From positions 434,001 through 498,000 of the forward strand of contig AP018040.2 in assembly GCA_002356435.2 (NCBI GenBank): 64,000 nucleotides of DNA, given 5' to 3'. This DNA is from Petrimonas sp. IBARAKI. GTDB lineage: Bacteria; Bacteroidota; Bacteroidia; Bacteroidales; Dysgonomonadaceae. Each line of letters begins with the position of its first letter. The stretch's first letter is position 1. Under the pieces are notes generated by a model. The model saw nothing but the letters and a program-made list of their open reading frames with translations, made no database searches and was not told the origin of the DNA. The position numbers and the translations under genes are program-made. Positions 1 to 64,000 of this stretch are shown piece after piece.

Positions 1-15
1 TGTAATTACGTACAA

Positions 16-714
16 ATGGCTACCCGAATGAACAGCTCCACAAAAAAAAGACTTATTGCCGTTTCAGTTATCTTCTTGGTTTTACTCGTCGACCAAGTTA
101 GTAAAATCTGGGTGAAAACCCACATGGCTCTCTACGATATGATTCATATAACCGATTGGTTTAAAATATATTTCGTGGAAAACAACGGCATGGCATTCGG
201 TATAGAAGCCATAGGCAAATTGTTTCTTTCCCTTTTCAGAATAATAGCCGTAGGAGCAATTTTTGTTTATTTACTCCGGATTGTTCGAGAAAATTACAAG
301 ATTGGCTTTATTGCCTGCATCGCACTGGTGTTGGCCGGCGCATCGGGAAACATTATCGACAGCGTTTTCTACGGAGTATTCTTCCAGGCAAGTTACCCGG
401 GACATGTTGCCTCTGTAGTGCCTTTTGGTGAAGGATATGCTTCCCTGCTCCACGGGAAAGTGGTGGATATGTTTTATTTCCCACTTATTGAGGGGACATA
501 TCCCGATTGGTTTCCGGTGATGGGCGGCAAAGACTTCTTGTTTTTTCGCTTTATCTTTAACGTTGCCGACTCAGCCATATCCGTAGGCGTTGTATTGTTG
601 TTGGTTTTTTATCGAAAAACACTTTCCTATTCACTTCTCTCGAAAAAAGATAAAGAGAAGTTTGATCGTGAAAGGCAGGAACAATTGGAAAAAAAAGCTG
701 TTTGTGAATCGTAA
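16..714 (+). CDS. lspA: Lipoprotein signal peptidase (signal peptidase II)
   Basis: Inner-membrane aspartyl protease that removes signal peptides from diacylglyceryl-modified prolipoproteins. The 232-residue protein has several hydrophobic segments and the family blocks: NNGMAFG near residue 56, GNIID ending in Asp115, and FNVAD ending in Asp185. The two Asp are the expected catalytic pair. An insert of about 50 residues between them (130-180) makes it longer than the E. coli enzyme (about 165 aa), as is usual in Bacteroidota. Many lipoproteins in this window would be its substrates. ATG at 16 is used; ATG at 28 is an alternative. The 3' end overlaps the next gene by about 11 bases, so the two are probably co-transcribed. 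Confidence 0.95.
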   Translation: MATRMNSSTKKRLIAVSVIFLVLLVDQVSKIWVKTHMALYDMIHITDWFKIYFVENNGMAFGIEAIGKLFLSLFRIIAVGAIFVYLLRIVRENYKIGFIACIALVLAGASGNIIDSVFYGVFFQASYPGHVASVVPFGEGYASLLHGKVVDMFYFPLIEGTYPDWFPVMGGKDFLFFRFIFNVADSAISVGVVLLLVFYRKTLSYSLLSKKDKEKFDRERQEQLEKKAVCES

Positions 715-1543
715 AGTTGCTGCATATCTCCTGACTTCGGTAATTCTGAGCATTTTGTTCTCTTTTTGCAACAGGCCGAAAGAAGTGCTGAACAGGAAAG
801 ATATGGAAAAACTGATGTACGATATTTACGTTGCCGAAGCAATGATTGAAAATGATTATCAGGGCTTTGACACACCGGAAAAAAAGGAGGCGCTTATCCG
901 CGATGTTTTCAGGAAACACCAAACAACGCAGGCGCAGTGGGATACCTCCCTTTCCTGGTATTCAGACAGAATAGATATCTACCTGAAAATGAATGATTCC
1001 GTTAAGGCGCGCCTGCAACGCCGCCAGAGAGCGAGCGAACAGGTCATGAATCGTCAGCTCCAACAAGAGCAATCACTTACCTCCCGTTCTTATTCGCCTT
1101 CCTACATTCCTGAAAACTACTCTTTTGATGAAACAAATCCGAAAAACGGTTTCCGTTTCCGGATGGACACAACTGACATTGCTCAAAAGATAAATAGCAG
1201 CGGTTTCGATTTCGGTTTCGACGTTATCGGTATCCCCGCTCGTTCGAAACCAGATTTGCGGGCAGTATTGATGCTCGAATACAACGATACGGTTATTTAT
1301 CACTCCGAGTTCATTGTTGAGAACAGGAGCTACTTGTTGCACGGACAAAAGTATATCCCCGGTGATACAATTAGGGGAATAACTGGGTTTGTAAGGTTGC
1401 AAGACACCATCGGTATGTTTAGAAATATTCGGCTGAATAATATCTTTTTGGGACATCCAAACGATTCTGTCCAACCCGCCCAACGCAACGTGTCGGCACC
1501 TCAGGAGAGAATACTCATGGATGAGGAAACGGGGACGCAGTAA
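704..1543 (+). CDS. DUF4296 domain lipoprotein
   Basis: Predicted lipoprotein of unknown function, about 279 aa. I start it at GTG 704 because this places a normal lipoprotein signal directly at the N-terminus (VNRKVAAYLL..., then FSFCNRP with the acylated Cys). Longer starts would bury the signal inside a stretch overlapping lspA. Residues about 20-110 (DMEKLMYDIYVAEA, then WDTSLSWYSDR) match the DUF4296 family of Bacteroidota lipoproteins. The C-terminal half has no recognised domain. The gene overlaps lspA by about 11 bases and is probably in the same operon. Family assignment is by pattern memory; function is unknown. Confidence 0.75.
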   Translation: MNRKVAAYLLTSVILSILFSFCNRPKEVLNRKDMEKLMYDIYVAEAMIENDYQGFDTPEKKEALIRDVFRKHQTTQAQWDTSLSWYSDRIDIYLKMNDSVKARLQRRQRASEQVMNRQLQQEQSLTSRSYSPSYIPENYSFDETNPKNGFRFRMDTTDIAQKINSSGFDFGFDVIGIPARSKPDLRAVLMLEYNDTVIYHSEFIVENRSYLLHGQKYIPGDTIRGITGFVRLQDTIGMFRNIRLNNIFLGHPNDSVQPAQRNVSAPQERILMDEETGTQ

Positions 1544-1581
1544 TCCCGAATTCCTACACGATCTAATATTAAATTTTTTAC

Positions 1582-1589
1582 TACATTTG
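1582..1589 (+). promoter_or_regulatory. Candidate -7 element for ppdK
   Basis: TACATTTG matches the Bacteroidota sigma -7 consensus TAnnTTTG and lies about 60 bases before the ppdK ATG at 1648. No clear -33 TTG is seen at the expected spacing, so the call rests on the -7 box alone. Confidence 0.45.
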
Positions 1590-1647
1590 CAGAAAATTAC
1601 AGCACAGAATCCAACATTTAATGATTAACAAATAAATTTTTCGAAAG

Positions 1648-4364
1648 ATGAAGAAGAAGAGAGTTTACACCTTTGGCAACGGACAGGCCGAGGGTCGTGC
1701 AGATATGAAGAATCTGCTTGGAGGGAAAGGCGCTAATCTTGCCGAAATGAACCTGATCGGTGTGCCCGTCCCCCGGGATTTACCATTACCACCGAAGTGT
1801 GTACCGAATACAACCAGCTTGGCAAAGATTATGTGGTAGATGTGTTGAAGCCCGAGGTTGAAAAAGCAATTAAAAACATCGAAAAGCTTATGGGAGCTAA
1901 GTTCGGTGACAGGGAAAATCCTTGTTTGGTTTCTGTGCGCTCCGGCGCCCGGGTTTCAATGCCCGGCATGATGGACACGGTCCTGAATCTTGGATTAAAT
2001 GACGATGCCGTGGAAGGAATAGCCAAAAAATCGGGGAACGAACGTTTTGCGTGGGATTCTTATCGTCGTTTTGTGCAGATGTATGGCGACGTGGTGTTGG
2101 GAATGAAGCCACAAAGCAAAGAGGATATCGATCCGTTCGAAGAAATAATGGAAGAGATGAAACAAGCCAAAGGAGTGGAGCTCGACAACGAACTGACTGT
2201 CGATGACCTGAAAGATTTGGTAAAACGTTTCAAATCTGCCGTGAAAAAACGTACAGGAAATGATTTTCCCGAAAGTGCATGGGAGCAGCTTTGGGGAGCC
2301 GTCTGCGCCGTTTTTGACAGTTGGATGAACGAACGCGCCATCCTTTATCGGAAAATGAATAATTTCCCGGAAGAGTGGGGAACCGCTGTTAATGTGCAGG
2401 CCATGGTTTACGGAAATATGGGTAAGACATCCGGAACAGGAGTGGCTTTCACCCGCGATGCTGCAACCGGTGAAGATATTTTTAACGGTGAGTACCTGAT
2501 AGACGCACAAGGAGAAGATGTGGTGGCAGGTGTGCGCACACCGCAGGAAATAACACTCGAAGGTTCACGCCGTTGGGCAAAACTGCAAGGGGTATCGGAA
2601 GAAGAACGTGCCGCTAAGTACCCTTCACTCGAAGAGGCATTGCCCGAATGTGCCAAAGAACTGATTGAAACGCAGCAGAAACTTGAAGACTACTTCAAAG
2701 ACATGCAGGACCTCGAGTTTACCATACAAGACGGTAAGCTGTGGTTGTTGCAGACCCGCAGCGGTAAACGTACCGGGGCTGCCATGATCAAAATAGCCAT
2801 CGATATGCTTCATCAGGGTTATATCGATGAAAAAACGGCACTGAAACGCTGCGATCCCGAAAAATTAGACGAGTTGCTACACCCTGTTTTCGATAAAAAA
2901 GCATTGGCAGCGGCCAAACCGGTAACCAACGGGCTCCCCGCATCGCCAGGGGCTGCCGCAGGACAAGTTGTCTTCCATGCCGACGAAGCTGAAGAATGGG
3001 CTAAAGAAGGAAAAAAAGTGATTCTTTGCCGCATCGAAACGTCGCCCGAAGACTTGCGCGGTATGGCCACAGCACAGGGGATTTTAACCGCCCGCGGAGG
3101 AATGACTTCTCACGCTGCCGTTGTGGCACGCGGTATGGGGAAATGTTGCGTGTCGGCAGCAAACGGTGTGGTTATCAACTACAAGGAAAGGAAAATGACC
3201 ATTAACGGGAAAGTGTTTAATGAAGGGGATTGGATTTCGTTAAACGGTACTACTGGAAATGTTTACGAAGGAAAAATACAGACGCAGGATGCTGAGTTGG
3301 GTCCCGATTTTCTCGAACTGATGAAGATTGCAGACAAGTATACCCGTATGAACGTAAGGACCAATGCCGACACACCTCGGGATGCGAAAGTAGCACGTAA
3401 TTTCGGGGCTACCGGAATCGGTTTGTGCCGCACCGAACACATGTTCTTCGAAGAAGACAAGATTATTCCCATGCGTGAAATGATTCTGGCCAAAAATGAA
3501 GAGGGCCGTCGTAAAGCGCTGGAAAAACTGCTCCCCCTGCAGAAAAAAGATTTCAAAGGAATTTTTGAAGCTATGGACGGATATCCCGTGACTGTCCGTT
3601 TGTTGGATCCTCCTTTGCATGAATTTGTTCCCCACGATGAAAAAGGGCAAATGGAAATGGCGAGGGTAATGGATATTTCTTACAGCGATATACACGAACG
3701 TGTGGAAAGCCTGATGGAATCGAATCCTATGCTTGGGCTGCGCGGTTGCCGCCTTGGAAACTTGTATCCCGAAATCACGGAAATGCAAACCCGGGCTATC
3801 ATTGAAGCTGCGCTTGAACTGAAAAGGGAAGGCATCAAGGCCATTCCGGAAATCATGGTTCCGCTGACAGGTATCGTGTATGAGTTCCAGGCACAGAAAG
3901 AGATTATTGAAAAAACTATCCAACAGGTATTCAGCGAAAACAGTGATTCCATCGAATACAAGATTGGGACAATGATCGAGATCCCCCGTGCTGCACTCAC
4001 CGCTCACAAGATCGCCAAGGAAGCCGACTTCTTCTCGTTTGGTACGAACGACCTGACACAGATGACTTTCGGCTATAGCCGTGATGATGTGGCTAAATTC
4101 CTGCCGTTATATATTGATAAAGGGATCCTGAAACAAGACCCGTTTGCTGTTCTCGATCAAAACGGGGTAGGACAACTGGTAAGCATGGCCGTACAGAATG
4201 GCCGTGCAGTGAAACCCTCACTTAAATGCGGTATTTGTGGTGAGCACGGGGGTGAACCTTCATCGGTGAAGTTCTGTCACCGTGTAGGGCTCAACTATGT
4301 CTCCTGTTCTCCGTTCCGGGTGCCTATCGCACGTTTGGCAGCAGCCCAGGCCGCGATTGAGTAA
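1648..4364 (+). CDS. ppdK: Pyruvate, phosphate dikinase, interrupted by a one-base frameshift
   Basis: Interconverts pyruvate + ATP + Pi with PEP + AMP + PPi in central carbon metabolism. The N-terminus ([22 protein letters not shown]) lies in one frame and stops at 1839. The rest lies in a second frame, about 905 residues in all, the usual family length. The break is in the C5 run at 1770-1774: one extra C restores the expected [16 protein letters not shown]. Downstream the gene is intact: the phosphohistidine motif GGMTSHAA (coded around 3100), [12 protein letters not shown] of the PEP/pyruvate domain, and the C-terminal Cys loop [12 protein letters not shown] sequencing or assembly error is the likeliest cause. 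A real frameshift mutation is possible, and the site lacks a classic slippery heptamer. A terminator hairpin follows at 4387. Confidence 0.9.
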
Positions 4365-4386
4365 AATCTCCGGTAAGATAAATTTT

Positions 4387-4419
4387 GTAAAGACGCGATA
4401 AGTCGCGTCTTTACTTTTT
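4387..4419. terminator. Bidirectional rho-independent terminator between ppdK and the SMR gene
   Basis: A perfect 12-bp inverted repeat (GTAAAGACGCGA / TCGCGTCTTTAC) with a 4-base loop is followed by five T on the plus strand and preceded by A/T-rich sequence. It sits between two convergent genes and can serve both. The T-run overlaps the stop codon of the minus-strand gene. Confidence 0.85.
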
Positions 4420-4756
4420 AATGCTTGCCCACCAAATTCAGTCCGATAACCGACAAAACCAGTGTGCAAAGAAAAAAAATCCGCCAGAAGGCCGTGGATT
4501 CTCCCAGGAAAAGAATTCCTGCCAATACCGTAAACACTGCACCTATTCCACCCCACACGGCGTAACCTGTTCCAACGGCAACGGCATTTTCACCGCTAAT
4601 GGCTTTGAAAAGTAGAAACATACTGATGGAGACGCTAATCAGAAAGGACAAAAACCACATAACGGCCGTTTTGCCTGTACTTGCCGACATCCTTTCAAGA
4701 CTGAAAGCAAAAACGGCCTCAAACAATCCGCCAACAATAAGAAAAATCCAATTCAT
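4418..4756 (-). CDS. Small multidrug resistance (SMR) family transporter, SugE/Gdx-like
   Basis: Four-helix inner-membrane proton antiporter of about 112 residues, expected to work as a dimer. Counting from MNWIF the conserved membrane Glu is residue 13 (IVGGLFEAVF), and the helix-3 block GTGYAVWGGIGAV resembles the SugE/Gdx branch, several members of which export guanidinium. A longer start (MHPLHFTTMM, position 4783) or the ATG at 4759 is possible. I prefer 4756 because it gives the family length. The gene is convergent with ppdK and shares its terminator. No guanidine riboswitch was recognised upstream, so the substrate is uncertain. Confidence 0.8.
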   Translation of the reverse strand: MNWIFLIVGGLFEAVFAFSLERMSASTGKTAVMWFLSFLISVSISMFLLFKAISGENAVAVGTGYAVWGGIGAVFTVLAGILFLGESTAFWRIFFLCTLVLSVIGLNLVGKH

Positions 4757-4888
4757 CATAGTTGTAAAATGTAAAGGGTGCAAATATACACCTTTTATGT
4801 TTTTTCTGGATAAAGCCTTGCTCTATTTAGCAATAAATACTAATTTTGGACAACTATTCAACCCGTTAGACAAACACTCCCCATTTAA

Positions 4889-5962
4889 ATGAAAGTATTG
4901 TTGTTCGTTTTTTCTTGTTTGGCTTTGTCCGTTTCCTGTCAAAAAAAAATGGAGTATTACAAAAGTAGTGATTTTAAATCCGTGAAAAAGGTAGATGCAC
5001 ATCTCCACATCAATACGGACGATGGACGGTACCTGGAATTTGCCACACTGCAAAATTTCAGCATACTTTCTCCAAACGTTGATGCCGGAACACCTGTCGA
5101 AAAACAGCTAAGTATTGCAGCCGTACACCGGCAAAATTATCCTGGAAACTTTGCTTTTCTGGGGACATTCACCGTAGATAGTTTTGGTACTTCCGGTTTT
5201 GTCCGGAGCGTGATCGGACAGATTGACCGTGCCATTGAGCAGGGCGCTTCCGGAGTTAAAATATGGAAGAACATCGGGATGAGCCTGAAAGACAGCAACG
5301 GCAGGTATGTCATGGCGGATGATCCGATCTTTGACCCCATATTTCAATACCTGACAGACAAGAAGATTCCTTTGATGGCTCACCTCGGCGAACCGCGCAA
5401 CTGCTGGCTCCCGCTAGAACAGATGACCGATTCCGGCGATTACCGTTATTTCAAGAATCACCCTGAGTATCATATGTTGTTACACCCCGAAGCTCCCTCA
5501 TATGAAGATCAGATCAACGCCCGCGATAATGTACTGAAGAAGTTCCCGGGCCTCACTTTTGTGGCGTCTCATATCGCCAGCTTGGAGTGGAACCTGGATG
5601 AAGTTGCCGAAAGGCTTGATCGCTATCCGTCGATGAGCATCGATTTATCGGCACGAATGGGACACGTTCAGCGTCAATCGGTTGCCGACTATGAAAAAGT
5701 ACGTGATTTTTTTATCCGGTACCAGGATCGGATTTTATACGGCATTGATATAACGATTAGCGAAGGCGGTGACCGTTTCGATACTGTTTCGTCGGAAATG
5801 CTCCGGAAATGGGAATCAGACTGGGCTTACCTGGCAACGGATTCCATACAGGTTATAGAGAACATTAGTGGCGATATCCGAGGGCTTCACTTGCCCAAAA
5901 CCGTAATCGATAAGGTATATTATGAAAATGTGAACCGGTATTTCAGTGCTTTTGAGAAATAA
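4889..5962 (+). CDS. Amidohydrolase family lipoprotein (amidohydrolase_2-like)
   Basis: Predicted metal-dependent hydrolase of about 357 residues. A lipoprotein signal ends at Cys17 (LALSVSC), so the protein should be anchored outside the inner membrane. The first metal motif HLH is at about residues 38-40 (KVDAHLHI). Later features fit an amidohydrolase TIM barrel: KIWKNIG around 125, PLMAHLGEP around 165, FVASHIAS with a candidate metal-binding His around 225, and ILYGIDIT with a candidate Asp around 290. Substrate is unknown; decarboxylases and lactonases belong to the same family. It stands alone, with about 180 bases before the next gene. Confidence 0.75.
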   Translation: MKVLLFVFSCLALSVSCQKKMEYYKSSDFKSVKKVDAHLHINTDDGRYLEFATLQNFSILSPNVDAGTPVEKQLSIAAVHRQNYPGNFAFLGTFTVDSFGTSGFVRSVIGQIDRAIEQGASGVKIWKNIGMSLKDSNGRYVMADDPIFDPIFQYLTDKKIPLMAHLGEPRNCWLPLEQMTDSGDYRYFKNHPEYHMLLHPEAPSYEDQINARDNVLKKFPGLTFVASHIASLEWNLDEVAERLDRYPSMSIDLSARMGHVQRQSVADYEKVRDFFIRYQDRILYGIDITISEGGDRFDTVSSEMLRKWESDWAYLATDSIQVIENISGDIRGLHLPKTVIDKVYYENVNRYFSAFEK

Positions 5963-6146
5963 GCCGGATAACAGCTGTCGGCCGGCCCGTGAGTAAGTAA
6001 TCCCGAACGGAGGGTGTCACTTTGCCTTGCAGATTTCCTGAGACAGCCGTCGACAGATGATTTTGTATCTTTTAATAATTGATTTGTTGCCCGATAATTT
6101 TATTATAATTACTTTTACATTCAACTTTTCAAAAAACCTGTAAAAA

Positions 6147-7517
6147 ATGAAATTTTCTGCAAAAATACTATTATCGCTTGTCGTTTTTACGTTGATGGCG
6201 AATAGTGCTGCTTCTCAAAATAACATTGTCGATGAGATCGTTTGGGTGGTGGGCGATGAAGCCATACTTAAATCCGAGGTGGAGGAATACCGGAAGGACA
6301 TTCAGATGCAGAACCAGCGTATCGAGGGCGATCCATATTGTTTCATCCCTGAGCAGATGGCTATAAACAAGTTGTTTCTCGACCAGGCAAAGCTCGACAG
6401 TATCGAGGTGAATGAGGCCAACGTGAACCGTATGCTGGAATATTACATGAACGAGTACATTTCATCAACGGGATCGGCAGAAAAGCTCCAAGAGTATTTT
6501 GGTAAGAGCCTGAGGAAAATCCGCGAAGACCTTCGGACCCAGTTACGCGAGCAACAGCTGATACAGGGTGTGCAGCAAAAACACTTTGAGAATGTATCGC
6601 TGACCCCTTCTGAAATCCGGAAGTTTTACAACACGATTCCGCAGGACAGCTTGCCGTTTATCCCTACCACCATGGAAGTACAGATAATCACCGTTGAACC
6701 CGAAGTGCCTTTGAAAGAGATAGACGCAGTGAAGAACAGGCTGCGTGAATATACCGAGCAGATCAACTCGGGAAAAAGCTCTTTTTCCACACTGGCCTTG
6801 TTGCACTCCGAAGACCCGGGGACGGCACTCAAGGGAGGGGAAATGGATTTCCAGACAAGGGCGCAACTTGTTCCCGAGTTTTCGAATGTAGCATTTGCTC
6901 TCAACGATCCGACAAAAGTTTCGAATATAGTTGAAACGGAATATGGATATCACATCATACAACTTATCGAACGAAGAGGGGATATGGGTAAATTCCGCCA
7001 CATTTTGCTGAAGCCGAAAATTCCACAGGAACAATTGGACACTGCTCTTGTCCGGCTCGACTCCATCCGAAACGGAATTGTCAATAAAAAAATCACGTTT
7101 GACGAAGCTGCTACTTTCTTTTCGGCGGATAAAGATACTCGGAACAACAAGGGAATTATGGTCAACAACCGGTCCAATTCACAAAACACGGGAACTCCCC
7201 GTTTCCAGTTGAGTGAGCTTAATCAGGACATTGCCAAGGTGGTAGGGGAAATGAAAGTAGGGGAAATGTCTAAACCCTTTGTTATGGTTACCGATAAGGG
7301 CAAGCAAGTAGCAGCCGTGGTGAAAGTCACCAACCGGAACGACGGGCACAAAGCCAACATCAACAACGACTACCAAATCATTAAGCAAATGGCTGAAAAT
7401 GACCGTCGCCAGGAACTGATGGACGACTGGTTGCAGAAGAAAATAGAAACCATCTACGTTAGAATTGATCCCAACTGGAAAGGGTGTGATTTTAAGTATA
7501 AAGGCTGGCTGAAGTAA
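6147..7517 (+). CDS. Periplasmic peptidylprolyl isomerase/chaperone, SurA-like
   Basis: Exported chaperone of 456 residues that would escort outer-membrane proteins across the periplasm. A cleavable signal ends near ANSAASQ (about residue 24). A SurA-type N-terminal region (VDEIVWVVGDEAILKSEVE) follows. The first parvulin domain spans about 170-275, with the typical ALLHSEDPGTALKGGEMDF and ETEYGYHIIQL. A second parvulin-like domain begins at FRHILLKPK (about 280). The following gene is an OstA-like envelope protein about 60 bases on, which fits an outer-membrane biogenesis operon. Bacteroidota often have several SurA paralogues, so the symbol is left blank. Confidence 0.88.
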   Translation: MKFSAKILLSLVVFTLMANSAASQNNIVDEIVWVVGDEAILKSEVEEYRKDIQMQNQRIEGDPYCFIPEQMAINKLFLDQAKLDSIEVNEANVNRMLEYYMNEYISSTGSAEKLQEYFGKSLRKIREDLRTQLREQQLIQGVQQKHFENVSLTPSEIRKFYNTIPQDSLPFIPTTMEVQIITVEPEVPLKEIDAVKNRLREYTEQINSGKSSFSTLALLHSEDPGTALKGGEMDFQTRAQLVPEFSNVAFALNDPTKVSNIVETEYGYHIIQLIERRGDMGKFRHILLKPKIPQEQLDTALVRLDSIRNGIVNKKITFDEAATFFSADKDTRNNKGIMVNNRSNSQNTGTPRFQLSELNQDIAKVVGEMKVGEMSKPFVMVTDKGKQVAAVVKVTNRNDGHKANINNDYQIIKQMAENDRRQELMDDWLQKKIETIYVRIDPNWKGCDFKYKGWLK

Positions 7518-7577
7518 TAGGCTTAATTCGTCGTGGCGGTGAAATATTCAACGCAACAATCGAACAACGTTTTTCGG

Positions 7578-9200
7578 ATGAAAAAGCAAACGTGCCCCAA
7601 TATTACCATCAAAAGCATACTCTTCGCGGGTGTGCTTTTTGTGCTTATGTTACCCGCCCGTCCGCAACAACCGCCACCAACCAACCCAAACGTGAAGATT
7701 GTCGAACTGAAGCAAGCCGATTTGCTTTATAAACGGGAAAGTTCCGAAGCTCAAATCTTGAAGGATAACGTGGTCTTGTATCACGAAGGTGCTTTTATGT
7801 ATTGCGACAGCGCCTACCTGTTCGAAAAAACGAACACGTTCGAAGCTTTCAGCAATGTCCGGATGGAACAGGGCGATACCATTTTCGTGTACGGTGATTA
7901 CCTGCATTACGACGGGAATACCCGCCTGGCACGCCTTCGGGACAATATCCGTATGGAAGACCGTCAGGTTACGCTCTTTACAGATAGCCTGAACTACGAC
8001 CGTGAGGCAAACCTGGGGTATTACTTTGACGGGGGAATGCTGGTGGACGAAAAGAATGAGCTTACCTCCTTTTGGGGACAGTATGATCCGGTAAGCAAGG
8101 ACGCCCTGTTCAGCGACAGCGTAAAACTGGTCAATGAGGACTATACTATATTCGCCGATACACTGAAATACAACACGGAGAGTAAGGTCGCTGATATCCT
8201 GGGTCCTTCAACCATTGTCTCAGACAGCGGGTTTATCAAAACATCACACGGGTGGTACAACACCGGGACTGACGACGCACGGTTGTTTGACCGATCAGAA
8301 ATTTACAGCAGTGACAGCACAAAGATGCTTGTGGGAGACACCGTTTTCTATAACCGGCAAACCGGTCTGGGGGAGGTCTTCGGTAATATGTACCTCGAGG
8401 ATTTTGAGCAGAAAGCCATCTTGCGTGGAAACTACGGAACGTATAACGAGAAAACCGAGTATGGAATGGCAACCGACTCGGCTTATGCTGTTGATTATTC
8501 ACAGAGCGACAGCCTTTTTCTTCATGGAGACACGCTGAAAATGTTTACCGACTCCATTTACAAGGAGATCAAGGCGTATTACAACGTCCGGTTTTATAGG
8601 GAAGATATTCAGGGGGTTTGTGATTCCATGAACTACGTTCAAAAAGATTCCGCGTTGTACCTCCTCGGCAATCCGGTCATTTGGAATAAAAGCAATCAGA
8701 TTCTCGGCAACCGTATCGATATTTATCTGAACGACAGTACTATTGATAAAGCACACGTGAGGGATTATGCCCTTGCCATCCAGGACAGAGAAATGACGGG
8801 GCAATATAACCAGATAAGCGGAAGGGATTTGAAAGCCTTTTTTGCAGAAGGGGAACTCAGGCACGTTTTGGTGGAGGGGAATGCCGAATCGCTTTATTAC
8901 CTGGTGGAAGAAGATAGTGCGCACACCGTTATAGGATTGAACAAAACCGAAAGCGCCTACCTGTCCATGGACTTCCTGGACGATGAGTTGCAGAAACTAA
9001 AACTATGGTCATCCACTAAGGCTGTAACTACCCCGTTGAGCCAACTGAAACAGGAGGAATCGAAATTAAAAGGGTTTATGTGGCTCGACTACCTGAGGCC
9101 GCTCCACAAAATGGATATCTTCCGGCGCAACGAACGTCAGGGCCCCGATAGCGAAGTGCAGGCCCCGAGAAGATTCTCACGGGACGATGCTGTTGAATAG
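7578..9200 (+). CDS. OstA-like (LptA/LptD N-terminal-like) envelope protein
   Basis: Exported protein of about 540 residues built of repeating beta-strand units of the OstA/LptA type (FMYCDSAYLFEKTNTFEAF, GDYLHYDGNTRLARLRDNI and further repeats). This jelly-roll fold carries lipopolysaccharide across the periplasm in other bacteria. The reading frame is open from GTG 7533, but ATG 7578 puts a proper signal peptide (MKKQTCPNITIKSILFAGVL) at the N-terminus, so I use it. It follows the SurA-like gene and precedes a small membrane protein and mutL, an order I recall from other Bacteroidales. The LPS-transport role is inferred from the fold. Confidence 0.82.
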   Translation: MKKQTCPNITIKSILFAGVLFVLMLPARPQQPPPTNPNVKIVELKQADLLYKRESSEAQILKDNVVLYHEGAFMYCDSAYLFEKTNTFEAFSNVRMEQGDTIFVYGDYLHYDGNTRLARLRDNIRMEDRQVTLFTDSLNYDREANLGYYFDGGMLVDEKNELTSFWGQYDPVSKDALFSDSVKLVNEDYTIFADTLKYNTESKVADILGPSTIVSDSGFIKTSHGWYNTGTDDARLFDRSEIYSSDSTKMLVGDTVFYNRQTGLGEVFGNMYLEDFEQKAILRGNYGTYNEKTEYGMATDSAYAVDYSQSDSLFLHGDTLKMFTDSIYKEIKAYYNVRFYREDIQGVCDSMNYVQKDSALYLLGNPVIWNKSNQILGNRIDIYLNDSTIDKAHVRDYALAIQDREMTGQYNQISGRDLKAFFAEGELRHVLVEGNAESLYYLVEEDSAHTVIGLNKTESAYLSMDFLDDELQKLKLWSSTKAVTTPLSQLKQEESKLKGFMWLDYLRPLHKMDIFRRNERQGPDSEVQAPRRFSRDDAVE

Positions 9201-9259
9201 ATGACTTTTGTTTTTTAGTATTCTTTTTTTAATTTTGTGTAACGATAAAATTGACAGCT

Positions 9260-9598
9260 ATGGGAATGTTCTTTTTTTACAACAATAAAAAACCTCGAAA
9301 ATTTAATTACACACCCATACTTTACGATCCGGACAAGGAGGAACGAAAAGAACAGATGGAAAAAAGAATCCGGAGGATCCGGGAAGAGGTAGCCCGAGAA
9401 GAGGGTAAAACAGTCGAAACACCGCGGGAGGCTGTCAACACTGACTTTGGTGAAGCGTTCCTCTCCCAGACTAAGTATTTGAAACGCAGAAAAGAAAAAG
9501 AAAAAGAGGGAAGCAAGCCTTTTTTTACCAGCAACCTTACTGTCGTCTTGCTGATTATTGCGTTGCTTGTAATCTTCTATTTTGTGTTCCTGCGCTAA
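9260..9598 (+). CDS. Small C-terminally anchored membrane protein, function unknown
   Basis: About 112 residues. The N-terminal two thirds are highly charged and probably helical (KEERKEQMEKRIRRIREEV), followed by a single hydrophobic segment at the very C-terminus (LTVVLLIIALLVIFYFVFLR). This predicts a tail-anchored topology with the charged part in the cytoplasm. ATG 9260 is chosen over TTG 9251. The gene ends 16 bases before the mutL ATG and probably shares its transcript. I recognise no named domain. Confidence 0.7.
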   Translation: MGMFFFYNNKKPRKFNYTPILYDPDKEERKEQMEKRIRRIREEVAREEGKTVETPREAVNTDFGEAFLSQTKYLKRRKEKEKEGSKPFFTSNLTVVLLIIALLVIFYFVFLR

Positions 9599-9614
9599 AC
9601 GCTACAACAAAAAC

Positions 9615-11426
9615 ATGACGGATATAATTCATCTGTTACCGGACTCCATAGCCAATCAGATCGCAGCCGGTGAGGTTATTCAACGGCCTGCATCGGTAGT
9701 GAAAGAACTGGTGGAAAATTCGCTCGATGCCAACGCCAAACATATCCACATCATTATAAAAGATGCCGGGAGAACCCTCGTTCAGGTCATTGATGATGGC
9801 AAAGGTATGAGTATGACCGATGCCCGAATGGCATTTGAACGTCACGCCACATCAAAGATTAAAACCTCTGAAGATCTTTTTGCCCTGTACACCCGGGGTT
9901 TCCGTGGCGAAGCTCTCGCCTCCGTAGCGGCTATCGCGCATGTGGAACTTAAAACCCGGCGTGCGGAAGACGAAATGGGAACAGGGTTGAAGATTGCCGG
10001 GTCGAAGGTGGAAAGCCAGGAAGCCATTTTTTGCGCTGTGGGGACAACAATCTCTGTAAAAAACATTTTCTTTAATGTGCCGGCCCGCCGCAAGTTTCTG
10101 AAATCGAACGAGACCGAACGGCGGAATATCTTCACGGAAATAGAGCGCATTGCCCTTGTAAACCCGGAAATTGAGTTTACGGTTATCGAGAACGATATGC
10201 AGACGATGCACCTCCCTCCGGCAAACCTGCGCCAACGCATCGTGCAGATGCAGGGAAAGGGCATCAATCAGCAGCTTATAGAAATAAACGAAGAAACCAC
10301 CCTGGCTAAAATTCACGGATATGTTTCAACGCCGCAGTTCGCCAGAAAGGGGAGAGCTAACCAGTTTTTCTTCGTCAATAACCGCTACATCCGTCATCCC
10401 TTTTTTCACAAAGCGGTCATGACCGCATACGAACCGTTGATTTCGGCTACCGAGAATCCCAATTATTTCATTTATTTCGAAGTGGAGCCGGATACGATAG
10501 ATGTGAATATCCATCCCACGAAAACCGAAGTGAAATTTGAGAACGAGCGTGCCTTATGGCAAATCCTGATGGTAACGGTAAAGGAATCACTCGGAAAATT
10601 CAATGCTATCCCCAGCATAGATTTTGATACGGCAGATGCACCCGACATTCCTATTTTTGACCCGTCGAAGTCTACTTCGATGCCAAAAGTGAATATCAAT
10701 CCTGATTACAACCCTTTTCAACCTTCATACGGAGAGAGTACCCGGATTTCGAAACCCAGGCTCGACTGGGAACAGATGTACCGGGGATTTGAAAATGAAG
10801 GAAAGCCAATGTCCGGTTCACCCGATGCGGACGCAACCCTTTTTCAGTCCAACGAATCGTTAGTTTCACCCAAACATTACCAGTACAAGGAGAAATATAT
10901 CCTTACGTCGGTAAAATCGGGGTTGATGATTATTGACCAGCATCGCTCACATGTTCGTATTCTTTTTGAAAAGTACCTTTCCCAGATAACCAACAGAAAG
11001 GGTATTTCTCAGCGGGTGCTGTTTCCCGAAAGAATCGAACTGACCTCTTCCGAAGCTTCTTCTCTTTCAGAAATTCAGGAAGATATGGAGGCACTGGGCT
11101 TTGAAATGAGTGACTTGGGAAATAATTCTTTTGCCATTCAAGGTATTCCGTCGGAATTACAAAACGTTGATGCTGTGGCATTGGTGCGTTCCATGATCGA
11201 TAAAAACATGGAGACCGGCAGCAACATCCAGGAGCAGATGCATGAAAAACTGGCGTTGTCGATGGCAAATTTCACGGCTATTCCCGCAGGAAAATCACTT
11301 ACGGAAGAAGAAATGCTGCGGATGGTCGATCAGCTGTTCGCCTGCCAGTCACCCAATCACACACCCGACGGAAAATCAATAATAACCGTCATTTCTGATG
11401 ACGAGATGGAAAATAAACTGAAATAA
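9615..11426 (+). CDS. mutL: DNA mismatch repair protein MutL
   Basis: Mismatch-repair matchmaker ATPase, about 603 residues from ATG 9615; an upstream extension to 9582 overlaps the previous gene and is rejected. GHKL ATPase motifs are clear: ELVENSLDA near residue 32, DDGKGM near 60, GFRGEALASV near 95. The transducer domain includes DVNIHPTKTEVKF near 300. The C-terminal dimerisation domain is present, but the endonuclease signature usually read DQHA-x2-E-x4-E is DQHRSHVRILFE here, lacking the first Glu. The usual CPHGRP zinc motif is replaced by SPNHTPDGK. By sequence this looks like a MutL without nicking activity. Confidence 0.95.
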   Translation: MTDIIHLLPDSIANQIAAGEVIQRPASVVKELVENSLDANAKHIHIIIKDAGRTLVQVIDDGKGMSMTDARMAFERHATSKIKTSEDLFALYTRGFRGEALASVAAIAHVELKTRRAEDEMGTGLKIAGSKVESQEAIFCAVGTTISVKNIFFNVPARRKFLKSNETERRNIFTEIERIALVNPEIEFTVIENDMQTMHLPPANLRQRIVQMQGKGINQQLIEINEETTLAKIHGYVSTPQFARKGRANQFFFVNNRYIRHPFFHKAVMTAYEPLISATENPNYFIYFEVEPDTIDVNIHPTKTEVKFENERALWQILMVTVKESLGKFNAIPSIDFDTADAPDIPIFDPSKSTSMPKVNINPDYNPFQPSYGESTRISKPRLDWEQMYRGFENEGKPMSGSPDADATLFQSNESLVSPKHYQYKEKYILTSVKSGLMIIDQHRSHVRILFEKYLSQITNRKGISQRVLFPERIELTSSEASSLSEIQEDMEALGFEMSDLGNNSFAIQGIPSELQNVDAVALVRSMIDKNMETGSNIQEQMHEKLALSMANFTAIPAGKSLTEEEMLRMVDQLFACQSPNHTPDGKSIITVISDDEMENKLK

Positions 11427-11443
11427 TTTAAATTCTTTGACTT

Positions 11444-12409
11444 ATGGAATACGCATTTTGTGGAACGAGCGGCTTGCAGTTGCCCTGGATTTCGCTCGGA
11501 TTGTGGCACAACTTCGGTTATACCGACGATTTTGAAGAAGCGCGAAACATGATTGTCCACGCCTTTGATCAGGGAGTGACCCATTTTGATATTGCCAACA
11601 ATTACGGTCCACCTCCGGGTTCGGCCGAATCCAATTTTGGAAAGATACTGAAAGAAAACCTGGCCTCGCACCGCGATGAAATGATTATTTCGTCCAAAGC
11701 CGGATATCTGATGTGGAACGGCCCCTACGGTAACGGATCCTCCAGGAAATACCTGATGGCGAGCCTGAACCAGAGTTTAAAACGTACGGGATTGGAATAT
11801 TTTGATATCTTCTATTCCCACCGGTACGATTCAACTACGCCCATAGAGGAGACCATGCAGGCGCTGATCGACATAGTGAAACAGGGGAAAGCCTTATACG
11901 TGGGCTTGTCGAACTATCCGGCTGACAAAGCCCGTGAAGCCATGATCTATTTGAACGCTCAGCATGTCCCGAGCCTGATTTATCAAGGTAAATACAGCAT
12001 GTTCAACCGGCAGCCCGAGGAAGAGATCCTGCCAGTTACCAGTGAGTTCGGTTCCGGATTTATCGCCTTTTCTCCATTGGCTCAAGGAGTTCTAACCGAT
12101 AAATACCTGAACGGTATTCCCGATCAAAGCCGTGCTGCCGACCCTACAGGGTTTCTGAGAAAGGAGCAGGTTACGGAAGAGTTAGTCGCCAAAGTGAGAA
12201 AATTGAACGAGATCGCTCGTGACCGCGGACAGACTATGGCTGAAATGGCGGTTGCCTGGACGTTGCGCGACGAGCGTGTGACCTCGGTGATCGTAGGAAC
12301 GCGGAACGTAAAACAGTTGCAGGACAATCTGGGATCGTTGAACAATCTTCGTTTCACATCGGAAGAATTAGCATTGATCGACAATATTTTAGGCGGAGCA
12401 ACGTTATAA
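11444..12409 (+). CDS. Aldo/keto reductase, YghZ / voltage-gated K-channel beta-like branch
   Basis: NAD(P)H-dependent reductase of 321 residues with a TIM-barrel fold. Visible family elements are THFDIANNYGPPPGSAE (active-site Asp and Tyr, about 47-60), IISSKAGY (catalytic Lys, about 86), YFDIFYSHRYD (catalytic His, about 124), and the C-terminal cofactor block TSVIVGTRNVKQLQDNL (about 284-300). The PPPGSAE sequence and the SRKYLMASLNQSLKR block place it near YghZ, which reduces L-glyceraldehyde 3-phosphate and methylglyoxal. Exact substrate is not shown. It starts 17 bases after mutL and the next gene starts 24 bases after it, so the three may be co-transcribed. Confidence 0.85.
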   Translation: MEYAFCGTSGLQLPWISLGLWHNFGYTDDFEEARNMIVHAFDQGVTHFDIANNYGPPPGSAESNFGKILKENLASHRDEMIISSKAGYLMWNGPYGNGSSRKYLMASLNQSLKRTGLEYFDIFYSHRYDSTTPIEETMQALIDIVKQGKALYVGLSNYPADKAREAMIYLNAQHVPSLIYQGKYSMFNRQPEEEILPVTSEFGSGFIAFSPLAQGVLTDKYLNGIPDQSRAADPTGFLRKEQVTEELVAKVRKLNEIARDRGQTMAEMAVAWTLRDERVTSVIVGTRNVKQLQDNLGSLNNLRFTSEELALIDNILGGATL

Positions 12410-12433
12410 CTTAAACGTTGTTCCTGAATTGAA

Positions 12434-12892
12434 ATGAGAAGATCTGCACCTGTTCTTTTTATCATTATCACCCTTCTGCTTTCGGTTGTTTCCTGTGTAG
12501 ATGAAGCATCCCGGTTTACGGTTCCCTATTCCCGGGTGTTTTTCCGGATCGATGTCAACGGGTTGGATTCCGATTTGACGTTTTTTGGCCACAAGACATT
12601 TGTTCAGGGAAGAACCGTTGGAGAACAAACCGGGTATGGAGGGTTGCTGGTTTTCAGAACAGCTGAAGGATCGATCTTCGCCTACGATCTTAGTTGTCCC
12701 CATGAAGATAACCGTGAGGTCAAGGTGCAGCCTGCCGACAACGGCAAGGCCGTCTGTCCCAAATGCGGCAGTGTGTTTGTTACAATGTACGGGTTAGGTT
12801 CGGTTGAGTCGGGGCCGTCCGCCGAACCGTTACAACGTTACACGGTGAGAAAGGATTTCGGGCGTGAAGGAGTTTTTGTGATCACAAATTGA
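12434..12892 (+). CDS. Rieske-like lipoprotein with a CxH...CxxC cluster motif
   Basis: Lipoprotein of 152 residues: signal peptide and lipobox LLLSVVSC with Cys21. The C-terminal half looks like a small Rieske domain. The first ligand motif is Cys88-Pro-His90 (DLSCPHED) and the second is Cys108-Pro-Lys-Cys111 (AVCPKCGSVF). In classical Rieske proteins the second motif is CxxH. Here the last His is replaced by Cys, which would give three Cys and one His if a [2Fe-2S] cluster is bound. A zinc-binding alternative is possible. Similar small lipoproteins occur in Bacteroidales to my knowledge; function is unknown. Confidence 0.78.
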   Translation: MRRSAPVLFIIITLLLSVVSCVDEASRFTVPYSRVFFRIDVNGLDSDLTFFGHKTFVQGRTVGEQTGYGGLLVFRTAEGSIFAYDLSCPHEDNREVKVQPADNGKAVCPKCGSVFVTMYGLGSVESGPSAEPLQRYTVRKDFGREGVFVITN

Positions 12893-12923
12893 TCCTGTGG
12901 GTGCAAATTTTTGGCGGATTCTC

Positions 12924-12954
12924 TTGTATTAATCAAGAAACATTTCTACATTTG
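12924..12954 (+). promoter_or_regulatory. Promoter of the tRNA-Gly/tRNA-Leu transcript
   Basis: A -33 TTG (12924-12926) and a -7 TACATTTG (12947-12954) are separated by 20 bases, an excellent match to the Bacteroidota promoter. Transcription should begin near 12960, just before the first 117-bp unit. No second such promoter is seen between the units and the complete tRNA-Gly, so the tRNA would be read through the array. Confidence 0.7.
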
Positions 12955-13055
12955 CAGTCGCTTTTAAAAATTGACAATTCATTGCGGAAATAGCTCAGTT
13001 GGTAGAGCATAACCTTGCCCCGGAAGGAAAAGATAACCCTAACCTTGGCAAGGAG

Positions 13056-13082
13056 CCGGTGAAGAGTTGCCGGAGTTTTTTT
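13056..13082 (+). terminator. Terminator-like hairpin in repeat unit 1
   Basis: CCGGT and GCCGG form a 5-bp stem (one G-U pair) around an 8-base loop, followed by AG and seven T. The stem is short, so termination may be partial. It would act on transcripts coming from the promoter at 12924. Confidence 0.5.
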
Positions 13083-13172
13083 AACAGAGAATAAATAATT
13101 GCGGAAATAGCTCAGTTGGTAGAGCACAACCTTGCCCCGGAAGGAAAAGATAACCCTAACCTTGGCAAGGAG

Positions 13173-13199
13173 CCGGTGAAGAGTTGCCGGAGTTTTTTT
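13173..13199 (+). terminator. Terminator-like hairpin in repeat unit 2
   Basis: Same hairpin and T-run as in unit 1, exactly 117 bases further on. Confidence 0.5.
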
Positions 13200-13289
13200 A
13201 ACAGAGAATAAATAATTGCGGAAATAGCTCAGTTGGTAGAGCATAACCTTGCCCCGGAAGGAAAAGATAACCCTAACCTTGGCAAGGAG

Positions 13290-13316
13290 CCGGTGAAGAG
13301 TTGCCGGAGTTTTTTT
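13290..13316 (+). terminator. Terminator-like hairpin in repeat unit 3
   Basis: Third copy of the hairpin and T-run, ending 18 bases before the complete tRNA-Gly. Confidence 0.5.
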
Positions 13317-13334
13317 AACAGAGAATAAATAATT

Positions 13335-13407
13335 GCGGAAATAGCTCAGTTGGTAGAGCATAACCTTGCCAAGGTTAGGGTCGCGAGTTCGAGTCTCGTT
13401 TTCCGCT
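13335..13407 (+). tRNA. tRNA-Gly (anticodon GCC)
   Basis: Full 73-base cloverleaf: acceptor GCGGAAA pairing with TTTCCGC, D stem GCTC/GAGC, anticodon stem TAACC/GGTTA with loop TTGCCAA (anticodon GCC), T stem GCGAG/CTCGT with TTCGAGT loop, discriminator T. CCA is not encoded. It is the fourth and only complete copy of the tRNA-like sequence here. Confidence 0.96.
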
Positions 13408-13415
13408 CAAGGTCT

Positions 13416-13499
13416 GCTCGGATGGTGGAATGGTAGACACGCAAGACTTAAAATCTTGTGACCATTACGGTTGTGCGGGTTCAAGTCCCGCTCCGAGTA
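13416..13499 (+). tRNA. tRNA-Leu (anticodon TAA)
   Basis: An 84-base class II tRNA with a long variable arm. The anticodon stem CAAGA/TCTTG encloses CTTAAAA (anticodon TAA). Acceptor GCTCGGA pairs with TCCGAGT, with a G-U at the end. CCA is not encoded. It lies 8 bases after tRNA-Gly and probably shares its transcript. Confidence 0.95.
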
Positions 13500-13502
13500 C
13501 TG

Positions 13503-13538
13503 CAGAATGCTGAAAATCTATTGATTTTCAGCATTCTG
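13503..13538 (+). terminator. Hairpin terminator after the tRNA pair
   Basis: A perfect 16-bp inverted repeat (CAGAATGCTGAAAATC / GATTTTCAGCATTCTG) with a 4-base loop starts 4 bases after tRNA-Leu. Only a weak T-run (TGTTT) follows, but position and stem length make it the probable end of the tRNA transcript. Confidence 0.75.
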
Positions 13539-13707
13539 TGTTTATGCGAGGGTGTTAATACAAAACAAGATAAAGATAGATTTGGGTTGTATGTGTTAAG
13601 AATTGTTTATATTAATGATTTCTTCCGTATTTGATGCAACATTTTACGTAAAATCTCATCTACTAATTATAGGCAATGTTTGTATGAATTTATAAAGGTA
13701 TTTATTT

Positions 13708-14277
13708 ATGAAAATAAAAATCCTGTTTTTATTTCTAACCGGCATCTTGTTAGGTTGTAATTCAGAGAATATGGATGTAAGTATGGAGACAAATGCTCCT
13801 ACACAAGTTCTGATGCTAAAAGTCGATTACACGACGAACGCTTTTGAGGGTGGAACAATATTCGGGTTTCCCCAAAAAACCGATAAATTCACTATTGAAA
13901 ACAAATACGTTGAGCCAGGCGATTTTGGCAGCGTCAAACTGATTTACAAGGAACTCAATCAGACTCTTTTCGAGGGAACCATTCACTGGATGGGTTTGGG
14001 GAAAATGACGTTACCGGAAAGATTGAAGCCGGCAAGTTCTTTTGAGTTTGTACTAACCGAAGACCTCCGCTATCCAACCGGTTTTGAAAATGTGTTTAAT
14101 CCCTACAATCGGGAGTTGGATTATAACAAGGCGTGGCTATCCGTTCAGGGCTTGGTGAAAGTACGCGAGTTTTTAGCCGCCAACCCCAACCAAAAAGCGA
14201 AGCTGTTTCTGTATACCCCGAGTGTTGGTGTAGGTGATCCAAAAGATTGGTATTGGGTGATTTACTTAAAGAAATAA
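13708..14277 (+). CDS. Hypothetical lipoprotein
   Basis: Predicted lipoprotein of 189 residues: a short signal (MKIKILFLFLTGILLGC) with Cys17 as the acylated residue. The mature part is soluble and probably beta-rich, with several Trp and Tyr near the end (DWYWVIYLKK). I recognise no domain. It stands alone between the tRNA terminator and a gene-free stretch, with no neighbour that suggests a role. Confidence 0.7.
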   Translation: MKIKILFLFLTGILLGCNSENMDVSMETNAPTQVLMLKVDYTTNAFEGGTIFGFPQKTDKFTIENKYVEPGDFGSVKLIYKELNQTLFEGTIHWMGLGKMTLPERLKPASSFEFVLTEDLRYPTGFENVFNPYNRELDYNKAWLSVQGLVKVREFLAANPNQKAKLFLYTPSVGVGDPKDWYWVIYLKK

Positions 14278-14660
14278 TTTTTTTCGACACAACCGCATAA
14301 ATTTTCTCGACTTTATCAAAAAACCTTTCTCTACGTAGTTGCTTTAACTATTATAACCCTTTATTGCTTATCTTTAGCTGATTAATCAATGGGTGTTTAG
14401 TCGGAACGAGGCCTGTTTTTTACTGTTGTGGTTTTGTAAAGACCTTCATGCTACTAGAGCATTTGCTTTTTTGAAGGTAAAAAGTCCGTATCCGGTTGCA
14501 GCATATTCTTTATTTTTCAGCTCTCTCTGCAAGTATTTGGGATTATAAGTTCTTTTTCCGTCGAGTTTTACCGTTGCATTCTTTTTTTTATTTACTTTGT
14601 GGATATTGAATAAAAACCGAAGTCTCCGGGTATCCGGTAGGCGCTAATACTACCAAAAAA
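14278..14660. other. Gene-free stretch of 383 bases
   Basis: No convincing coding region, RNA gene or strong hairpin is seen. TACTTTG at 14593-14599 resembles a Bacteroidota -7 box with one base missing and could start the PPK2 transcript; the match is weak. Confidence 0.5.
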
Positions 14661-15533
14661 ATGGATTTTGATTACGGTAAATTTAAGGTAAAGCCCGGTT
14701 CAAAAGTGAACCTGAAGAATTTTGCCACCTCCGAGGATGGCGGGTTCGATAAGAAATCTGCCAGAAAAGAGATTGAAAACAACATCAAGCAACTGAAAGA
14801 CCTGCAGGAGATGTTTTACGCCGATGACCGCTACTCGTTGTTAATCATTTTGCAGGCGCGGGACGCAGCGGGAAAGGACGGGGTTATCCGTCACGTGATG
14901 TCGGGCATCAATCCCCAGGGATGCCGGGTGCACAGCTTCAAGACTCCCACGAAGAACGAGTTGGAACACGATTACATGTGGCGCCACTACAGGGCGTTGC
15001 CTGAGCGGGGGATGATTGAGATCTTCAACCGCTCACATTACGAGAACGTGTTAGCCACCAAAGTAAATCCCCAGTGGATTCTCAATGAACGTATCCCCGG
15101 GTACAGTTCTGTAGATGAGATTGATCAACAATTTTGGGAAAACCGTTACGCGGCTGTCAATGCTATTGAAAAGCACTGGTACGACAACGGCATGCGCATT
15201 TTAAAGTTTTTCCTCAACGTATCGAAAGAAGAACAAAAGGAGCGTTTCCTCGCAAGGCTTGACGAGCCGGATAAAAACTGGAAATTCAGTTCTGCCGACT
15301 TGCAGGCCCGCTCGCAATGGAATAAGTACGATGAAGCGTTTGAAGAGATGTTGGAAAAAACGTCGAAACCCTATGCTCCGTGGTACGTGATTCCTGCCGA
15401 CAAGAAATTTTTTGCCCGTGTTGCTGTCGGCGATATAATTCTGGAATTGTTTAAATCGCTAGACCTTCACTATCCTCCTGCAGAGTCACCCGAAGTGCTC
15501 GCCAGGGCACGGGAGCAATTAATGAGCGAATAG
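14661..15533 (+). CDS. Polyphosphate kinase 2 family protein
   Basis: Cytoplasmic PPK2-type kinase of 290 residues that transfers phosphate between polyphosphate and nucleotides. The P-loop is QARDAAGKDGVIRHV near residues 66-80. The second motif is EIFNRSHYENVL near 118-128, and a lid-region Arg block (KERFLARLDEPDKNWKFS) is near 195-212. FNRSHYE points to the subgroup able to phosphorylate AMP or ADP (class III) rather than only ADP; that subclass is an inference. It stands alone and converges with the minus-strand sigma-factor operon, 17 bases away. Confidence 0.9.
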   Translation: MDFDYGKFKVKPGSKVNLKNFATSEDGGFDKKSARKEIENNIKQLKDLQEMFYADDRYSLLIILQARDAAGKDGVIRHVMSGINPQGCRVHSFKTPTKNELEHDYMWRHYRALPERGMIEIFNRSHYENVLATKVNPQWILNERIPGYSSVDEIDQQFWENRYAAVNAIEKHWYDNGMRILKFFLNVSKEEQKERFLARLDEPDKNWKFSSADLQARSQWNKYDEAFEEMLEKTSKPYAPWYVIPADKKFFARVAVGDIILELFKSLDLHYPPAESPEVLARAREQLMSE

Positions 15534-15550
15534 ATCGGACCGGCCTCTTT

Positions 15551-15943
15551 CTATTTTGAAGGGATATGATTCCCTTTTCTCTTGTCATTCAGTCGTTCAT
15601 CTACCCGTGTCATCAGCCAGAAGAAGCTGAAAACAAAAGCAACAAGAATAACCGTCCAGAGAAATCCGGAAGAGAGGGCAAACTCTTTTCCCTTGAGTAG
15701 GTAAGCCCCACCGATTAGAGCAGCCAGAACTGCATACATCAGTCCGAAAATGCCAACGAAATCTTTAAGTACTTTCCGTTCGCTTAGTCTCACCGGTGTT
15801 TGTTGGGGTTTGAGGGCGTTTTCGGTTTCAATCTGATGCATAATTCTGTATTTCAGGTTTTCAGGTGCTTTCATTCTTGCCTCCTGCATCATTCCGCGGA
15901 TAAACTCCTCATCGTCGTGCACTATGTTGTTCTTTTCGTTCAT
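15551..15943 (-). CDS. Membrane protein co-transcribed with an ECF sigma factor
   Basis: 130 residues. The cytoplasmic N-terminal half (EEFIRGMMQEARMKAPENLKYRIM) is followed by two hydrophobic helices (about 62-85 and 90-112) and a basic tail. It lies 14 bases downstream of the sigma factor gene, the place where an anti-sigma factor is normally found. The helical N-terminus ahead of membrane helices fits that role, but no zinc-finger anti-sigma motif (HxxxCxxC) or FecR domain is present. Anti-sigma function is a guess from position. Confidence 0.65.
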   Translation of the reverse strand: MNEKNNIVHDDEEFIRGMMQEARMKAPENLKYRIMHQIETENALKPQQTPVRLSERKVLKDFVGIFGLMYAVLAALIGGAYLLKGKEFALSSGFLWTVILVAFVFSFFWLMTRVDERLNDKRKGNHIPSK

Positions 15944-15957
15944 GATCGGTTTCGTTT

Positions 15958-16515
15958 TTATTGTATATCGGGTATGACCCGTTCATATCTTGCATATAAC
16001 TCTTTGAATGACTGCCTGGCCCTGAACAGTTTCACCTTCACGTTGGATTCATTCAGTCCGGTGATCTGGGCAATCTCTTTTACCGGATTGTCTTCCAGGT
16101 AGTACAACGTAAGCAGCAGCGCTTCGCCTTTCGACATCTTGTTCAACACATTGGCGACGGCTTCGGTTCGTTCGGAATCGATGATTTGCGTTTCGGTATC
16201 GAAATCCGAGATCTCCTGGACGTTCGAAAGTGACGTCTCCTGGTCGTACAACCATAGTTTTGATTTAGAGTGCGTTATTGCCGTGTTGTATACAATGCGG
16301 TAAAGCCACGAAGAGAATTTACTTTCGTTCCTGAACGTGTGCAGGTTGCGGTATACCTTTACGAAACTTTCCTGCACAACGTCTTCCGCATCCTGTACAT
16401 TGCCGCAAACCCGGTGGGCGATGGTAAACGCCATGTCCTGGTAGGTTTCGACAAAGTACGTGAACGCGGAAGTTTTGCCCGAAAGCACCTGTTGTACACG
16501 CTCATTCTCGTTCAT
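15958..16515 (-). CDS. ECF-type RNA polymerase sigma factor
   Basis: Sigma-70 family factor of 185 residues with only regions 2 and 4. Region 2 spans about 20-90 (AFTIAHRVCGNVQDAEDVVQ, then KVYRNLHTFRNESKFSSWLYRI). Region 4 spans about 125-175 (LLLTLYYLEDNPVKEIAQIT, then NVKVKLFRARQSFKE, the recognition helix). It is the middle gene of a three-gene minus-strand operon with two small membrane proteins. No SusC or FecR partner is adjacent, so a glycan-linked role is not supported. Target promoters are unknown. Confidence 0.9.
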   Translation of the reverse strand: MNENERVQQVLSGKTSAFTYFVETYQDMAFTIAHRVCGNVQDAEDVVQESFVKVYRNLHTFRNESKFSSWLYRIVYNTAITHSKSKLWLYDQETSLSNVQEISDFDTETQIIDSERTEAVANVLNKMSKGEALLLTLYYLEDNPVKEIAQITGLNESNVKVKLFRARQSFKELYARYERVIPDIQ

Positions 16516-16524
16516 CGCGGTAAA

Positions 16525-16920
16525 TTATTCCTGTTCGGGTTCTTCTCTTGGTTGGGCTATCGCCATTTTTTGCGTCACGAGGAAATAGGTCAGGTATCCC
16601 AAACCGAGGAAGAAGACAATGCTTGCTCCAATGATCCAGAATTCATTATCATGACCGATAGTCAGGTTTTCCGAACAGAGAAACCCTACGATTACTCCAA
16701 TACCCAGTGCAATAAGTACGATCCCGTTTCTGAGAGATACCAGCCGGTTGGGATTGGCTTTCTTTTTCATTCGCTCCGGGGGGATTATCCCCTGGCGAAT
16801 AAGGTCCATTCGTTCTTTGTGCTCTGCCCTGATGGAGGTTAACCCCAAATACATCCCGAAACCAACCGGTAACCCGATTGTACAGAGAATAGCTATGATT
16901 GGCACCCATAATTCTTCCAT
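16525..16920 (-). CDS. DUF6249-like small membrane protein
   Basis: 131 residues: an N-terminal membrane helix (VPIIAILCTIGLPVGFGMYL), a basic cytoplasmic stretch with RQGIIPPE (about 43-50), and two further hydrophobic helices (about 62-82 and 92-116). The order helix, then a RxGxxPPE-type linker, then two helices matches a family I know as DUF6249. It is the first gene of the sigma-factor operon, 9 bases upstream of the sigma gene. Function is unknown. Confidence 0.65.
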   Translation of the reverse strand: MEELWVPIIAILCTIGLPVGFGMYLGLTSIRAEHKERMDLIRQGIIPPERMKKKANPNRLVSLRNGIVLIALGIGVIVGFLCSENLTIGHDNEFWIIGASIVFFLGLGYLTYFLVTQKMAIAQPREEPEQE

Positions 16921-17141
16921 AATTACAATTTTTTAAAAGTGAATAATTTGTTTACATCCATAAGACAGAGGAAAACAACATTCGGTTACAAAAATAGAAA
17001 AATATTTTTAATAAGATTAATTTTTGTTTGAAAATCAGGTTGTTGAAATATTTATCAACAAGACAAATATTTTTATGATTTTGAATTCGTGGGATTCATT
17101 TCTATTTATTTTCTTTGTAAAGCATAATCCGCAACCCCGAC

Positions 17142-18404
17142 ATGAACGAAAAAACGCTCGATAAATTGAAGATCCTTGCCGATGCCGCCAAGTACGATGT
17201 GTCGTGTGCATCGAGCGGAACTTCCCGTGGAAGCGTGAAGAATGGGATAGGCACAGCCGCCGGCTGGGGCATTTGTCACAGCTTCACTCCCGACGGGCGA
17301 TGCATCTCGTTGTTTAAGATACTCCTGACCAATCACTGTATTTATGACTGCGCATACTGTTCCAACCGACGCAGTAACGATGTCGTGCGCTCTGCTTTTA
17401 CAGCCGAGGAATTGGCTGAACTGACTATTGAGTTTTACCGGAGAAATTACATCGAAGGCCTTTTTTTGAGTTCGGGCGTTATGCGTAACCCCGATTATAC
17501 GATGGAACAGATGCTTCGTGTGGTGAGGTTGTTGCGCGAAACACATCGTTTTAACGGATATATCCACATGAAGAGTATTCCGGGTGCTAGCCGGGAACTC
17601 ATTGCCCGGGCGGGAACGTATGTAGACCGGATGAGCGTGAACCTCGAGATTCCATCGGAACAGAATCTGAAATTGCTTGCGCCTGAGAAAGATTACGAAA
17701 GTGTTTTTGCGCCCATGCGCTTTATTCAGCAGGGGATGCTTGAAAGCGCGGAAGACCGCAGGAAGTTTCGTTCTGCTCCTAAGTTTGTGCCTGCTGGGCA
17801 GAGTACACAAGTCATCATTGGTGCTACGCCGGACTCCGATAAGCAGATCCTCACGCTGGCTTCTGCCCTGTATAAGCGCCCTTCGTTCAAACGCGTCTAT
17901 TATTCAGGGTATATTCCTGTAAATAAAAACGACAACCGGCTGCCGATCATCGCGACACCGCCTTTGGTTCGTGAAAACCGTCTCTACCAGGCGGATTGGT
18001 TGATGCGTTTTTACCAGTTCAAGGCCAGTGAAATCGTAGATGACGCACATCCGGACCTTGAGTTGGACATCGACCCAAAAATGGGTTGGGCGTTGCGTAA
18101 TCCCGCTTTTTTCCCTGTTGATATAAATACGGCTCCCTACGAGATGATCCTTCGTGTGCCGGGAATCGGGGTCAAATCAGCGAAACTCATTGTCGCCTCT
18201 CGAAGATACGGGCGGTTAAACTCGGTTCAGCTGAAAAAAATGGGAGTAGTGATGAAACGGGCACAGTATTTCATCGTGTGCCGCGAACTGCCAATGCGCA
18301 CCGTGAACGAACTCACACCTCAGTATGTCCGTCGACAGGTTTCCCAAAAACAGAAAAAACAGGCTGCAGATTTGTTGCAGTATTCGATTAACTGGGGAGA
18401 GTGA
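17142..18404 (+). CDS. Putative DNA modification/repair radical SAM protein (TIGR03916 type)
   Basis: 420 residues. The radical SAM cluster motif CxxxCxxC is at about residues 68-75 (NHCIYDCAYCSNR), in a typical barrel domain (FLSSGVMRNPDYTMEQ; MSVNLEIPSE). The C-terminus carries a helix-hairpin-helix (LRVPGIGVKSAKLIVASRR, about 330-350), a DNA-binding element. This pairing matches the family annotated as putative DNA modification/repair radical SAM protein. The next gene, 7 bases on, is its known partner type (DUF4130). Substrate and reaction are not established to my knowledge. Confidence 0.85.
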   Translation: MNEKTLDKLKILADAAKYDVSCASSGTSRGSVKNGIGTAAGWGICHSFTPDGRCISLFKILLTNHCIYDCAYCSNRRSNDVVRSAFTAEELAELTIEFYRRNYIEGLFLSSGVMRNPDYTMEQMLRVVRLLRETHRFNGYIHMKSIPGASRELIARAGTYVDRMSVNLEIPSEQNLKLLAPEKDYESVFAPMRFIQQGMLESAEDRRKFRSAPKFVPAGQSTQVIIGATPDSDKQILTLASALYKRPSFKRVYYSGYIPVNKNDNRLPIIATPPLVRENRLYQADWLMRFYQFKASEIVDDAHPDLELDIDPKMGWALRNPAFFPVDINTAPYEMILRVPGIGVKSAKLIVASRRYGRLNSVQLKKMGVVMKRAQYFIVCRELPMRTVNELTPQYVRRQVSQKQKKQAADLLQYSINWGE

Positions 18405-18411
18405 TAGCACA

Positions 18412-19179
18412 ATGATAATTTTTACCTACGATAAAACTTTCGACGGCCTTCTCTCCTGCGTGTTTTTCGCATACGAGCAGAAGAAATTTCCCGATTTTAT
18501 CCTTTCGGAATCCGATCAAAAGCCGTTGTTCGTTGACGAGCAATATCGTATAATTACAGAAAAGGAAAAATCGCTACGTGTATGGAAAGCACTGGAAAAA
18601 AAACTTTCGAAAATTGCGCAGAACATGATGTTAAGCGTTTGGCTGTCGGAATTACCTGAAACCGAAATGTTGCTTTTCCGCTACATTCGTAAGAATATCG
18701 ACCATCCGGTGGGGGTCGAAATGAATTTTGGCGACGACGATGTGCTTCGTATTAAAGAAATTGCGCAAAAAGTAGCTAAAGAAGCCGAACAGCTTCGACA
18801 ATTCGTTCGGTTTCAGGAAACGGCCGACGGGATTTATTTCGCTCCTGTATCACCGCGTTACGATGTGCTCTCGTTGATCGTTTCGCATTTTCAATCCCGG
18901 TATGCCGGCCAGCCTTGGATTATCTACGACACAAACCGCAACACCGGCTTGTATTACGATACACGGTCCGTTGTTGAGGTTTCCTTTTCGCAAAAAGATC
19001 TCTCGAATTTAAGACTCGGGGTTCTCGACGAAGAAAAACTTTCTAGCGATGAAACATTTTTTCAGCAAATGTGGAAAGAATATTTTAAAAGCACGACTAT
19101 TAAGGAGCGCATCAATCTGAAACTGCAACGGCAGCACATGCCCCGTCGTTACTGGAGGTACCTGACGGAGATGCAGTGA
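18412..19179 (+). CDS. DUF4130 / TIGR03915 putative DNA repair protein
   Basis: 255 residues from ATG 18412; an open extension to 18325 lies inside the previous gene and is rejected. Family features are the N-terminal FTYDKTFDGLLSCVF, the middle PVSPRYDVLSLIVSHF, and the C-terminal block HMPRRYWRYLTEM. In other bacteria this domain is often fused to or followed by a UdgX-type uracil-DNA glycosylase. Here no glycosylase is fused or adjacent. Tight linkage with the radical SAM gene indicates a two-protein module acting on DNA; the mechanism is unknown. Confidence 0.82.
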   Translation: MIIFTYDKTFDGLLSCVFFAYEQKKFPDFILSESDQKPLFVDEQYRIITEKEKSLRVWKALEKKLSKIAQNMMLSVWLSELPETEMLLFRYIRKNIDHPVGVEMNFGDDDVLRIKEIAQKVAKEAEQLRQFVRFQETADGIYFAPVSPRYDVLSLIVSHFQSRYAGQPWIIYDTNRNTGLYYDTRSVVEVSFSQKDLSNLRLGVLDEEKLSSDETFFQQMWKEYFKSTTIKERINLKLQRQHMPRRYWRYLTEMQ

Positions 19180-19236
19180 AAAACCACCCGGCCAATAGGC
19201 GGCCCGGCGGTTCAAAAAAGTTACCCGGATCTTTTC

Positions 19237-19662
19237 TTACTTGTTTTTCAATAGATCGCGGATTTCGGTCAGCAACGTTTCTTCCTTGGTGGGTTCCGGA
19301 GCTGCAGCTGGGGCTTCTTCTTTTTTACGCTTCATTGAGTTCATGGCTTTGATCACCAGGAAGATAGCTGTGCCCACAATCACAAAGTCAACAACCGCCT
19401 GGATGAACGCGCCGTAATTCCACGTTATCGCCGGAGCAACAACGTCTGCTCCGCTCATGACCGCTTCTTTAAGAACCACTTTCAGCTCGGCAAACTTGCT
19501 GTCACCGACCAGCATAGCGATGGGCGGCATCAGGATGTCGTTAACAAAAGAGGTGACAATCTTGCCGAAAGCAGCTCCGATAACAATACCCACGGCCATA
19601 TCCACTACGTTGCCGCGCATTAAAAATTCCTTAAGCTCTGTTCTGAATGACATAATACTCAT
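19237..19662 (-). CDS. mscL: Large-conductance mechanosensitive channel
   Basis: Inner-membrane tension-gated channel of 141 residues that releases solutes on osmotic downshock. The N-terminal helix and TM1 ([22 protein letters not shown], with the family motif [10 protein letters not shown]), a periplasmic loop, TM2 ([20 protein letters not shown]), and a charged cytoplasmic C-terminal helix ([15 protein letters not shown]) are all present. ATG 19662 gives MSIMSF; the internal ATG at 19653 is an equally good start. It converges with the DUF4130 gene. Confidence 0.96.
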
Positions 19663-19748
19663 CTATTAAAAGGTTAATTTTCCATTTCATCACAAAGAAA
19701 ACAAAAAAATGTGAATATATGGTTTTTATCGATAAATTTCACTCTTTA

Positions 19749-20651
19749 TCAGTGGAATAGTTCCGCAATCATACACCGGGCAGAGCCACCGCCGTTGGTT
19801 TCGATAGTGGTAAGTTCAGGCGAAAGAATTTTATTATAGGTCGAAATAGTCTTTTCTTGCTGCATCGTCAGCGACTTCCGGGCAGTAGCCGACATGATCA
19901 TCAGGGGAGCTCCGTTCCTGCTTTTTAACTCCAGCATGTTCCCTGCAAAATGTTCCACTTGGTTCGGGGAGATCTCCACGATAACTTTTCCCGTTGCACT
20001 CAGTCTCGACTCCACTTTCTGGCGTTCCTCCCCGTTCCTTATTGATTCAAGGCATACAACGGCAACCTGAGTACTTACCTCCATCATCACGTTCGTATGG
20101 TAGATAAGGTTTCCGTTTTTGTCGACGGCATCAAAAACCACCGCATCGAAATTCATTCGTGAACAAAAATCAGCCAGCACTTTTTCCGACGACCGCGGGG
20201 AGCGGCAGCAGTAGGCAATCCGTTTGTCGCGGTCAAGGACCATGCTCCCCGTACCTTCCAGAAACTCGCCTTTCTCCTCCCACGGTGTGAGATCGATAAG
20301 TTTAGTGTGGTTCATCTTCCGGCGCAGGAAATCCAGCACGTGTGGCTTCCTCTCCCGGCGGCGGTTTTCGGCAAACAGGGGGTAAAGAACCAGCTCCCCC
20401 GAAAGGTGAGAGGAGAACCAGTTGTTGGGAAACAGGGAGTCGGGCGTCCAGGGTTCTTCCGTATCCTGCATGACAAACACCTCCACGTCGTTTCTCCGGA
20501 GTAGATTCACGAAGGCATCAAACTCCTCCAGCGCTTTTTCCGACACTCCTTCCTGCTCTGTCTTTTGCTGGAAATAGTTATTTTTTGCCGTTTCTTCGTT
20601 AAAATCGAACCGGGCCGGACGGACCATCAATATCCTTGATGTTGTTTGCAT
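19749..20651 (-). CDS. ctlX: Citrulline utilisation hydrolase CtlX-type (amidinotransferase fold)
   Basis: 300 residues of the guanidino-modifying enzyme superfamily. Typical elements are MVRPARFDFNEET at the N-terminus, PDSLFPNNWFSSH near 70-82 (substrate-binding Asp/Asn), EGTGSMVLDR near 132-141, IYHTNVMMEV near 187-196 (catalytic His), and NGGGSARCMIAE at the C-terminus (nucleophilic Cys). It lies 98 bases downstream of rocD in the same direction, which supports a role in arginine, citrulline or ornithine catabolism. The precise substrate is inferred from family and neighbour. Confidence 0.85.
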   Translation of the reverse strand: MQTTSRILMVRPARFDFNEETAKNNYFQQKTEQEGVSEKALEEFDAFVNLLRRNDVEVFVMQDTEEPWTPDSLFPNNWFSSHLSGELVLYPLFAENRRRERKPHVLDFLRRKMNHTKLIDLTPWEEKGEFLEGTGSMVLDRDKRIAYCCRSPRSSEKVLADFCSRMNFDAVVFDAVDKNGNLIYHTNVMMEVSTQVAVVCLESIRNGEERQKVESRLSATGKVIVEISPNQVEHFAGNMLELKSRNGAPLMIMSATARKSLTMQQEKTISTYNKILSPELTTIETNGGGSARCMIAELFH

Positions 20652-20661
20652 AACAATAATA

Positions 20662-20747
20662 AGATTGAATTAGGTTGAAGCAGATTGACTGAGATTGATT
20701 AAGGACGGTTTCAATCTTTCTCAATCTTTCTCAATCTTTCTCAATCT
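20662..20747. repeat. Short direct and inverted repeats between rocD and ctlX
   Basis: Nearly four tandem copies of TCAATCTTTC (20711-20747) follow three copies of the complementary AGATTGA (20662-20668, 20682-20688, 20692-20698). In the rocD-ctlX transcript the two sets can pair in several registers. This may be a variable-length processing or attenuation element, or simply slippage-prone sequence. Confidence 0.7.
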
Positions 20748-20749
20748 AT

Positions 20750-21979
20750 TTACTCCAACATTTTAATTGATTCCTTAATAATTTTAATTGCTTCCCTGAT
20801 TTCTTCTTCCGTGATTACCAACGGGGGGGCAAAGCGGATGATGTGTTGGTGTGTGGGTTTTGCCAACAAACCGTTTTCGGCCATCTTCAGACAAACATCC
20901 CAGGCTTCCTTGCCGTTGTGAGGCTCTATAACAATGGCATTGAGCAATCCCTTTCCGCGGACTTGGTGTACAAACGGACTGTCAATCTTCCTCATTTCGT
21001 TGCGGAAGATCTCTCCCAGGTACTCGGCTTTTTCCGCCAGCCTTTCCTCTTTTACCACTTCCAGCGCAGCAGTAGCTACTTTACAGGCAATCGGGAATCC
21101 TCCAAAAGTAGATCCGTGCTGGCCGGGTTTAATGGTCATCATGATCTCGTCGTCGGCAAGCACGGCAGAAACCGGCATAACGCCACCGGAGATGGCTTTA
21201 CCCAGAATAACGATGTCGGGACGAATTCCCTCGTGGTCACAACACAAAAGCTTGCCTGTGCGGGCGATTCCGGTTTGCACTTCATCAGCGATGAACAGTA
21301 TGTTGTGCTGTTCACAGAGGTGTTTACAAGCTTTCAGGTATCCGTCATCGGGAACGAAAACACCGGCTTCACCCTGAATGGGTTCAACGAGGAGTCCGGC
21401 TATCTTATCTCCTTTCACTTCAAAAATCTGTTGGAGAGCATCCATATCGTTGTAGGGGATGACTTCAATCCCCGGCGTGTACGGGCCGTATTCGGCACGG
21501 GCTTCCCCATCGGTGGAAAGGGAAACGATTGTAATGGTACGTCCGTGAAAATTTCCTTCGCAAGCGACAATAATGGCCTCATTTTCGGGGATTCCTTTTT
21601 TCAGGTAACCCCATTTTCGGGCGAGCTTCAATCCGGTTTCAACGGCTTCTGCTCCCGAATTCATGGGCAACATCTTGTCGTAACCGAAGTAACGGTGGAC
21701 AAACTCTTCGTACGGGCCCAGGCAGTCGTTGTAAAATGCGCGCGAAGTAAGGCACAATGTTTCCGCTTGTTCGGTCAGTGCCCTCACGATCTTCGGGTGA
21801 CAATGTCCCTGATTCACGGCAGAATAGGCGGAAAGGAAGTCGAAGTATTTTTTGCCATCAACATCCCAGACATATACACCTTTCCCCCTTGACAGTACTA
21901 CGGGCAGCGGGTGATAATTGTGCGCCCCGAATCTGTCCTCCTGATTGATAAATTGTTGTGCTTTTTCTGTGATTAACAT
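20750..21979 (-). CDS. rocD: Ornithine--oxo-acid aminotransferase
   Basis: PLP-dependent class III aminotransferase of 409 residues that converts ornithine and 2-oxoglutarate to glutamate semialdehyde and glutamate. Visible blocks are [19 protein letters not shown] at the N-terminus, [20 protein letters not shown] near 105-124, [15 protein letters not shown] near 227-241 (the Asp that contacts PLP), and ILGKAISGG near 256-264 (Schiff-base Lys). The sequence is closer to ornithine than acetylornithine aminotransferases. It is followed by ctlX, forming an arginine/ornithine degradation pair. Confidence 0.93.
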
Positions 21980-21999
21980 AAAGAGTGATTTTGATTACT

Positions 22000-22638
22000 T
22001 CACATCTTGGTCAGGACCAGGTTCCGGAATAGAATCTCTTTTCCTTCACTCTGCAACCCGATGTTTCCTTCTTTAACCAGTCCGGTTCCCGTGTTTTGAT
22101 GCACGTCGTTCACATAAACGTCTACCACTCCATCCTGAACGGTAATTTTTACTTTATTCCATTCGCCGGCGGGATTTTCGCTTGAAGGTTGTTTTTTCTG
22201 GATGACTGGGAATTTCGGACGTTCCGTCACACCTTCCGGGAGCGTATACTCCTTCATGTCGGATCCGGCGAGCAATACAAAGTCGCCGGCCTTGCCTGCT
22301 GCCAGTTGTATTTCAACACCTTTGGCAAACGGGTTTTTTGGATCCTCGATCAGCACAAAAATCCCACTGTTACTGGCCTCTTCAGCCCAACGGTATTCCA
22401 GTTCCAGGGTGTAGTTGACGTATTTTTCTTTCGTGTACATATAACCCAACGGCTCCCCTTTTATAGAGATTTGTCCGTCTTTTACCGCGTACACCTGGTC
22501 TCCCGGAACAGCATCGTTCTCAACGACAAAGTTCCAGTTCGATAAATCTTTTCCGTTGAAAATTTTTCCGTTGTCTTGCGCACAGCCTGAAGCAAGAACA
22601 ATTAATACTGCAAATACAAGTAGATTTGTCTTTTTCAT
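22000..22638 (-). CDS. DUF1080 (3-keto-disaccharide hydrolase domain) lipoprotein
   Basis: 212 residues. The lipoprotein signal ends at LASGC (Cys19). The mature part is a concanavalin-like beta-sandwich of the DUF1080 type: IFNGKDLSNWNFV near 26-38, LELEYRWAEEASNSGIFVL near 80-98, GEWNKVKITVQDG near 157-169, and the final GNIGLQSEGKEILFRNLVL. Some members hydrolyse 3-keto-glycosides; others only bind sugars. The gene stands alone, 20 bases downstream of rocD's start region and in the same direction, with no linked glycosidase. Confidence 0.85.
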   Translation of the reverse strand: MKKTNLLVFAVLIVLASGCAQDNGKIFNGKDLSNWNFVVENDAVPGDQVYAVKDGQISIKGEPLGYMYTKEKYVNYTLELEYRWAEEASNSGIFVLIEDPKNPFAKGVEIQLAAGKAGDFVLLAGSDMKEYTLPEGVTERPKFPVIQKKQPSSENPAGEWNKVKITVQDGVVDVYVNDVHQNTGTGLVKEGNIGLQSEGKEILFRNLVLTKM

Positions 22639-22763
22639 TTGTTGTATAAATAGATGGTTGATATCTTGTTAACAAAGTTAAGTAAAATTGCTGAGAATAT
22701 AGACAGGTTTGGGTAATAAAAGACGGACGATACGGGATATAGTCCTAAAAAAGCAAAAAATGA

Positions 22764-22794
22764 TTGTGAGATAGGCAATAAATGCATATTTTTG
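22764..22794 (+). promoter_or_regulatory. Promoter of porX
   Basis: TTG at 22764-22766 and TATTTTTG at 22787-22794 are separated by 20 bases, the same geometry as the tRNA promoter. The start of transcription would be near 22800, about 28 bases before the porX ATG. Confidence 0.65.
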
Positions 22795-22828
22795 CTCAAT
22801 TTTCTGCAGGTAAATCATTAAAGGAAAA

Positions 22829-24373
22829 ATGAAAAAAGCGCATATCCTATGGGCGGACGACGAAATTGACCTACTCAGACCTTATGTCCTTTTTTTGGAA
22901 GAAAAGGGGTACGGGGTGGATACCGTGAATAGCGGTCGTGATGCCATTGAGATGTGCCGGAGCTCGGTTTACGATATCATTTTCCTGGATGAACACATGC
23001 CCGGATTGACGGGCTTGGAGACACTCTCCGAGATTGCAGCTTCTCATCCGGAACTGCCGGTAGTGATGATCACGAAAAGTGAGGATGAAGGTATTATGGA
23101 CAAGGCCATCGGCAAGAAAATTGCTGATTACCTGATAAAGCCGGTCAATCCCAATCAGATCCTGATGACCATCAAAAAAAAACTGGAGAAAAACGAAATA
23201 ATCAGTGAAACAAACACTATTCATTACCGGGAGGAGTTTGGTCGGCTAAGCAGTGAAATGAATAATTGCCGTTCGGCAGAAGGTTGGACCGCATTGTATA
23301 AAAAACTTGTTTCCTGGGAGGTTGAATTAGCTCTTTTGCAACATCCGCTGCAGGAACTGCTGACCGTGCAAAAAACGGAAGCAAACGCCGGATTTGGAAA
23401 GTTCGTGAAACGAAATTACGAAAACTGGCTGTTGAATGCCGGATCAGGCCCATTGCTAAGTAATGAAGTTTTTCAACAACGGGTTTTTCCGGTGTTGGAT
23501 AAGGGTGAAAAACTCTTTTTTATCCTGATCGATAACTTCCGGTTCGATCAATGGCTGGTGATCAAAGACCTGGTGTCGGATTATTTTACATATACCGAAG
23601 ATACTTATTTCAGTATTTTGCCCACAGCAACCCAATACGCCCGTAATGCCATTTTTTCGGGGTTAATGCCGTTGCAGCTGTCGAAAAAGTTTGCCGGACT
23701 GTGGGTGGATGAAGTTGAGGACGAGGGTAAGAATTTGTCGGAAGAACTGCTGGTTCGTTCACAACTGGAAAGATTCAGGCGAAAGGAGCGGTTTTCATAC
23801 AACAAGATCAATTCAAATACTGAAGGGGAAAGGCTTGTGCAAAATTTTACCGGACTGGAACACAACGAACTGAATGTGGTAGTTTTTAATTTTATAGATA
23901 TGCTTTCTCATGCACGGACCGAATCGAAAATGATCCGTGAGTTGGCACCCGACGAGCCGGCCTATCGGTCGCTAACGCGTTCGTGGTTTCGCCATTCGCC
24001 TTTGTTTGGGTTGTTGAGAAAGATATCGGAAAAAAAATACCGGGTAATGCTTACCACTGATCACGGGACTATCCGTGTGCGTCATGCGCAAAAAGTGGAA
24101 GGTGAAAAAAATACCAATACCAGTTTGCGTTACAAAGTGGGTCGGAACCTGTCATACGATCCCAAAAAAGTGTTTAGCGTTACCCATCCCGAAAAAGTAG
24201 GCTTACCCTCACGAAACATCAGTACAAGGTATATTTTTGCTCTTGGCGACGATTTTTTCGTGTATCCGAATCAATTCAACCACTATGTTTCGTATTACGA
24301 AAATACGTTTCAGCACGGTGGAATTTCCATGGAAGAGATGATTGTTCCGCTGGTAACGTTGCAAGCCAAGTAA
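22829..24373 (+). CDS. porX: PorX-type response regulator with PglZ domain
   Basis: 514 residues. An N-terminal receiver domain (1-120) has the acidic pair in WADDEID and phospho-acceptor Asp54 (IIFLDEHMPG). A helical linker is followed by a PglZ/alkaline-phosphatase-like domain (about 210-510) with metal-site motifs: LIDNFRFDQW, PTATQYARNAIFSG, FIDMLSHAR, LTTDHGT, and a late His in FQHGGISMEEM. In Porphyromonas and Flavobacterium PorX controls the type IX secretion system and acts as a phosphodiesterase, so this strain probably has a T9SS. The sensor PorY is not in the window. tsaE follows after 23 bases. Confidence 0.9.
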   Translation: MKKAHILWADDEIDLLRPYVLFLEEKGYGVDTVNSGRDAIEMCRSSVYDIIFLDEHMPGLTGLETLSEIAASHPELPVVMITKSEDEGIMDKAIGKKIADYLIKPVNPNQILMTIKKKLEKNEIISETNTIHYREEFGRLSSEMNNCRSAEGWTALYKKLVSWEVELALLQHPLQELLTVQKTEANAGFGKFVKRNYENWLLNAGSGPLLSNEVFQQRVFPVLDKGEKLFFILIDNFRFDQWLVIKDLVSDYFTYTEDTYFSILPTATQYARNAIFSGLMPLQLSKKFAGLWVDEVEDEGKNLSEELLVRSQLERFRRKERFSYNKINSNTEGERLVQNFTGLEHNELNVVVFNFIDMLSHARTESKMIRELAPDEPAYRSLTRSWFRHSPLFGLLRKISEKKYRVMLTTDHGTIRVRHAQKVEGEKNTNTSLRYKVGRNLSYDPKKVFSVTHPEKVGLPSRNISTRYIFALGDDFFVYPNQFNHYVSYYENTFQHGGISMEEMIVPLVTLQAK

Positions 24374-24396
24374 ATAAAAAATAAAAGGAAAAGAGT

Positions 24397-24819
24397 ATGC
24401 AATTGAAAATAAGCGATATATCCGAGATACATAAGGCAGCTAGACAATTTATTGCCGGAATGGGGAACGATAAGGTTTTTGCTTTCTATGGAGCAATGGG
24501 TGCCGGTAAAACCACTTTTATCAAAGCCGTTTGTGAAGGATTGGGCGTGCAGGAAACGATTACCAGTCCCACATTCGCCATTATCAATGAGTACAGGGAT
24601 AACGAAGGAAATTCCATTTATCATTTCGATTTTTACCGCATCCTTAAACTGGAAGAAGCTTTCGATTTCGGTTACGAAGATTATTTTTACAGCGGAAATC
24701 TTTGTTTTATCGAATGGCCGGAATTGGTAGAGCCGCTTCTCCCCGGCAATACCGTAAAAGTTTATATTACCGGAACTGATGCCGGCACGCGGACAATCGA
24801 AACAAAAGAGCCCGATTAA
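24397..24819 (+). CDS. tsaE: tRNA threonylcarbamoyladenosine biosynthesis ATPase TsaE
   Basis: Small P-loop ATPase of 140 residues that works with TsaB and TsaD to make t6A37 on ANN-decoding tRNAs. The Walker A motif [10 protein letters not shown] is at about 33-42. [10 protein letters not shown] near 57-66 and HFDFYRI near 76-82 follow, with the conserved EWPE near 107-110. It is immediately downstream of porX, an arrangement I recall in other Bacteroidota. Confidence 0.95.
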
Positions 24820-24876
24820 ACGAATGGAGATTTAAATGATCCAATAGTCAGTTCAGTAAAAAGAATTACCATATAC

Positions 24877-26949
24877 ATGAGAAAAATAGCTATATCCGTT
24901 TGTATGTTTCTGTCCGCACTTTTTGTCTCTTCGCAGGTGAATACCGACCGGGTGATGACAATTGGGAAAAATGCCCTTTACTTCGAAGACTATGTGTTGG
25001 CTATACAGTATTTCAATCAGGTGATTGGCGCCAAGCCTTACCTGGCTGACCCATATTACTTCAGGGCTATGTCGAAGTTTATGCTCGACGATTTTAAAGG
25101 TGCCGAAGAAGATGCGAACCTCTGTATCGAACGGAACCCCTATTATACGTCGGCTTATCAGCTGCGCGGGGCGGCAAGGCAGAACCAGGAGAAATACGAA
25201 CTGGCGGCTACCGATTACCAGAGGAGCCTGGAGTTTTTTCCCGAAGACCGTCTCACGTTGGTGAACATGGCCATTGTGAACGTTGAATTGGAGCATTACG
25301 ACGTGGCGGAGAAGTTTTTCGAAGTGTTGCTGCGCCGTTTCCCAGATTACGTTCCTGGATACCTTACCCGTGGACAGATGCACCTGGAGAGGAAAGACAC
25401 GCTGAAAGCACTGGCCGATTACGACAAGGCTATCGAGATTGATCCTTATACGGCACAGTCTTTTTCTGCACGCGGGCTGTTGCAATTTCAGATGAAGGAT
25501 TACAACAAGGCGCTGGCCGACCTGGATGAGGCTATCCGGTTAGATCCTTTTTTTACCGGAAATTACATCAACCGGGGATTGGTAAAATATAACCTGAACG
25601 ATCTGCGTGGGGCGATGGCCGATTACGACCGGGTGATCGAGATGGATGAGAATAACCTGATAGCACTGTTTAACCGGGGTCTGCTGCGTGCACAGGTTGC
25701 CGATAACAACCGGGCGATCAGGGATTTTGATAAAGTTATTGAAATTGAACCCGATAACACAATGGCGTACATCAACCGGGCTATGTTGCACGCAGAAATT
25801 GGAGACAATGCAAGTGCCATAGAGGATTTAAACGTCGTGCTCAACGACCATCCCGATTTTTTCACCGGATATTACATGCGGGCCGAAATGAAGCGCGAGT
25901 TGAACGATTTACGCGGAGCGGAGCGCGACTACCTGGCTGCCCGGGATGAGGAGGGCAAGGCCAAAAAACGTGCCACAACGGATGCGGAGGACGGCAGAAA
26001 GCTAGCTTCAGAATCGAAGGATACCCGCGAAGAAACGGATAAGGATATCGATAAATTTAACCTGCTAGTGGTTGCCGACAAGGAAGCATCGCAGAAAAAC
26101 CAAAGCAAATACCAACGTGAATCGCGTGGACGTGTGCAGGACCTGAACACAAAGGTGGCGCTGGAGCCTAAGTTTGTGCTGACCTATTACGATAAAGGGT
26201 TTGAAGTGAGCCGGCCGGTTTATTTCTCCGAATCAATGGAAAGAGCCAACGATCTGTTGAACCTCAGTTGGAAGCTCAAGGCGGTAAATAACGAAGCTGC
26301 ACTGAACGAGTTACAGGTGCAAACGCATTTCCGCTCCATCGATAATTTTTCGCGGCTGTTGGTGCAACGACCGGACGATGCCAGGCTCTACTTTGGCCGT
26401 GGGATGGATTTCATGCTGGTTCAGGATTACGAAAATGCATTGAAAGACATCAACCGGGCTATTGAGCTGCAGCCCGATTTCCTGCAGCCCTACTTTGTAC
26501 GTGCGGTCATTATGACCAAGCAACTTGAGCTTGACCCGTTGCTTCCCCCCGAGGCGCTTGCGCAGGAAGTTCCCGTGGGCGTAAACCCGGTCGACAGGCT
26601 GAAAGAGTTGCCTCAGATTGCCCGGGCGAAAGTACCGGAGGTCTCCACGAAGTCGTTCCGGTATGATGCAATTTTAAAGGATTATGAAACGATCCTGCGA
26701 CTTGACCCCAATTTTATTTTTGCCTACTACAACATGGCCGAAATATACAGCCTCGAAAAAGATTATCGTGCCGCGATAGACAGTTACACCAAAGCGTTAA
26801 AGATTGAACCGCAGTTTGCCGAAGCCTATTTCAACCGTGGGCTGTCGCGGCTGTCGATCGGCGAAACTGCGGTCGGGTTGGACGATCTCCGCAAGGCTGG
26901 AGAGTTGGGTATCGTGGAATCGTACAGCATCATTAAACGGATGCAGTAA
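24877..26949 (+). CDS. Exported TPR-repeat protein
   Basis: 690 residues with a signal peptide (MRKIAISVCMFLSALFVSSQ) and two blocks of tetratricopeptide repeats. The first (about 25-340) has around nine 34-residue units such as ALADYDKAIEIDPYTAQSF. The second (about 490-690) has ALKDINRAIELQPDF and AAIDSYTKALKIEPQF. Between them lies a charged, probably disordered or coiled stretch (about 345-400). TPR arrays bind proteins, so a scaffold role in the envelope is likely; the partner is unknown. It follows tsaE by 57 bases and ends 3 bases from the convergent GH95 gene. Confidence 0.85.
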   Translation: MRKIAISVCMFLSALFVSSQVNTDRVMTIGKNALYFEDYVLAIQYFNQVIGAKPYLADPYYFRAMSKFMLDDFKGAEEDANLCIERNPYYTSAYQLRGAARQNQEKYELAATDYQRSLEFFPEDRLTLVNMAIVNVELEHYDVAEKFFEVLLRRFPDYVPGYLTRGQMHLERKDTLKALADYDKAIEIDPYTAQSFSARGLLQFQMKDYNKALADLDEAIRLDPFFTGNYINRGLVKYNLNDLRGAMADYDRVIEMDENNLIALFNRGLLRAQVADNNRAIRDFDKVIEIEPDNTMAYINRAMLHAEIGDNASAIEDLNVVLNDHPDFFTGYYMRAEMKRELNDLRGAERDYLAARDEEGKAKKRATTDAEDGRKLASESKDTREETDKDIDKFNLLVVADKEASQKNQSKYQRESRGRVQDLNTKVALEPKFVLTYYDKGFEVSRPVYFSESMERANDLLNLSWKLKAVNNEAALNELQVQTHFRSIDNFSRLLVQRPDDARLYFGRGMDFMLVQDYENALKDINRAIELQPDFLQPYFVRAVIMTKQLELDPLLPPEALAQEVPVGVNPVDRLKELPQIARAKVPEVSTKSFRYDAILKDYETILRLDPNFIFAYYNMAEIYSLEKDYRAAIDSYTKALKIEPQFAEAYFNRGLSRLSIGETAVGLDDLRKAGELGIVESYSIIKRMQ

Positions 26950-26952
26950 GCG

Positions 26953-29373
26953 CTATGGGATAAATTCCAGTTTAGCCTCTTGTCCTGCTTTCAACACTAC
27001 CGATACATACCCGTTTTCGGCTGTTAATTCTTTTCCGTTCTGTTTTACCGTTGTCGCATAACCGGGAATTTTTACCTTGAATGTATTGTCGTTTAGCGCC
27101 TTAATGGTTGCAGACGACAATCGGTTGTCGCTCCAGCTTGCAGCCGCTTCGGCACCGCCACGGACACGTAGGCCTTTGAAACTTCCCGTTGGCCACTTGT
27201 CTGGCAGGGCAGGCAACAGTTGTATATAGCCGTCTTGACTTTGAATCAGCATTTCAGCAATTCCAGCAGTACCTCCCAGATTACCGTCGATCTGGAACGG
27301 CGGATGCGCGCAGAATAGGTTAGCGTACGTTCCAGACCCGCGGTGCATGTTTACTTCACTTCCGGAAGTGGGCTCCAGCAGGCTTTTAAGTAGCTTGAAA
27401 GCACGGTTCCCGTCGTACAAGCGTGCCCAGAAATTGATTTTCCATGCACGGGACCATCCGGTTCCGGCATCACCACGGCGTTCCAACGTTTCGCGAGCTG
27501 CTGCGGCCAGTTCGGGGGTAGTGTTAGGCGATATCTGATTCGACGGATACAATCCGTAGAGGTGTGAGACATGGCGGTGCTTGGGATCAACCTCCTTATA
27601 GTCCTCGAGCCACTCTTGCAAATAACCTTCGGGGCTGATCTGCATGGGAGGAAGTTTCGGCAGTGTTTCGCGGATATTGGTGGTTGTCTCGTCTTCGATA
27701 CCGAGAATTGCTGCCGCCGACAGTACGTTGGTAAACAGTTCGTTCACGATCTGAACGTCCATGGTCGGGCCCATGCATACAAAAATGCGATCGTCGCTCC
27801 CGGGCATGTAAAATGCATTCTCTGGCGATGATGACGGGGCGGTGACGAGCCATCCGTTCCTGGGTTCGGAAATCATGCTGCTGAGGAAGAACTGCGCTGC
27901 CCCGGCGAGCGTCGGGTAAACAGTGCGCAGGTATTCCTTATCCTGGGTAAAGGCATAATGCTCCCAAAGGTGTTCACAAAGCCACGCTCCTCCCGTGTTG
28001 GTCGCTCCCCACGAAGCATGTTCGCCGGGTGCCGTGAACTTCCACGGGTTGCTCATCATGTGAGCCAGCCAGCCGTTGGTCCCGTAAAACGTTTGGGCGG
28101 TAGCTTCTCCCGAAGGTACAATCGATTGGGTGAAATCGATCAGGGGTTTATGCAGTTCAGAAAGATTACATACTTCTACCGGCCAGTAGTTCATCTGTAC
28201 ATTGATATTCAGGTGGTAATCGCCGTTCCAGGGCGTCTGCACCTGGTTGGCCCACAAGCCCTGAAGGTTGAGGGGAAGCGAGTTCTCATCGGTTCCGCTG
28301 ATCATCAGGTAACGGCCATACTGAAAATAGAGTGCGGCAAATGCGGGATCATCGTCTGTCTGGAAACCGGCAAGGCGCTCGTTGGTAGGTGTGGTGTTGT
28401 CTTGTTCGCCTAACCAGAGCTCTACACGGTCGAACTTTTCTTTGTAAGCTGCTATATGCGCCTGTTTCATTTTTCCGAACGAACGTTTTTTTGCTTGTTC
28501 GAGCAAGCTGTCTACCGTCGACGTGTACTCTTTGTCGAGCATGTCGGTGGAGGTGGAAATGAGGATGACGGCCTCATCGGCATTGGCGATAGCCAGGGTA
28601 TTGGAGCCCGCGGTCAGTTCCCCGCCTTTGTTCACGATTTGTACCTTGGTAAGGTAGCGGACACCCTTATCGGTATCGTATCCATCGTTGAGCTGCCCTT
28701 CCATGATAAGGGTATTCTCTTGCACCGAAAGGGTTGCCCGTTCGGGACGGCTCAGGCTTACTTCAAATGAGACTGACCCTTTCTTATCGGCAGCCACGTG
28801 GACAGCCAGCACATCGTCGGCGTGAGAGGAGATATACTCGCGCGTAAAGGTGGTTTCACCTTTCATAAACACGGTGGATGCCACTGCGTCATTGAGCGAA
28901 AGTGTCCTCACGTAATTACCCGCATCTTCCGTTTGTGGGTAGGAGTAGTTTATGTGCAGGTCCCCCAGCATTTGAAAACAGCCGTAGGGCGCATCTTTGC
29001 TTTTTCCGCCGGAAGAACCGAGCCCGCCGCACTGGAAATGATCGTACATCATGCGTTGTGCTTCCCCGTTCTTTCCTGTAAGCAGTAACTCCCGGATTTT
29101 CGGCAGATAATTGAGTGCTTCGAGGTTCAGCGCTTCAGGGTCTTCGCTGCCCGACCACATAGTAATGTCGTTGAGCACGATAAGTTCTTTGTCAATACCG
29201 CCATCCGGCATCATACCGATACGTCCGTTGCCGAGAGGCAGGGTCTCTTCCCACGCCGCGGCAGGCGTGTTAAACCGCAGGGCGAGTTCTTGGGCCGTTT
29301 CAGCAGGTGCCGTACAGGAAAGCAATGCCGCAGCTGCAAGGAGGGAGAATAAAATTTTCATCGGATTGTTCAT
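26953..29373 (-). CDS. GH95 family glycoside hydrolase (alpha-L-fucosidase type)
   Basis: 806-residue lipoprotein (lipobox LLSC near 17-20). The N-terminal domain has WEETLPLGNGRIGMM and DITMWSGSEDPEAL. The alpha/alpha-barrel holds the family hallmark LNLQGLWANQVQTPWNGDYH followed by NINVQMNYWP (catalytic-site Asn pair) near 365-395. The conserved HRHVSHLYGLYPSNQ is near 605, and HPPFQIDGNLGGTAGI near 690 carries the candidate catalytic Asp. Most GH95 enzymes remove alpha-1,2-fucose from H-antigen glycans by inversion; a few take alpha-1,2-galactose. Fucose genes in the same cluster support fucosidase. ATG 29361 is an alternative start. It follows GH110 by 12 bases. Confidence 0.92.
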   Translation of the reverse strand: MNNPMKILFSLLAAAALLSCTAPAETAQELALRFNTPAAAWEETLPLGNGRIGMMPDGGIDKELIVLNDITMWSGSEDPEALNLEALNYLPKIRELLLTGKNGEAQRMMYDHFQCGGLGSSGGKSKDAPYGCFQMLGDLHINYSYPQTEDAGNYVRTLSLNDAVASTVFMKGETTFTREYISSHADDVLAVHVAADKKGSVSFEVSLSRPERATLSVQENTLIMEGQLNDGYDTDKGVRYLTKVQIVNKGGELTAGSNTLAIANADEAVILISTSTDMLDKEYTSTVDSLLEQAKKRSFGKMKQAHIAAYKEKFDRVELWLGEQDNTTPTNERLAGFQTDDDPAFAALYFQYGRYLMISGTDENSLPLNLQGLWANQVQTPWNGDYHLNINVQMNYWPVEVCNLSELHKPLIDFTQSIVPSGEATAQTFYGTNGWLAHMMSNPWKFTAPGEHASWGATNTGGAWLCEHLWEHYAFTQDKEYLRTVYPTLAGAAQFFLSSMISEPRNGWLVTAPSSSPENAFYMPGSDDRIFVCMGPTMDVQIVNELFTNVLSAAAILGIEDETTTNIRETLPKLPPMQISPEGYLQEWLEDYKEVDPKHRHVSHLYGLYPSNQISPNTTPELAAAARETLERRGDAGTGWSRAWKINFWARLYDGNRAFKLLKSLLEPTSGSEVNMHRGSGTYANLFCAHPPFQIDGNLGGTAGIAEMLIQSQDGYIQLLPALPDKWPTGSFKGLRVRGGAEAAASWSDNRLSSATIKALNDNTFKVKIPGYATTVKQNGKELTAENGYVSVVLKAGQEAKLEFIP

Positions 29374-29385
29374 TTAAGTGGTGGA

Positions 29386-31224
29386 TTATTTTACGGTGAC
29401 TGCATCTTCTGCCGAGTGTTCTGTCCGTATATCTTTCTCCGCATCCCATCCGTTTTCGAAGCGGTTGTTTTCGATAAGAACGTTGCTGACCCGTTCAAAG
29501 AAGAACGGATGTTTGTTCCAGTGGAACGGTTCAAACTCGGTGTTGTAACTGACGGTGTTATTCCTAAAAACCAGCCCGTCTGTCGATTTGGCATAAACGA
29601 GTGGACGGTCGAACGTTTCGAATGTATTGTTTTCGATAACAATACCCGAGTGGAAAAACTGCTGTTGATCCTTGAGGTTGGGTATTTCGGGATAGATGGA
29701 AATGACGGCGTTTGTAAACTGGTAGGTTGCCGTAAGGGCGTTGATAAACCGGTTGTTTCTAATGATCACCTCCTTGCAGGCTCCGGTTTCGTACCAGCCG
29801 TTGCAGTCTCCGCAAAGCAAGATGGCCGTCCCGTGGGTATGGTCGAAAAGGTTGTTTTCGCAGATTACCCGTTTGGGTGTGCTGAAGAGTGCACCGCGTG
29901 CACGATTGTTGCGGATGATGTTGTCGGAAAACACTACTTCGGGAGTCCACGTCAGGTTTTCAATCCCGAATTTTCCGGTTTCGGAAATTTCCTGCGGAAG
30001 TGTGGCAGCAAAGGTTATTTCAAACTCTTTTGCTCCAAATTCGGTAGGTTTATCGACAGCTTTGATCGACGTAATCGTGTTGAAGTGACTGCCTACCCGT
30101 TCCATCTTTTCCGATTCCACAAACTGTACGCTGTCTCCCGTTTCACCCCACTTGAACCCCCATGCTTGTGGATGCATATATCTGGCCTGTAGTGTGGTGT
30201 CGTTTAATCGTTTGGTGACTCTCAGGTAAGTCCCGTGTACATTTATGGCATCATCGGCCATTCCTTCATAGAGCCCGTTTTTCGAAACAATCACCCCTTT
30301 ACACGCCGAAAAGTGGGTTGCATCTGCTTGTGTGGTGAAAAACCGGGAGTCATCTTCCCCTTTCAGGCAAACGGAGAACCGGTCTAAAGTGATATTTTCA
30401 CTCATCTGTGCCAGCAGGCCCATCCCTTCGGCATAATGTACCTTAACATTCTCCAGTACGGTGTTGGTGCATTCGCTGATGAAGACGCCGGGTGTGGGAC
30501 GTTTCCACGAACGCAGGACATAGCGTTCACCCGGCGTTGTTAACTTTATCTGCTCCCATCCCTTGATGCGTAAAACATCCGGCGAAGCTTCTGTAACCGA
30601 CAGCGGGTTAAAATTTACGTCACGACGTATGTAGGTCAGGCGTTTGTCGGGCCGGAATGCCATTGAGCCCTGTGGGGTTACTTCGTAGCCTTCTCCGAGA
30701 AGGACAAGCTTTTCGGTATCGATGCGGTAATTTCCGCCGGGATAAATTTTGGCCAGCAGTTCATCTTTGCCGGGATCCACTTCGAGTATGTTGAGCTGGC
30801 GCAAGGCAGGAAGTTCAAAGTCGACGGAGAAATTTTTCAAGGTAATGTTTTGCCCTTTCAGGATGGCAAAAGGGATCATGCGTCCGTGAAAAACAAACTC
30901 CGAACCTTGTCCGTCGATGGTTACATTCTGCAGGTTTTCGAGTGCGAACCCCACCTTTTTAGGATTATCCTGGTCGTGGTTCGAGATATAGTATTCGCGT
31001 GTGAAAGCACTGTCTGGATAAAAGTCGTACCGTCCTTTCGGAATTTTAACGGTAATGTGCACGGTATCTTTCCGCGCTTGCAGTTGTCCGATCAGTTTAA
31101 CTGCCGCACCCGACGCGTCTTCTTTCGTATCGGGTTTCACACCGAATGTATACTCCGGTTGTTTTGTAGAGCATCCTGTGCAGATTATCAAGGAGATAAA
31201 GAGTAAATAGATGTTTTTTAGCAT
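29386..31224 (-). CDS. GH110 family alpha-1,3-galactosidase
   Basis: 612-residue lipoprotein (signal ending at ICTGC, Cys17) folding as a right-handed parallel beta-helix. Repeated strands such as VTIDGQGSEFVFHGRM, NTVLENVKVHYAEGMG, VIIRNNRFINAL and VLIENNRFENG mark the helix. The block DDSRFFTTQADATHF near 285-300, followed by YEGMADDAINVHGTYL near 313-330, matches GH110 enzymes of gut Bacteroides and contains the acidic residues expected in the active site. GH110 removes terminal alpha-1,3-galactose from blood-group B and linear Gal-alpha-1,3-Gal structures; which of the two cannot be told here. It is directly upstream of GH95 in one operon. Confidence 0.88.
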   Translation of the reverse strand: MLKNIYLLFISLIICTGCSTKQPEYTFGVKPDTKEDASGAAVKLIGQLQARKDTVHITVKIPKGRYDFYPDSAFTREYYISNHDQDNPKKVGFALENLQNVTIDGQGSEFVFHGRMIPFAILKGQNITLKNFSVDFELPALRQLNILEVDPGKDELLAKIYPGGNYRIDTEKLVLLGEGYEVTPQGSMAFRPDKRLTYIRRDVNFNPLSVTEASPDVLRIKGWEQIKLTTPGERYVLRSWKRPTPGVFISECTNTVLENVKVHYAEGMGLLAQMSENITLDRFSVCLKGEDDSRFFTTQADATHFSACKGVIVSKNGLYEGMADDAINVHGTYLRVTKRLNDTTLQARYMHPQAWGFKWGETGDSVQFVESEKMERVGSHFNTITSIKAVDKPTEFGAKEFEITFAATLPQEISETGKFGIENLTWTPEVVFSDNIIRNNRARGALFSTPKRVICENNLFDHTHGTAILLCGDCNGWYETGACKEVIIRNNRFINALTATYQFTNAVISIYPEIPNLKDQQQFFHSGIVIENNTFETFDRPLVYAKSTDGLVFRNNTVSYNTEFEPFHWNKHPFFFERVSNVLIENNRFENGWDAEKDIRTEHSAEDAVTVK

Positions 31225-31293
31225 AATTATTATGACGGTTTGTAACTGAGTACGCTGTATATTGTGACGGTTTATCAGAATTGATTTTTGAAC

Positions 31294-31334
31294 GAAAGAG
31301 ACTGAATGAAAGTTATTTCATAACAGTCTCTTTC
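31294..31334 (-). terminator. Long hairpin between the SusD-linked lipoprotein and GH110
   Basis: GAAAGAGACTG and CAGTCTCTTTC form an 11-bp outer stem, and ATGAAA/TTTCAT extend it inside. It lies 25 bases after the DUF5018-like gene and 70 bases before GH110. No T-run follows on the minus strand, so it may be a processing or stabilising hairpin that lowers expression of the hydrolases relative to SusC/D. Confidence 0.5.
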
Positions 31335-31359
31335 AAAAGTTAGCAGAACAAAGATAGGT

Positions 31360-31827
31360 TTATTTACTGAAAGATTCAATAATTAACTTCCATGTTTTTT
31401 TTGTTGTCTTGTCGGCTGCAATTACTTCGTAGCTCATGTTGGGCTGACTGAAGTCTGCGGGTTTTCCCAGTGCAGGAGATGTCCCTATCGGAGCGATTGT
31501 TGCTGCTGTGGAAATTGTGCAAAAACCCACAATGTTGTTCAGAGACACGTTGTTCCGAACTGCTTCAGTGAATCCCTGAGAATCTGCCTGCGGGACTGTG
31601 ATTTTACAAACAATTTCTTGTTTTTCCTTGTTTATCGCTAAATTTACGGTGAGGGGTTTCACCTTGAGTAAATCACTTGTTCCTTCTTTTTCCGACCAAC
31701 GGTATTCAAATTTGAAATTTGTAATTTCAGCGTCTTTGTATACGGGCAACTCTTCCAGCCCTGTCGTCAGACACGAGGTGAAGAAAGGGAAGAGTATTAA
31801 TAAGAATAAAAATCTATATGCTTTCAT
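31360..31827 (-). CDS. DUF5018-like lipoprotein following SusC/SusD
   Basis: About 155 residues from ATG 31827 (MKAYRFLFLLILFPFFTSC, lipobox Cys near 19). A longer start at 31860 would overlap susD and displace the signal peptide. The mature part is short and beta-rich (DAEITNFKFEYRWSEKEGT; PNMSYEVIAADKTTKKTWKL), resembling the small surface lipoproteins called DUF5018 that sit after SusD in many Bacteroidales PULs. It is probably a surface glycan-binding accessory of the first SusC/D pair. Family assignment is tentative. Confidence 0.65.
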   Translation of the reverse strand: MKAYRFLFLLILFPFFTSCLTTGLEELPVYKDAEITNFKFEYRWSEKEGTSDLLKVKPLTVNLAINKEKQEIVCKITVPQADSQGFTEAVRNNVSLNNIVGFCTISTAATIAPIGTSPALGKPADFSQPNMSYEVIAADKTTKKTWKLIIESFSK

Positions 31828-31850
31828 TTTTTTTGCTTTATGTAAGTTCT

Positions 31851-33575
31851 TTATTCCCAACCGGGATTTTGAGTTAAGTTTGGATTCTCTACCGTTTCTG
31901 TTCTGGGAACGGGAAGCAAATATCTTTTCGATGTAAAACGACGGGCGTTAGCTCCTGCCACAACAGGTACAGTAATAATTTCAAAACTCTTGCCGTCTTC
32001 AGAAATTGAAATGGCTTTTGGCGTTGAATCCAATTCGGGGATTACATCCAATCCTTCTTCTTTTCCCCAACGCAGGAGTGACCAATATCGATCGTTCTCC
32101 TGAAGAAGATCTGCGCGACGTTCTATTTTGTAATATTTCCACGTGTCAGCCAAAGATGTGCTGGGACTTAGAGCCGGCAATCCACCGTGAGTCACCCTGG
32201 TTTTGTTGATGTAATCAATGGCGGTTGCTTTAGAGCCTTCACCATTCATCCGGAGTAGCAGTTCGGCGTAATTGAGGTATGAACGGCCTAACCTCAGCAT
32301 TACATAGTGATAATTGGTTGGGACATTGTAATAGAGCCATTTATCTTCGTAGATGTTTTTACGGAACAGGTACCCGCTTTTGGTCATGTGACGGTCTTGC
32401 TGTACGTTGGAAGCATAGTTTACATTACCCCCTAATCTTGTTGTAATGAGTGAGGTGAAATACATGGTGCTGTCGCATACAATGTTCGCATGAAACCTTT
32501 TATCCCGGTTGGTGTACAGCACATTAAAAACACTGCTTTTTCCGGGTTCAAACGATTGGTAGTAAGATGTCTCACTCCAATGTTTCGCATTTCCGTCCGA
32601 GTCAATCACCAGATAGGCATCGGTGGCTTCCTGAGAAGGTGTTTTCTCTAACCAGCCTTCAAGCGGTTTGTCGAGCGGCCATTTTTCTAAAACACCCTCT
32701 TTTGCTTTGTCCCCCCCCATATTCGGAGTCAGATTTTGCATCCATGTGTTCATCATTTGGGTGTTGGTTTCAAGCCTGTAAGATGCTAAGATGATTTCGG
32801 GAGAATTCATGCCACCCGAGTAAGTATTGAACATGCTTTTATAATCATTGTCCAATGCATATGTACCCAATGCGAACAGGTCCTCGCTGGCTTTTTTACC
32901 TTGTTGATAATACCCTGCTTTGTCTGAGTTGTTTTCAAGATAAGCAGCACCTTGTAAACAAGCTTCCGCTTTTAATGCATAGGCAGCGCCTTTGCTTACT
33001 CTTCCTTTTGACACGTTGGCGGGAAGCAGGTTTGCTGCCTGGTCAAGATCTTTCAAAATGAAATCATACGTCTCTTTGATGGTTGCCGTGCGCGAAAGAT
33101 TCAAATCATCCTGCGGAGTAAGCACTTTGTCAACAATCATTATTTTACCGAACTTACGTGCTGCGGTAAAGTTTGTTACGGCGCGCAGAAAATAGGCTTC
33201 ACCCAACATAACGTTTTTATCGCTTTCGAGATAAGAAGAGTTGGTAACCCTTTCAATGATCATGTTGCATTTTCTTATGTCTTCGAATATGTTCCAGCCA
33301 AAACCTGTTTCGTTGGTGATGTTTTCCTGTACCATGTTGCTGGCAGCGCCCTGTGACGGGTTCAGGACCATGTTGTCAGACCATTCATCATCCTGAATCA
33401 ACCTGTTGTTGATGGAGTATGCATCGTTTACAAATGAGCGTGCAGTAACGGCATCAGCCCATACCAAATCCCCGGAGAACTTATCCAGAGGTTTTGTGTC
33501 CAACGCATCCTGGCAAGAGCCAAGAAGTACGGCAGACGTTATAACAATAATTTGTAAAATATTTCTTAGTTTCAT
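31851..33575 (-). CDS. SusD/RagB family glycan-binding lipoprotein (pair 1)
   Basis: 574 residues from ATG 33575 (MKLRNILQII), with lipobox LLGSC at Cys21; the open frame to 33602 overlaps susC and is rejected. The family pattern is complete: DALDTKPLDKFSG after the Cys, helical TPR-like repeats (YFLRAVTNFTAARKFG), AYALKAEACLQGAAY near 200, YLNYAELLLRMNGEG near 430, RRADLLQENDRYWSLLRWG near 490, and the final LPVPRTETVENPNLTQNPGW. SusD proteins cap the SusC barrel at the cell surface and bind the incoming oligosaccharide. It starts 13 bases after its SusC partner ends. Confidence 0.95.
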   Translation of the reverse strand: MKLRNILQIIVITSAVLLGSCQDALDTKPLDKFSGDLVWADAVTARSFVNDAYSINNRLIQDDEWSDNMVLNPSQGAASNMVQENITNETGFGWNIFEDIRKCNMIIERVTNSSYLESDKNVMLGEAYFLRAVTNFTAARKFGKIMIVDKVLTPQDDLNLSRTATIKETYDFILKDLDQAANLLPANVSKGRVSKGAAYALKAEACLQGAAYLENNSDKAGYYQQGKKASEDLFALGTYALDNDYKSMFNTYSGGMNSPEIILASYRLETNTQMMNTWMQNLTPNMGGDKAKEGVLEKWPLDKPLEGWLEKTPSQEATDAYLVIDSDGNAKHWSETSYYQSFEPGKSSVFNVLYTNRDKRFHANIVCDSTMYFTSLITTRLGGNVNYASNVQQDRHMTKSGYLFRKNIYEDKWLYYNVPTNYHYVMLRLGRSYLNYAELLLRMNGEGSKATAIDYINKTRVTHGGLPALSPSTSLADTWKYYKIERRADLLQENDRYWSLLRWGKEEGLDVIPELDSTPKAISISEDGKSFEIITVPVVAGANARRFTSKRYLLPVPRTETVENPNLTQNPGWE

Positions 33576-33588
33576 AATTCCTATGTTT

Positions 33589-36500
33589 TTAGAATGTAAC
33601 ATTTACTACAACAGAATAAGACTTTTGGGTAGGATAGGCATATCCTGTTTCAGCAGAAATTTCCGGGTCATAAAACTTGTTTACTTTAGAGAACGTAAGT
33701 ACATTCGTTCCTGTTAAGGATACTTTCAGGGACGAAATTGACTTGCTATTTTTCAAAAAGTCTTTAAAGTCATACCCTACCTGTATTGTCTTAAGCCTTA
33801 AATAGGCTGCGTTGTGGTACCAGAAATCGGATGAAACCGTGTAGTTTTGACCGGCGTTCAGGTTCTGATAGGTCGATAAACGGGGGAAAAGGGCATCTTT
33901 GTTGTCCGGCCTCCATGAATCGAGTTGAAATGCATAGGTCAGGTACTCCGAATTCGTAGCTCTCATAAACTCGGACAACTGTTTATACCTAGTTCCTGTT
34001 CCCTGTAATAATCCAAACAGAAAGAAATTCTTGTACTCCAAATTAAAGTCGAACCCGTAAGAAAATGACGGGAAGGTGGGTTTTCCGATGCGCTGGAAGT
34101 CTTCACCGTCAATTTTTCCATCGCCGTTCAAATCCGCGAAAAACAGGTCTCCGGGTTTCAAGGCATTCGCGGTTTCGCGTCTTGGATTGTTGATGATCTC
34201 ATCGATTGTCTGATACATCCCGTTTGTTTTGTAAGCACTACCGTAGTAGTTCTTCACATGTGTCACCCGTGAATTCGGATTCATTAAACTCGACAGGGAT
34301 TCATCTTCTTTTTTCTCCCACAACTCATCATAGCTGGTGAAGTTGACTCCCAAGTCGTACGTGAAATCCTGAATTTTGTCTTTCCAGCGGATGTTGGCTT
34401 CCAGCCCGGCTCTTCTGTGGGCGCTTTCACTTTTAACAAAAGGAAGACTTTTACCCAGCGGGGTTGTGTAGCGGTTCTGCGGTGCAATCAAGTATCCTTT
34501 TGTTCTGTAGTAATAATAATCAATAGATGCAAAAAGTCTGTCATCCAGGAAAGATAGGTCGGCGCCAACGTCAAACACCTGTCTCGTGTACCAGCTTAAG
34601 TCGTTGGATACGAGCGGCCCTTCCCAGAAGCCAGTGGTGAACTTTCCGTCAATGATTGTCGACTGTGCTTCCATATTGTATACCGGCAGGTATCCGAACC
34701 TTACGCCGTCTTCCAGCCCTACAATACCGTACGAAGCCCTGAACTTAAGGAAGTTTATCAAATTGTCTTCCCTGAGCTTATCCATGAATGATTCTTCCGA
34801 AACTACCCAGGCGAGTGCTCCTGAAGGGAAGAAACCGGTTCTCTTTCCCGAAGGAAAGTTGTCGGACTGGTCAACCCTGAAGTTTCCTTCAAACATATAA
34901 CGTCTGTTCCAGTCGTATTTCACACGCCCAACATATCCCAAGCGCGCTCTCTCTTCAGCCGATCCTGAGTTTTTTTGAGTCGAAGCGTCCCCTGCAAACA
35001 GTTGGTCGAACTGGGATGACAGGTAACGTTCCCGTTGTGCCCAGAAGTTTTCACTGTAGGCCTTGAAGAAGCTGTATACACCCTGCAACTCAAAATTGTG
35101 CAAATCCACGGTTTTTTTGTACTGGACATTGACGTCAAACGAAGTGTCGATTCCTCTTGAATTTGACATTCTGAGGTAGTTGCTCGTGTAAGGGACGGCT
35201 TGGCCATCGGGTTGATATTGAGGAGCTTTAGATTGAAATATTTTTTGGTTCCAATCTCCATAGCGTACATTACCCAACACGCCGAATCGTAATCCTTGTA
35301 CAGTGGGAACATCCCAGTTGGCGTAAATTTGTGTGTTGAGGTATTTGTCATTTTCATTATTGTATCCGGCACGTTTGTCCAGGATTACCAGGGGGTGTAT
35401 GGAAATTGACGTGTAGGTCCCGTCGGGATTGAACGCCGCATAGTTTGGCTTCACGTTTTGCAACTGCGACCACACACTGTAATCCCCCCAAACGGTCGGA
35501 TTTCTTCTTTCTAATGCAGCATCAATATTAACGCCTACCTCCAGGCCAATTTCTTTGAAGGTAGTGGAGACATTACTGCGAAGGTTCAACCGGTCGTATT
35601 TGTTGTTGTGAGATTCTTTAAAAAGCGAGTTTTGTTTCAGGTAACCGATGGCAGTGTAAAAATTGATACCGTTGGAGCTGACTCCCGATAAGGAAAGGTT
35701 GTGCCTATTGCCAAATGCATATTTGTTCAAAGCCAATCCCATCCAATCCGTATTTGCTGTAATGCTTCCGTAAGGATCGGAGTTTTCCCGAATCTTCCTT
35801 ATGTCTTCTTCAGTATAAGGCAGCGAAGTTCTTCCGTCGTACTCTGCAGCTTGGTTTACGGCTAACACATAATCCAGTGAGTTCAATTTTTCGGGAAGAA
35901 CAACGGGTCTGCTGAAATCAAATCCACCGCTATACTGAATGGAGATTTTTTCTTGTTTTCCTCTTTTGGTCTGAACAAGCACAATCCCATCGCCAGCCCT
36001 TGACCCGTAAACGGCAGTTGCACTTGCGTCTTTCAAAATACTCAATTTTTCAATGTCCGATGAGTTGAGTGAGTTAAAGTCATTTTCGCTTCGAATAACG
36101 CCATCAATAACGTATAAAGGTGTTTTACCTCCGCGAATGGATAAACGCGGCTTAGAACCGGGTGCGCCACCGCCCGCCTCAATTACCAACCCGGGGGTAC
36201 GTCCCTGTAGGGCTGATGCAGTGTTCGTAAAGGGCAGATCTTCTATCTTATCTGTTTTTAACGAAGTTACGGCACCAACAGCCATACGGGTTGACGTTGT
36301 TCCGTATCCCACCACTACTACCTCATCCAGAAGTTCGGTGTCGGAAACCATTAAGACATTTATAGTCGAACGTCCATTCACCGCTACGGTTTGCGGTTTC
36401 ATGCCTACGTAACTGAACACCAGTTTCCCGTTTGAAGGTACGTTATTCAGAACGTAGTTCCCGTCAATATCGGTAGTGGTACCGGTGGTAGCATTACCTT

Positions 36501-36654
36501 CCACGATAATAGTCGCTCCAATCACTTCAAGCCCGGCATCGTCTTTCACGTTGCCGTTAACTGTAATGGTTTGAGCAAACATTCCCAAGGATATTGTCCA
36601 CAGCATGGCAAACAACAGGCCTTTCCATTTAGTAATTGAATGTCTTTTTTTCAT
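33589..36654 (-). CDS. SusC/RagA TonB-dependent outer-membrane transporter (pair 1)
   Basis: 1021 residues. After a signal peptide (ending GMFAQ) comes a carboxypeptidase-regulatory-like domain (about 30-105), the TonB-box-like DEVVVVGYGT (110-119), the plug (SALQGRTPGLVIEAGGG; LYVIDGVI; IEKLSILKDASATAVYGSRAGDGIVLVQTKRG) and a beta-barrel ending in SYSVVVNVTF. There is no N-terminal STN domain, so signalling to an anti-sigma factor is not expected. The first 119 residues are about 87% identical to those of the second SusC, after which the two diverge sharply. A predicted FucR-controlled promoter lies about 250 bases upstream. Confidence 0.96.
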   Translation of the reverse strand: MKKRHSITKWKGLLFAMLWTISLGMFAQTITVNGNVKDDAGLEVIGATIIVEGNATTGTTTDIDGNYVLNNVPSNGKLVFSYVGMKPQTVAVNGRSTINVLMVSDTELLDEVVVVGYGTTSTRMAVGAVTSLKTDKIEDLPFTNTASALQGRTPGLVIEAGGGAPGSKPRLSIRGGKTPLYVIDGVIRSENDFNSLNSSDIEKLSILKDASATAVYGSRAGDGIVLVQTKRGKQEKISIQYSGGFDFSRPVVLPEKLNSLDYVLAVNQAAEYDGRTSLPYTEEDIRKIRENSDPYGSITANTDWMGLALNKYAFGNRHNLSLSGVSSNGINFYTAIGYLKQNSLFKESHNNKYDRLNLRSNVSTTFKEIGLEVGVNIDAALERRNPTVWGDYSVWSQLQNVKPNYAAFNPDGTYTSISIHPLVILDKRAGYNNENDKYLNTQIYANWDVPTVQGLRFGVLGNVRYGDWNQKIFQSKAPQYQPDGQAVPYTSNYLRMSNSRGIDTSFDVNVQYKKTVDLHNFELQGVYSFFKAYSENFWAQRERYLSSQFDQLFAGDASTQKNSGSAEERARLGYVGRVKYDWNRRYMFEGNFRVDQSDNFPSGKRTGFFPSGALAWVVSEESFMDKLREDNLINFLKFRASYGIVGLEDGVRFGYLPVYNMEAQSTIIDGKFTTGFWEGPLVSNDLSWYTRQVFDVGADLSFLDDRLFASIDYYYYRTKGYLIAPQNRYTTPLGKSLPFVKSESAHRRAGLEANIRWKDKIQDFTYDLGVNFTSYDELWEKKEDESLSSLMNPNSRVTHVKNYYGSAYKTNGMYQTIDEIINNPRRETANALKPGDLFFADLNGDGKIDGEDFQRIGKPTFPSFSYGFDFNLEYKNFFLFGLLQGTGTRYKQLSEFMRATNSEYLTYAFQLDSWRPDNKDALFPRLSTYQNLNAGQNYTVSSDFWYHNAAYLRLKTIQVGYDFKDFLKNSKSISSLKVSLTGTNVLTFSKVNKFYDPEISAETGYAYPTQKSYSVVVNVTF

Positions 36655-36905
36655 TCTGTTCTCATTTTAAAAATTAATACACATTTCATTAGTCTCATTT
36701 GGTTGATTCGATATCATTTAAGCAATCTGGTCGTTGTACATAGTATTTCCTGTCAGACAGTAAAGCGGATACATGTTAGTTGTATGTGTGCAATAGTTCA
36801 AAAAATAGCAACCTTACCCTATACGTGCAAGACTGTGAATCAAATCGTAATAGAATTTTTAATCAGAAAATTTTGGGTGTCATCCTGAACTGTACTGTGA
36901 CGACG
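36655..36905 (-). other. Long predicted 5' leader of the first susC
   Basis: If transcription starts just below the -7 element at 36906, the susC mRNA has a leader of about 245 bases. The 20 bases next to the ATG match those before the second susC; the remainder shows no ORF and no strong hairpin by eye. Leaders of PUL transcripts in Bacteroides can be targets of small RNAs; none is visible here. Confidence 0.45.
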
Positions 36906-36961
36906 CAAAGATATATTGTTTTTTGGGATATATTAGTAAAAAAAATATGTTTTAAAACATA
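36906..36961 (-). promoter_or_regulatory. Predicted FucR-controlled promoter of the first susC/D operon
   Basis: On the minus strand a -7 TATCTTTG (36906-36913) is preceded, 40 bases upstream, by the palindrome TATGTT-TTAA-AACATA (36946-36961). No -33 TTG is present at the normal spacing. The same palindrome and spacing occur before fucR and before GH109, the basis for calling it a FucR site. Binding is inferred, not shown. Confidence 0.6.
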
Positions 36962-37673
36962 AATAAAATTAAATTTTATCTTGTGGGCTCTTTTTAATTA
37001 AATACAATGGGGTGGTTAATTTGATTATTAAAAATATTTACTAAATATCGGCTAATTCTTCACGGTCAATTACTTCCCTACTTTTCAAACACATTCTGTT
37101 CCTATTGAATTCCGTTAACGCGGCGAAAAATAATTTGCTTTCCGTTGTTGATTGATTTTTTAAAAAGAACGTTTTCAAATTATAAAAAAATGAAATGCTT
37201 TACCGGTGTCTTTTCCCAAAACCGTAAAATATTCTTAATTTTACAAAAACAGATCTTTTAACTCAAATGACACACTATTTTTTTACCGTGATGCCCCTGT
37301 TCGTAGTTTTCTTTTGGTTGATTCTCTTTTTGCCATTTTCCAGGATATCGCCTGCAGCGGCGGTAAAGAGCAGGTTACTACCCTCTTCCTTGCCCAAGCC
37401 TGACAGGAAGAATAGAATCAAGGCTACTACAGATAGTGCGCGTGTTGATGCTTCATTGATCTAACGGCGGGAGCCGTTCAATGACAGTAAAAGTAGTGTT
37501 GATCGGCCGGAGTTTTATTCCAAAAAAATGGACAAAACCAACAAAAAAATGGACAAAAAAGACAGGCTAACCGAAACCTTCGGTCACCGGTTTAATAAAA
37601 AAAGAGCTGTCTCAAGATAAAATTTAACCTCCTGAGAAATGAATATTGGGATATGTTCTCAGATAGGTATCCG
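36962..37673. other. Gene-free stretch of about 700 bases between the two SusC/D operons
   Basis: AT-rich DNA with no convincing gene. It contains a 17-base direct repeat CAAAAAAATGGACAAAA at 37521-37537 and 37542-37558, and short hairpins near 37461 and 37572. A 65-codon open frame (37267-37464, plus strand) begins with a hydrophobic stretch but has no recognisable family and is not called. The region may be the scar of a lost gene or insertion. Confidence 0.5.
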
Positions 37674-37713
37674 AATAAAAAGAGGGTGAAATCACATTGT
37701 GATACACCCTCTT
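37674..37713 (-). terminator. Terminator of the second susC/D operon
   Basis: AAGAGGGTG and CACCCTCTT form a 9-bp stem that continues inside with ATCACA/TGTGAT after one mismatch. On the minus strand it is followed by TTTTATT. It lies 23 bases past the SusD stop. Confidence 0.8.
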
Positions 37714-37735
37714 AAACAATATAAAAAATAGAGAA

Positions 37736-39346
37736 TTAATAACCGGGATTCTGTTTCAATTCCGGGTTTTTGTCGAGAGCACCTTGCGGTATTGGTAAAT
37801 ACTTATTGTGTATCTTGAATTCGCGGTCTTCTACTTTTGAAGTACCGGTAACGACAGCTCGTTTGAATGGGTCGGGCTCCTGGTAGTTTATAGTGCCGGC
37901 TACCCTCGTTAACGGACCGTTCAGTACGGTTTCAGCCACCATTTTACCGTTGGCATCTTTCCAGCGGAGGATATCCGCTCTGCGAATACCTTCACCGGCC
38001 AGTTCAACGCCACGTTCGCGACGGATGAGTTCGCGTAGGGTTTCTTTTGTCCCGTATTTAGCCTTGTTCACTTCGGGCATTCCTGCTCGGTTACGAACCT
38101 GGTTGAGCAGGGTATAAACTGTTTCAGACGGACCGTTTAACTCATTTTCTGCTTCCGCATAAGACAGCAGTACTTCGGCATAGCGAAAAAGGATTACGCT
38201 GACATCGGTACTCCACATATTGTCATACTGCGATTTCGGAGCAAGATACTTTGCCCAGGTCAATGCCGTTTTGGAGGCGTTATTTGCGTCATCGGGGTCA
38301 TTGGGGTTTTTATTGCCGCCAATGGTCTTATCCAGCGTGTTTATAATACCGCCTTGCCAATCCATACCCGGGTAGAGAACAGTCATGGCCATACGCGGAT
38401 CACGGTTGGCAAACGGGTGTTTGGGATCGTATCCGCTGCCGGACTCGTCCTTGGTAAGCCCGTTACTCATTTCATAAGTGTCGACAAGGTTCTGAGTGGG
38501 AACCATTGACGACCAGCCTCCATCGGCGTTGTTGTACATGGCACCGATTACCCATTGTGAGTAGAGGCTTTTATCCCGCTGATAAGAAGCGATGATTTCT
38601 TTTGAGCCTTTCCCGGCAACGGTGAAAACATGAGCGTAGTTTTCGTCCAGTTCATATTGGCCTAAAGCAACGATGGCTTTGGCCGCGTCAATCGTTCGCT
38701 GATAGTCACCGTAATACAGTGCCGAACGCATCTTTAGCGCTAATGCGGTACCTTTGGCAATGGTGCCGCTTGAGGCCGGTTTGTCGCTTAATAATGGAAT
38801 AGCCGCATCAATTTCGTCGAAGACATATTTTTTCACTTCTTCTTCCGACTTGCGGGGTACTTTCGCTTCATCGGCCGTTGCGTATGAGTCGATGATGGGG
38901 AAACCGCCATAGAGCCTGTTTCTCTCGTAATACTGATAGGCCCGGATTGTTTTTACCTGCCCGATCATATCGTTCTTTACTTTTTCATCGGCAAATTGAA
39001 TCGGCTCTATATTTGTCAGGAAGTCATTGCAGCGGCGAATGGTAGTGAAGCGATAAAAATCAGCCACCGCATTGCTGGCGGTCATACCGCCGTTTCCTAT
39101 GTTTCTCCATCCTTCGTGGATGTGGAAGTTATATCCGAAATCGGAAGCACAATCCCAGTAAAGGAGATTTTCGTCGCTAAACCATCCGTCGTAGCACCCG
39201 ATCAAAAATTTCTGGGCGTCCGCTTCGGTTTTCCAGGTCGTACTCGGTGACAAGGCATCGTACGGCGCGGTATCTAAAAAACCTTCGCAAGATGTTGCTC
39301 CGGCCAGTGCCGCAACAGCTAGCATATAGATTACTATTTTTTTCAT
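37736..39346 (-). CDS. SusD/RagB family glycan-binding lipoprotein (pair 2)
   Basis: 536 residues: signal peptide and lipobox AGATSC (Cys20), then EGFLDTAPYDALSPSTTW. Family blocks are IRAYQYYERNRLYGGFPII near 130-148, KGTALALKMRSALYYGDY near 205, LFRYAEVLLSYAEAENELNG near 385-404, RRERGVELAGEGIRRADILRW near 440-460, and a final KYLPIPQGALDKNPELKQNPGY. It should pair with the SusC directly upstream (35-base gap). It is clearly different from the first SusD, so the two pairs probably take different glycans. Confidence 0.95.
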   Translation of the reverse strand: MKKIVIYMLAVAALAGATSCEGFLDTAPYDALSPSTTWKTEADAQKFLIGCYDGWFSDENLLYWDCASDFGYNFHIHEGWRNIGNGGMTASNAVADFYRFTTIRRCNDFLTNIEPIQFADEKVKNDMIGQVKTIRAYQYYERNRLYGGFPIIDSYATADEAKVPRKSEEEVKKYVFDEIDAAIPLLSDKPASSGTIAKGTALALKMRSALYYGDYQRTIDAAKAIVALGQYELDENYAHVFTVAGKGSKEIIASYQRDKSLYSQWVIGAMYNNADGGWSSMVPTQNLVDTYEMSNGLTKDESGSGYDPKHPFANRDPRMAMTVLYPGMDWQGGIINTLDKTIGGNKNPNDPDDANNASKTALTWAKYLAPKSQYDNMWSTDVSVILFRYAEVLLSYAEAENELNGPSETVYTLLNQVRNRAGMPEVNKAKYGTKETLRELIRRERGVELAGEGIRRADILRWKDANGKMVAETVLNGPLTRVAGTINYQEPDPFKRAVVTGTSKVEDREFKIHNKYLPIPQGALDKNPELKQNPGY

Positions 39347-39381
39347 ATTTTATTTTTTCGTTTTTAAATGGGTCATACATA

Positions 39382-42300
39382 TTAAAAAGAGATGCTTACG
39401 CCAAGAGCATGGGTTTGCGTGAGAGGAAAGCTCGATGCACGTTCGCTCGAGATTTCCGGATCAACATTAACCAGCATGTTGTGGAGCGTGAAAAGATTTT
39501 CCGACGAAAAATAAACACGCATATTCTCAATGCCTATGGGGTTTACAACGCCTTTAGGCAATGTGTAACCGATTTGCAGGTTTTTCATACGTACGTAGCT
39601 GGCGTTCTGGATCCAGAATGATGACATTACTTGCGATGAAATGCTGGGCGACGTGTTTGAATAGGCAATGCGCGGCATTTTAGCATTTTTGTTTTCGGGA
39701 GTCCAGGCGTTTAACCATGCTGTTGCGGGATGTGAATCATCACCGTCGAAAAAACCGGTTACTTCCTGGTTGATCATGCGGTAAACACCGGCTGCACCCG
39801 TGAATATCATGGAAAGATCAAAATTCTTATAACCTGCCGTAAGGTTCAGCCCGAACGTTACGGACGGGTCTTTGGAACCGATAAGGGTACGGTCATCAGC
39901 GTTCATTTTCCCGTCGTTGTTTGTATCCTGATAAATGAGGTCTCCTCCTTTGAATTTCCGGTTTCCGAACGGATAGCCTGCCTGAGTGGAATACTTGTCC
40001 ATCCATGCCTGGGCAGCCTGGTCTGAATCAAAGAATCCGTCGGCTTTATAGGCGTAGTATGAATTGAGGCGTTCGCCTACTATACGTCGGATATTGCCAT
40101 TGTTGGGATCATTCATCTGTTGCACTCCTCCTAAATCAAGGATCTCGTTGCGGTTGTACGCAGCATTACCGGTTGCTCCAAACGACCAGTCGCCCCACTT
40201 ATTGGTGTAGCTCAGCATCACCTCAATTCCCCGGTTCACCATAGAGCCTACATTGTCTTTGTATGCATCCAGCGCAAATTCATTAGGAACGGGTACATCC
40301 ATAATAATTCCGTTGGTTTTTCTGTCGTAATAATCAACCGTCAGGTTTATCTTGTTATTAAGGGTTGCATCTAATCCTACGCCCCAGGTGCGAGCTTTTT
40401 CCCAGGTGATGGTGGGCAATTTATACCCTTTCTGGTAATATCCCGATTGCAGCGAACCTCCCAGTAAATATTTTGCATCCAGGTTGTAGGTGTTCATCCA
40501 CGGATAATAATCATCCAGAGCATCCTGATTACCCAGTAACCCCCAAGACGCACGAATCTTAAGGTTGTCCAGCCATCCTTGCGTACCTTCCATGAAGGAT
40601 TCCTCGCTCAGGCGCCAGGCTCCGGAGAAAGATGGGAAATATCCCCAACGGTAATCCGGGGCAAAACGTGAAGAGGCATCGGCGCGGACATTAGCTTCGA
40701 GTAAATATTTACCGGCAAAGTCGTAATTGACGCGGCCAAACCACGAGAGCATAGCCAGCTCTCGGGAATTACCCCAGTTTTTTTGTGATGCGGCGTCTCC
40801 GGCATCCATGTCTGTAAGGTCGTTGGAAGGGAATTTTTCGCGGTAAGCCCTGCTGTATGAGTAGTTGTATTTTTCAGTGTGCCAACCACCCATGGCTTTC
40901 AGGCTGTGTAATCCGAACTGTTTGTCGTAATTTAGAATAGCGTCAAAAGTGGTGCGGTTCCAGTTATAATAGCGTTCATCCAAATGGTTGGGCTCGGTTT
41001 CTTTGTTGGGGTTATAGCGAATGTATTTTTGGAAATAACGACTATGTCGCGAATTGCTCACGTGCGAAAGAGTACCTGTGGCAGTTAAACCATCCACAAT
41101 TTTATAGTCGGCCCCCAGTGTACCGGTGAAGTTCTGGTTCAGCCGTTCAACGGTCTGTTTGGCATCAAGCCAGGCTATGGGGTTTCCGTCGGAAATCGTT
41201 CCGTAGGTTCCGTCGGGATTGCGGTTCACAATCCACGGGGCAATACGGTTTAGCTGACGGATAATCTGATCGGAACTCCCACCTTCGTTCGAAGAACTTC
41301 CACCTGCGTATGATGAAACGGGATCGGCATAGTCATTTTTAATGTAAGCCAGATTCAACCGTACCCCCAGGCGAGAGTTGACCTGCATATCCATATTGGT
41401 ACGCCCGTTGAACTGTTGCCTTTGGGCGTTGGGCAAAATTCCCTTTTGGTCGAGATAACCCACCGATGCCAAATATTTAACATCGTCCGTCCCTCCGCCT
41501 ATATTAACGTTGTGCGAGTGTTGCAGCCCGGTGCGATAAGCCTCGTCATACCAGTCGGTATTCGGATAAGCCGGATCTGTGCCGTCTTTGAATTTTTGGA
41601 TGGCTTCGGCTGAGAAACGGGGTTGTAGCCCGGCTTCTTCCATGGCTTTGTTGTAGAGGCGTGCATAGTCGTAAGAATCGATGCGTTTGATCATTTCGGT
41701 GGGATACTGCAAACCCATATATCCGTTATAGGTGATACGTGGTTTCCCTGTCTTGCCCCGTTTGGTGGTAATAAGAATAACCCCGTTTGAGGCTTTGGAC
41801 CCATAAATGGCTGCGGACGCGGCATCTTTCAATACGGAGATACTTTCGATGTCGTTGGGGTCGACCGAGTTCATGGTACCCGTTTCGATTCCGTCCACTA
41901 GTATGTACGGATCGGCTTTGTTTAAGGTCCCCACGCCACGTACCCGAATGGTCGCTTCGTCTTGTCCCGGACGTCCTTGTCCCGATGTAACCATAACACC
42001 TGGCATCAGCCCCTGTAGAGCTGAGGATACGTTTGGGACAGGCCGGCTTTCCAGTACTTTATTGTCGATTTGTGCCACCGACCCCGTAAGGTTTACTTTT
42101 CGTTGTGTGCCAAAACCCACAACCACCACTTCTTCCAATAACTCCGTATCCGATGCCATAGTAATATCGATACGGGAACGTCCGTTAACCGCAACGGTTT
42201 GCGATTTCATCCCTACATAACTGAACACCAGATTGCCGTTAGAAGGTACGTTATTCAGAACGTAGTTTCCGTCAATATCGGTAGTGGTGCCCAAGGTAGC

Positions 42301-42462
42301 ATTACCTTCCACGATAATTGTTGCTCCGATTACCTCAAGTCCGGTATCGTCTTTCACGTTACCACTAACGGTAATGTTTTGAGCAAACATTCCTAGGGAT
42401 ATTGTCCACAGCATGGCGAACAACAGGCCCTTCCATTTACTAGTTGAATGTCTTTCTTTCAT
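39382..42462 (-). CDS. SusC/RagA TonB-dependent outer-membrane transporter (pair 2)
   Basis: 1026 residues: signal peptide ending GMFAQ, carboxypeptidase-regulatory-like domain (30-105), TonB-box-like EEVVVVGFGT (110-119), plug (SALQGLMPGVMVTSGQG; ATIRVRGVGTLNK; DPYILVDGI; IESISVLKDAASAAIYGSKASNGVILITTKRG) and a barrel ending QTHALGVSISF. The plug and barrel match the commonest SusC type and differ from pair 1, although the N-terminal 119 residues are nearly the same. No clear -7 element was found between its start and the upstream GH109 terminator. No FucR-like palindrome precedes it. Confidence 0.96.
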   Translation of the reverse strand: MKERHSTSKWKGLLFAMLWTISLGMFAQNITVSGNVKDDTGLEVIGATIIVEGNATLGTTTDIDGNYVLNNVPSNGNLVFSYVGMKSQTVAVNGRSRIDITMASDTELLEEVVVVGFGTQRKVNLTGSVAQIDNKVLESRPVPNVSSALQGLMPGVMVTSGQGRPGQDEATIRVRGVGTLNKADPYILVDGIETGTMNSVDPNDIESISVLKDAASAAIYGSKASNGVILITTKRGKTGKPRITYNGYMGLQYPTEMIKRIDSYDYARLYNKAMEEAGLQPRFSAEAIQKFKDGTDPAYPNTDWYDEAYRTGLQHSHNVNIGGGTDDVKYLASVGYLDQKGILPNAQRQQFNGRTNMDMQVNSRLGVRLNLAYIKNDYADPVSSYAGGSSSNEGGSSDQIIRQLNRIAPWIVNRNPDGTYGTISDGNPIAWLDAKQTVERLNQNFTGTLGADYKIVDGLTATGTLSHVSNSRHSRYFQKYIRYNPNKETEPNHLDERYYNWNRTTFDAILNYDKQFGLHSLKAMGGWHTEKYNYSYSRAYREKFPSNDLTDMDAGDAASQKNWGNSRELAMLSWFGRVNYDFAGKYLLEANVRADASSRFAPDYRWGYFPSFSGAWRLSEESFMEGTQGWLDNLKIRASWGLLGNQDALDDYYPWMNTYNLDAKYLLGGSLQSGYYQKGYKLPTITWEKARTWGVGLDATLNNKINLTVDYYDRKTNGIIMDVPVPNEFALDAYKDNVGSMVNRGIEVMLSYTNKWGDWSFGATGNAAYNRNEILDLGGVQQMNDPNNGNIRRIVGERLNSYYAYKADGFFDSDQAAQAWMDKYSTQAGYPFGNRKFKGGDLIYQDTNNDGKMNADDRTLIGSKDPSVTFGLNLTAGYKNFDLSMIFTGAAGVYRMINQEVTGFFDGDDSHPATAWLNAWTPENKNAKMPRIAYSNTSPSISSQVMSSFWIQNASYVRMKNLQIGYTLPKGVVNPIGIENMRVYFSSENLFTLHNMLVNVDPEISSERASSFPLTQTHALGVSISF

Positions 42463-42529
42463 TCTGTTCTCATTTTTAAATTAATACTCATAATTGTACA
42501 ATCCTTAGGGTTATAAGATTGTTTGTGGC

Positions 42530-42576
42530 AAAAAGCCGGTTATGCCGTTCTGTCCTTTTCAGGAAGCGGCATAACC
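42530..42576 (-). terminator. Terminator after the GH109 gene
   Basis: GGTTATGCCG and CGGCATAACC form a 10-bp stem, extended inside by TTC.../...GAA pairing. On the minus strand it is followed by GGCTTTTTG. It separates GH109 from the second susC. Confidence 0.8.
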
Positions 42577-42691
42577 ATTAGGCCAAACATTGTTCAAATG
42601 TTTAGTGAATAAATTGGTGGGGTTGAAATCAATAATTGTGGCCTTCTTGTCTTTTTTCTAACAGCAAAGAGCGGTTAAGGGGAGAAAAGGA

Positions 42692-44104
42692 TTAGTTCTT
42701 TACAAACGCGTGCCTGAATCCTTTTACATCATTCCAGTGTCCCCGCGTGAAGTCGGGAACCGCTACCGGGGCAGAGTTGTTTTCGAGCGATAAAGCCGTA
42801 AGAGGGGCTAGGCTGCACCATTCTGCCAGGTCGTATACGTCCATGTCCAGTGGAAGTCCGTTTTGCAGGCAGTAGACCAGGCGATAATCCATGATAAAGT
42901 CCATTCCTCCGTGTCCGCCTACTTTTTTGGCAGTCTCTTCGAGTTCGATGTGAATCGGATGTTTGTACTTATCCATCAGTACTTTTTTAACTTCATCCGA
43001 CACATAAGAGTGAGCGGACAGGTTTTCGTGGTTGGGGACAGTGCCGGCTTCAACAGCATCGGCTTTAAGGGCATAACCTTCATTCGGATATTTATTCGCA
43101 AATCCGTTGGTCCCCTGTACCTGATACATACGGCTGTATGGACGAGGAGAGGCAACATCGTGTTGAATATGGATGGTTTTCCCGTTTTCGGTACGAATCA
43201 TAGTCATGGTGTGTTGTCCGTTTTTGAAATCGGGTGCTTCCTCACCTCGCTTTTCTTTCAGGTAGGCGGGGATGCTTACCGGCTTGCTGTCCATAGCCAC
43301 CAAGTAGTTCATTTTATCGCCTCGGTGGATGTCGAGAACCTGACAGGCAGGGCCCATTCCGTGCGTAGCGTAAATGTCTCCCCGGTGTGTTTTGTTATAT
43401 TCCATGCGCCAGTCGTTTTCGTAAGAATCCCAAAAATCTTCCAGTTGATGGATATAAGCGCCTTCAGCGTAGAGGATGTCTCCAAGAACACCTTGTTGCG
43501 CCATGTTGAGTGTGGTCAGTTCAAAGAAATCATACACGCAGTTTTCGAGTTGCATGCAATGTTTCTGGGTACGTTCTGCCGTGTTGACAACGTCCCAGAT
43601 TTCCTCCATGGTCATAGCAGCCGGTACTTCACAAGCTACGTGTTTCCCTTGCTCCATAGCGTAGATCATCATCTGAGCGTGACGTTTCCAGTCCGTAGCT
43701 ATGTAAACCAGATCGATGTCGTCCCTTTGGCAAAGTTCTTTCCAGGCGTCCTCGCTTCCGCTGTACGCTGCGGCACGGGGCACCCCCGCTTTGTCGAGAA
43801 TTTGTTGAGATTTTTCAACCCTGTCGGGATGAAGGTCGCACAATGCGACAATTTTTGCTCCCGGTATATGGGTGAATCGTTGTACGGCACTCGGGCCACG
43901 CATTCCCAGCCCGATAAACCCTACACGGACGGTATCCATTTTGGGTGAGGTCAATCCCACTACATGCTTTTGTCCGGCAGGGCGAGCCGAAACGTTGGTT
44001 TCGATGGGTTGAAAAGTTTCTGCCGTTTTTCCTTTTTGCGAATCGGTGTTACAGGATGCAAAAAGAACGGCTGTGATGGTAAATAAATAAATCAGTTGCT
44101 TCAT
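42692..44104 (-). CDS. GH109-like Gfo/Idh/MocA family protein (alpha-N-acetylgalactosaminidase type)
   Basis: 470-residue lipoprotein (lipobox LFASC, Cys18). The N-terminal Rossmann fold binds NAD(H): VRVGFIGLGMRGPSAVQRF near 58-76. It is followed by EQGKHVACEVPAAMTMEEIW near 150-170. The catalytic domain has MQLENCVYDFFELTTLNM, HRGDIYATHGMGPACQVLDI with a central His, and GGHGGMDFIMDYRL near 395-408. These match GH109, retaining NAD-dependent enzymes that remove alpha-GalNAc from blood-group A antigen. A plain sugar dehydrogenase is the alternative. The PUL context with GH95 and GH110 favours GH109. A predicted FucR promoter precedes it. Confidence 0.87.
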   Translation of the reverse strand: MKQLIYLFTITAVLFASCNTDSQKGKTAETFQPIETNVSARPAGQKHVVGLTSPKMDTVRVGFIGLGMRGPSAVQRFTHIPGAKIVALCDLHPDRVEKSQQILDKAGVPRAAAYSGSEDAWKELCQRDDIDLVYIATDWKRHAQMMIYAMEQGKHVACEVPAAMTMEEIWDVVNTAERTQKHCMQLENCVYDFFELTTLNMAQQGVLGDILYAEGAYIHQLEDFWDSYENDWRMEYNKTHRGDIYATHGMGPACQVLDIHRGDKMNYLVAMDSKPVSIPAYLKEKRGEEAPDFKNGQHTMTMIRTENGKTIHIQHDVASPRPYSRMYQVQGTNGFANKYPNEGYALKADAVEAGTVPNHENLSAHSYVSDEVKKVLMDKYKHPIHIELEETAKKVGGHGGMDFIMDYRLVYCLQNGLPLDMDVYDLAEWCSLAPLTALSLENNSAPVAVPDFTRGHWNDVKGFRHAFVKN

Positions 44105-44206
44105 TATTTTAAATTATTTAATTAATTCAGGAGGTGTTCACAAGAAAATATGCCCGGAGTTGGGGTCGGTGTATAAAAAACACAAAAAAGTAAACCGTTT
44201 AGAAGA

Positions 44207-44263
44207 CAAAAATAGTGTATTTTTGCCACTTTTTAATAATCCTTTAATATGTTGTATAACATA
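44207..44263 (-). promoter_or_regulatory. Predicted FucR-controlled promoter of the GH109 gene
   Basis: On the minus strand a -7 TATTTTTG (44207-44214) is preceded, 41 bases upstream, by TATGTT-GTAT-AACATA (44248-44263); the arms extend to 7 bp. No -33 TTG is present. The predicted start, near 44200, leaves a leader of about 95 bases. It lies in the 166-base gap between fucP and GH109. Confidence 0.6.
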
Positions 44264-44270
44264 TACTGTT

Positions 44271-45584
44271 TCAGCCCATAATTCTCCTTCTGTTTGTCCG
44301 TAAACCGTAAATGCAGATAACCGTGAAACAGATAAATGGCAAAACAAACGATGCGTTCACGGCGGGTAGACAAGCTATGGTGCCCAAATCGATAATGGCT
44401 CCCTGCAGGGGAGGCATCAATGCACCGCCGACAATGGCCATAACCAGGCCAGCCGCTCCCAGCGTTGAGTCGTCGCCCAACCCTTTGAGTGCGATCCCGT
44501 AAATGGTTGGGAACATCAGCGACATGAAAACGGAGGTGGCTACCAGGCAATACAAACCGGTCATCCCGCCGATGAAGATAACTCCCAGTGTTGTTGTCAT
44601 AGCCCCTGCAGCAAACAGGGTCAACATCGATGAGGGCCTCAGGTATTTCATCAGGTAAGTGCTGATAAAGCGGCTCGACAGGAACAGGGCCATAGCGAGG
44701 ATGTTCCATCGCTGACCCACAGCTTTGGGGATTCCGATGTTCTCGGCATATTGAATGATAAATGTCCAGCACATGATTTGTGCCGCTACGTAGAAGAATT
44801 GCGTGAGAACCCCCTCGCGGTAGTTGTGGTTCCGGAGTAATCTCCTGGCTGAATCTATGGCGCGGATATTTTTTGCCTCTGCCGATTGAGTCCTGGGCAT
44901 TTTTGTCAAAGCGATAATGACGAAGACCAGCAAAACGACCCCGCCGATGATCACATACGGATTGCGGATGATTTCCAGGTCGTGCGTCCGGATAACTGCC
45001 TTTTCAGCTTCACCTAATGAATGGAAGATAAGGTTGCCTGCCGCATCGCGTTTCTCCGAGTCAAGGGACGTAAGCACGTAATTCGATGCTACAGTCATAC
45101 CTAACAATGAGCCCATCGGGTTAAACGATTGGGCAAAGTTCAGCCTGCGTGTAGAAGTAGCTTCATCACCCATCGAAATGATGTACGGATTGGCGGTTGT
45201 TTCCAAAAAAGCCAATCCGAAAGTCAGGATATAGAGCGACAGCAGGAAAAACGTGAATTGTTCGAACTGAGCCGCGGGGATAAATAAAAATGCCCCAATA
45301 GCATACAGGGCCAATCCCAGAAGTATGCCTTTCTTGTAACTGAACCGCCTGACGAATAATGCTGCAGGGATGGCCATGGTGCCGTAGCCGCCGTAAAACG
45401 CAAATTGCACCAATGCCGCTTCCGAAACCGGAATCTCCATAATGGTTTGAAAAGCAGCCACCATGGGATTGGTGATGTCGTTGGCAAACCCCCACAGGGC
45501 AAATAAACTGGTGATAAGTATAAAGGGGACGAGGTATTTTTTCTCAATAACCGCCGGTTTGGAAGGTGACGTACTGTGTTTCAT
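44271..45584 (-). CDS. fucP: L-fucose:H+ symporter FucP
   Basis: Inner-membrane major-facilitator transporter of 437 residues with about 12 hydrophobic segments, the same size as E. coli FucP. Characteristic sequences are FALWGFANDITNPMV near 28-42, FAFYGGYGTMAIPAALFVRRFSYKKG near 61-86, and GLAFLETTANPYIISMGDE near 123-141. The neighbours fucU and fucI make fucose the likely substrate. Its ATG overlaps the fucU stop by 4 bases, indicating coupled translation. Confidence 0.92.
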   Translation of the reverse strand: MKHSTSPSKPAVIEKKYLVPFILITSLFALWGFANDITNPMVAAFQTIMEIPVSEAALVQFAFYGGYGTMAIPAALFVRRFSYKKGILLGLALYAIGAFLFIPAAQFEQFTFFLLSLYILTFGLAFLETTANPYIISMGDEATSTRRLNFAQSFNPMGSLLGMTVASNYVLTSLDSEKRDAAGNLIFHSLGEAEKAVIRTHDLEIIRNPYVIIGGVVLLVFVIIALTKMPRTQSAEAKNIRAIDSARRLLRNHNYREGVLTQFFYVAAQIMCWTFIIQYAENIGIPKAVGQRWNILAMALFLSSRFISTYLMKYLRPSSMLTLFAAGAMTTTLGVIFIGGMTGLYCLVATSVFMSLMFPTIYGIALKGLGDDSTLGAAGLVMAIVGGALMPPLQGAIIDLGTIACLPAVNASFVLPFICFTVICIYGLRTNRRRIMG

Positions 45585-46006
45585 CTGACCACTCCTTTTT
45601 TTAAGATGATATTGGCATAAAGCGCCTCTTCGCCGGAAGCGATTACGGCAAAAGTTGTTTTTGCCCTGTCGTAAAAAGCAAACCGTTCCAGGTGGCCGAT
45701 AGAGAAAGGTTCACCCGATGCACTCAAAATCTCTTTGTACTCTTCCCATATATCCGGTTTGTAATCGTCGCCGGGAGTTACTTCCATCAGAAAAACCGAA
45801 TGTTCGGAATAGGTGTCTAAAGGAAAAAGCTCAAGAATGCCTTTCAGTAAGACAGCACCGGAGAGCCCGTCAGCCCTGATGACGTTGGTTGAAAGGCTGC
45901 AGCCCGGAAAATTGGCGTCACCAAGAACGATCTCATCGCCATGCCCCATCTCCATGAGGGCTTTTACCAGCTGAGGCGATAGCACTTTGGGTATTTTTTT
46001 GAGCAT
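45581..46006 (-). CDS. fucU: L-fucose mutarotase (RbsD/FucU family)
   Basis: 141-residue cytoplasmic enzyme that interconverts the alpha and beta anomers of L-fucose so that the isomerase receives the right form. Family blocks are MLKKIPKVLSPQLVKALMEMGHGDEIVLGDANFP, with the conserved His in MGHGD near 22 and Asp in GDANFP near 31, and the C-terminal YANIILKKGVVR with the conserved Tyr/Asn. It sits between fucI (14-base gap) and fucP (4-base overlap). Confidence 0.93.
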   Translation of the reverse strand: MLKKIPKVLSPQLVKALMEMGHGDEIVLGDANFPGCSLSTNVIRADGLSGAVLLKGILELFPLDTYSEHSVFLMEVTPGDDYKPDIWEEYKEILSASGEPFSIGHLERFAFYDRAKTTFAVIASGEEALYANIILKKGVVR

Positions 46007-46020
46007 AGTTATTGCAAATC

Positions 46021-47790
46021 TTATTTGTAAATGGGGCCAAAGGTGGCGCAGGCGCGGTAGTCGGCACCTTCCTTATCCATTCCCAATGCATTCCATGCTG
46101 CGGGGCGGAATATCTCGTCTTCTTCCACGTTGTGCATACACACCGGAATGCGAAGAATGGAGGCCAGCGTGATCAGGTCCTGTCCGATGTGTCCGTAGCT
46201 GATGGCCCCGTGGTTTGCTCCCCAGTTGTTCATTACCGAGTAGACATCCTTGAAGGCCGGTTTGCTGGTCAGCCTGGGGACGAACCAGGTGGTGGGCCAG
46301 GTCTGGTCGGTGCGTTCGTTGAGCGTTTTATGAATCTCCGGATCGATCTCCACGGTCCATCCTTCGGCTATTTGCAACACCGGACCGACACCTTTTACCA
46401 GGTTTAAGCGTGACATGGTAACGGGCATCCCGCCTTCCGAGAGGAAATTGGAAGAGTAGCCTCCGCCGCGGAAATAATCGCGGTTTGCTGGACACCAGCG
46501 CGTGGCCGCCAGACAGTCCTCTACCTCTTTTTCGTTGATTTCCCAGAACGGTTTCATGGCCGGTTTGCCCTCTTTCCGTTGTTTCCCGGTCGCGTCGAGC
46601 GTGGTGGCGCCGGAGTTGATGAGGTGAATGATTCCGTCTTTGGCTTTTCCGGTAAGCTCTTTTCCCGTAACCCGTTTCACTGCCGCAGGACTCCAGTACG
46701 TGCGTACATCGGAGAAGATCTGGGAAGTGTTGGTCAGAAGATGTCCAAACAACATGGCCACGCCGTTACAGGCATCGTTTTCGGTAGCTACCACATAGGC
46801 TTCACGAATTCCGTTCCAGTCAAAAGATGAACAGAGCAGGGCTTCGGAGAAGTCGCCGTTCGGTTTATAGTCGGTCCACTGGCGTTGTCCTTGAAAACCG
46901 GCGGCAATAGCGTTGTGTCCGATGGCCTCTTCTTTGAATCCCATCTCCCTGAGACTGGGGTTTCCGGTCATCAAGTCGCGGATGATAAGGGTCATCTTTA
47001 CCACAAATTCCCAATCAGCATCTTTTTCGGCACGGTTCTTTACTTTTTCAGCCCGGTTGAGGTCTTCGGCTTCGTTCGGGACACAATATTTTCTTGTCCA
47101 TGCCATTGCTTTGGCATACTCTTCCCGGTCGTAAATTCCTTCTTCCATGCGACGAAGAATTTCGATGGATTCCACTTGTTCGTTTCTCATCCCCAGGTAT
47201 TCCTGGAAGAAATCGGGATTGACAATGGAACCGGCAATACCCATAGATACATTTCCTATCGATAGGTAGGATTTTCCGCGCATGGTGGCGACAGCCTGCG
47301 CTCCGCGGGCAAAGCGCAGCAGCTTTTCAGCCACGTCATCGGGAATGGAATTGTCGTCCAGGTCTTGCACGTCGCGCCCGTAAATACCAAAGGCAGGCAA
47401 CCCTTTTTGGGCGTGAGCCGCCAGAACGGCTGCCAGGTACACCGCTCCCGGACGTTCAGTTCCGTTGAAACCCCATACTGCCTTGGGGTAATGCGGGTTC
47501 ATGTCCATGGTTTCGGATCCGTAGCACCAGCACGATGTAACAGTTATGGTGGATCCTACGCCCTCACGTTCAAATTTTTCGGCACAGGCAGCACTTTCGC
47601 CCACCCGTCCAATAGTTGTGTCGGCGATTACACATTCAACGGGACTTCCATCACCGTTTTTTAAGGTTGAACTTATCAGGTTGGCAACGGCCTTTGCCAG
47701 GTTCATTGTTTTTTCCTCGAGGCTCTCTCTGACGCCTCCTTGTCTCCCGTCGATGGCGGGACGAATACCGATTTTTGGATAAGTTTTCAT
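46021..47790 (-). CDS. fucI: L-fucose isomerase
   Basis: 589 residues, matching the 591 of E. coli FucI; a manganese-dependent enzyme that converts L-fucose to L-fuculose. The N-terminus [26 protein letters not shown] and the block [36 protein letters not shown] are diagnostic. [18 protein letters not shown] near 335-352 contains the metal-ligand Glu and Asp region, and [18 protein letters not shown] near 525 carries a His. A -7 element (47823-47830) suggests a promoter of its own besides read-through from fucR. Confidence 0.96.
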
Positions 47791-47822
47791 AGCGTTTTTA
47801 TTTTTTTAATGATTCGTTTGTG

Positions 47823-47830
47823 CAAATTTA
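47823..47830 (-). promoter_or_regulatory. Candidate -7 element for fucI
   Basis: TAAATTTG on the minus strand fits TAnnTTTG and lies 33 bases before the fucI ATG, in the fucR-fucI gap. Neither a -33 TTG nor a FucR-type palindrome is present at the spacing seen elsewhere. Confidence 0.4.
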
Positions 47831-47869
47831 AGTTGTAGTATGAACAGTGCTGATGTTGCAGGAAAAAAA

Positions 47870-48853
47870 TTAATAGGACCCTCTCTTGATGATTTTTGTC
47901 GGAAGATAACGGGTAATGGGATTGCCGGTTATCACGAAATCGGCAGCTAGGTTGCCCATCTCCTCCCAGTCGATGCTGATGGCCGCAATTCCGTTTTCAA
48001 TCACTTCGTAAAAAGGGTTGTTGTTATAACCGATAATCCCGAACTGTCTGCCCACGGTCAGCTTGTCGGCTTTGCTCCTTTTGATGACCTCTACCACATC
48101 GGTCTGCTTGATAATGATGTATAATGTGCCCTCAACAACAGGCGTTTGAGGTGTGAAAGATTCGATGATTTCAAATTCGAAATTGTTGTCCGTACAGAAC
48201 CGGATAAAATAGTCTTTGCTGCTTTGCGGATGCTTGTGTCGTTTATCGAACAGGAAAACAATTTTTTTGTATTTTTTGAAATCAAGCTTTGCTTGATCCA
48301 AGGCATCGTAAAAAGCCCGGTCAAAGTCCTGGCAGACGTACGACAGTCCTTCCTTGTTAAAACTGCCGAAATCGAGCAGCAGTAATTTTTTGGGATTGAT
48401 TTTTGACAACGACTCTGCCAGCACATCGTTGCTATAATTCATAATCAGGTATTTGTTGTACATGCCGTAAGATTCCCGAACAATGTTGTTGAAAAGGTTC
48501 TCGTTGTATTGATGGAACCAGAGGTCGATTTTATGGTTTGAAGGCAGCTTGGATACCAGCGCATTATACAACACGTCTTTGAACGGTGTGTATTCATCAA
48601 GGATGAGCAGCACGTTTTTTACCCGGTAGCTTACGTAGTAGTTTTTCCCGTGGATGGATTCGATCAGCCCACGTGCTCTCAGGTCATTGAAGGCTTTGAA
48701 AACGGTATCGCGGGATATGTTGTGCTGTCGGCTTAACGTGTTGATCGAGGATAGTTTATCTCCGGGCTTCAATTCGTTCATCGATATAGCCCTCTGGATA
48801 TAGTCGGCTAATTGCTTTACTTTCGTATTCTTGTTGTTGAATTCCAATTCCAT
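47870..48853 (-). CDS. fucR: GntR-type transcriptional regulator, FucR-like
   Basis: 327 residues. The N-terminal GntR winged helix (about 8-75: LADYIQRAISMNELKPGDKLSS, then HNISRDTVFKAFNDLRARGLIES) is joined to a LacI-like sugar-binding domain (about 80-327), recognisable by FGIIGYNNNPFYEVIENGIAAISIDWEEMG near 270-300. This domain order and its place beside fucI match FucR, the L-fucose-responsive regulator known from Bacteroides thetaiotaomicron. A palindrome upstream of its own promoter suggests autoregulation. The same palindrome precedes GH109 and the first susC. Confidence 0.88.
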   Translation of the reverse strand: MELEFNNKNTKVKQLADYIQRAISMNELKPGDKLSSINTLSRQHNISRDTVFKAFNDLRARGLIESIHGKNYYVSYRVKNVLLILDEYTPFKDVLYNALVSKLPSNHKIDLWFHQYNENLFNNIVRESYGMYNKYLIMNYSNDVLAESLSKINPKKLLLLDFGSFNKEGLSYVCQDFDRAFYDALDQAKLDFKKYKKIVFLFDKRHKHPQSSKDYFIRFCTDNNFEFEIIESFTPQTPVVEGTLYIIIKQTDVVEVIKRSKADKLTVGRQFGIIGYNNNPFYEVIENGIAAISIDWEEMGNLAADFVITGNPITRYLPTKIIKRGSY

Positions 48854-48884
48854 GATAAACTAGTGTGCTGTTCTGTTCTGATCA

Positions 48885-48940
48885 CAAAGGTATTTTTTAT
48901 TTATTGATTTTCGCTTTAAGCCCATATGTTTTATAACATA
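48885..48940 (-). promoter_or_regulatory. Predicted FucR-controlled promoter of fucR
   Basis: On the minus strand a -7 TACCTTTG (48885-48892) is preceded, 40 bases upstream, by TATGTT-TTAT-AACATA (48925-48940). No -33 TTG is present. The predicted start near 48879 leaves a 26-base leader. Confidence 0.62.
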
Positions 48941-48983
48941 AATAGTTAATCACCTGTTTTCAAACGAAAGATTCAGCTGCAAT

Positions 48984-49020
48984 AAAAAAACCGGCAAGGC
49001 TCTTCACAGAGTCTTGCCGG
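48984..49020 (-). terminator. Terminator of the NigD-like lipoprotein gene
   Basis: CCGGCAAGGCTCT and AGAGTCTTGCCGG form a 13-bp stem with one mismatch and a 4-base loop. On the minus strand seven T follow. It lies 55 bases past the stop at 49075. Confidence 0.85.
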
Positions 49021-49074
49021 CCATGGAAAATCAAAAAGTCATATAAGAAATAGAACTAATTAAGTTATGGTTAT

Positions 49075-49812
49075 TTAATAGTATTCGTTCGATGCAACAA
49101 CCGGTATGGGTGTTTCAGCGATTTTGTTTTGCAACGCAGCCTGGTTGTACCTGTAAACCACGTTGAATATTTTTTCTCCATCCTCGTCTTTCGCTTTTAC
49201 CGCTAGTTGAACGGAATCGGTGTCCGCTCGTTGGAGCGGTTTCAGATCGAAACAGATAAACCCCTCGAAAAACTTCGGGCTTGAGCTGCCGTAAGCATTG
49301 TGCCGGAACTCCAGTTCAAGGGTGTCGGGGGCTCTGTCCGGATGCAATGAATCAATCACCAGGTTGATGGCGTGAGGCCTGACTCCTCCGTAATTGAACA
49401 TAAAATCGATATTCAGGTAGTCGTTTCCTACCCATGCTTCGTTTATTTTTACCGGATCATGCCCTATGCTGTCGGCGTTTTGCGACGTTTGTTCGATGAC
49501 CTTTTTAGTAAGAATATTCCAGATGTCGTTTACTTTCACGTAATGATCATATCCGCCCTGTTCATCCGATAAGGTGGTGTAATTCACAAATACCCTCTGG
49601 TAGTTCCCCACTGGCAGGTAGTGTACATCCGTTGCAGCCGGCCAGAGTTGCTTGCCGTTGTCGAGCATTAGCATGTATCCGTTCTCTCCCATGGGAATGA
49701 CCGTAGCAATGTCAATATGAAATTCGCCCAGCGAATGTTCGTCTTTCTTGTTGCACGATGCAACTGTAAGTAAAACGATAAAAAAAACAAATCCCCACGC
49801 GGTATCTTTCAT
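49075..49812 (-). CDS. NigD-like lipoprotein
   Basis: 245-residue lipoprotein (lipobox TVASC, Cys20). The N-terminal part (about 30-100: IATVIPMGENGYMLMLDNGKQLWP, then QRVFVNYTTLSDEQG) looks like the NigD OB-fold domain. The C-terminal part (about 120-230: INEAWVGNDYLNIDFMFNYGG, then FFEGFICFDLKPL) looks like its beta-sandwich. NigD-like proteins are widespread in Bacteroidales and one is linked to a bacteriocin cluster, but their general role is unknown. The gene is monocistronic, with its own terminator. Confidence 0.8.
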   Translation of the reverse strand: MKDTAWGFVFFIVLLTVASCNKKDEHSLGEFHIDIATVIPMGENGYMLMLDNGKQLWPAATDVHYLPVGNYQRVFVNYTTLSDEQGGYDHYVKVNDIWNILTKKVIEQTSQNADSIGHDPVKINEAWVGNDYLNIDFMFNYGGVRPHAINLVIDSLHPDRAPDTLELEFRHNAYGSSSPKFFEGFICFDLKPLQRADTDSVQLAVKAKDEDGEKIFNVVYRYNQAALQNKIAETPIPVVASNEYY

Positions 49813-49892
49813 ATATTTCTTTGCTTCTATATACTTAGATGCAAAAAAGAAAAAAACGCTGCATGAAAACCTTGGATTTTTTGTTTTTAACT

Positions 49893-51731
49893 CTATTTAA
49901 CTTTTGGATAGAGTTTCTCAATAAGATCGGTGCGATTGAGCCGTTTCAACTCTGCTATTAATTTCTTTCTGTTGTTCTTGTCGTACCAGAAAAAAAATTG
50001 TCGTTGACTTTCTTTTTGTGAAGGGGATTTTGCGGTGTAAACCTTTTCGAGCGAATAAGGGTGGTAGCCTGTGTAATAGATCTCTGTAGCCAGTGTCATG
50101 GGCGAGGGTGTGAAGTCCTGTATTTGCTCCAGTTTGAAATTCAGGTTTTTAGTAATAGCGGCAAGTTCTGCCATATCTTCTTCTGTACAACCCGGGTGTG
50201 AGGAAATGAAATAAGGGATCAATTGCTGATTCAGGTTCTGCTTGTTGTTTTCAGCATCGAAAATCTTTTTGAATTGATAAAACAGGCCGAACGAAGGCTT
50301 ACGCATCACGTTGAGCGTCCGGTCTGCCGTATGTTCGGGAGCGACTTTGAGCCTGCCGGATACGTGGTTTACAATCAACTCTTTTGTGTATTCTTCGGCG
50401 GCTTTGTTGGCACTTTCGTCTTTTCCCCTATGCAGCAGCATGTCGTAACGGATCCCGCTTCCGATAAACGATTTTTTCACCATCGGCAGGTTGTCCACAG
50501 AGCGATAGATGTCGAGCAGTGGAGCGTGATTGGTATTGAGATTTGGGCAAATACCGGGATGGATGCACGACGGGCGTCTGCACTTTTCACAAACCGACAG
50601 GTCTTTGCCCTGCATTTTGTACATGTTTGCCGACGGCCCTCCCAAATCGCTTATGTATCCTTTGAATCCGGGCATTTCGGTGATTTTCCCGACTTCCCGG
50701 AGAATCGATTCTTTTGATCGCGATGCGATAAACTTTCCCTGGTGTGCCGAGATGGTACAAAAAGCACATCCTCCAAAACAACCCCGGTGCAGGTTTACTG
50801 AAAACTTGATCATTTCGTAAGCCGCAATATGTTTGTTTTTGTACTTGGGATGAGGCAAGCGGGTGTATGGTAAATCAAAAGATGCATCAATTTCCTCTTC
50901 CGTCATCGGGGGAAAAGGTGGATTCACAACCAGCGTCTTATTGTCCACATCCTGTAAGATACGCGATGCGTACAACGCGTTGGACTGCTCTTCCACAATA
51001 CGAAAGTTTTTTGCCTGTTTCAGCCTGTCTTCCAGGCATTCTTCATGAGAGAATAACCGGATCTCGTCTTTAAATGAATTTTCAGGAACATTGTCTTTTC
51101 CCGCAAGGAAAGCTGTCTGGGGCACATGGCACATTTCGGCAATCGTTTTCCCGTTTTGCATTTCCCGGATCACGCGGGTAATCGGCAGTTCGCCCATGCC
51201 GTAAACCAGCAAGTCGGCGTTGGTGCCTGCCAGTATCGTTTTATGCAGAGAATCACTCCAGTAATCGTAATGCGAAACCCGGCGGAGGGAAGCTTCCACA
51301 CCTCCGATAATCAGCGGAATGTCGGGATAGAGTTCTTTCAGGATGTTGGAATAGATCGTTACGGCCCGGTCGGGGCGCATATCCGACCTCCCGTCGGGTG
51401 TGTAGGCATCCTGCGATCGTAAGCGTTTATTGGCGGTGTATCGGTTGATCATCGAGTCCATAACACCGGCGGTTACGGCAAAAAACATTCGGGGAAGCCC
51501 TAGTTTTTTAAAATCCCGCAAATCGTCCCTCCAGTTTGGTTGAGGAACAATGGCTACGCGCAACCCCAGCCTTTCCAGCAGTCGTCCAATCACCGCAGTC
51601 CCAAACGAAGGATGATCGATGTAGGCATCTCCCGAAAAGAGGATCACGTCCGCCTGGTCCCACCCGAGAAGATCCATCTCTTTTTTGGTTGTAGGGAGGA
51701 AGCGGGGCAAAGGATAGGGTTGGCTTTCCAT
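49893..51731 (-). CDS. YgiQ family radical SAM protein
   Basis: 612 residues. The N-terminal DUF (FLPTTKKEMDLLGWDQADVILFSGDAYIDHPSFG) is typical of YgiQ. The radical SAM motif is RGCFGGCAFC near 318-327 (CxxxCxxC). It is followed by ISDLGGPSANMYKM near 358, a cluster of extra Cys (CEKCRRPSCIHPGICPN, about 378-394), and the C-terminal YFISSHPGCTEEDM and QDFTPSPMTLATEIYYTGYHP. Reaction and substrate are unknown in the family. It starts 3 bases after the SulP gene ends, so the two are co-transcribed. Confidence 0.92.
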   Translation of the reverse strand: MESQPYPLPRFLPTTKKEMDLLGWDQADVILFSGDAYIDHPSFGTAVIGRLLERLGLRVAIVPQPNWRDDLRDFKKLGLPRMFFAVTAGVMDSMINRYTANKRLRSQDAYTPDGRSDMRPDRAVTIYSNILKELYPDIPLIIGGVEASLRRVSHYDYWSDSLHKTILAGTNADLLVYGMGELPITRVIREMQNGKTIAEMCHVPQTAFLAGKDNVPENSFKDEIRLFSHEECLEDRLKQAKNFRIVEEQSNALYASRILQDVDNKTLVVNPPFPPMTEEEIDASFDLPYTRLPHPKYKNKHIAAYEMIKFSVNLHRGCFGGCAFCTISAHQGKFIASRSKESILREVGKITEMPGFKGYISDLGGPSANMYKMQGKDLSVCEKCRRPSCIHPGICPNLNTNHAPLLDIYRSVDNLPMVKKSFIGSGIRYDMLLHRGKDESANKAAEEYTKELIVNHVSGRLKVAPEHTADRTLNVMRKPSFGLFYQFKKIFDAENNKQNLNQQLIPYFISSHPGCTEEDMAELAAITKNLNFKLEQIQDFTPSPMTLATEIYYTGYHPYSLEKVYTAKSPSQKESQRQFFFWYDKNNRKKLIAELKRLNRTDLIEKLYPKVK

Positions 51732-51734
51732 CCG

Positions 51735-53477
51735 TTAAAAGAGTTTATGTTTCCTATGTCTCTCTTCTCCCATCTTCTCGCTCAGTACGATCGCCCTGTC
51801 CACCGCCAGGTGGATATTTGAACAGATGTTCTCTTCTCCGATAATATCCGGTATTTTGGAGTTTTCGACTTTTGCCCTGACATTGTCATTCACTCCCGAA
51901 AGAATAACCTGAATTTTTTCTCTCCGGGAGTTTTTGCAGAGATTTTGGAGGTTGTTCAGCCCCGTAGCATCGATAAACGGCACCTTGCGCATCCGGATAA
52001 TCCGGATCTGTGCCCTTTCTCCAATTTCGCGCATAACATCGTCAAACTTATTGGCTACCCCAAAGAAAAAAGGCCCGTCAATTTCATACACTTCCACGCC
52101 TTTAGGCAGGTGCAAGACTTCGTCCTGCAAGTTCCCGGAATGAGACTCAATCTCTTTTGAGATGTCAATCTTTCCGGTTGTTACCGACACTTGAGTGCTT
52201 TCGTTCATACGCTTCAAAAACAAGAAGATGGCAAGCAATAGCCCTACTTCAATGGCGATGGTCAGGTCGAATACTACCGTTAGAATAAACGTCGTCAGTA
52301 AAACGGCCAGCGTTCCTCCAGACTGTTTGACAAGTGAGCGGAACGTGCGCCATTCGCTCATGTTGTATGCCACCACAACCAGCACTCCGGCAAGGCAGGC
52401 CATAGGTATATGTTTGGTAAGATCACCCAAAAACAATAGAATCAGCAACAGAACCACTGCATGTATAACCCCTGCCACCGGAGAACGCCCACCGTTGTTG
52501 ATGTTGGTCATTGTCCGGGCAATGGCGCCGGTAGCCGGGATCCCGCCAAAGAACGGAGTCACGATGTTGGCTACTCCCTGTGCAACCAGTTCCATGTTCG
52601 AGTTATGCCGTTTACCGATCACGCCATCTGCAACGGTTGCAGACAATAGGGATTCAATAGCCCCCAGTATGGCAATGGTAAATGCTGAAGGAAACAGCAT
52701 GCGGATGCTTTCGAGATTGAACCCGATAGGATTTGCCTGGGGCAGTTGACTGTTTATCTGAAACCTGTCTCCGATGGTTTCAATTCCGGTAATTCCAAAA
52801 TAGTTCTTCATCACGAACACGATTACAGTCATCAAAATAATCGCTATCAGCGATCCGGGTATTTTCCTGGAAATTTTTGGAGTGAGAAAAATGATGGCCA
52901 CACTCAACACGCCAATGCCTGTCGCCCACCAATTGATGGTTTCCAAATGTTGAAAATATACTTCCCATTTGGTAAAGAAATCGGAAGGAACCTTGGCTAT
53001 ACTCAATCCAAACAAGTCTTTTATCTGCGTGGAGAAAATGGTAAGGGCAATACCACTGGTGAACCCAACAACAATGGGGTAGGGAATAAACTTGATGACA
53101 GTCCCGAGCTTGAGAACACCCATTAAAACCAGCATGGCTCCGGCAAGAACAGTAGCTATCGCCAGCCCTGTCACGCCAAACTGTTCCACAATTCCGTAAA
53201 CAATAACAATAAATGCACCTGTCGGGCCACCAATTTGTACGTGGCTTCCGCCAAGAAACGAAATAATAAATCCGGCAATGATTGCCGTTACGATACCTTT
53301 TTCCGGTGTAACACCGGAGGAGATTCCAAAAGCAATGGCCAGTGGCAATGCCACAATTCCTACGATAAGGCCTGCCATTAAATCGGAAATAAATTTCTCC
53401 TTGTTGTAGTTTTTTAACGATAAGAAAAGGATGGGTTTAAATTCTTTCAGGAAGTTTCTTTGCATCTGCATATTCAA
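51735..53477 (-). CDS. SulP family anion transporter with STAS domain
   Basis: 580 residues: a membrane domain of about 400 residues with the SulP signature (DLMAGLIVGIVALPLAIAFGISSGVTPEKGIVTAIIAGFIIS, about 32-72; QIGGPTGAFIVIVYGI near 81-96) and a cytoplasmic STAS domain (about 455-560, IRIIRMRKVPFIDATGLNNLQNL). Members carry sulfate, bicarbonate or other anions; the substrate is not indicated. GTG or other starts are not needed, as ATG 53477 begins 14 residues before the conserved region. Confidence 0.93.
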   Translation of the reverse strand: MNMQMQRNFLKEFKPILFLSLKNYNKEKFISDLMAGLIVGIVALPLAIAFGISSGVTPEKGIVTAIIAGFIISFLGGSHVQIGGPTGAFIVIVYGIVEQFGVTGLAIATVLAGAMLVLMGVLKLGTVIKFIPYPIVVGFTSGIALTIFSTQIKDLFGLSIAKVPSDFFTKWEVYFQHLETINWWATGIGVLSVAIIFLTPKISRKIPGSLIAIILMTVIVFVMKNYFGITGIETIGDRFQINSQLPQANPIGFNLESIRMLFPSAFTIAILGAIESLLSATVADGVIGKRHNSNMELVAQGVANIVTPFFGGIPATGAIARTMTNINNGGRSPVAGVIHAVVLLLILLFLGDLTKHIPMACLAGVLVVVAYNMSEWRTFRSLVKQSGGTLAVLLTTFILTVVFDLTIAIEVGLLLAIFLFLKRMNESTQVSVTTGKIDISKEIESHSGNLQDEVLHLPKGVEVYEIDGPFFFGVANKFDDVMREIGERAQIRIIRMRKVPFIDATGLNNLQNLCKNSRREKIQVILSGVNDNVRAKVENSKIPDIIGEENICSNIHLAVDRAIVLSEKMGEERHRKHKLF

Positions 53478-53534
53478 TAATTGGCTGCAAAATTAACCAT
53501 TTAAAGAATAAAAATGAAATTGTACGTGTAAAAT

Positions 53535-54170
53535 TTAGAAAGCACCCTGTTCCACAAGCACGCAGGCGCGTTCCGTTAAGCGATCTTCGGCATAGGGGTT
53601 GTACCTCTTTTTGAGGCTGTTGCCAAACATGCTTGCAAACGCATTGTAGAAAAAAGCCTTGGCACTTCCCATGTAGGCGTCAATAATGTGGTACGATGAT
53701 GAGTTGGTCTCCCGGTCAACCAGCTTCATCAAAAGTTGTCCTTGTGAACGGGTCAATTTTTTCATTTTGGGGGTATAGGCTTCCATCAGGTACTTTTCCA
53801 TCTGGTTCAGGTGCCTCTGTCGTGCCTTATCATCGGGCAGGGTTTCCATATACTCGTATGTTTCGGTAATGATCATGGCAATCTCTTTGGCATAGGGAAG
53901 GGTTTTCTTTACGTCGCGGATCAGTTTTGTATATTGTAACTGTTCCCTGTTGCTGCCGAAACGTAAGGGTGAATACTTGATGAAATCGTGTAAGCTCATG
54001 CAGGCAACCGTGTCGCCGTCAATCACCACTGCCGGATACACATTGGGCAACAGGTAGAGGGTCGTCCTTTGTTTTGCCGGAGAAGCGTTGTCGGCAAAGA
54101 AATCCTGCGCCTTGGCCTGGAAGGCAAGGGGCACGGTCAGGAGCAGCCATATTTGAACAAATCTCATCAT
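53535..54170 (-). CDS. DUF4294 family exported protein
   Basis: 211 residues with a signal peptide (MMRFVQIWLLLTVPLAFQAKA). The mature sequence matches DUF4294: VVIDGDTVACMSLHDF near 48-63, LQYTKLIRDVKKTLPYAKEI near 78-97, MEKYLMEAYTPKMKKLTRSQGQLLMKLVDRETN near 128-160, and AFFYNAFASMFGNSLKKRY near 172-190. The family is common and largely restricted to Bacteroidota; its role is unknown. It is the start-proximal gene of a divergent pair with the acyl-CoA ligase, and 57 bases separate it from SulP. Confidence 0.85.
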   Translation of the reverse strand: MMRFVQIWLLLTVPLAFQAKAQDFFADNASPAKQRTTLYLLPNVYPAVVIDGDTVACMSLHDFIKYSPLRFGSNREQLQYTKLIRDVKKTLPYAKEIAMIITETYEYMETLPDDKARQRHLNQMEKYLMEAYTPKMKKLTRSQGQLLMKLVDRETNSSSYHIIDAYMGSAKAFFYNAFASMFGNSLKKRYNPYAEDRLTERACVLVEQGAF

Positions 54171-54349
54171 GAATCCGGGACAAAAATAACATTATTGTTT
54201 TATTCGAATACTTAAAATCACGTTAAGTGTAGTTAATTAATAGTCCTGTTTATAGATTGTTAAGTAAATAATTTGGAAAAGACAGCTTAAACAGGGCTTT
54301 TTCAGGTAAAAAAAGAGATCGTTTTTACACGATATCCTTCAATTTGAAT

Positions 54350-54357
54350 TACCTTTG
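54350..54357 (+). promoter_or_regulatory. Candidate -7 element for the acyl-CoA ligase gene
   Basis: TACCTTTG fits TAnnTTTG, 20 bases before the ATG at 54378, giving a short leader. A T-rich stretch near 54321-54327 is the only -33 candidate. Confidence 0.5.
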
Positions 54358-54377
54358 AAGGACTAAAATCAAGAATT

Positions 54378-56183
54378 ATGGCTTATTATCACTTGGGAGA
54401 GCTGGTTCACCATCAGGCGCAAAAGTACAAAAACAGAACCTCCTTGAAGTTTTTATTATCAGATGGGCGATGGACACAAATGTCGTGGGAAGAGTTTTCG
54501 GAAAAAATAATGAAAACCGCTCAGGCAATGGCAGAGTTGCAGATCCAACCCGAAGATAATGTGGGGGTTTATTCCCAGAATATGGCAAAATACCTTATTA
54601 CCGACTTTGCCGCCTATGCCAACTGCGCGGTTATGGTACCCATGTATGCCACCTCATCGCCATCGCAGGTAGAATATATCGTAAACGACGCTCAGCTAAA
54701 GGTGATATTTGTAGGTGAGCAGTTCCAGTACAATAACGCATATAAAGTACAGCAGGAAAGTCCGGTCCTGAAAAAGATCATTGTCTTTGACAGGAATGTG
54801 GTGCTGAAACCCGAAGATAAAACTTCCATCTATTTTGATGATTTTATCACTACCGGAGATAATTCCGAATCGTTGGCGCTTGTTAATGCCCGGTTGCGTC
54901 AACTTAAAGGTTCCGATCTGGCAACCATCATTTATACGTCGGGAACAACCGGTGAGCCCAAGGGAGTTATGCTCACCCATGATAATTATATCCAGGCGTT
55001 CAAGATCCACGATGCGCGGCTAACCCAGTGCTCGGAGAAAGATGTCTCGATGTGTTTTCTACCGCTGACGCATATCTTTGAAAAAGCGTGGACCTATTAT
55101 TGCCTCCACAAGGGAATACTTGTTGCCGTAAACAGGGATCCTACCCGGATTCAGCAAACCCTTAGGCAGATACGTCCCACTCTGATGAGCAACGTCCCCC
55201 GGTTCTGGGAAAAAGTGTACGATGGCATTCAGCAAAAGATCGAAACTTCAAGCGGTGCTTTGAAATGGTTGTTTGAAGATAGCGTCAGGACGGGTAGAAA
55301 GCACAATCTCGTATATAAAAATCAGGGGAAAAGGGCACCGTTTGGTGTTGCGCTCAAATTTTTCCTCTATAAACTAACTATCTTTTACCTGATCAAGAAG
55401 GTGGTGGGTATCGACCGGGGAAACTTTTTCCCCGTGGCAGGAGCTCCTCTATCGGACAAGATTAACGAGTTCATGCAATCGATCGATGTACATCTGATAT
55501 ACGGCTATGGCCTCTCCGAGACCACCGCGACGGTTAGCTGCTTCCCGGAAAAAGGATTCACGATTGGAACCGTAGGAAAGGTGATGCCCGAAGTGGAGGT
55601 GAAGATCGGGACAAACGACGAGGTCCTGGTGAAAGGGAAGACGGTGATGAAGGGCTATTACAAAAAGCCTGTTGAGACGGCCGCAGTATTCACAGAAGAC
55701 GGATTTTTCAGGACCGGTGATGCGGGAAGGCTGACCGGGAACAACGAGATTATCCTGACCGAAAGAATAAAAGACCTTTACAAAACCTCGAACGGGAAAT
55801 ATATTGCTCCACAGATGATTGAAACCCGGATGACCGAGGATAAGTTTATCGATCAGATTGCCGTGATCGGCGACGAACGAAAATTTGTAAGCGCGTTGAT
55901 TGTTCCGGATTTCGGACACTTGAAACAATACGCCCTCGAGCATCAGATTCCCTGCGGGTCAAACGAAGAACTGGTGGAAAATAAAAAGATTCACGATTAT
56001 ATGTTTGGTCGGATCGAACTGCTGCAGGCTCAGTTTACCTCCTATGAAAAAATCAAAAAAATAACGTTGCTGCCCCATCCTTTTACGATGGAATCGGGCG
56101 AACTGACCAATACGTTAAAACTGAGAAGAAAAATCGTGCTCCAACGGTATGCCGCTGAAATTGAAAAAATGTATGCAGAATAG
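54378..56183 (+). CDS. Long-chain acyl-CoA ligase (AMP-forming)
   Basis: 601-residue adenylate-forming enzyme that activates fatty acids to CoA thioesters. The P-loop-like motif [18 protein letters not shown] is near residues 183-200, and the large-domain blocks [15 protein letters not shown] and [20 protein letters not shown] (near 370) are present. The acyl-binding and hinge region has [10 protein letters not shown] and [23 protein letters not shown] near 450-475. FEKAWTYY resembles the FAA1/FadD15 branch of long-chain enzymes. leuS follows after 50 bases but has its own promoter. Confidence 0.92.
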
Positions 56184-56203
56184 CTTTTAGGCGGGAAAAT
56201 CAT

Positions 56204-56211
56204 TATCTTTG
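56204..56211 (+). promoter_or_regulatory. -7 element of leuS
   Basis: TATCTTTG matches TAnnTTTG, followed by GCACCG with the start of transcription about 6 bases on. CTTTTAG near 56184 is a weak -33. The leuS ATG is 22 bases downstream. Confidence 0.6.
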
Positions 56212-56233
56212 CACCGTTTTTAAAAGTGAAAAA

Positions 56234-58987
56234 ATGGAATATAATTTCGGGGAAATAGAAAAACGGTGGCAGCAATATTGGGTCGACCGTGAGGTATACC
56301 GGGTAACAGAAGATACAACCAAACCCAAGTTTTATGTGCTGGATATGTTCCCGTACCCTTCGGGAGCCGGGTTGCACGTGGGGCATCCGCTGGGTTATAT
56401 CGCTTCCGATATTTATTCGAGGTACAAACGGCTGCAGGGATTTAACGTGCTTCACCCGATGGGTTATGATGCATATGGCCTTCCAGCGGAACAATATGCT
56501 ATCCAAACCGGCCAGCATCCGGCTATCACTACCAAAAATAACATCGCCCGCTACCGCGAGCAGTTGGACAAAATAGGATTTTCTTACGATTGGAGCCGCG
56601 AGGTGCAAACCTGCGATCCTGAATATTATAAATGGACGCAATGGGCATTTATAAAAATGTTCCGTTCCTACTATTGTAACCAGGCACAACAAGCAAGGCC
56701 GTTGGATGAACTGATCGAGGTCTTTTCACAACAAGGCACTGCCGGGTTGGACCTGGCTTGTACAGAGCCGATGAGCTTCACCGCTGATGAGTGGAATGCC
56801 AAAACCGAAAAAGAGCAACAGGAAATTCTGATGAATTACCGCATCGCCTACCTGGGCGATACCCTGGTAAACTGGTGCCCGCAGTTGGGAACGGTGTTGG
56901 CCAATGATGAAGTGAGCGAAGGGCTGTCTATCCGCGGAGGATATCCGGTTGAGCAGAAGAAGATGCGTCAGTGGTGTCTGCGTGTATCTGCCTACGCGCA
57001 ACGGTTGCTGGACGGGCTCGATGATGTGGATTGGACGGACTCGTTGAAAGAAACACAGCGGAACTGGATTGGGCGTTCTGTTGGAGCAGTCATGAAATTT
57101 AAAACACCCGGCGGTGTCTCCTTCGATATTTTTACCACCCGGGCCGATACTATTTTCGGAGTCACCTTCATGGTGCTTGCACCGGAAAGTGAACTGGTTG
57201 AACAACTCACCACCCCCGAACAGCGCAACGCAGTAGATGCATACATACTGAAAACGAAAAAACGCACGGAGCGGGAGCGCATTGCCGACAAATCGGTCAG
57301 CGGTGTTTTTTCCGGATCCTATGCATTACACCCGTTTACCGGAGATCTTTTACCAATCTGGATTTCGGATTACGTGTTGGCCGGTTACGGTACCGGAGCG
57401 ATTATGGCTGTTCCTGCTCACGACAGCCGCGACTACGCTTTCGCCAAACATTTTAACTTGTCCATTGTTCCCTTGATCGAGGGCTGCGATATATCGGAAG
57501 AGAGTTTTGATGCCAAGGAAGGTATCCTGATGAATTCCGGTTTTTTAAACGGACTTCCGGTAAAAGAGGCGATTGTTAAAGCCATTGAGGAGGTGGAAGA
57601 TCGCAACCTGGGTTTCCGGAAAGTGAACTTCCGGTTGAGGGATGCCATTTTCTCGCGTCAACGTTATTGGGGCGAACCGTTCCCTGTTTATTACAAAGAC
57701 GGGATGCCCTACACGCTGGATGAGGGCGAGCTCCCGCTCGAACTGCCCGAAGTGGATAAATACCTCCCTACAGAATCGGGAGAACCCCCGCTTGGCCGTG
57801 CCAGGAACTGGCAGACAAGGGAGGGGTATCCGTTGGAGTTGAGTACGATGCCCGGATTTGCAGGCTCATCGGCCTACTACTTGCGGTACATGGATCCGCG
57901 AAACAGCCAGGCTTTGGTGTCGAAGGAAGCCAATAGCTATTGGCGAAGCGTAGACCTTTATATCGGTGGGACGGAGCATGCGACGGGACACTTGATTTAC
58001 AGCCGGTTCTGGAATAAATTCTTGTTCGACCTGGGCGTCTCTTGCGAGCAGGAGCCGTTCCGGAAACTCGTTAATCAGGGTATGATCCAGGGACGAAGCA
58101 ATTTTGTGTATCGGATTAAGGAGACCAACACATTTGTCTCGCTGAACCTTAAAGATCAGTACGATGTCACGCCCATACACGTGGATGTAAACATTGTTCA
58201 TAACGATGTTCTGGACGTGGAGGCTTTTCGCAACTGGAACCCCGAGTATAAGAACGCTGAATTTATTTTGGAAGACGGGAAGTACATTTGCGGGTGGGCC
58301 GTCGAAAAGATGTCGAAATCGATGTTTAACGTGGTGAATCCCGATGTGATTGTGGAAAACTACGGTGCAGATACGCTTCGGTTGTACGAGATGTTCCTGG
58401 GGCCTCTGGAGCTTTCCAAACCGTGGGATACGAACGGCATCGACGGTGTACACCGTTTTTTGCGCAGGCTTTGGAACTTGTTTCACACCAACGGGGAGTT
58501 TTTGGTTTCTGACGAAGACCCAACAAAAGAGGAATTGAAATCGTTGCATAAACTCATCAAGAAAGTGTCGTTTGATATTGAGAATTTCTCGTTCAACACA
58601 TCCGTGTCGGCGTTTATGATTTGCGTCAACGAACTGTCTCAGCTAAAATGTAATAAAAAAGCCATCCTCAGCGATTTGTTGGTCTGCCTGGCTCCTTTCG
58701 CTCCGCACATTGCCGAAGAGTTGTGGCACAAGTTGGGAAATGAACAGACCATTTGCGACGCAAAATTTCCCGAACTTAACGAAGAATATTTAAAAGAAAA
58801 CGTGTTCTCTTACGCCATCTCATTTAACGGAAAGTCACGCTTTGTGCTGGAATTTCCGGCCGATGTATCCAACGCTGAAATTGAAAAAACGGTGCTGGGA
58901 CATCCTTATTCACAGAAATGGCTGGACGGAAAATCACCGAGAAAAGTGATCATTGTGCCGCAGAAAATTGTAAATATCGTTGTCTGA
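56234..58987 (+). CDS. leuS: Leucyl-tRNA synthetase
   Basis: Class I aminoacyl-tRNA synthetase of 917 residues. The HIGH-type motif HVGHPLGY is near residues 49-56. The CP1 editing domain holds [15 protein letters not shown] near 298-312 and [20 protein letters not shown] near 388-407. The catalytic loop is [13 protein letters not shown] near 693-705. The anticodon-binding helical domain and the C-terminal extension (final [14 protein letters not shown]) are present. The usual bacterial length is about 860-940. It charges tRNA-Leu, one of which is at 13416. Confidence 0.97.
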
Positions 58988-59026
58988 CGCTTATAGCCAT
59001 TTATAAATTCAGGACTAAAACATTGA

Positions 59027-59908
59027 ATGTCAATGAACCTTCCTGCAAAAAAATACCTTAAAGCATTTGAATGGCGCGATTACCTGTTGGTCGTAATCGG
59101 GCTGGTTCTCTACGCCATCGGACTGGCCGGTTTCCTGATTCCCAACAAAATCGTTACCGGTGGACTGGCCGGTGTCTCTTTGCTCATCAACTACTCAACC
59201 GGCGTCCCCGTGTGGTTTTCCATTCTGGTTATCAATTGTATCTTGTTGATCATCGCGTGGTTTATATTGGGGCGTGGTTTTGTGTTTAAAACACTTTTCG
59301 GCGCATTCGGGCTGACCTTCATTATCGGTATCGCTGAGAAATACCTGACACATTCGCTACTCCCCAGCGCAGATCCACTCATGGCGAGTATCATAGGCGC
59401 AATCTGCTGCGGTGCCGGGCTTGGACTGGTCTATTCGATGAACAGTACAACGGGCGGTACGGATATCGTGGGCGCCATTATCACCAAATACCGTTATATC
59501 AGTATGGGCCGCGGATTGATGTATGTGGACGTGGTGATCATTCTCAGCTCGTGGTTCCTGTTTCAGAGCCTCGAGAAAATTATCTACGGGCTTATCATCA
59601 TTGCCGTCCTTTACTACGTGGTGGATATGGTTATCAGTGGAGCAAGGCAGTCGGTGCAGTTCCTGATCTTCTCTTCAAAATACGAGGAAATTGCTTCGCA
59701 CATCAACGCCGAGCTCCACAGGGGATGCACCGTTATCGACGGAACGGGATGGTATTCGAAACAGCCGCAAAAAGTACTCGTCGTCTTGGCCCGGAAAACG
59801 GAATCGACACCTATTTTCCGGTTGGTAAAACGTATCGATAAAGATGCTTTTATCTCGCAAAGCAATGTGGTCGGGGTATACGGAAAAGGGTTCGATCAGA
59901 TCAAATGA
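59027..59908 (+). CDS. YitT family membrane protein
   Basis: 293 residues with about five hydrophobic segments. The first is in YLLVVIGLVLYAIGLAGFLIPNKIVTGGLAGVSLLI, containing the family motif PNKIVTGGLAG near 43-53. Another conserved block is STTGGTDIVGAIITKY near 140-155. The C-terminal cytoplasmic DUF2179 domain (about 215-290) has VTVIDGTGWYSKQPQKVLVVL-type sequence and ends DAFISQSNVVGVYGKGF. Function is unknown. It follows leuS by 39 bases and may be read with it. Confidence 0.9.
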   Translation: MSMNLPAKKYLKAFEWRDYLLVVIGLVLYAIGLAGFLIPNKIVTGGLAGVSLLINYSTGVPVWFSILVINCILLIIAWFILGRGFVFKTLFGAFGLTFIIGIAEKYLTHSLLPSADPLMASIIGAICCGAGLGLVYSMNSTTGGTDIVGAIITKYRYISMGRGLMYVDVVIILSSWFLFQSLEKIIYGLIIIAVLYYVVDMVISGARQSVQFLIFSSKYEEIASHINAELHRGCTVIDGTGWYSKQPQKVLVVLARKTESTPIFRLVKRIDKDAFISQSNVVGVYGKGFDQIK

Positions 59909-59927
59909 TTTCCACGGGATACTCTCA

Positions 59928-60818
59928 TTAAAACACATTGTAAAAATCGGGCTTGATACAAATCCCTACGCGCAGTTGCACATCTTTCCGTTTGTATTCG
60001 AGCAGGCTATCGCCGGTTCCGCTGTATAGTTCACCGAAAATATATTGATTGAACTTCTCTGAGATTTTGTAGCCGGCGGTGAATTTCAGGTTTATGGCTT
60101 TTACGCTCTTCCGGAGGCTATAGGTGCCCGAGAGCCACCATTGGTTGTCCGAGGTTTTGTAGTCTGCAGTGAAGTATCCTGTTCCCCTGTAATCGTATAA
60201 ATCGCTGTTGTCTTCTCCCGTCATGAAAGGGACTGTTATTTTGAAACTGGCCGCGAGGTTGGAGGTGAAAAAATATTTCCCGGAGAGGCCTATCCAGTTG
60301 ATGCTTCTCGACTCAAGACTGTCACGGCCGTTGGACTCATGTTCCAACTGCAGAAATATTGCTCCCGTAAGACGGTTGTCAACGATGATGTACCTTCCCA
60401 GTCCGATCCCCGGGTTGTAATTACTGTCTTTGAATGGGGCAGACTCCCGGTAGATATCCCAAAATGATTTTTGTGTGTAAGTAAGGTAGAGAAAAGAGTT
60501 GAAGGGCAACCTGCTTGAAGTAAGCCTGTGCCTGACGCTAAGTTGAAATTTGGCGTCGGCACTCTCCCTGTCGATACTTCGGTTTAAAGGGATGCCGGTG
60601 ATAAAATAATTGTCCTTATAGATGGAAAAGGGAGGCAATTCGTCCATATAGCTGATGATTTCATCTTCTGTCATGGCCAGATCCTGCCTGTCTTGCGTAA
60701 GGCTCTTAATCGGCCATGTTGTTGAATCGGTACGGCTTGCTTCTAACTGAGCATTTATTTCAGGAATAAATAAAAACAATGCCAGCGTGGCGGATAACAA
60801 ATTTTTCGTTACCATCAT
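59928..60818 (-). CDS. pldA: Outer-membrane phospholipase A
   Basis: 296 residues with a signal peptide (ending near PEINAQ). Family elements are YKDNYFITGIPLN near 70-82, the barrel strand KFQLSVRHRL, FLYLTYTQKSFWDIYRESAPF near 118-138, NYNPGIGLGRY near 142-152, and the catalytic motif LEHESNGRDSLESRS near 170-184, where His and Ser of HESNGR form the active site and Asn completes the triad. The 12-stranded barrel dimerises with calcium to hydrolyse misplaced phospholipids in E. coli. It converges with the YitT gene 19 bases away. Confidence 0.9.
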   Translation of the reverse strand: MMVTKNLLSATLALFLFIPEINAQLEASRTDSTTWPIKSLTQDRQDLAMTEDEIISYMDELPPFSIYKDNYFITGIPLNRSIDRESADAKFQLSVRHRLTSSRLPFNSFLYLTYTQKSFWDIYRESAPFKDSNYNPGIGLGRYIIVDNRLTGAIFLQLEHESNGRDSLESRSINWIGLSGKYFFTSNLAASFKITVPFMTGEDNSDLYDYRGTGYFTADYKTSDNQWWLSGTYSLRKSVKAINLKFTAGYKISEKFNQYIFGELYSGTGDSLLEYKRKDVQLRVGICIKPDFYNVF

Positions 60819-60830
60819 GATTTAAATTGA

Positions 60831-62258
60831 TCAAACATTCACGCTCATTCCAAAAAAAAGTTCATTTAAGCTGTGCTTCACACTGGGAAAATGCGTATAC
60901 AAGGTGTTCCTGTTGAAACTCCGGGCCCTGAGCACTACATGAACCCTTTTGTTCAGGCTGTATTTCATGGTTAATCCCAGTAAATTCAGCATGGTGCTGC
61001 TTTTATCGCCTTGTACGTTGAGGAAATCAATTTCATTTATTGTCAACTGTTTCAGTACTTCGTAGTCATCCACACCTTTCCACGAGAAAAGAAAATAATC
61101 CTCAGAGAATAAAGAGATCGTCAGCCTCTGTTTAAACTGTAAGGAACTGCTCAATTTCAGGCTAAAGCCACTCCCGAAATTATAATCCCTGTCTTCGAGC
61201 TTGAAATGATCTGAGGTGCTTGCTCCCAGGATAATCCCGCTTAAATGAACCGCGAATTGTACTGTGCTTTTGTCCTTTTTCTTCTGAACGATTATTCCCG
61301 GGCCAATTGCCGCTGCTTCGGAGATATAAACCGGTGCCGTATTATTGTTTGTTCTCCCGTTTAGGTCGTAGTAGTTGAAATGCTGGAACAAACCTACAGT
61401 TACCCGTGTCTCGTTGTTGTGAAGCAGTTCCTTGTTGAGCATGAGCCCGAGGGTATTGGCCTGCGACAGGTGGAGGTAGTTGTTGCCTGCACGGATTTCT
61501 CCCGTCAGCCGGAACCAGTCATACGGCTTTCCGGCAACAGTTTCAAACAGCTCGCCGTAGAGCAGCTCAATCCCCAGAGCAGATCTCCACATGCTCGGGT
61601 TACTGCCGGTAGTACCTGTCGCTGTTTCTCCGAAATACAGTTCCAGCCAGTAAGAAGGAGCGTGGAGAAAGTTTCCTCTGGATTGGCCTGTTCTCCACGC
61701 CTCACCCGTGGTCAGCCGGGTGATGAGCCGGGTAGGGGCCAGGATGCCGGCAAGAAGCTCCCTGCCCACACGCTCCAGCCCCGTTGTCCGATTATCCAAT
61801 ACCAGATCGGAGAACCGGAACAGAGTCTCTCCCAGGGCCGTTCCGCCGATCGTTGTAGCCCACAGGTCGTTTTGAGAGGGCGGTTTTGTCTCCATCAGGT
61901 ATTCCCACATCAGGCTGCCGGCCATACTGACAGAGGAAGATTGATAAAACCCCAACCCGTTCGTCCTTGCACTGCTGAAATACATTGACCCGTGGTAGGG
62001 ATGTCCGATAAAGTTTGTGGAAAACCTGTTTGTATCCCATACAGGCCATGTCTTTAAATTGGTCCGCATCGACCTTAAATTGATCTGGGCGTATTCATCC
62101 TTTAGGATGATCCGGTTGAACCCTCTCATCACCATGTTCAAACCTACGTTGATAGAGACAGACTTGCCCTTGTTTTTCTCGGCAACGCTGTCTGTCCTGC
62201 CCTGTCCGTAAAGTGGTAGGGCCAACAACACGCAATATGTCAGTATCGATCTATACAC
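60831..62258 (-). CDS. DUF3943 family outer-membrane protein
   Basis: 475 residues with a signal peptide (MYRSILTYCVLLALPLYGQ). The DUF3943 core is visible: DTNRFSTNFIGHPYHGSMYFSSARTNGLGFYQSSSVSMAGSLMWEYLME (about 75-123) and GTALGETLFRFSDLVLDN near 139-156. The remainder is made of amphipathic strands typical of a beta-barrel and ends ELFFGMSVNV, with a terminal hydrophobic residue. Function is unknown. It lies between pldA (12-base gap) and two ABC permeases (5-base gap) on the same strand, so it may be part of an envelope-related operon. Confidence 0.85.
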   Translation of the reverse strand: MYRSILTYCVLLALPLYGQGRTDSVAEKNKGKSVSINVGLNMVMRGFNRIILKDEYAQINLRSMRTNLKTWPVWDTNRFSTNFIGHPYHGSMYFSSARTNGLGFYQSSSVSMAGSLMWEYLMETKPPSQNDLWATTIGGTALGETLFRFSDLVLDNRTTGLERVGRELLAGILAPTRLITRLTTGEAWRTGQSRGNFLHAPSYWLELYFGETATGTTGSNPSMWRSALGIELLYGELFETVAGKPYDWFRLTGEIRAGNNYLHLSQANTLGLMLNKELLHNNETRVTVGLFQHFNYYDLNGRTNNNTAPVYISEAAAIGPGIIVQKKKDKSTVQFAVHLSGIILGASTSDHFKLEDRDYNFGSGFSLKLSSSLQFKQRLTISLFSEDYFLFSWKGVDDYEVLKQLTINEIDFLNVQGDKSSTMLNLLGLTMKYSLNKRVHVVLRARSFNRNTLYTHFPSVKHSLNELFFGMSVNV

Positions 62259-62263
62259 CCACG

Positions 62264-63400
62264 TTATCCTCTCTTTTTATAACTGAATACTGCCCATCCA
62301 TTCAATACTACGGCTATTGCTCCCAATGCCAGCAGGTTCCCGGAGACATCAGCCAGGCTGCTGCCGTTCAGGTAAAGCATCCGGAAGGCTGTCGTCAGGT
62401 AGTTGAAAGGGTTGATGGCCGCGATTGCCTGAGCCCATGCGGGCATGCTTGAGACCGGGGTGAACATGCCTCCCAGCAGGACCAGGATCAGGATAAAGAA
62501 CATCACCAGGAAACTGGCCTGTTGCATGGTCTCCGAATAGTTGGAAATAATGATTCCCAGGCCCGACACGGAGAGGATAAAGACAATGGCCGAAATAAGC
62601 ACTGCCACCACTCCTCCGCCGGGCCATAGGCCGTAGATCAGAAACGACAGGGTAATGGAGATAATCATCACAACGAGGCCGACGGCCCAGTAAGGTATCA
62701 GTTTGGCAAGGATAAAATTCATCTTGCTTATCGGTGTCACGTTGATCTGGTTAATGGTGCCGTTCTCTTTTTCCATTACAATATTGAGTGCCGGCAGAAT
62801 GCCACACAGAATCGTAAGCAACAGCACCATGAAGCCCGGGATCATAAATTTTTTGTAATCCAGTGCGGGGTTGTACTTGTACTGCGGGACAATATTCATC
62901 TTCTTCAGGCGCATGAAGGACACCTGTGTTTGGGGCGGCAGTGTCTGCGTCAATTCCCCGCGCAGCTCCGACGAAAAATCGTTTACGATTTGCATGACAT
63001 AATTGCTGCCCAACAGCCCTTGAGTCCCGTTTACCGAGTTCACAGCAACCCCTACGCCCGACTCTCTTCTTTTCACCAGATCCACATCAAACGAAGCGGG
63101 TATCTCCACGATCATATCGGTTTCGTCGTTTTCCATATTCAGCATCGCCGCATTGTAATCGGATGGGGTGTCGTGCAAAATAAAGTACTGTGAAGCAGCT
63201 ATTTTGTCGGTTAGTCTTTTGGAATAGACGCTTTTGCTGTGATCAACCACATCCACACGGATGTTTTTTATCTCAAAACTTACTGCCCACGGGAAAACCA
63301 GCAACACCATGGTGGGAAACAACACGATAAGCCTTGGAATCAATGGATTCCTGAACATCTGTTTGAATTCTTTTTCTATGAGGAATTTTAATGTCTTCAT
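62264..63400 (-). CDS. ABC-2 type transporter permease
   Basis: 378 residues. One N-terminal membrane helix (IPRLIVLFPTMVLLVFPWAV, about 22-41) is followed by a large extracytoplasmic domain (about 45-180) and five C-terminal helices (about 185-375). GILPALNIVMEKENGTINQINVTPISKMNFILAKLIPYW near 203-240 is the EKENGT coupling region typical of YhhJ/YbhS-like ABC-2 exporters. It begins 14 bases after another permease of the same type, and the pair probably forms a heterodimer. The ATPase should lie beyond the window end. Confidence 0.92.
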   Translation of the reverse strand: MKTLKFLIEKEFKQMFRNPLIPRLIVLFPTMVLLVFPWAVSFEIKNIRVDVVDHSKSVYSKRLTDKIAASQYFILHDTPSDYNAAMLNMENDETDMIVEIPASFDVDLVKRRESGVGVAVNSVNGTQGLLGSNYVMQIVNDFSSELRGELTQTLPPQTQVSFMRLKKMNIVPQYKYNPALDYKKFMIPGFMVLLLTILCGILPALNIVMEKENGTINQINVTPISKMNFILAKLIPYWAVGLVVMIISITLSFLIYGLWPGGGVVAVLISAIVFILSVSGLGIIISNYSETMQQASFLVMFFILILVLLGGMFTPVSSMPAWAQAIAAINPFNYLTTAFRMLYLNGSSLADVSGNLLALGAIAVVLNGWAVFSYKKRG

Positions 63401-63414
63401 TCGGATTCTATTTT

Positions 63415-64000
63415 TTACTCCAGCCTCTTTTTAGTCTTCATAATGGTAACTCCCAGCAGGAACAGCGTCATTCCCGCTAATACGAGCATTTCTTTCCAGG
63501 CTATGGTCATTCCCAGTCCCTGGATCATCACTTTTCTCACGGCTTCAATAAACCAACGTGCTGGAACTATGGCCGACAGTGCCTGCAATGCCCCGGGCAT
63601 GTTATCTACCGGGAAGATCATCCCTGATAGCATAAGCACGGGAATCATGGCGGTGATAGCCGAGAAGATGACTGCGTTTACCTGTTTGTCTACCAGTGTG
63701 GAAACGGTCAATCCATATGACAAAGTTAGGGTTATGTAGAGGATAGCAACGAAAAACAGCAACAGGAGGCTGCCGTTGACAGGCACGTCCAGCACAAAAT
63801 AGCTCAGAAGCAGAATAATGACAAAGTCGATAAAAGAGATCACCATATAGGGAATGGTCTTTGCGAAGATCATGGTTCCCTGTTTCAACGGCGATGCGAG
63901 GAGTACCTCCATGGTCCCTCTCTCTTTTTCACGGACGATTGACACCGAGGTCATGATGGTGCAAATGATCATCAGTACCAACCCCATGATGCCTGGTACA
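63415..64000 (-). CDS. ABC-2 type transporter permease, 5' end outside the window
   Basis: Partial gene of about 195 visible residues. The reading frame is open to the last base: the codons before the first in-window Met spell VPGI, giving the familiar VPGIMGLVLMI, so the true start lies beyond 64000. VSIVREKERGTMEVLLASPLKQGTMIFAKTIPYM is the EKERGT coupling region, and four to five hydrophobic helices follow. It is the partner of the permease downstream; the missing part should contain the N-terminal helix and extracytoplasmic domain. Confidence 0.92.
   Translation of the reverse strand, partial: VPGIMGLVLMIICTIMTSVSIVREKERGTMEVLLASPLKQGTMIFAKTIPYMVISFIDFVIILLLSYFVLDVPVNGSLLLLFFVAILYITLTLSYGLTVSTLVDKQVNAVIFSAITAMIPVLMLSGMIFPVDNMPGALQALSAIVPARWFIEAVRKVMIQGLGMTIAWKEMLVLAGMTLFLLGVTIMKTKKRLE

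Follow-up and report, generated by a model that had tools for sequence, protein, structure and literature searches.

Among the described systems, T-box riboswitches and the introns of pre-tRNAs come nearest in logic to the element reported here, and each fails a defining feature that we tested. In a T-box riboswitch, as here, a transcribed leader presents a GGC that can pair with the anticodon of tRNA-Gly(GCC) and has mutually exclusive alternative folds. The T-box, however, stands in front of an amino-acid gene, whereas the present leader precedes a tRNA gene, is complementary to that tRNA over its anticodon arm (14-18 nt) and shares a transcript with this target. A T-box would be followed by a gene for an aminoacyl-tRNA synthetase, for biosynthesis or for transport; the array here is followed by tRNA-Gly and tRNA-Leu, and although the antisense segment, called A below, holds GGC as a specifier codon would, this triplet sits inside a full antisense of the arm. 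Archaeal and eukaryotic pre-tRNA introns are alike in that another segment of the precursor is paired to the anticodon region, which makes the anticodon arm longer, but here the downstream tRNA is complete and uninterrupted (RF00005, 70.7 bits) and the element is tandem and upstream. Moreover, in place of the bulge-helix-bulge of the introns, the helix predicted between A and the tRNA runs unbroken over tRNA bases 36-37, both in the fold of the window sequence and in the consensus.

In bacterial pre-tRNAs, pairing of the 5' leader with the 3' RCCA is reported to hinder RNase P (PMC9433436). The likeness is that leader-tRNA pairing stands in the way of RNase P, which is only predicted in our case; the difference is that the leader described there pairs with the 3' RCCA, whereas here the anticodon arm is addressed by a dedicated, conserved segment. 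Tandem tRNA repeats and pseudogenes made by slippage are similar in being direct repeats in register with a copy number that varies between close strains (here three versus two); they differ in that our antisense segment coevolves with the gene and the body of the unit is not drifting freely. As for attenuators built on intrinsic terminators, a hairpin and T run before the gene are present in the units of the window, but conservation of the terminator in relatives is not seen (4 of 150 tails, plus five T runs after A).

To our knowledge, no bacterial tRNA gene has been described with a dedicated leader of this kind, antisense to the anticodon arm of the tRNA itself. The literature searches made here found no earlier description of the unit, in keeping with the earlier note, which knew of no described element of this form. 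The unit is probably an undescribed RNA element that stands before tRNA-Gly(GCC) in one to several copies across a range of Bacteroidales. Whatever its function, it is a recurring, coevolving RNA element for which the Rfam release that we searched has no family, perhaps owing to the resemblance of its first half to an ordinary tRNA repeat.

The array in front of tRNA-Gly(GCC)

The window, by which we mean the whole stretch of 64,000 nucleotides analysed, is positions 434001-498000 of contig C1 (AP018040.2) in the genome of Petrimonas sp. IBARAKI (G000), which consists of a single contig of 3.69 Mb. Three 117-nt units in tandem (12984-13100, 13101-13217 and 13218-13334) precede an intact tRNA-Gly(GCC) gene, each of them made up of a copy of the 5' half of the tRNA (H), a loop of about 20 nt, the antisense segment A and a tail. 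The features, by position in the window, are as follows.

12924-12954, + strand: candidate promoter before the array, with TTG at 12924-12926 and TACATTTG at 12947-12954
12984-13019, + strand: H of unit 1, a copy of tRNA-Gly(GCC) bases 1-36
13020-13035, + strand: loop of unit 1 between H and A; its AAGG is able to pair with CCUU of H or of A
13036-13053, + strand: A of unit 1, 18/18 complementary to 13364-13381 (anticodon arm plus variable loop); its 14-nt core is 13040-13053
13056-13082, + strand: terminator-like hairpin and T run of unit 1 (terminator scan), rare outside the window's genus
13101-13136, + strand: H of unit 2; C at 13127 differs
13153-13170, + strand: A of unit 2, 18/18 complementary to 13364-13381
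13173-13199, + strand: terminator-like hairpin and T run of unit 2 (terminator scan)
13218-13253, + strand: H of unit 3, a copy of tRNA-Gly(GCC) bases 1-36
13270-13287, + strand: A of unit 3, 18/18 complementary to 13364-13381
13290-13316, + strand: terminator-like hairpin and T run of unit 3 (terminator scan)
13335-13408, + strand: complete tRNA-Gly(GCC), with the target of A at 13364-13381 (ARAGORN; Rfam RF00005, 70.7 bits over 13335-13407)
13416-13500, + strand: tRNA-Leu(TAA), the next gene of the tRNA pair (ARAGORN, Rfam)

Coordinates and sequence agree with what the earlier note had described as three 117-bp units that differ at one base only, with the tRNA as the fourth repeat in register: units 1 and 3 are identical, and unit 2 departs from them at a single base, C at 13127, which corresponds to tRNA position 27. 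In each of the three units H equals bases 1-36 of tRNA-Gly(GCC), and the identity to the tRNA ends exactly after the third anticodon base, again as had been noticed. The remainder of the unit had been taken for a non-tRNA segment with a hairpin and T run. The hairpin and T run are indeed there, a 7-bp hairpin followed by seven T in every unit, but the description as non-tRNA was incomplete and overlooked an exact antisense of the anticodon arm: A is complementary at 18 of 18 positions to 13364-13381, that is, to tRNA bases 30-47, which comprise the anticodon arm and the variable loop. A terminator scan of a 1.3-kb stretch returned five terminator-like sites, the three of the array included, against a mean of 1.2 in shuffled sequences.

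The TTG and TACATTTG at 12924-12954 fit the -33/-7 promoter form of Bacteroidota, and a scan for sigma-70 promoters around the array gave no match. In 110 of 132 fetched loci, a -7 box of Bacteroidota type (TAnnTTTG) precedes the first unit fetched by no more than 110 nt; such a box is present inside only 3 of 133 tails. Because this box precedes the first unit and is rarely found within tails, the units appear to be part of a transcribed leader; the placing of all units behind a single promoter, proposed before, is thus borne out as far as promoter position can show it. At its gathering cut-offs Rfam recovered the two tRNAs and no T-box, and with E-values up to 1 over 12890-13430 it reported the tRNA and STnc560 (E 0.29, 17.1 bits against a cut-off of 55), once more without a T-box.

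On the minus strand, an open reading frame of 142 amino acids made of 39-aa repeats (12933-13361) runs antisense through the array; it stays open because the period of 117 is divisible by 3. A coding repeat on this strand was rejected, other arrays having periods such as 109, 111, 120 and 121.

The second tRNA-Gly(GCC) gene of the same genome (C1:1963107, locus L005) has no unit in front of it. In a second genome of the species (G739, locus L269) the array holds two units rather than three. An assembly artefact, one of the neutral explanations offered earlier, is refuted as a general explanation by the single-contig genome, the array of the conspecific G739 and the homologous arrays carried by relatives. 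The other, expansion by slippage, gains from the copy number of two versus three within one species, but taken alone it leaves the antisense that tracks the tRNA unexplained. Both units of L269 carry one identical base change in their loops, and this locus shows signs of a recent change in copy number together with homogenisation.

Recurrence and anatomy of the unit

A scan of one genome per species of bacteria and archaea returned at least 119 stretches with the unit pattern. Among the matches listed, 112 fall within Bacteroidales by name, and 7 are named only Bacteroidota, Bacteroidetes or Bacteroidia. Those listed include Bacteroidaceae, Tannerella, Paludibacter, Alistipes and Rikenellaceae, Odoribacter laneus, Porphyromonas and Mediterranea; Tannerella forsythia ATCC 43037 has two loci of two units each, and Odoribacter laneus has three units. 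The earlier note would have taken absence from all related genomes, together with the lack of any transcript, as refuting the element; the first half of this condition came out the other way. CCTTGCC and CCTTGGCAAG are set in the search pattern, which makes the conservation of these letters partly a matter of choice, and since only pattern and similarity searches were made, diverged units are undercounted. A few of the stretches are the same DNA twice, and related sequences do not count as independent events.

Within its range the element is rare and patchy. The exact core pattern occurs in 5 of 392 genomes drawn evenly across the order, and in a sample of the phylum (n=296) the window's own genome was the only match. 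In Dysgonomonadaceae, the family of the window, it was found in 40 of 88 genomes, or 39 after removal of G724, whose sole core-pattern match is not unit-like by its letters (the same holds for single matches in G756 and G768, which have others); most of these 39 carriers were called from a core-pattern match alone. In a unit search of 61 genomes, the query for which, as for the search of the window's genome, starts at 12985, one base inside unit 1, the unit core stood before 15 of 85 distinct tRNA-Gly(GCC) loci, all 15 in Dysgonomonadaceae among the matches listed. A phage element was considered and rejected, there being 0 exact matches to the unit pattern in viral contigs.

Across relatives both H and A are kept, and the loop from the anticodon to A has a mean length of 19.6 nt (range 14-29; 137 units). 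AAGG is present in 90 of these 137 loops, which are related to each other, as compared with a mean of 21 and a maximum of 36 in shuffled loops. An H reaching the anticodon and followed by A with at most one mismatch in 11 was seen in 134 of 135 units of the scan loci, the sole exception being the second unit of L136 with two mismatches, and in all 19 units whose loci had been chosen by whole-unit similarity or by their tRNA. Over its first seven bases H is identical to the tRNA in 107 of the 119 units tested, and in 78 of 87 last units. Tails are between 7 and 130 nt long (133 distinct tails) and, judged by eye, have little sequence in common between families.

Of the 144 Gly(GCC) tRNAs in the fetched DNA, many of them retrieved because of this very feature, 106 have an antisense of their own anticodon arm upstream. 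The same holds for 0 of 160 other tRNAs, a set that includes 44 from the window's genome, and on this count we rejected the idea that tRNAs in general have such an antisense. Some copy of their own 5' end is found upstream of 9 of the 160 other tRNAs. The nearest neighbour of a loop belongs to the same family in 82 of 102 cases, against a mean of 21.7 and a maximum of 39 in permutations. This clustering by family suggests that the element is old and has been passed on vertically for the most part, with some losses.

Several loci deserve separate mention. L024, L042 and L049 have shorter fragments of the tRNA-Gly 5' end, without A, directly before tRNA-Gly, like remnants or precursors of units, and similar 5'-end fragments occur in L062, L147 and L155. 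The tRNA-Gly loci L008 and L037 of genome G003 share tail sequence, as if units had been copied between loci. In a Tannerella MAG (L072:3117-3360), the tRNA-Gly behind the unit reads TCC instead of GCC and has a mismatch in the acceptor stem, which may reflect decay or recoding of the gene, or else a fault in the assembly.

Coevolution of the antisense and predicted folds

Three versions of the anticodon stem of tRNA-Gly(GCC) occur among the tested units, TAACC/GGTTA, CAACC/GGTTG and CGACC/GGTCG, and A follows them. The pairing test was limited to tRNA positions 41-43, where the search pattern imposes no letters. Across 137 distinct units followed by a tRNA, 404 of 411 cells were paired (395 Watson-Crick and 9 G-U), whereas the mean over 2000 shuffles was 354 and the highest count 365; of the 7 mismatched cells four are in L038 and the rest in L028, L034 and L036. 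The pairing and folding sets exclude duplicates, units that lack a tRNA downstream in the fetched DNA, and stretches that contain N or are too short. The covariation score of the helix between A and the tRNA, computed over 50 aligned loci, was 0.130, versus 0.069 for shuffled and at most 0.037 for slid controls. In nine units H is unlike the tRNA at positions 27-29, and there A equals the tRNA in 8 and H in none, L028 matching neither. Because A sides with the tRNA where H differs, it is fitted to the tRNA beyond the needs of pairing within the unit. A coevolves with the anticodon stem of the tRNA.

All folds were equilibrium predictions, computed without tertiary contacts of the tRNA or proteins. 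In a lone unit, CCUUGCC of H is predicted to pair with GGCAAGG of A, in a structure only modestly more stable than shuffled sequences (z -1.8). When the last unit was folded together with the tRNA (91 loci), A paired with the anticodon arm at a probability above 0.5 in 90, the acceptor strand of H took the 3' acceptor strand of the tRNA above 0.5 in 82, and the T arm was kept in 80; the CCUU region of H paired with the loop in 60 of the 91 minimum-energy folds. The RNAalifold consensus of 50 loci recovered the acceptor helix between H and the tRNA, the D arm of H, the helix of A with the tRNA and the T arm; the hairpin of H with the loop was not recovered, H bases 29-32 pairing with the variable region instead. 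With all three units of the window in the fold, the tRNA was in an antisense helix with A of unit 2, and unit 1 gave the acceptor strand.

In growing transcripts, pairing of A with H prevailed in 77 of 92 loci, and pairing with the tRNA in 14, when transcription had reached tRNA base 36; the latter exceeded 0.5 in 88 of 92 loci at base 39 and in 91 of 92 at full length. The hybrid was lower in energy by a mean of 11.1 kcal/mol (92 loci) and by 16.8 for the third unit of the window. Tertiary contacts of the tRNA would narrow this energy gap. After shuffling of A, the native anticodon stem of the tRNA returned in 188 of 276 folds, versus 0 of 92 natural ones, while shuffling of H or of the loop restored it in only 1 and 3 of 276. 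The native acceptor stem was back in only 16 of 276 folds with A shuffled, because H still competes for the acceptor strand. Of 67 unit-free loci, 53 showed the native acceptor stem and 26 the native anticodon stem at more than 0.5, so the folding method is imperfect for this tRNA. As modelled, AAGG of the loop could serve both folds.

A proposed leader switch and its rivals

We propose that the unit is a cis-acting leader element of pre-tRNA-Gly(GCC) with two exclusive folds that gates maturation of the tRNA, a reading to which we give a probability of roughly 45%. In the first state, A (YRACCUUGGCAAGG) would pair through GGCAAGG with CCUUGCC in the H of its own unit, AAGG of the loop could cover CCUU of A, and the tRNA would fold normally and be cut out by RNase P. 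In the second, A would pair with tRNA bases 30-43 over 13-18 bp, the acceptor strand of H would usually take the 3' acceptor strand of the tRNA, and CCUU of H would often pair with the loop, the product being a giant-armed, tRNA-shaped hybrid. Since the real 5' end of the tRNA would then lie outside the acceptor stem, normal 5' maturation by RNase P should fail. H would thus serve as a safety catch for A and as an alternative partner for the 3' half of the tRNA, A would be the trap, and AAGG of the loop may swap its partner with the state.

Such a leader may gate or time the supply of tRNA-Gly(GCC), with the number of units setting the strength, which could be tuned by slippage because copy number differs within a species (three units in G000, two in G739). 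We infer that both folds would form in cells, that RNase P would read them differently and that some signal would shift the balance between them. If this is true, the supply of one essential tRNA would be controlled by an RNA switch that is part of its precursor, the number of repeats would determine how strong the switch is, and the switch would span several families of Bacteroidales. With slightly lower probability, the element may represent a new class of riboregulator targeting a tRNA, in which a tandemly repeatable leader would toggle the nascent transcript between the native tRNA and a domain-swapped hybrid and copy number would tune supply in many Bacteroidales.

In the single-contig genomes G003 and G029, units precede each of the two tRNA-Gly(GCC) genes that were found, and folds taken literally would therefore starve the cell. 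The native tRNA must form there despite the trap, so that kinetics, proteins or a signal must partly favour the first state. Counting against a switch are also the patchy spread (5 of 392 genomes), the unit-free second tRNA-Gly(GCC) gene in the window's genome, and the consideration that A could track the tRNA through template switching at inverted repeats rather than through selection.

The last point belongs to the main rival of the leader switch, a non-adaptive origin that we hold to be unlikely: a slippage repeat of the tRNA 5' end would have received its antisense by template switching at the palindromic anticodon arm and been kept alike by gene conversion and inverted-repeat correction. 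The variable copy number within one species speaks for it, as do the leader sequence that recurs both ahead of the unit and ahead of the tRNA in several loci (e.g., L037 and L039), the shorter fragments without A before tRNA-Gly in L024, L042 and L049, and the identity of the first seven bases of H to those of the tRNA in 107 of 119 units, which points to homogenisation. It can also account for an A that tracks the tRNA, but with effort, and it fits less well with A following the tRNA where H does not. Direct repeats should delete cleanly, but units have been kept in several families, where loops group by family; no anticodon-reaching H without A was met in the 19 units from loci not chosen by the A pattern; tails diverge between lineages while A, part of which is fixed by the search pattern, stays; and A departs from Watson-Crick pairing in just the 9 G-U and 7 mismatched cells, four of the latter in one locus (L038).

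If RNase P instead freed the leader, the units might act in trans as an antisense or sponge for mature tRNA-Gly(GCC), for its halves or for a protein that binds tRNA-Gly. The complementarity of A to the anticodon loop and arm would suit this, tandem copies would raise the dose, and the terminator-like hairpin at the end of each window unit could give RNAs of about 100 nt; we nevertheless regard such a role as improbable, for every fetched unit with enough downstream sequence has a tRNA-Gly in the same orientation at most 600 nt away (with a changed anticodon in L072), no free-standing unit was met among the fetched loci, and A of a free unit is predicted to be locked by H. That the hybrid is itself the product, cut by RNase P at the 5' end of H to yield a giant-armed tRNA-like RNA that can be glycylated and used outside normal decoding, seems more improbable still. 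The predicted pairing of the acceptor strand of H with that of the tRNA (82 of 91 folds, with the T arm kept in 80) and the seven-base identity in 78 of 87 last units are what it would lead one to expect, but the last units of L012, L094, L142 and L172 keep A despite a decayed acceptor strand with 4-5 of 7 pairs. Least probable, in our view, is transcription attenuation before the tRNA, whether by separate intrinsic terminators, as in the three window units, L007, L036 and weakly L064, or by the hairpin of H with A followed by a T run, as in L110, L119, L126, L128 and L158: both forms together make up 9 of 150 distinct tails, and an A that matches the tRNA beyond H would not be needed.

Serial attenuation, which the earlier note had listed first among its possible meanings, is accordingly not the general function. 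The separate hairpin with T run was found in 4 of 150 distinct tails, namely those of L001, L007 and L036 in the window's genus and, weakly, of L064, and is mostly a trait of that genus; the T run directly after A adds 5 further tails. In the latter lineages the hairpin of H with A could itself act as an intrinsic terminator, since the T run comes right behind it, and where a T run follows the unit, termination may add a further layer to the proposed leader switch. The run in L110, L119, L126 and L128 begins two bases after A and has five or more T, with one C interrupting it in L128. Tails of L011, L036, L039 and L098, all in Dysgonomonadaceae, carry a second hairpin of CCGG type, which is accompanied by a T run in L036 only.
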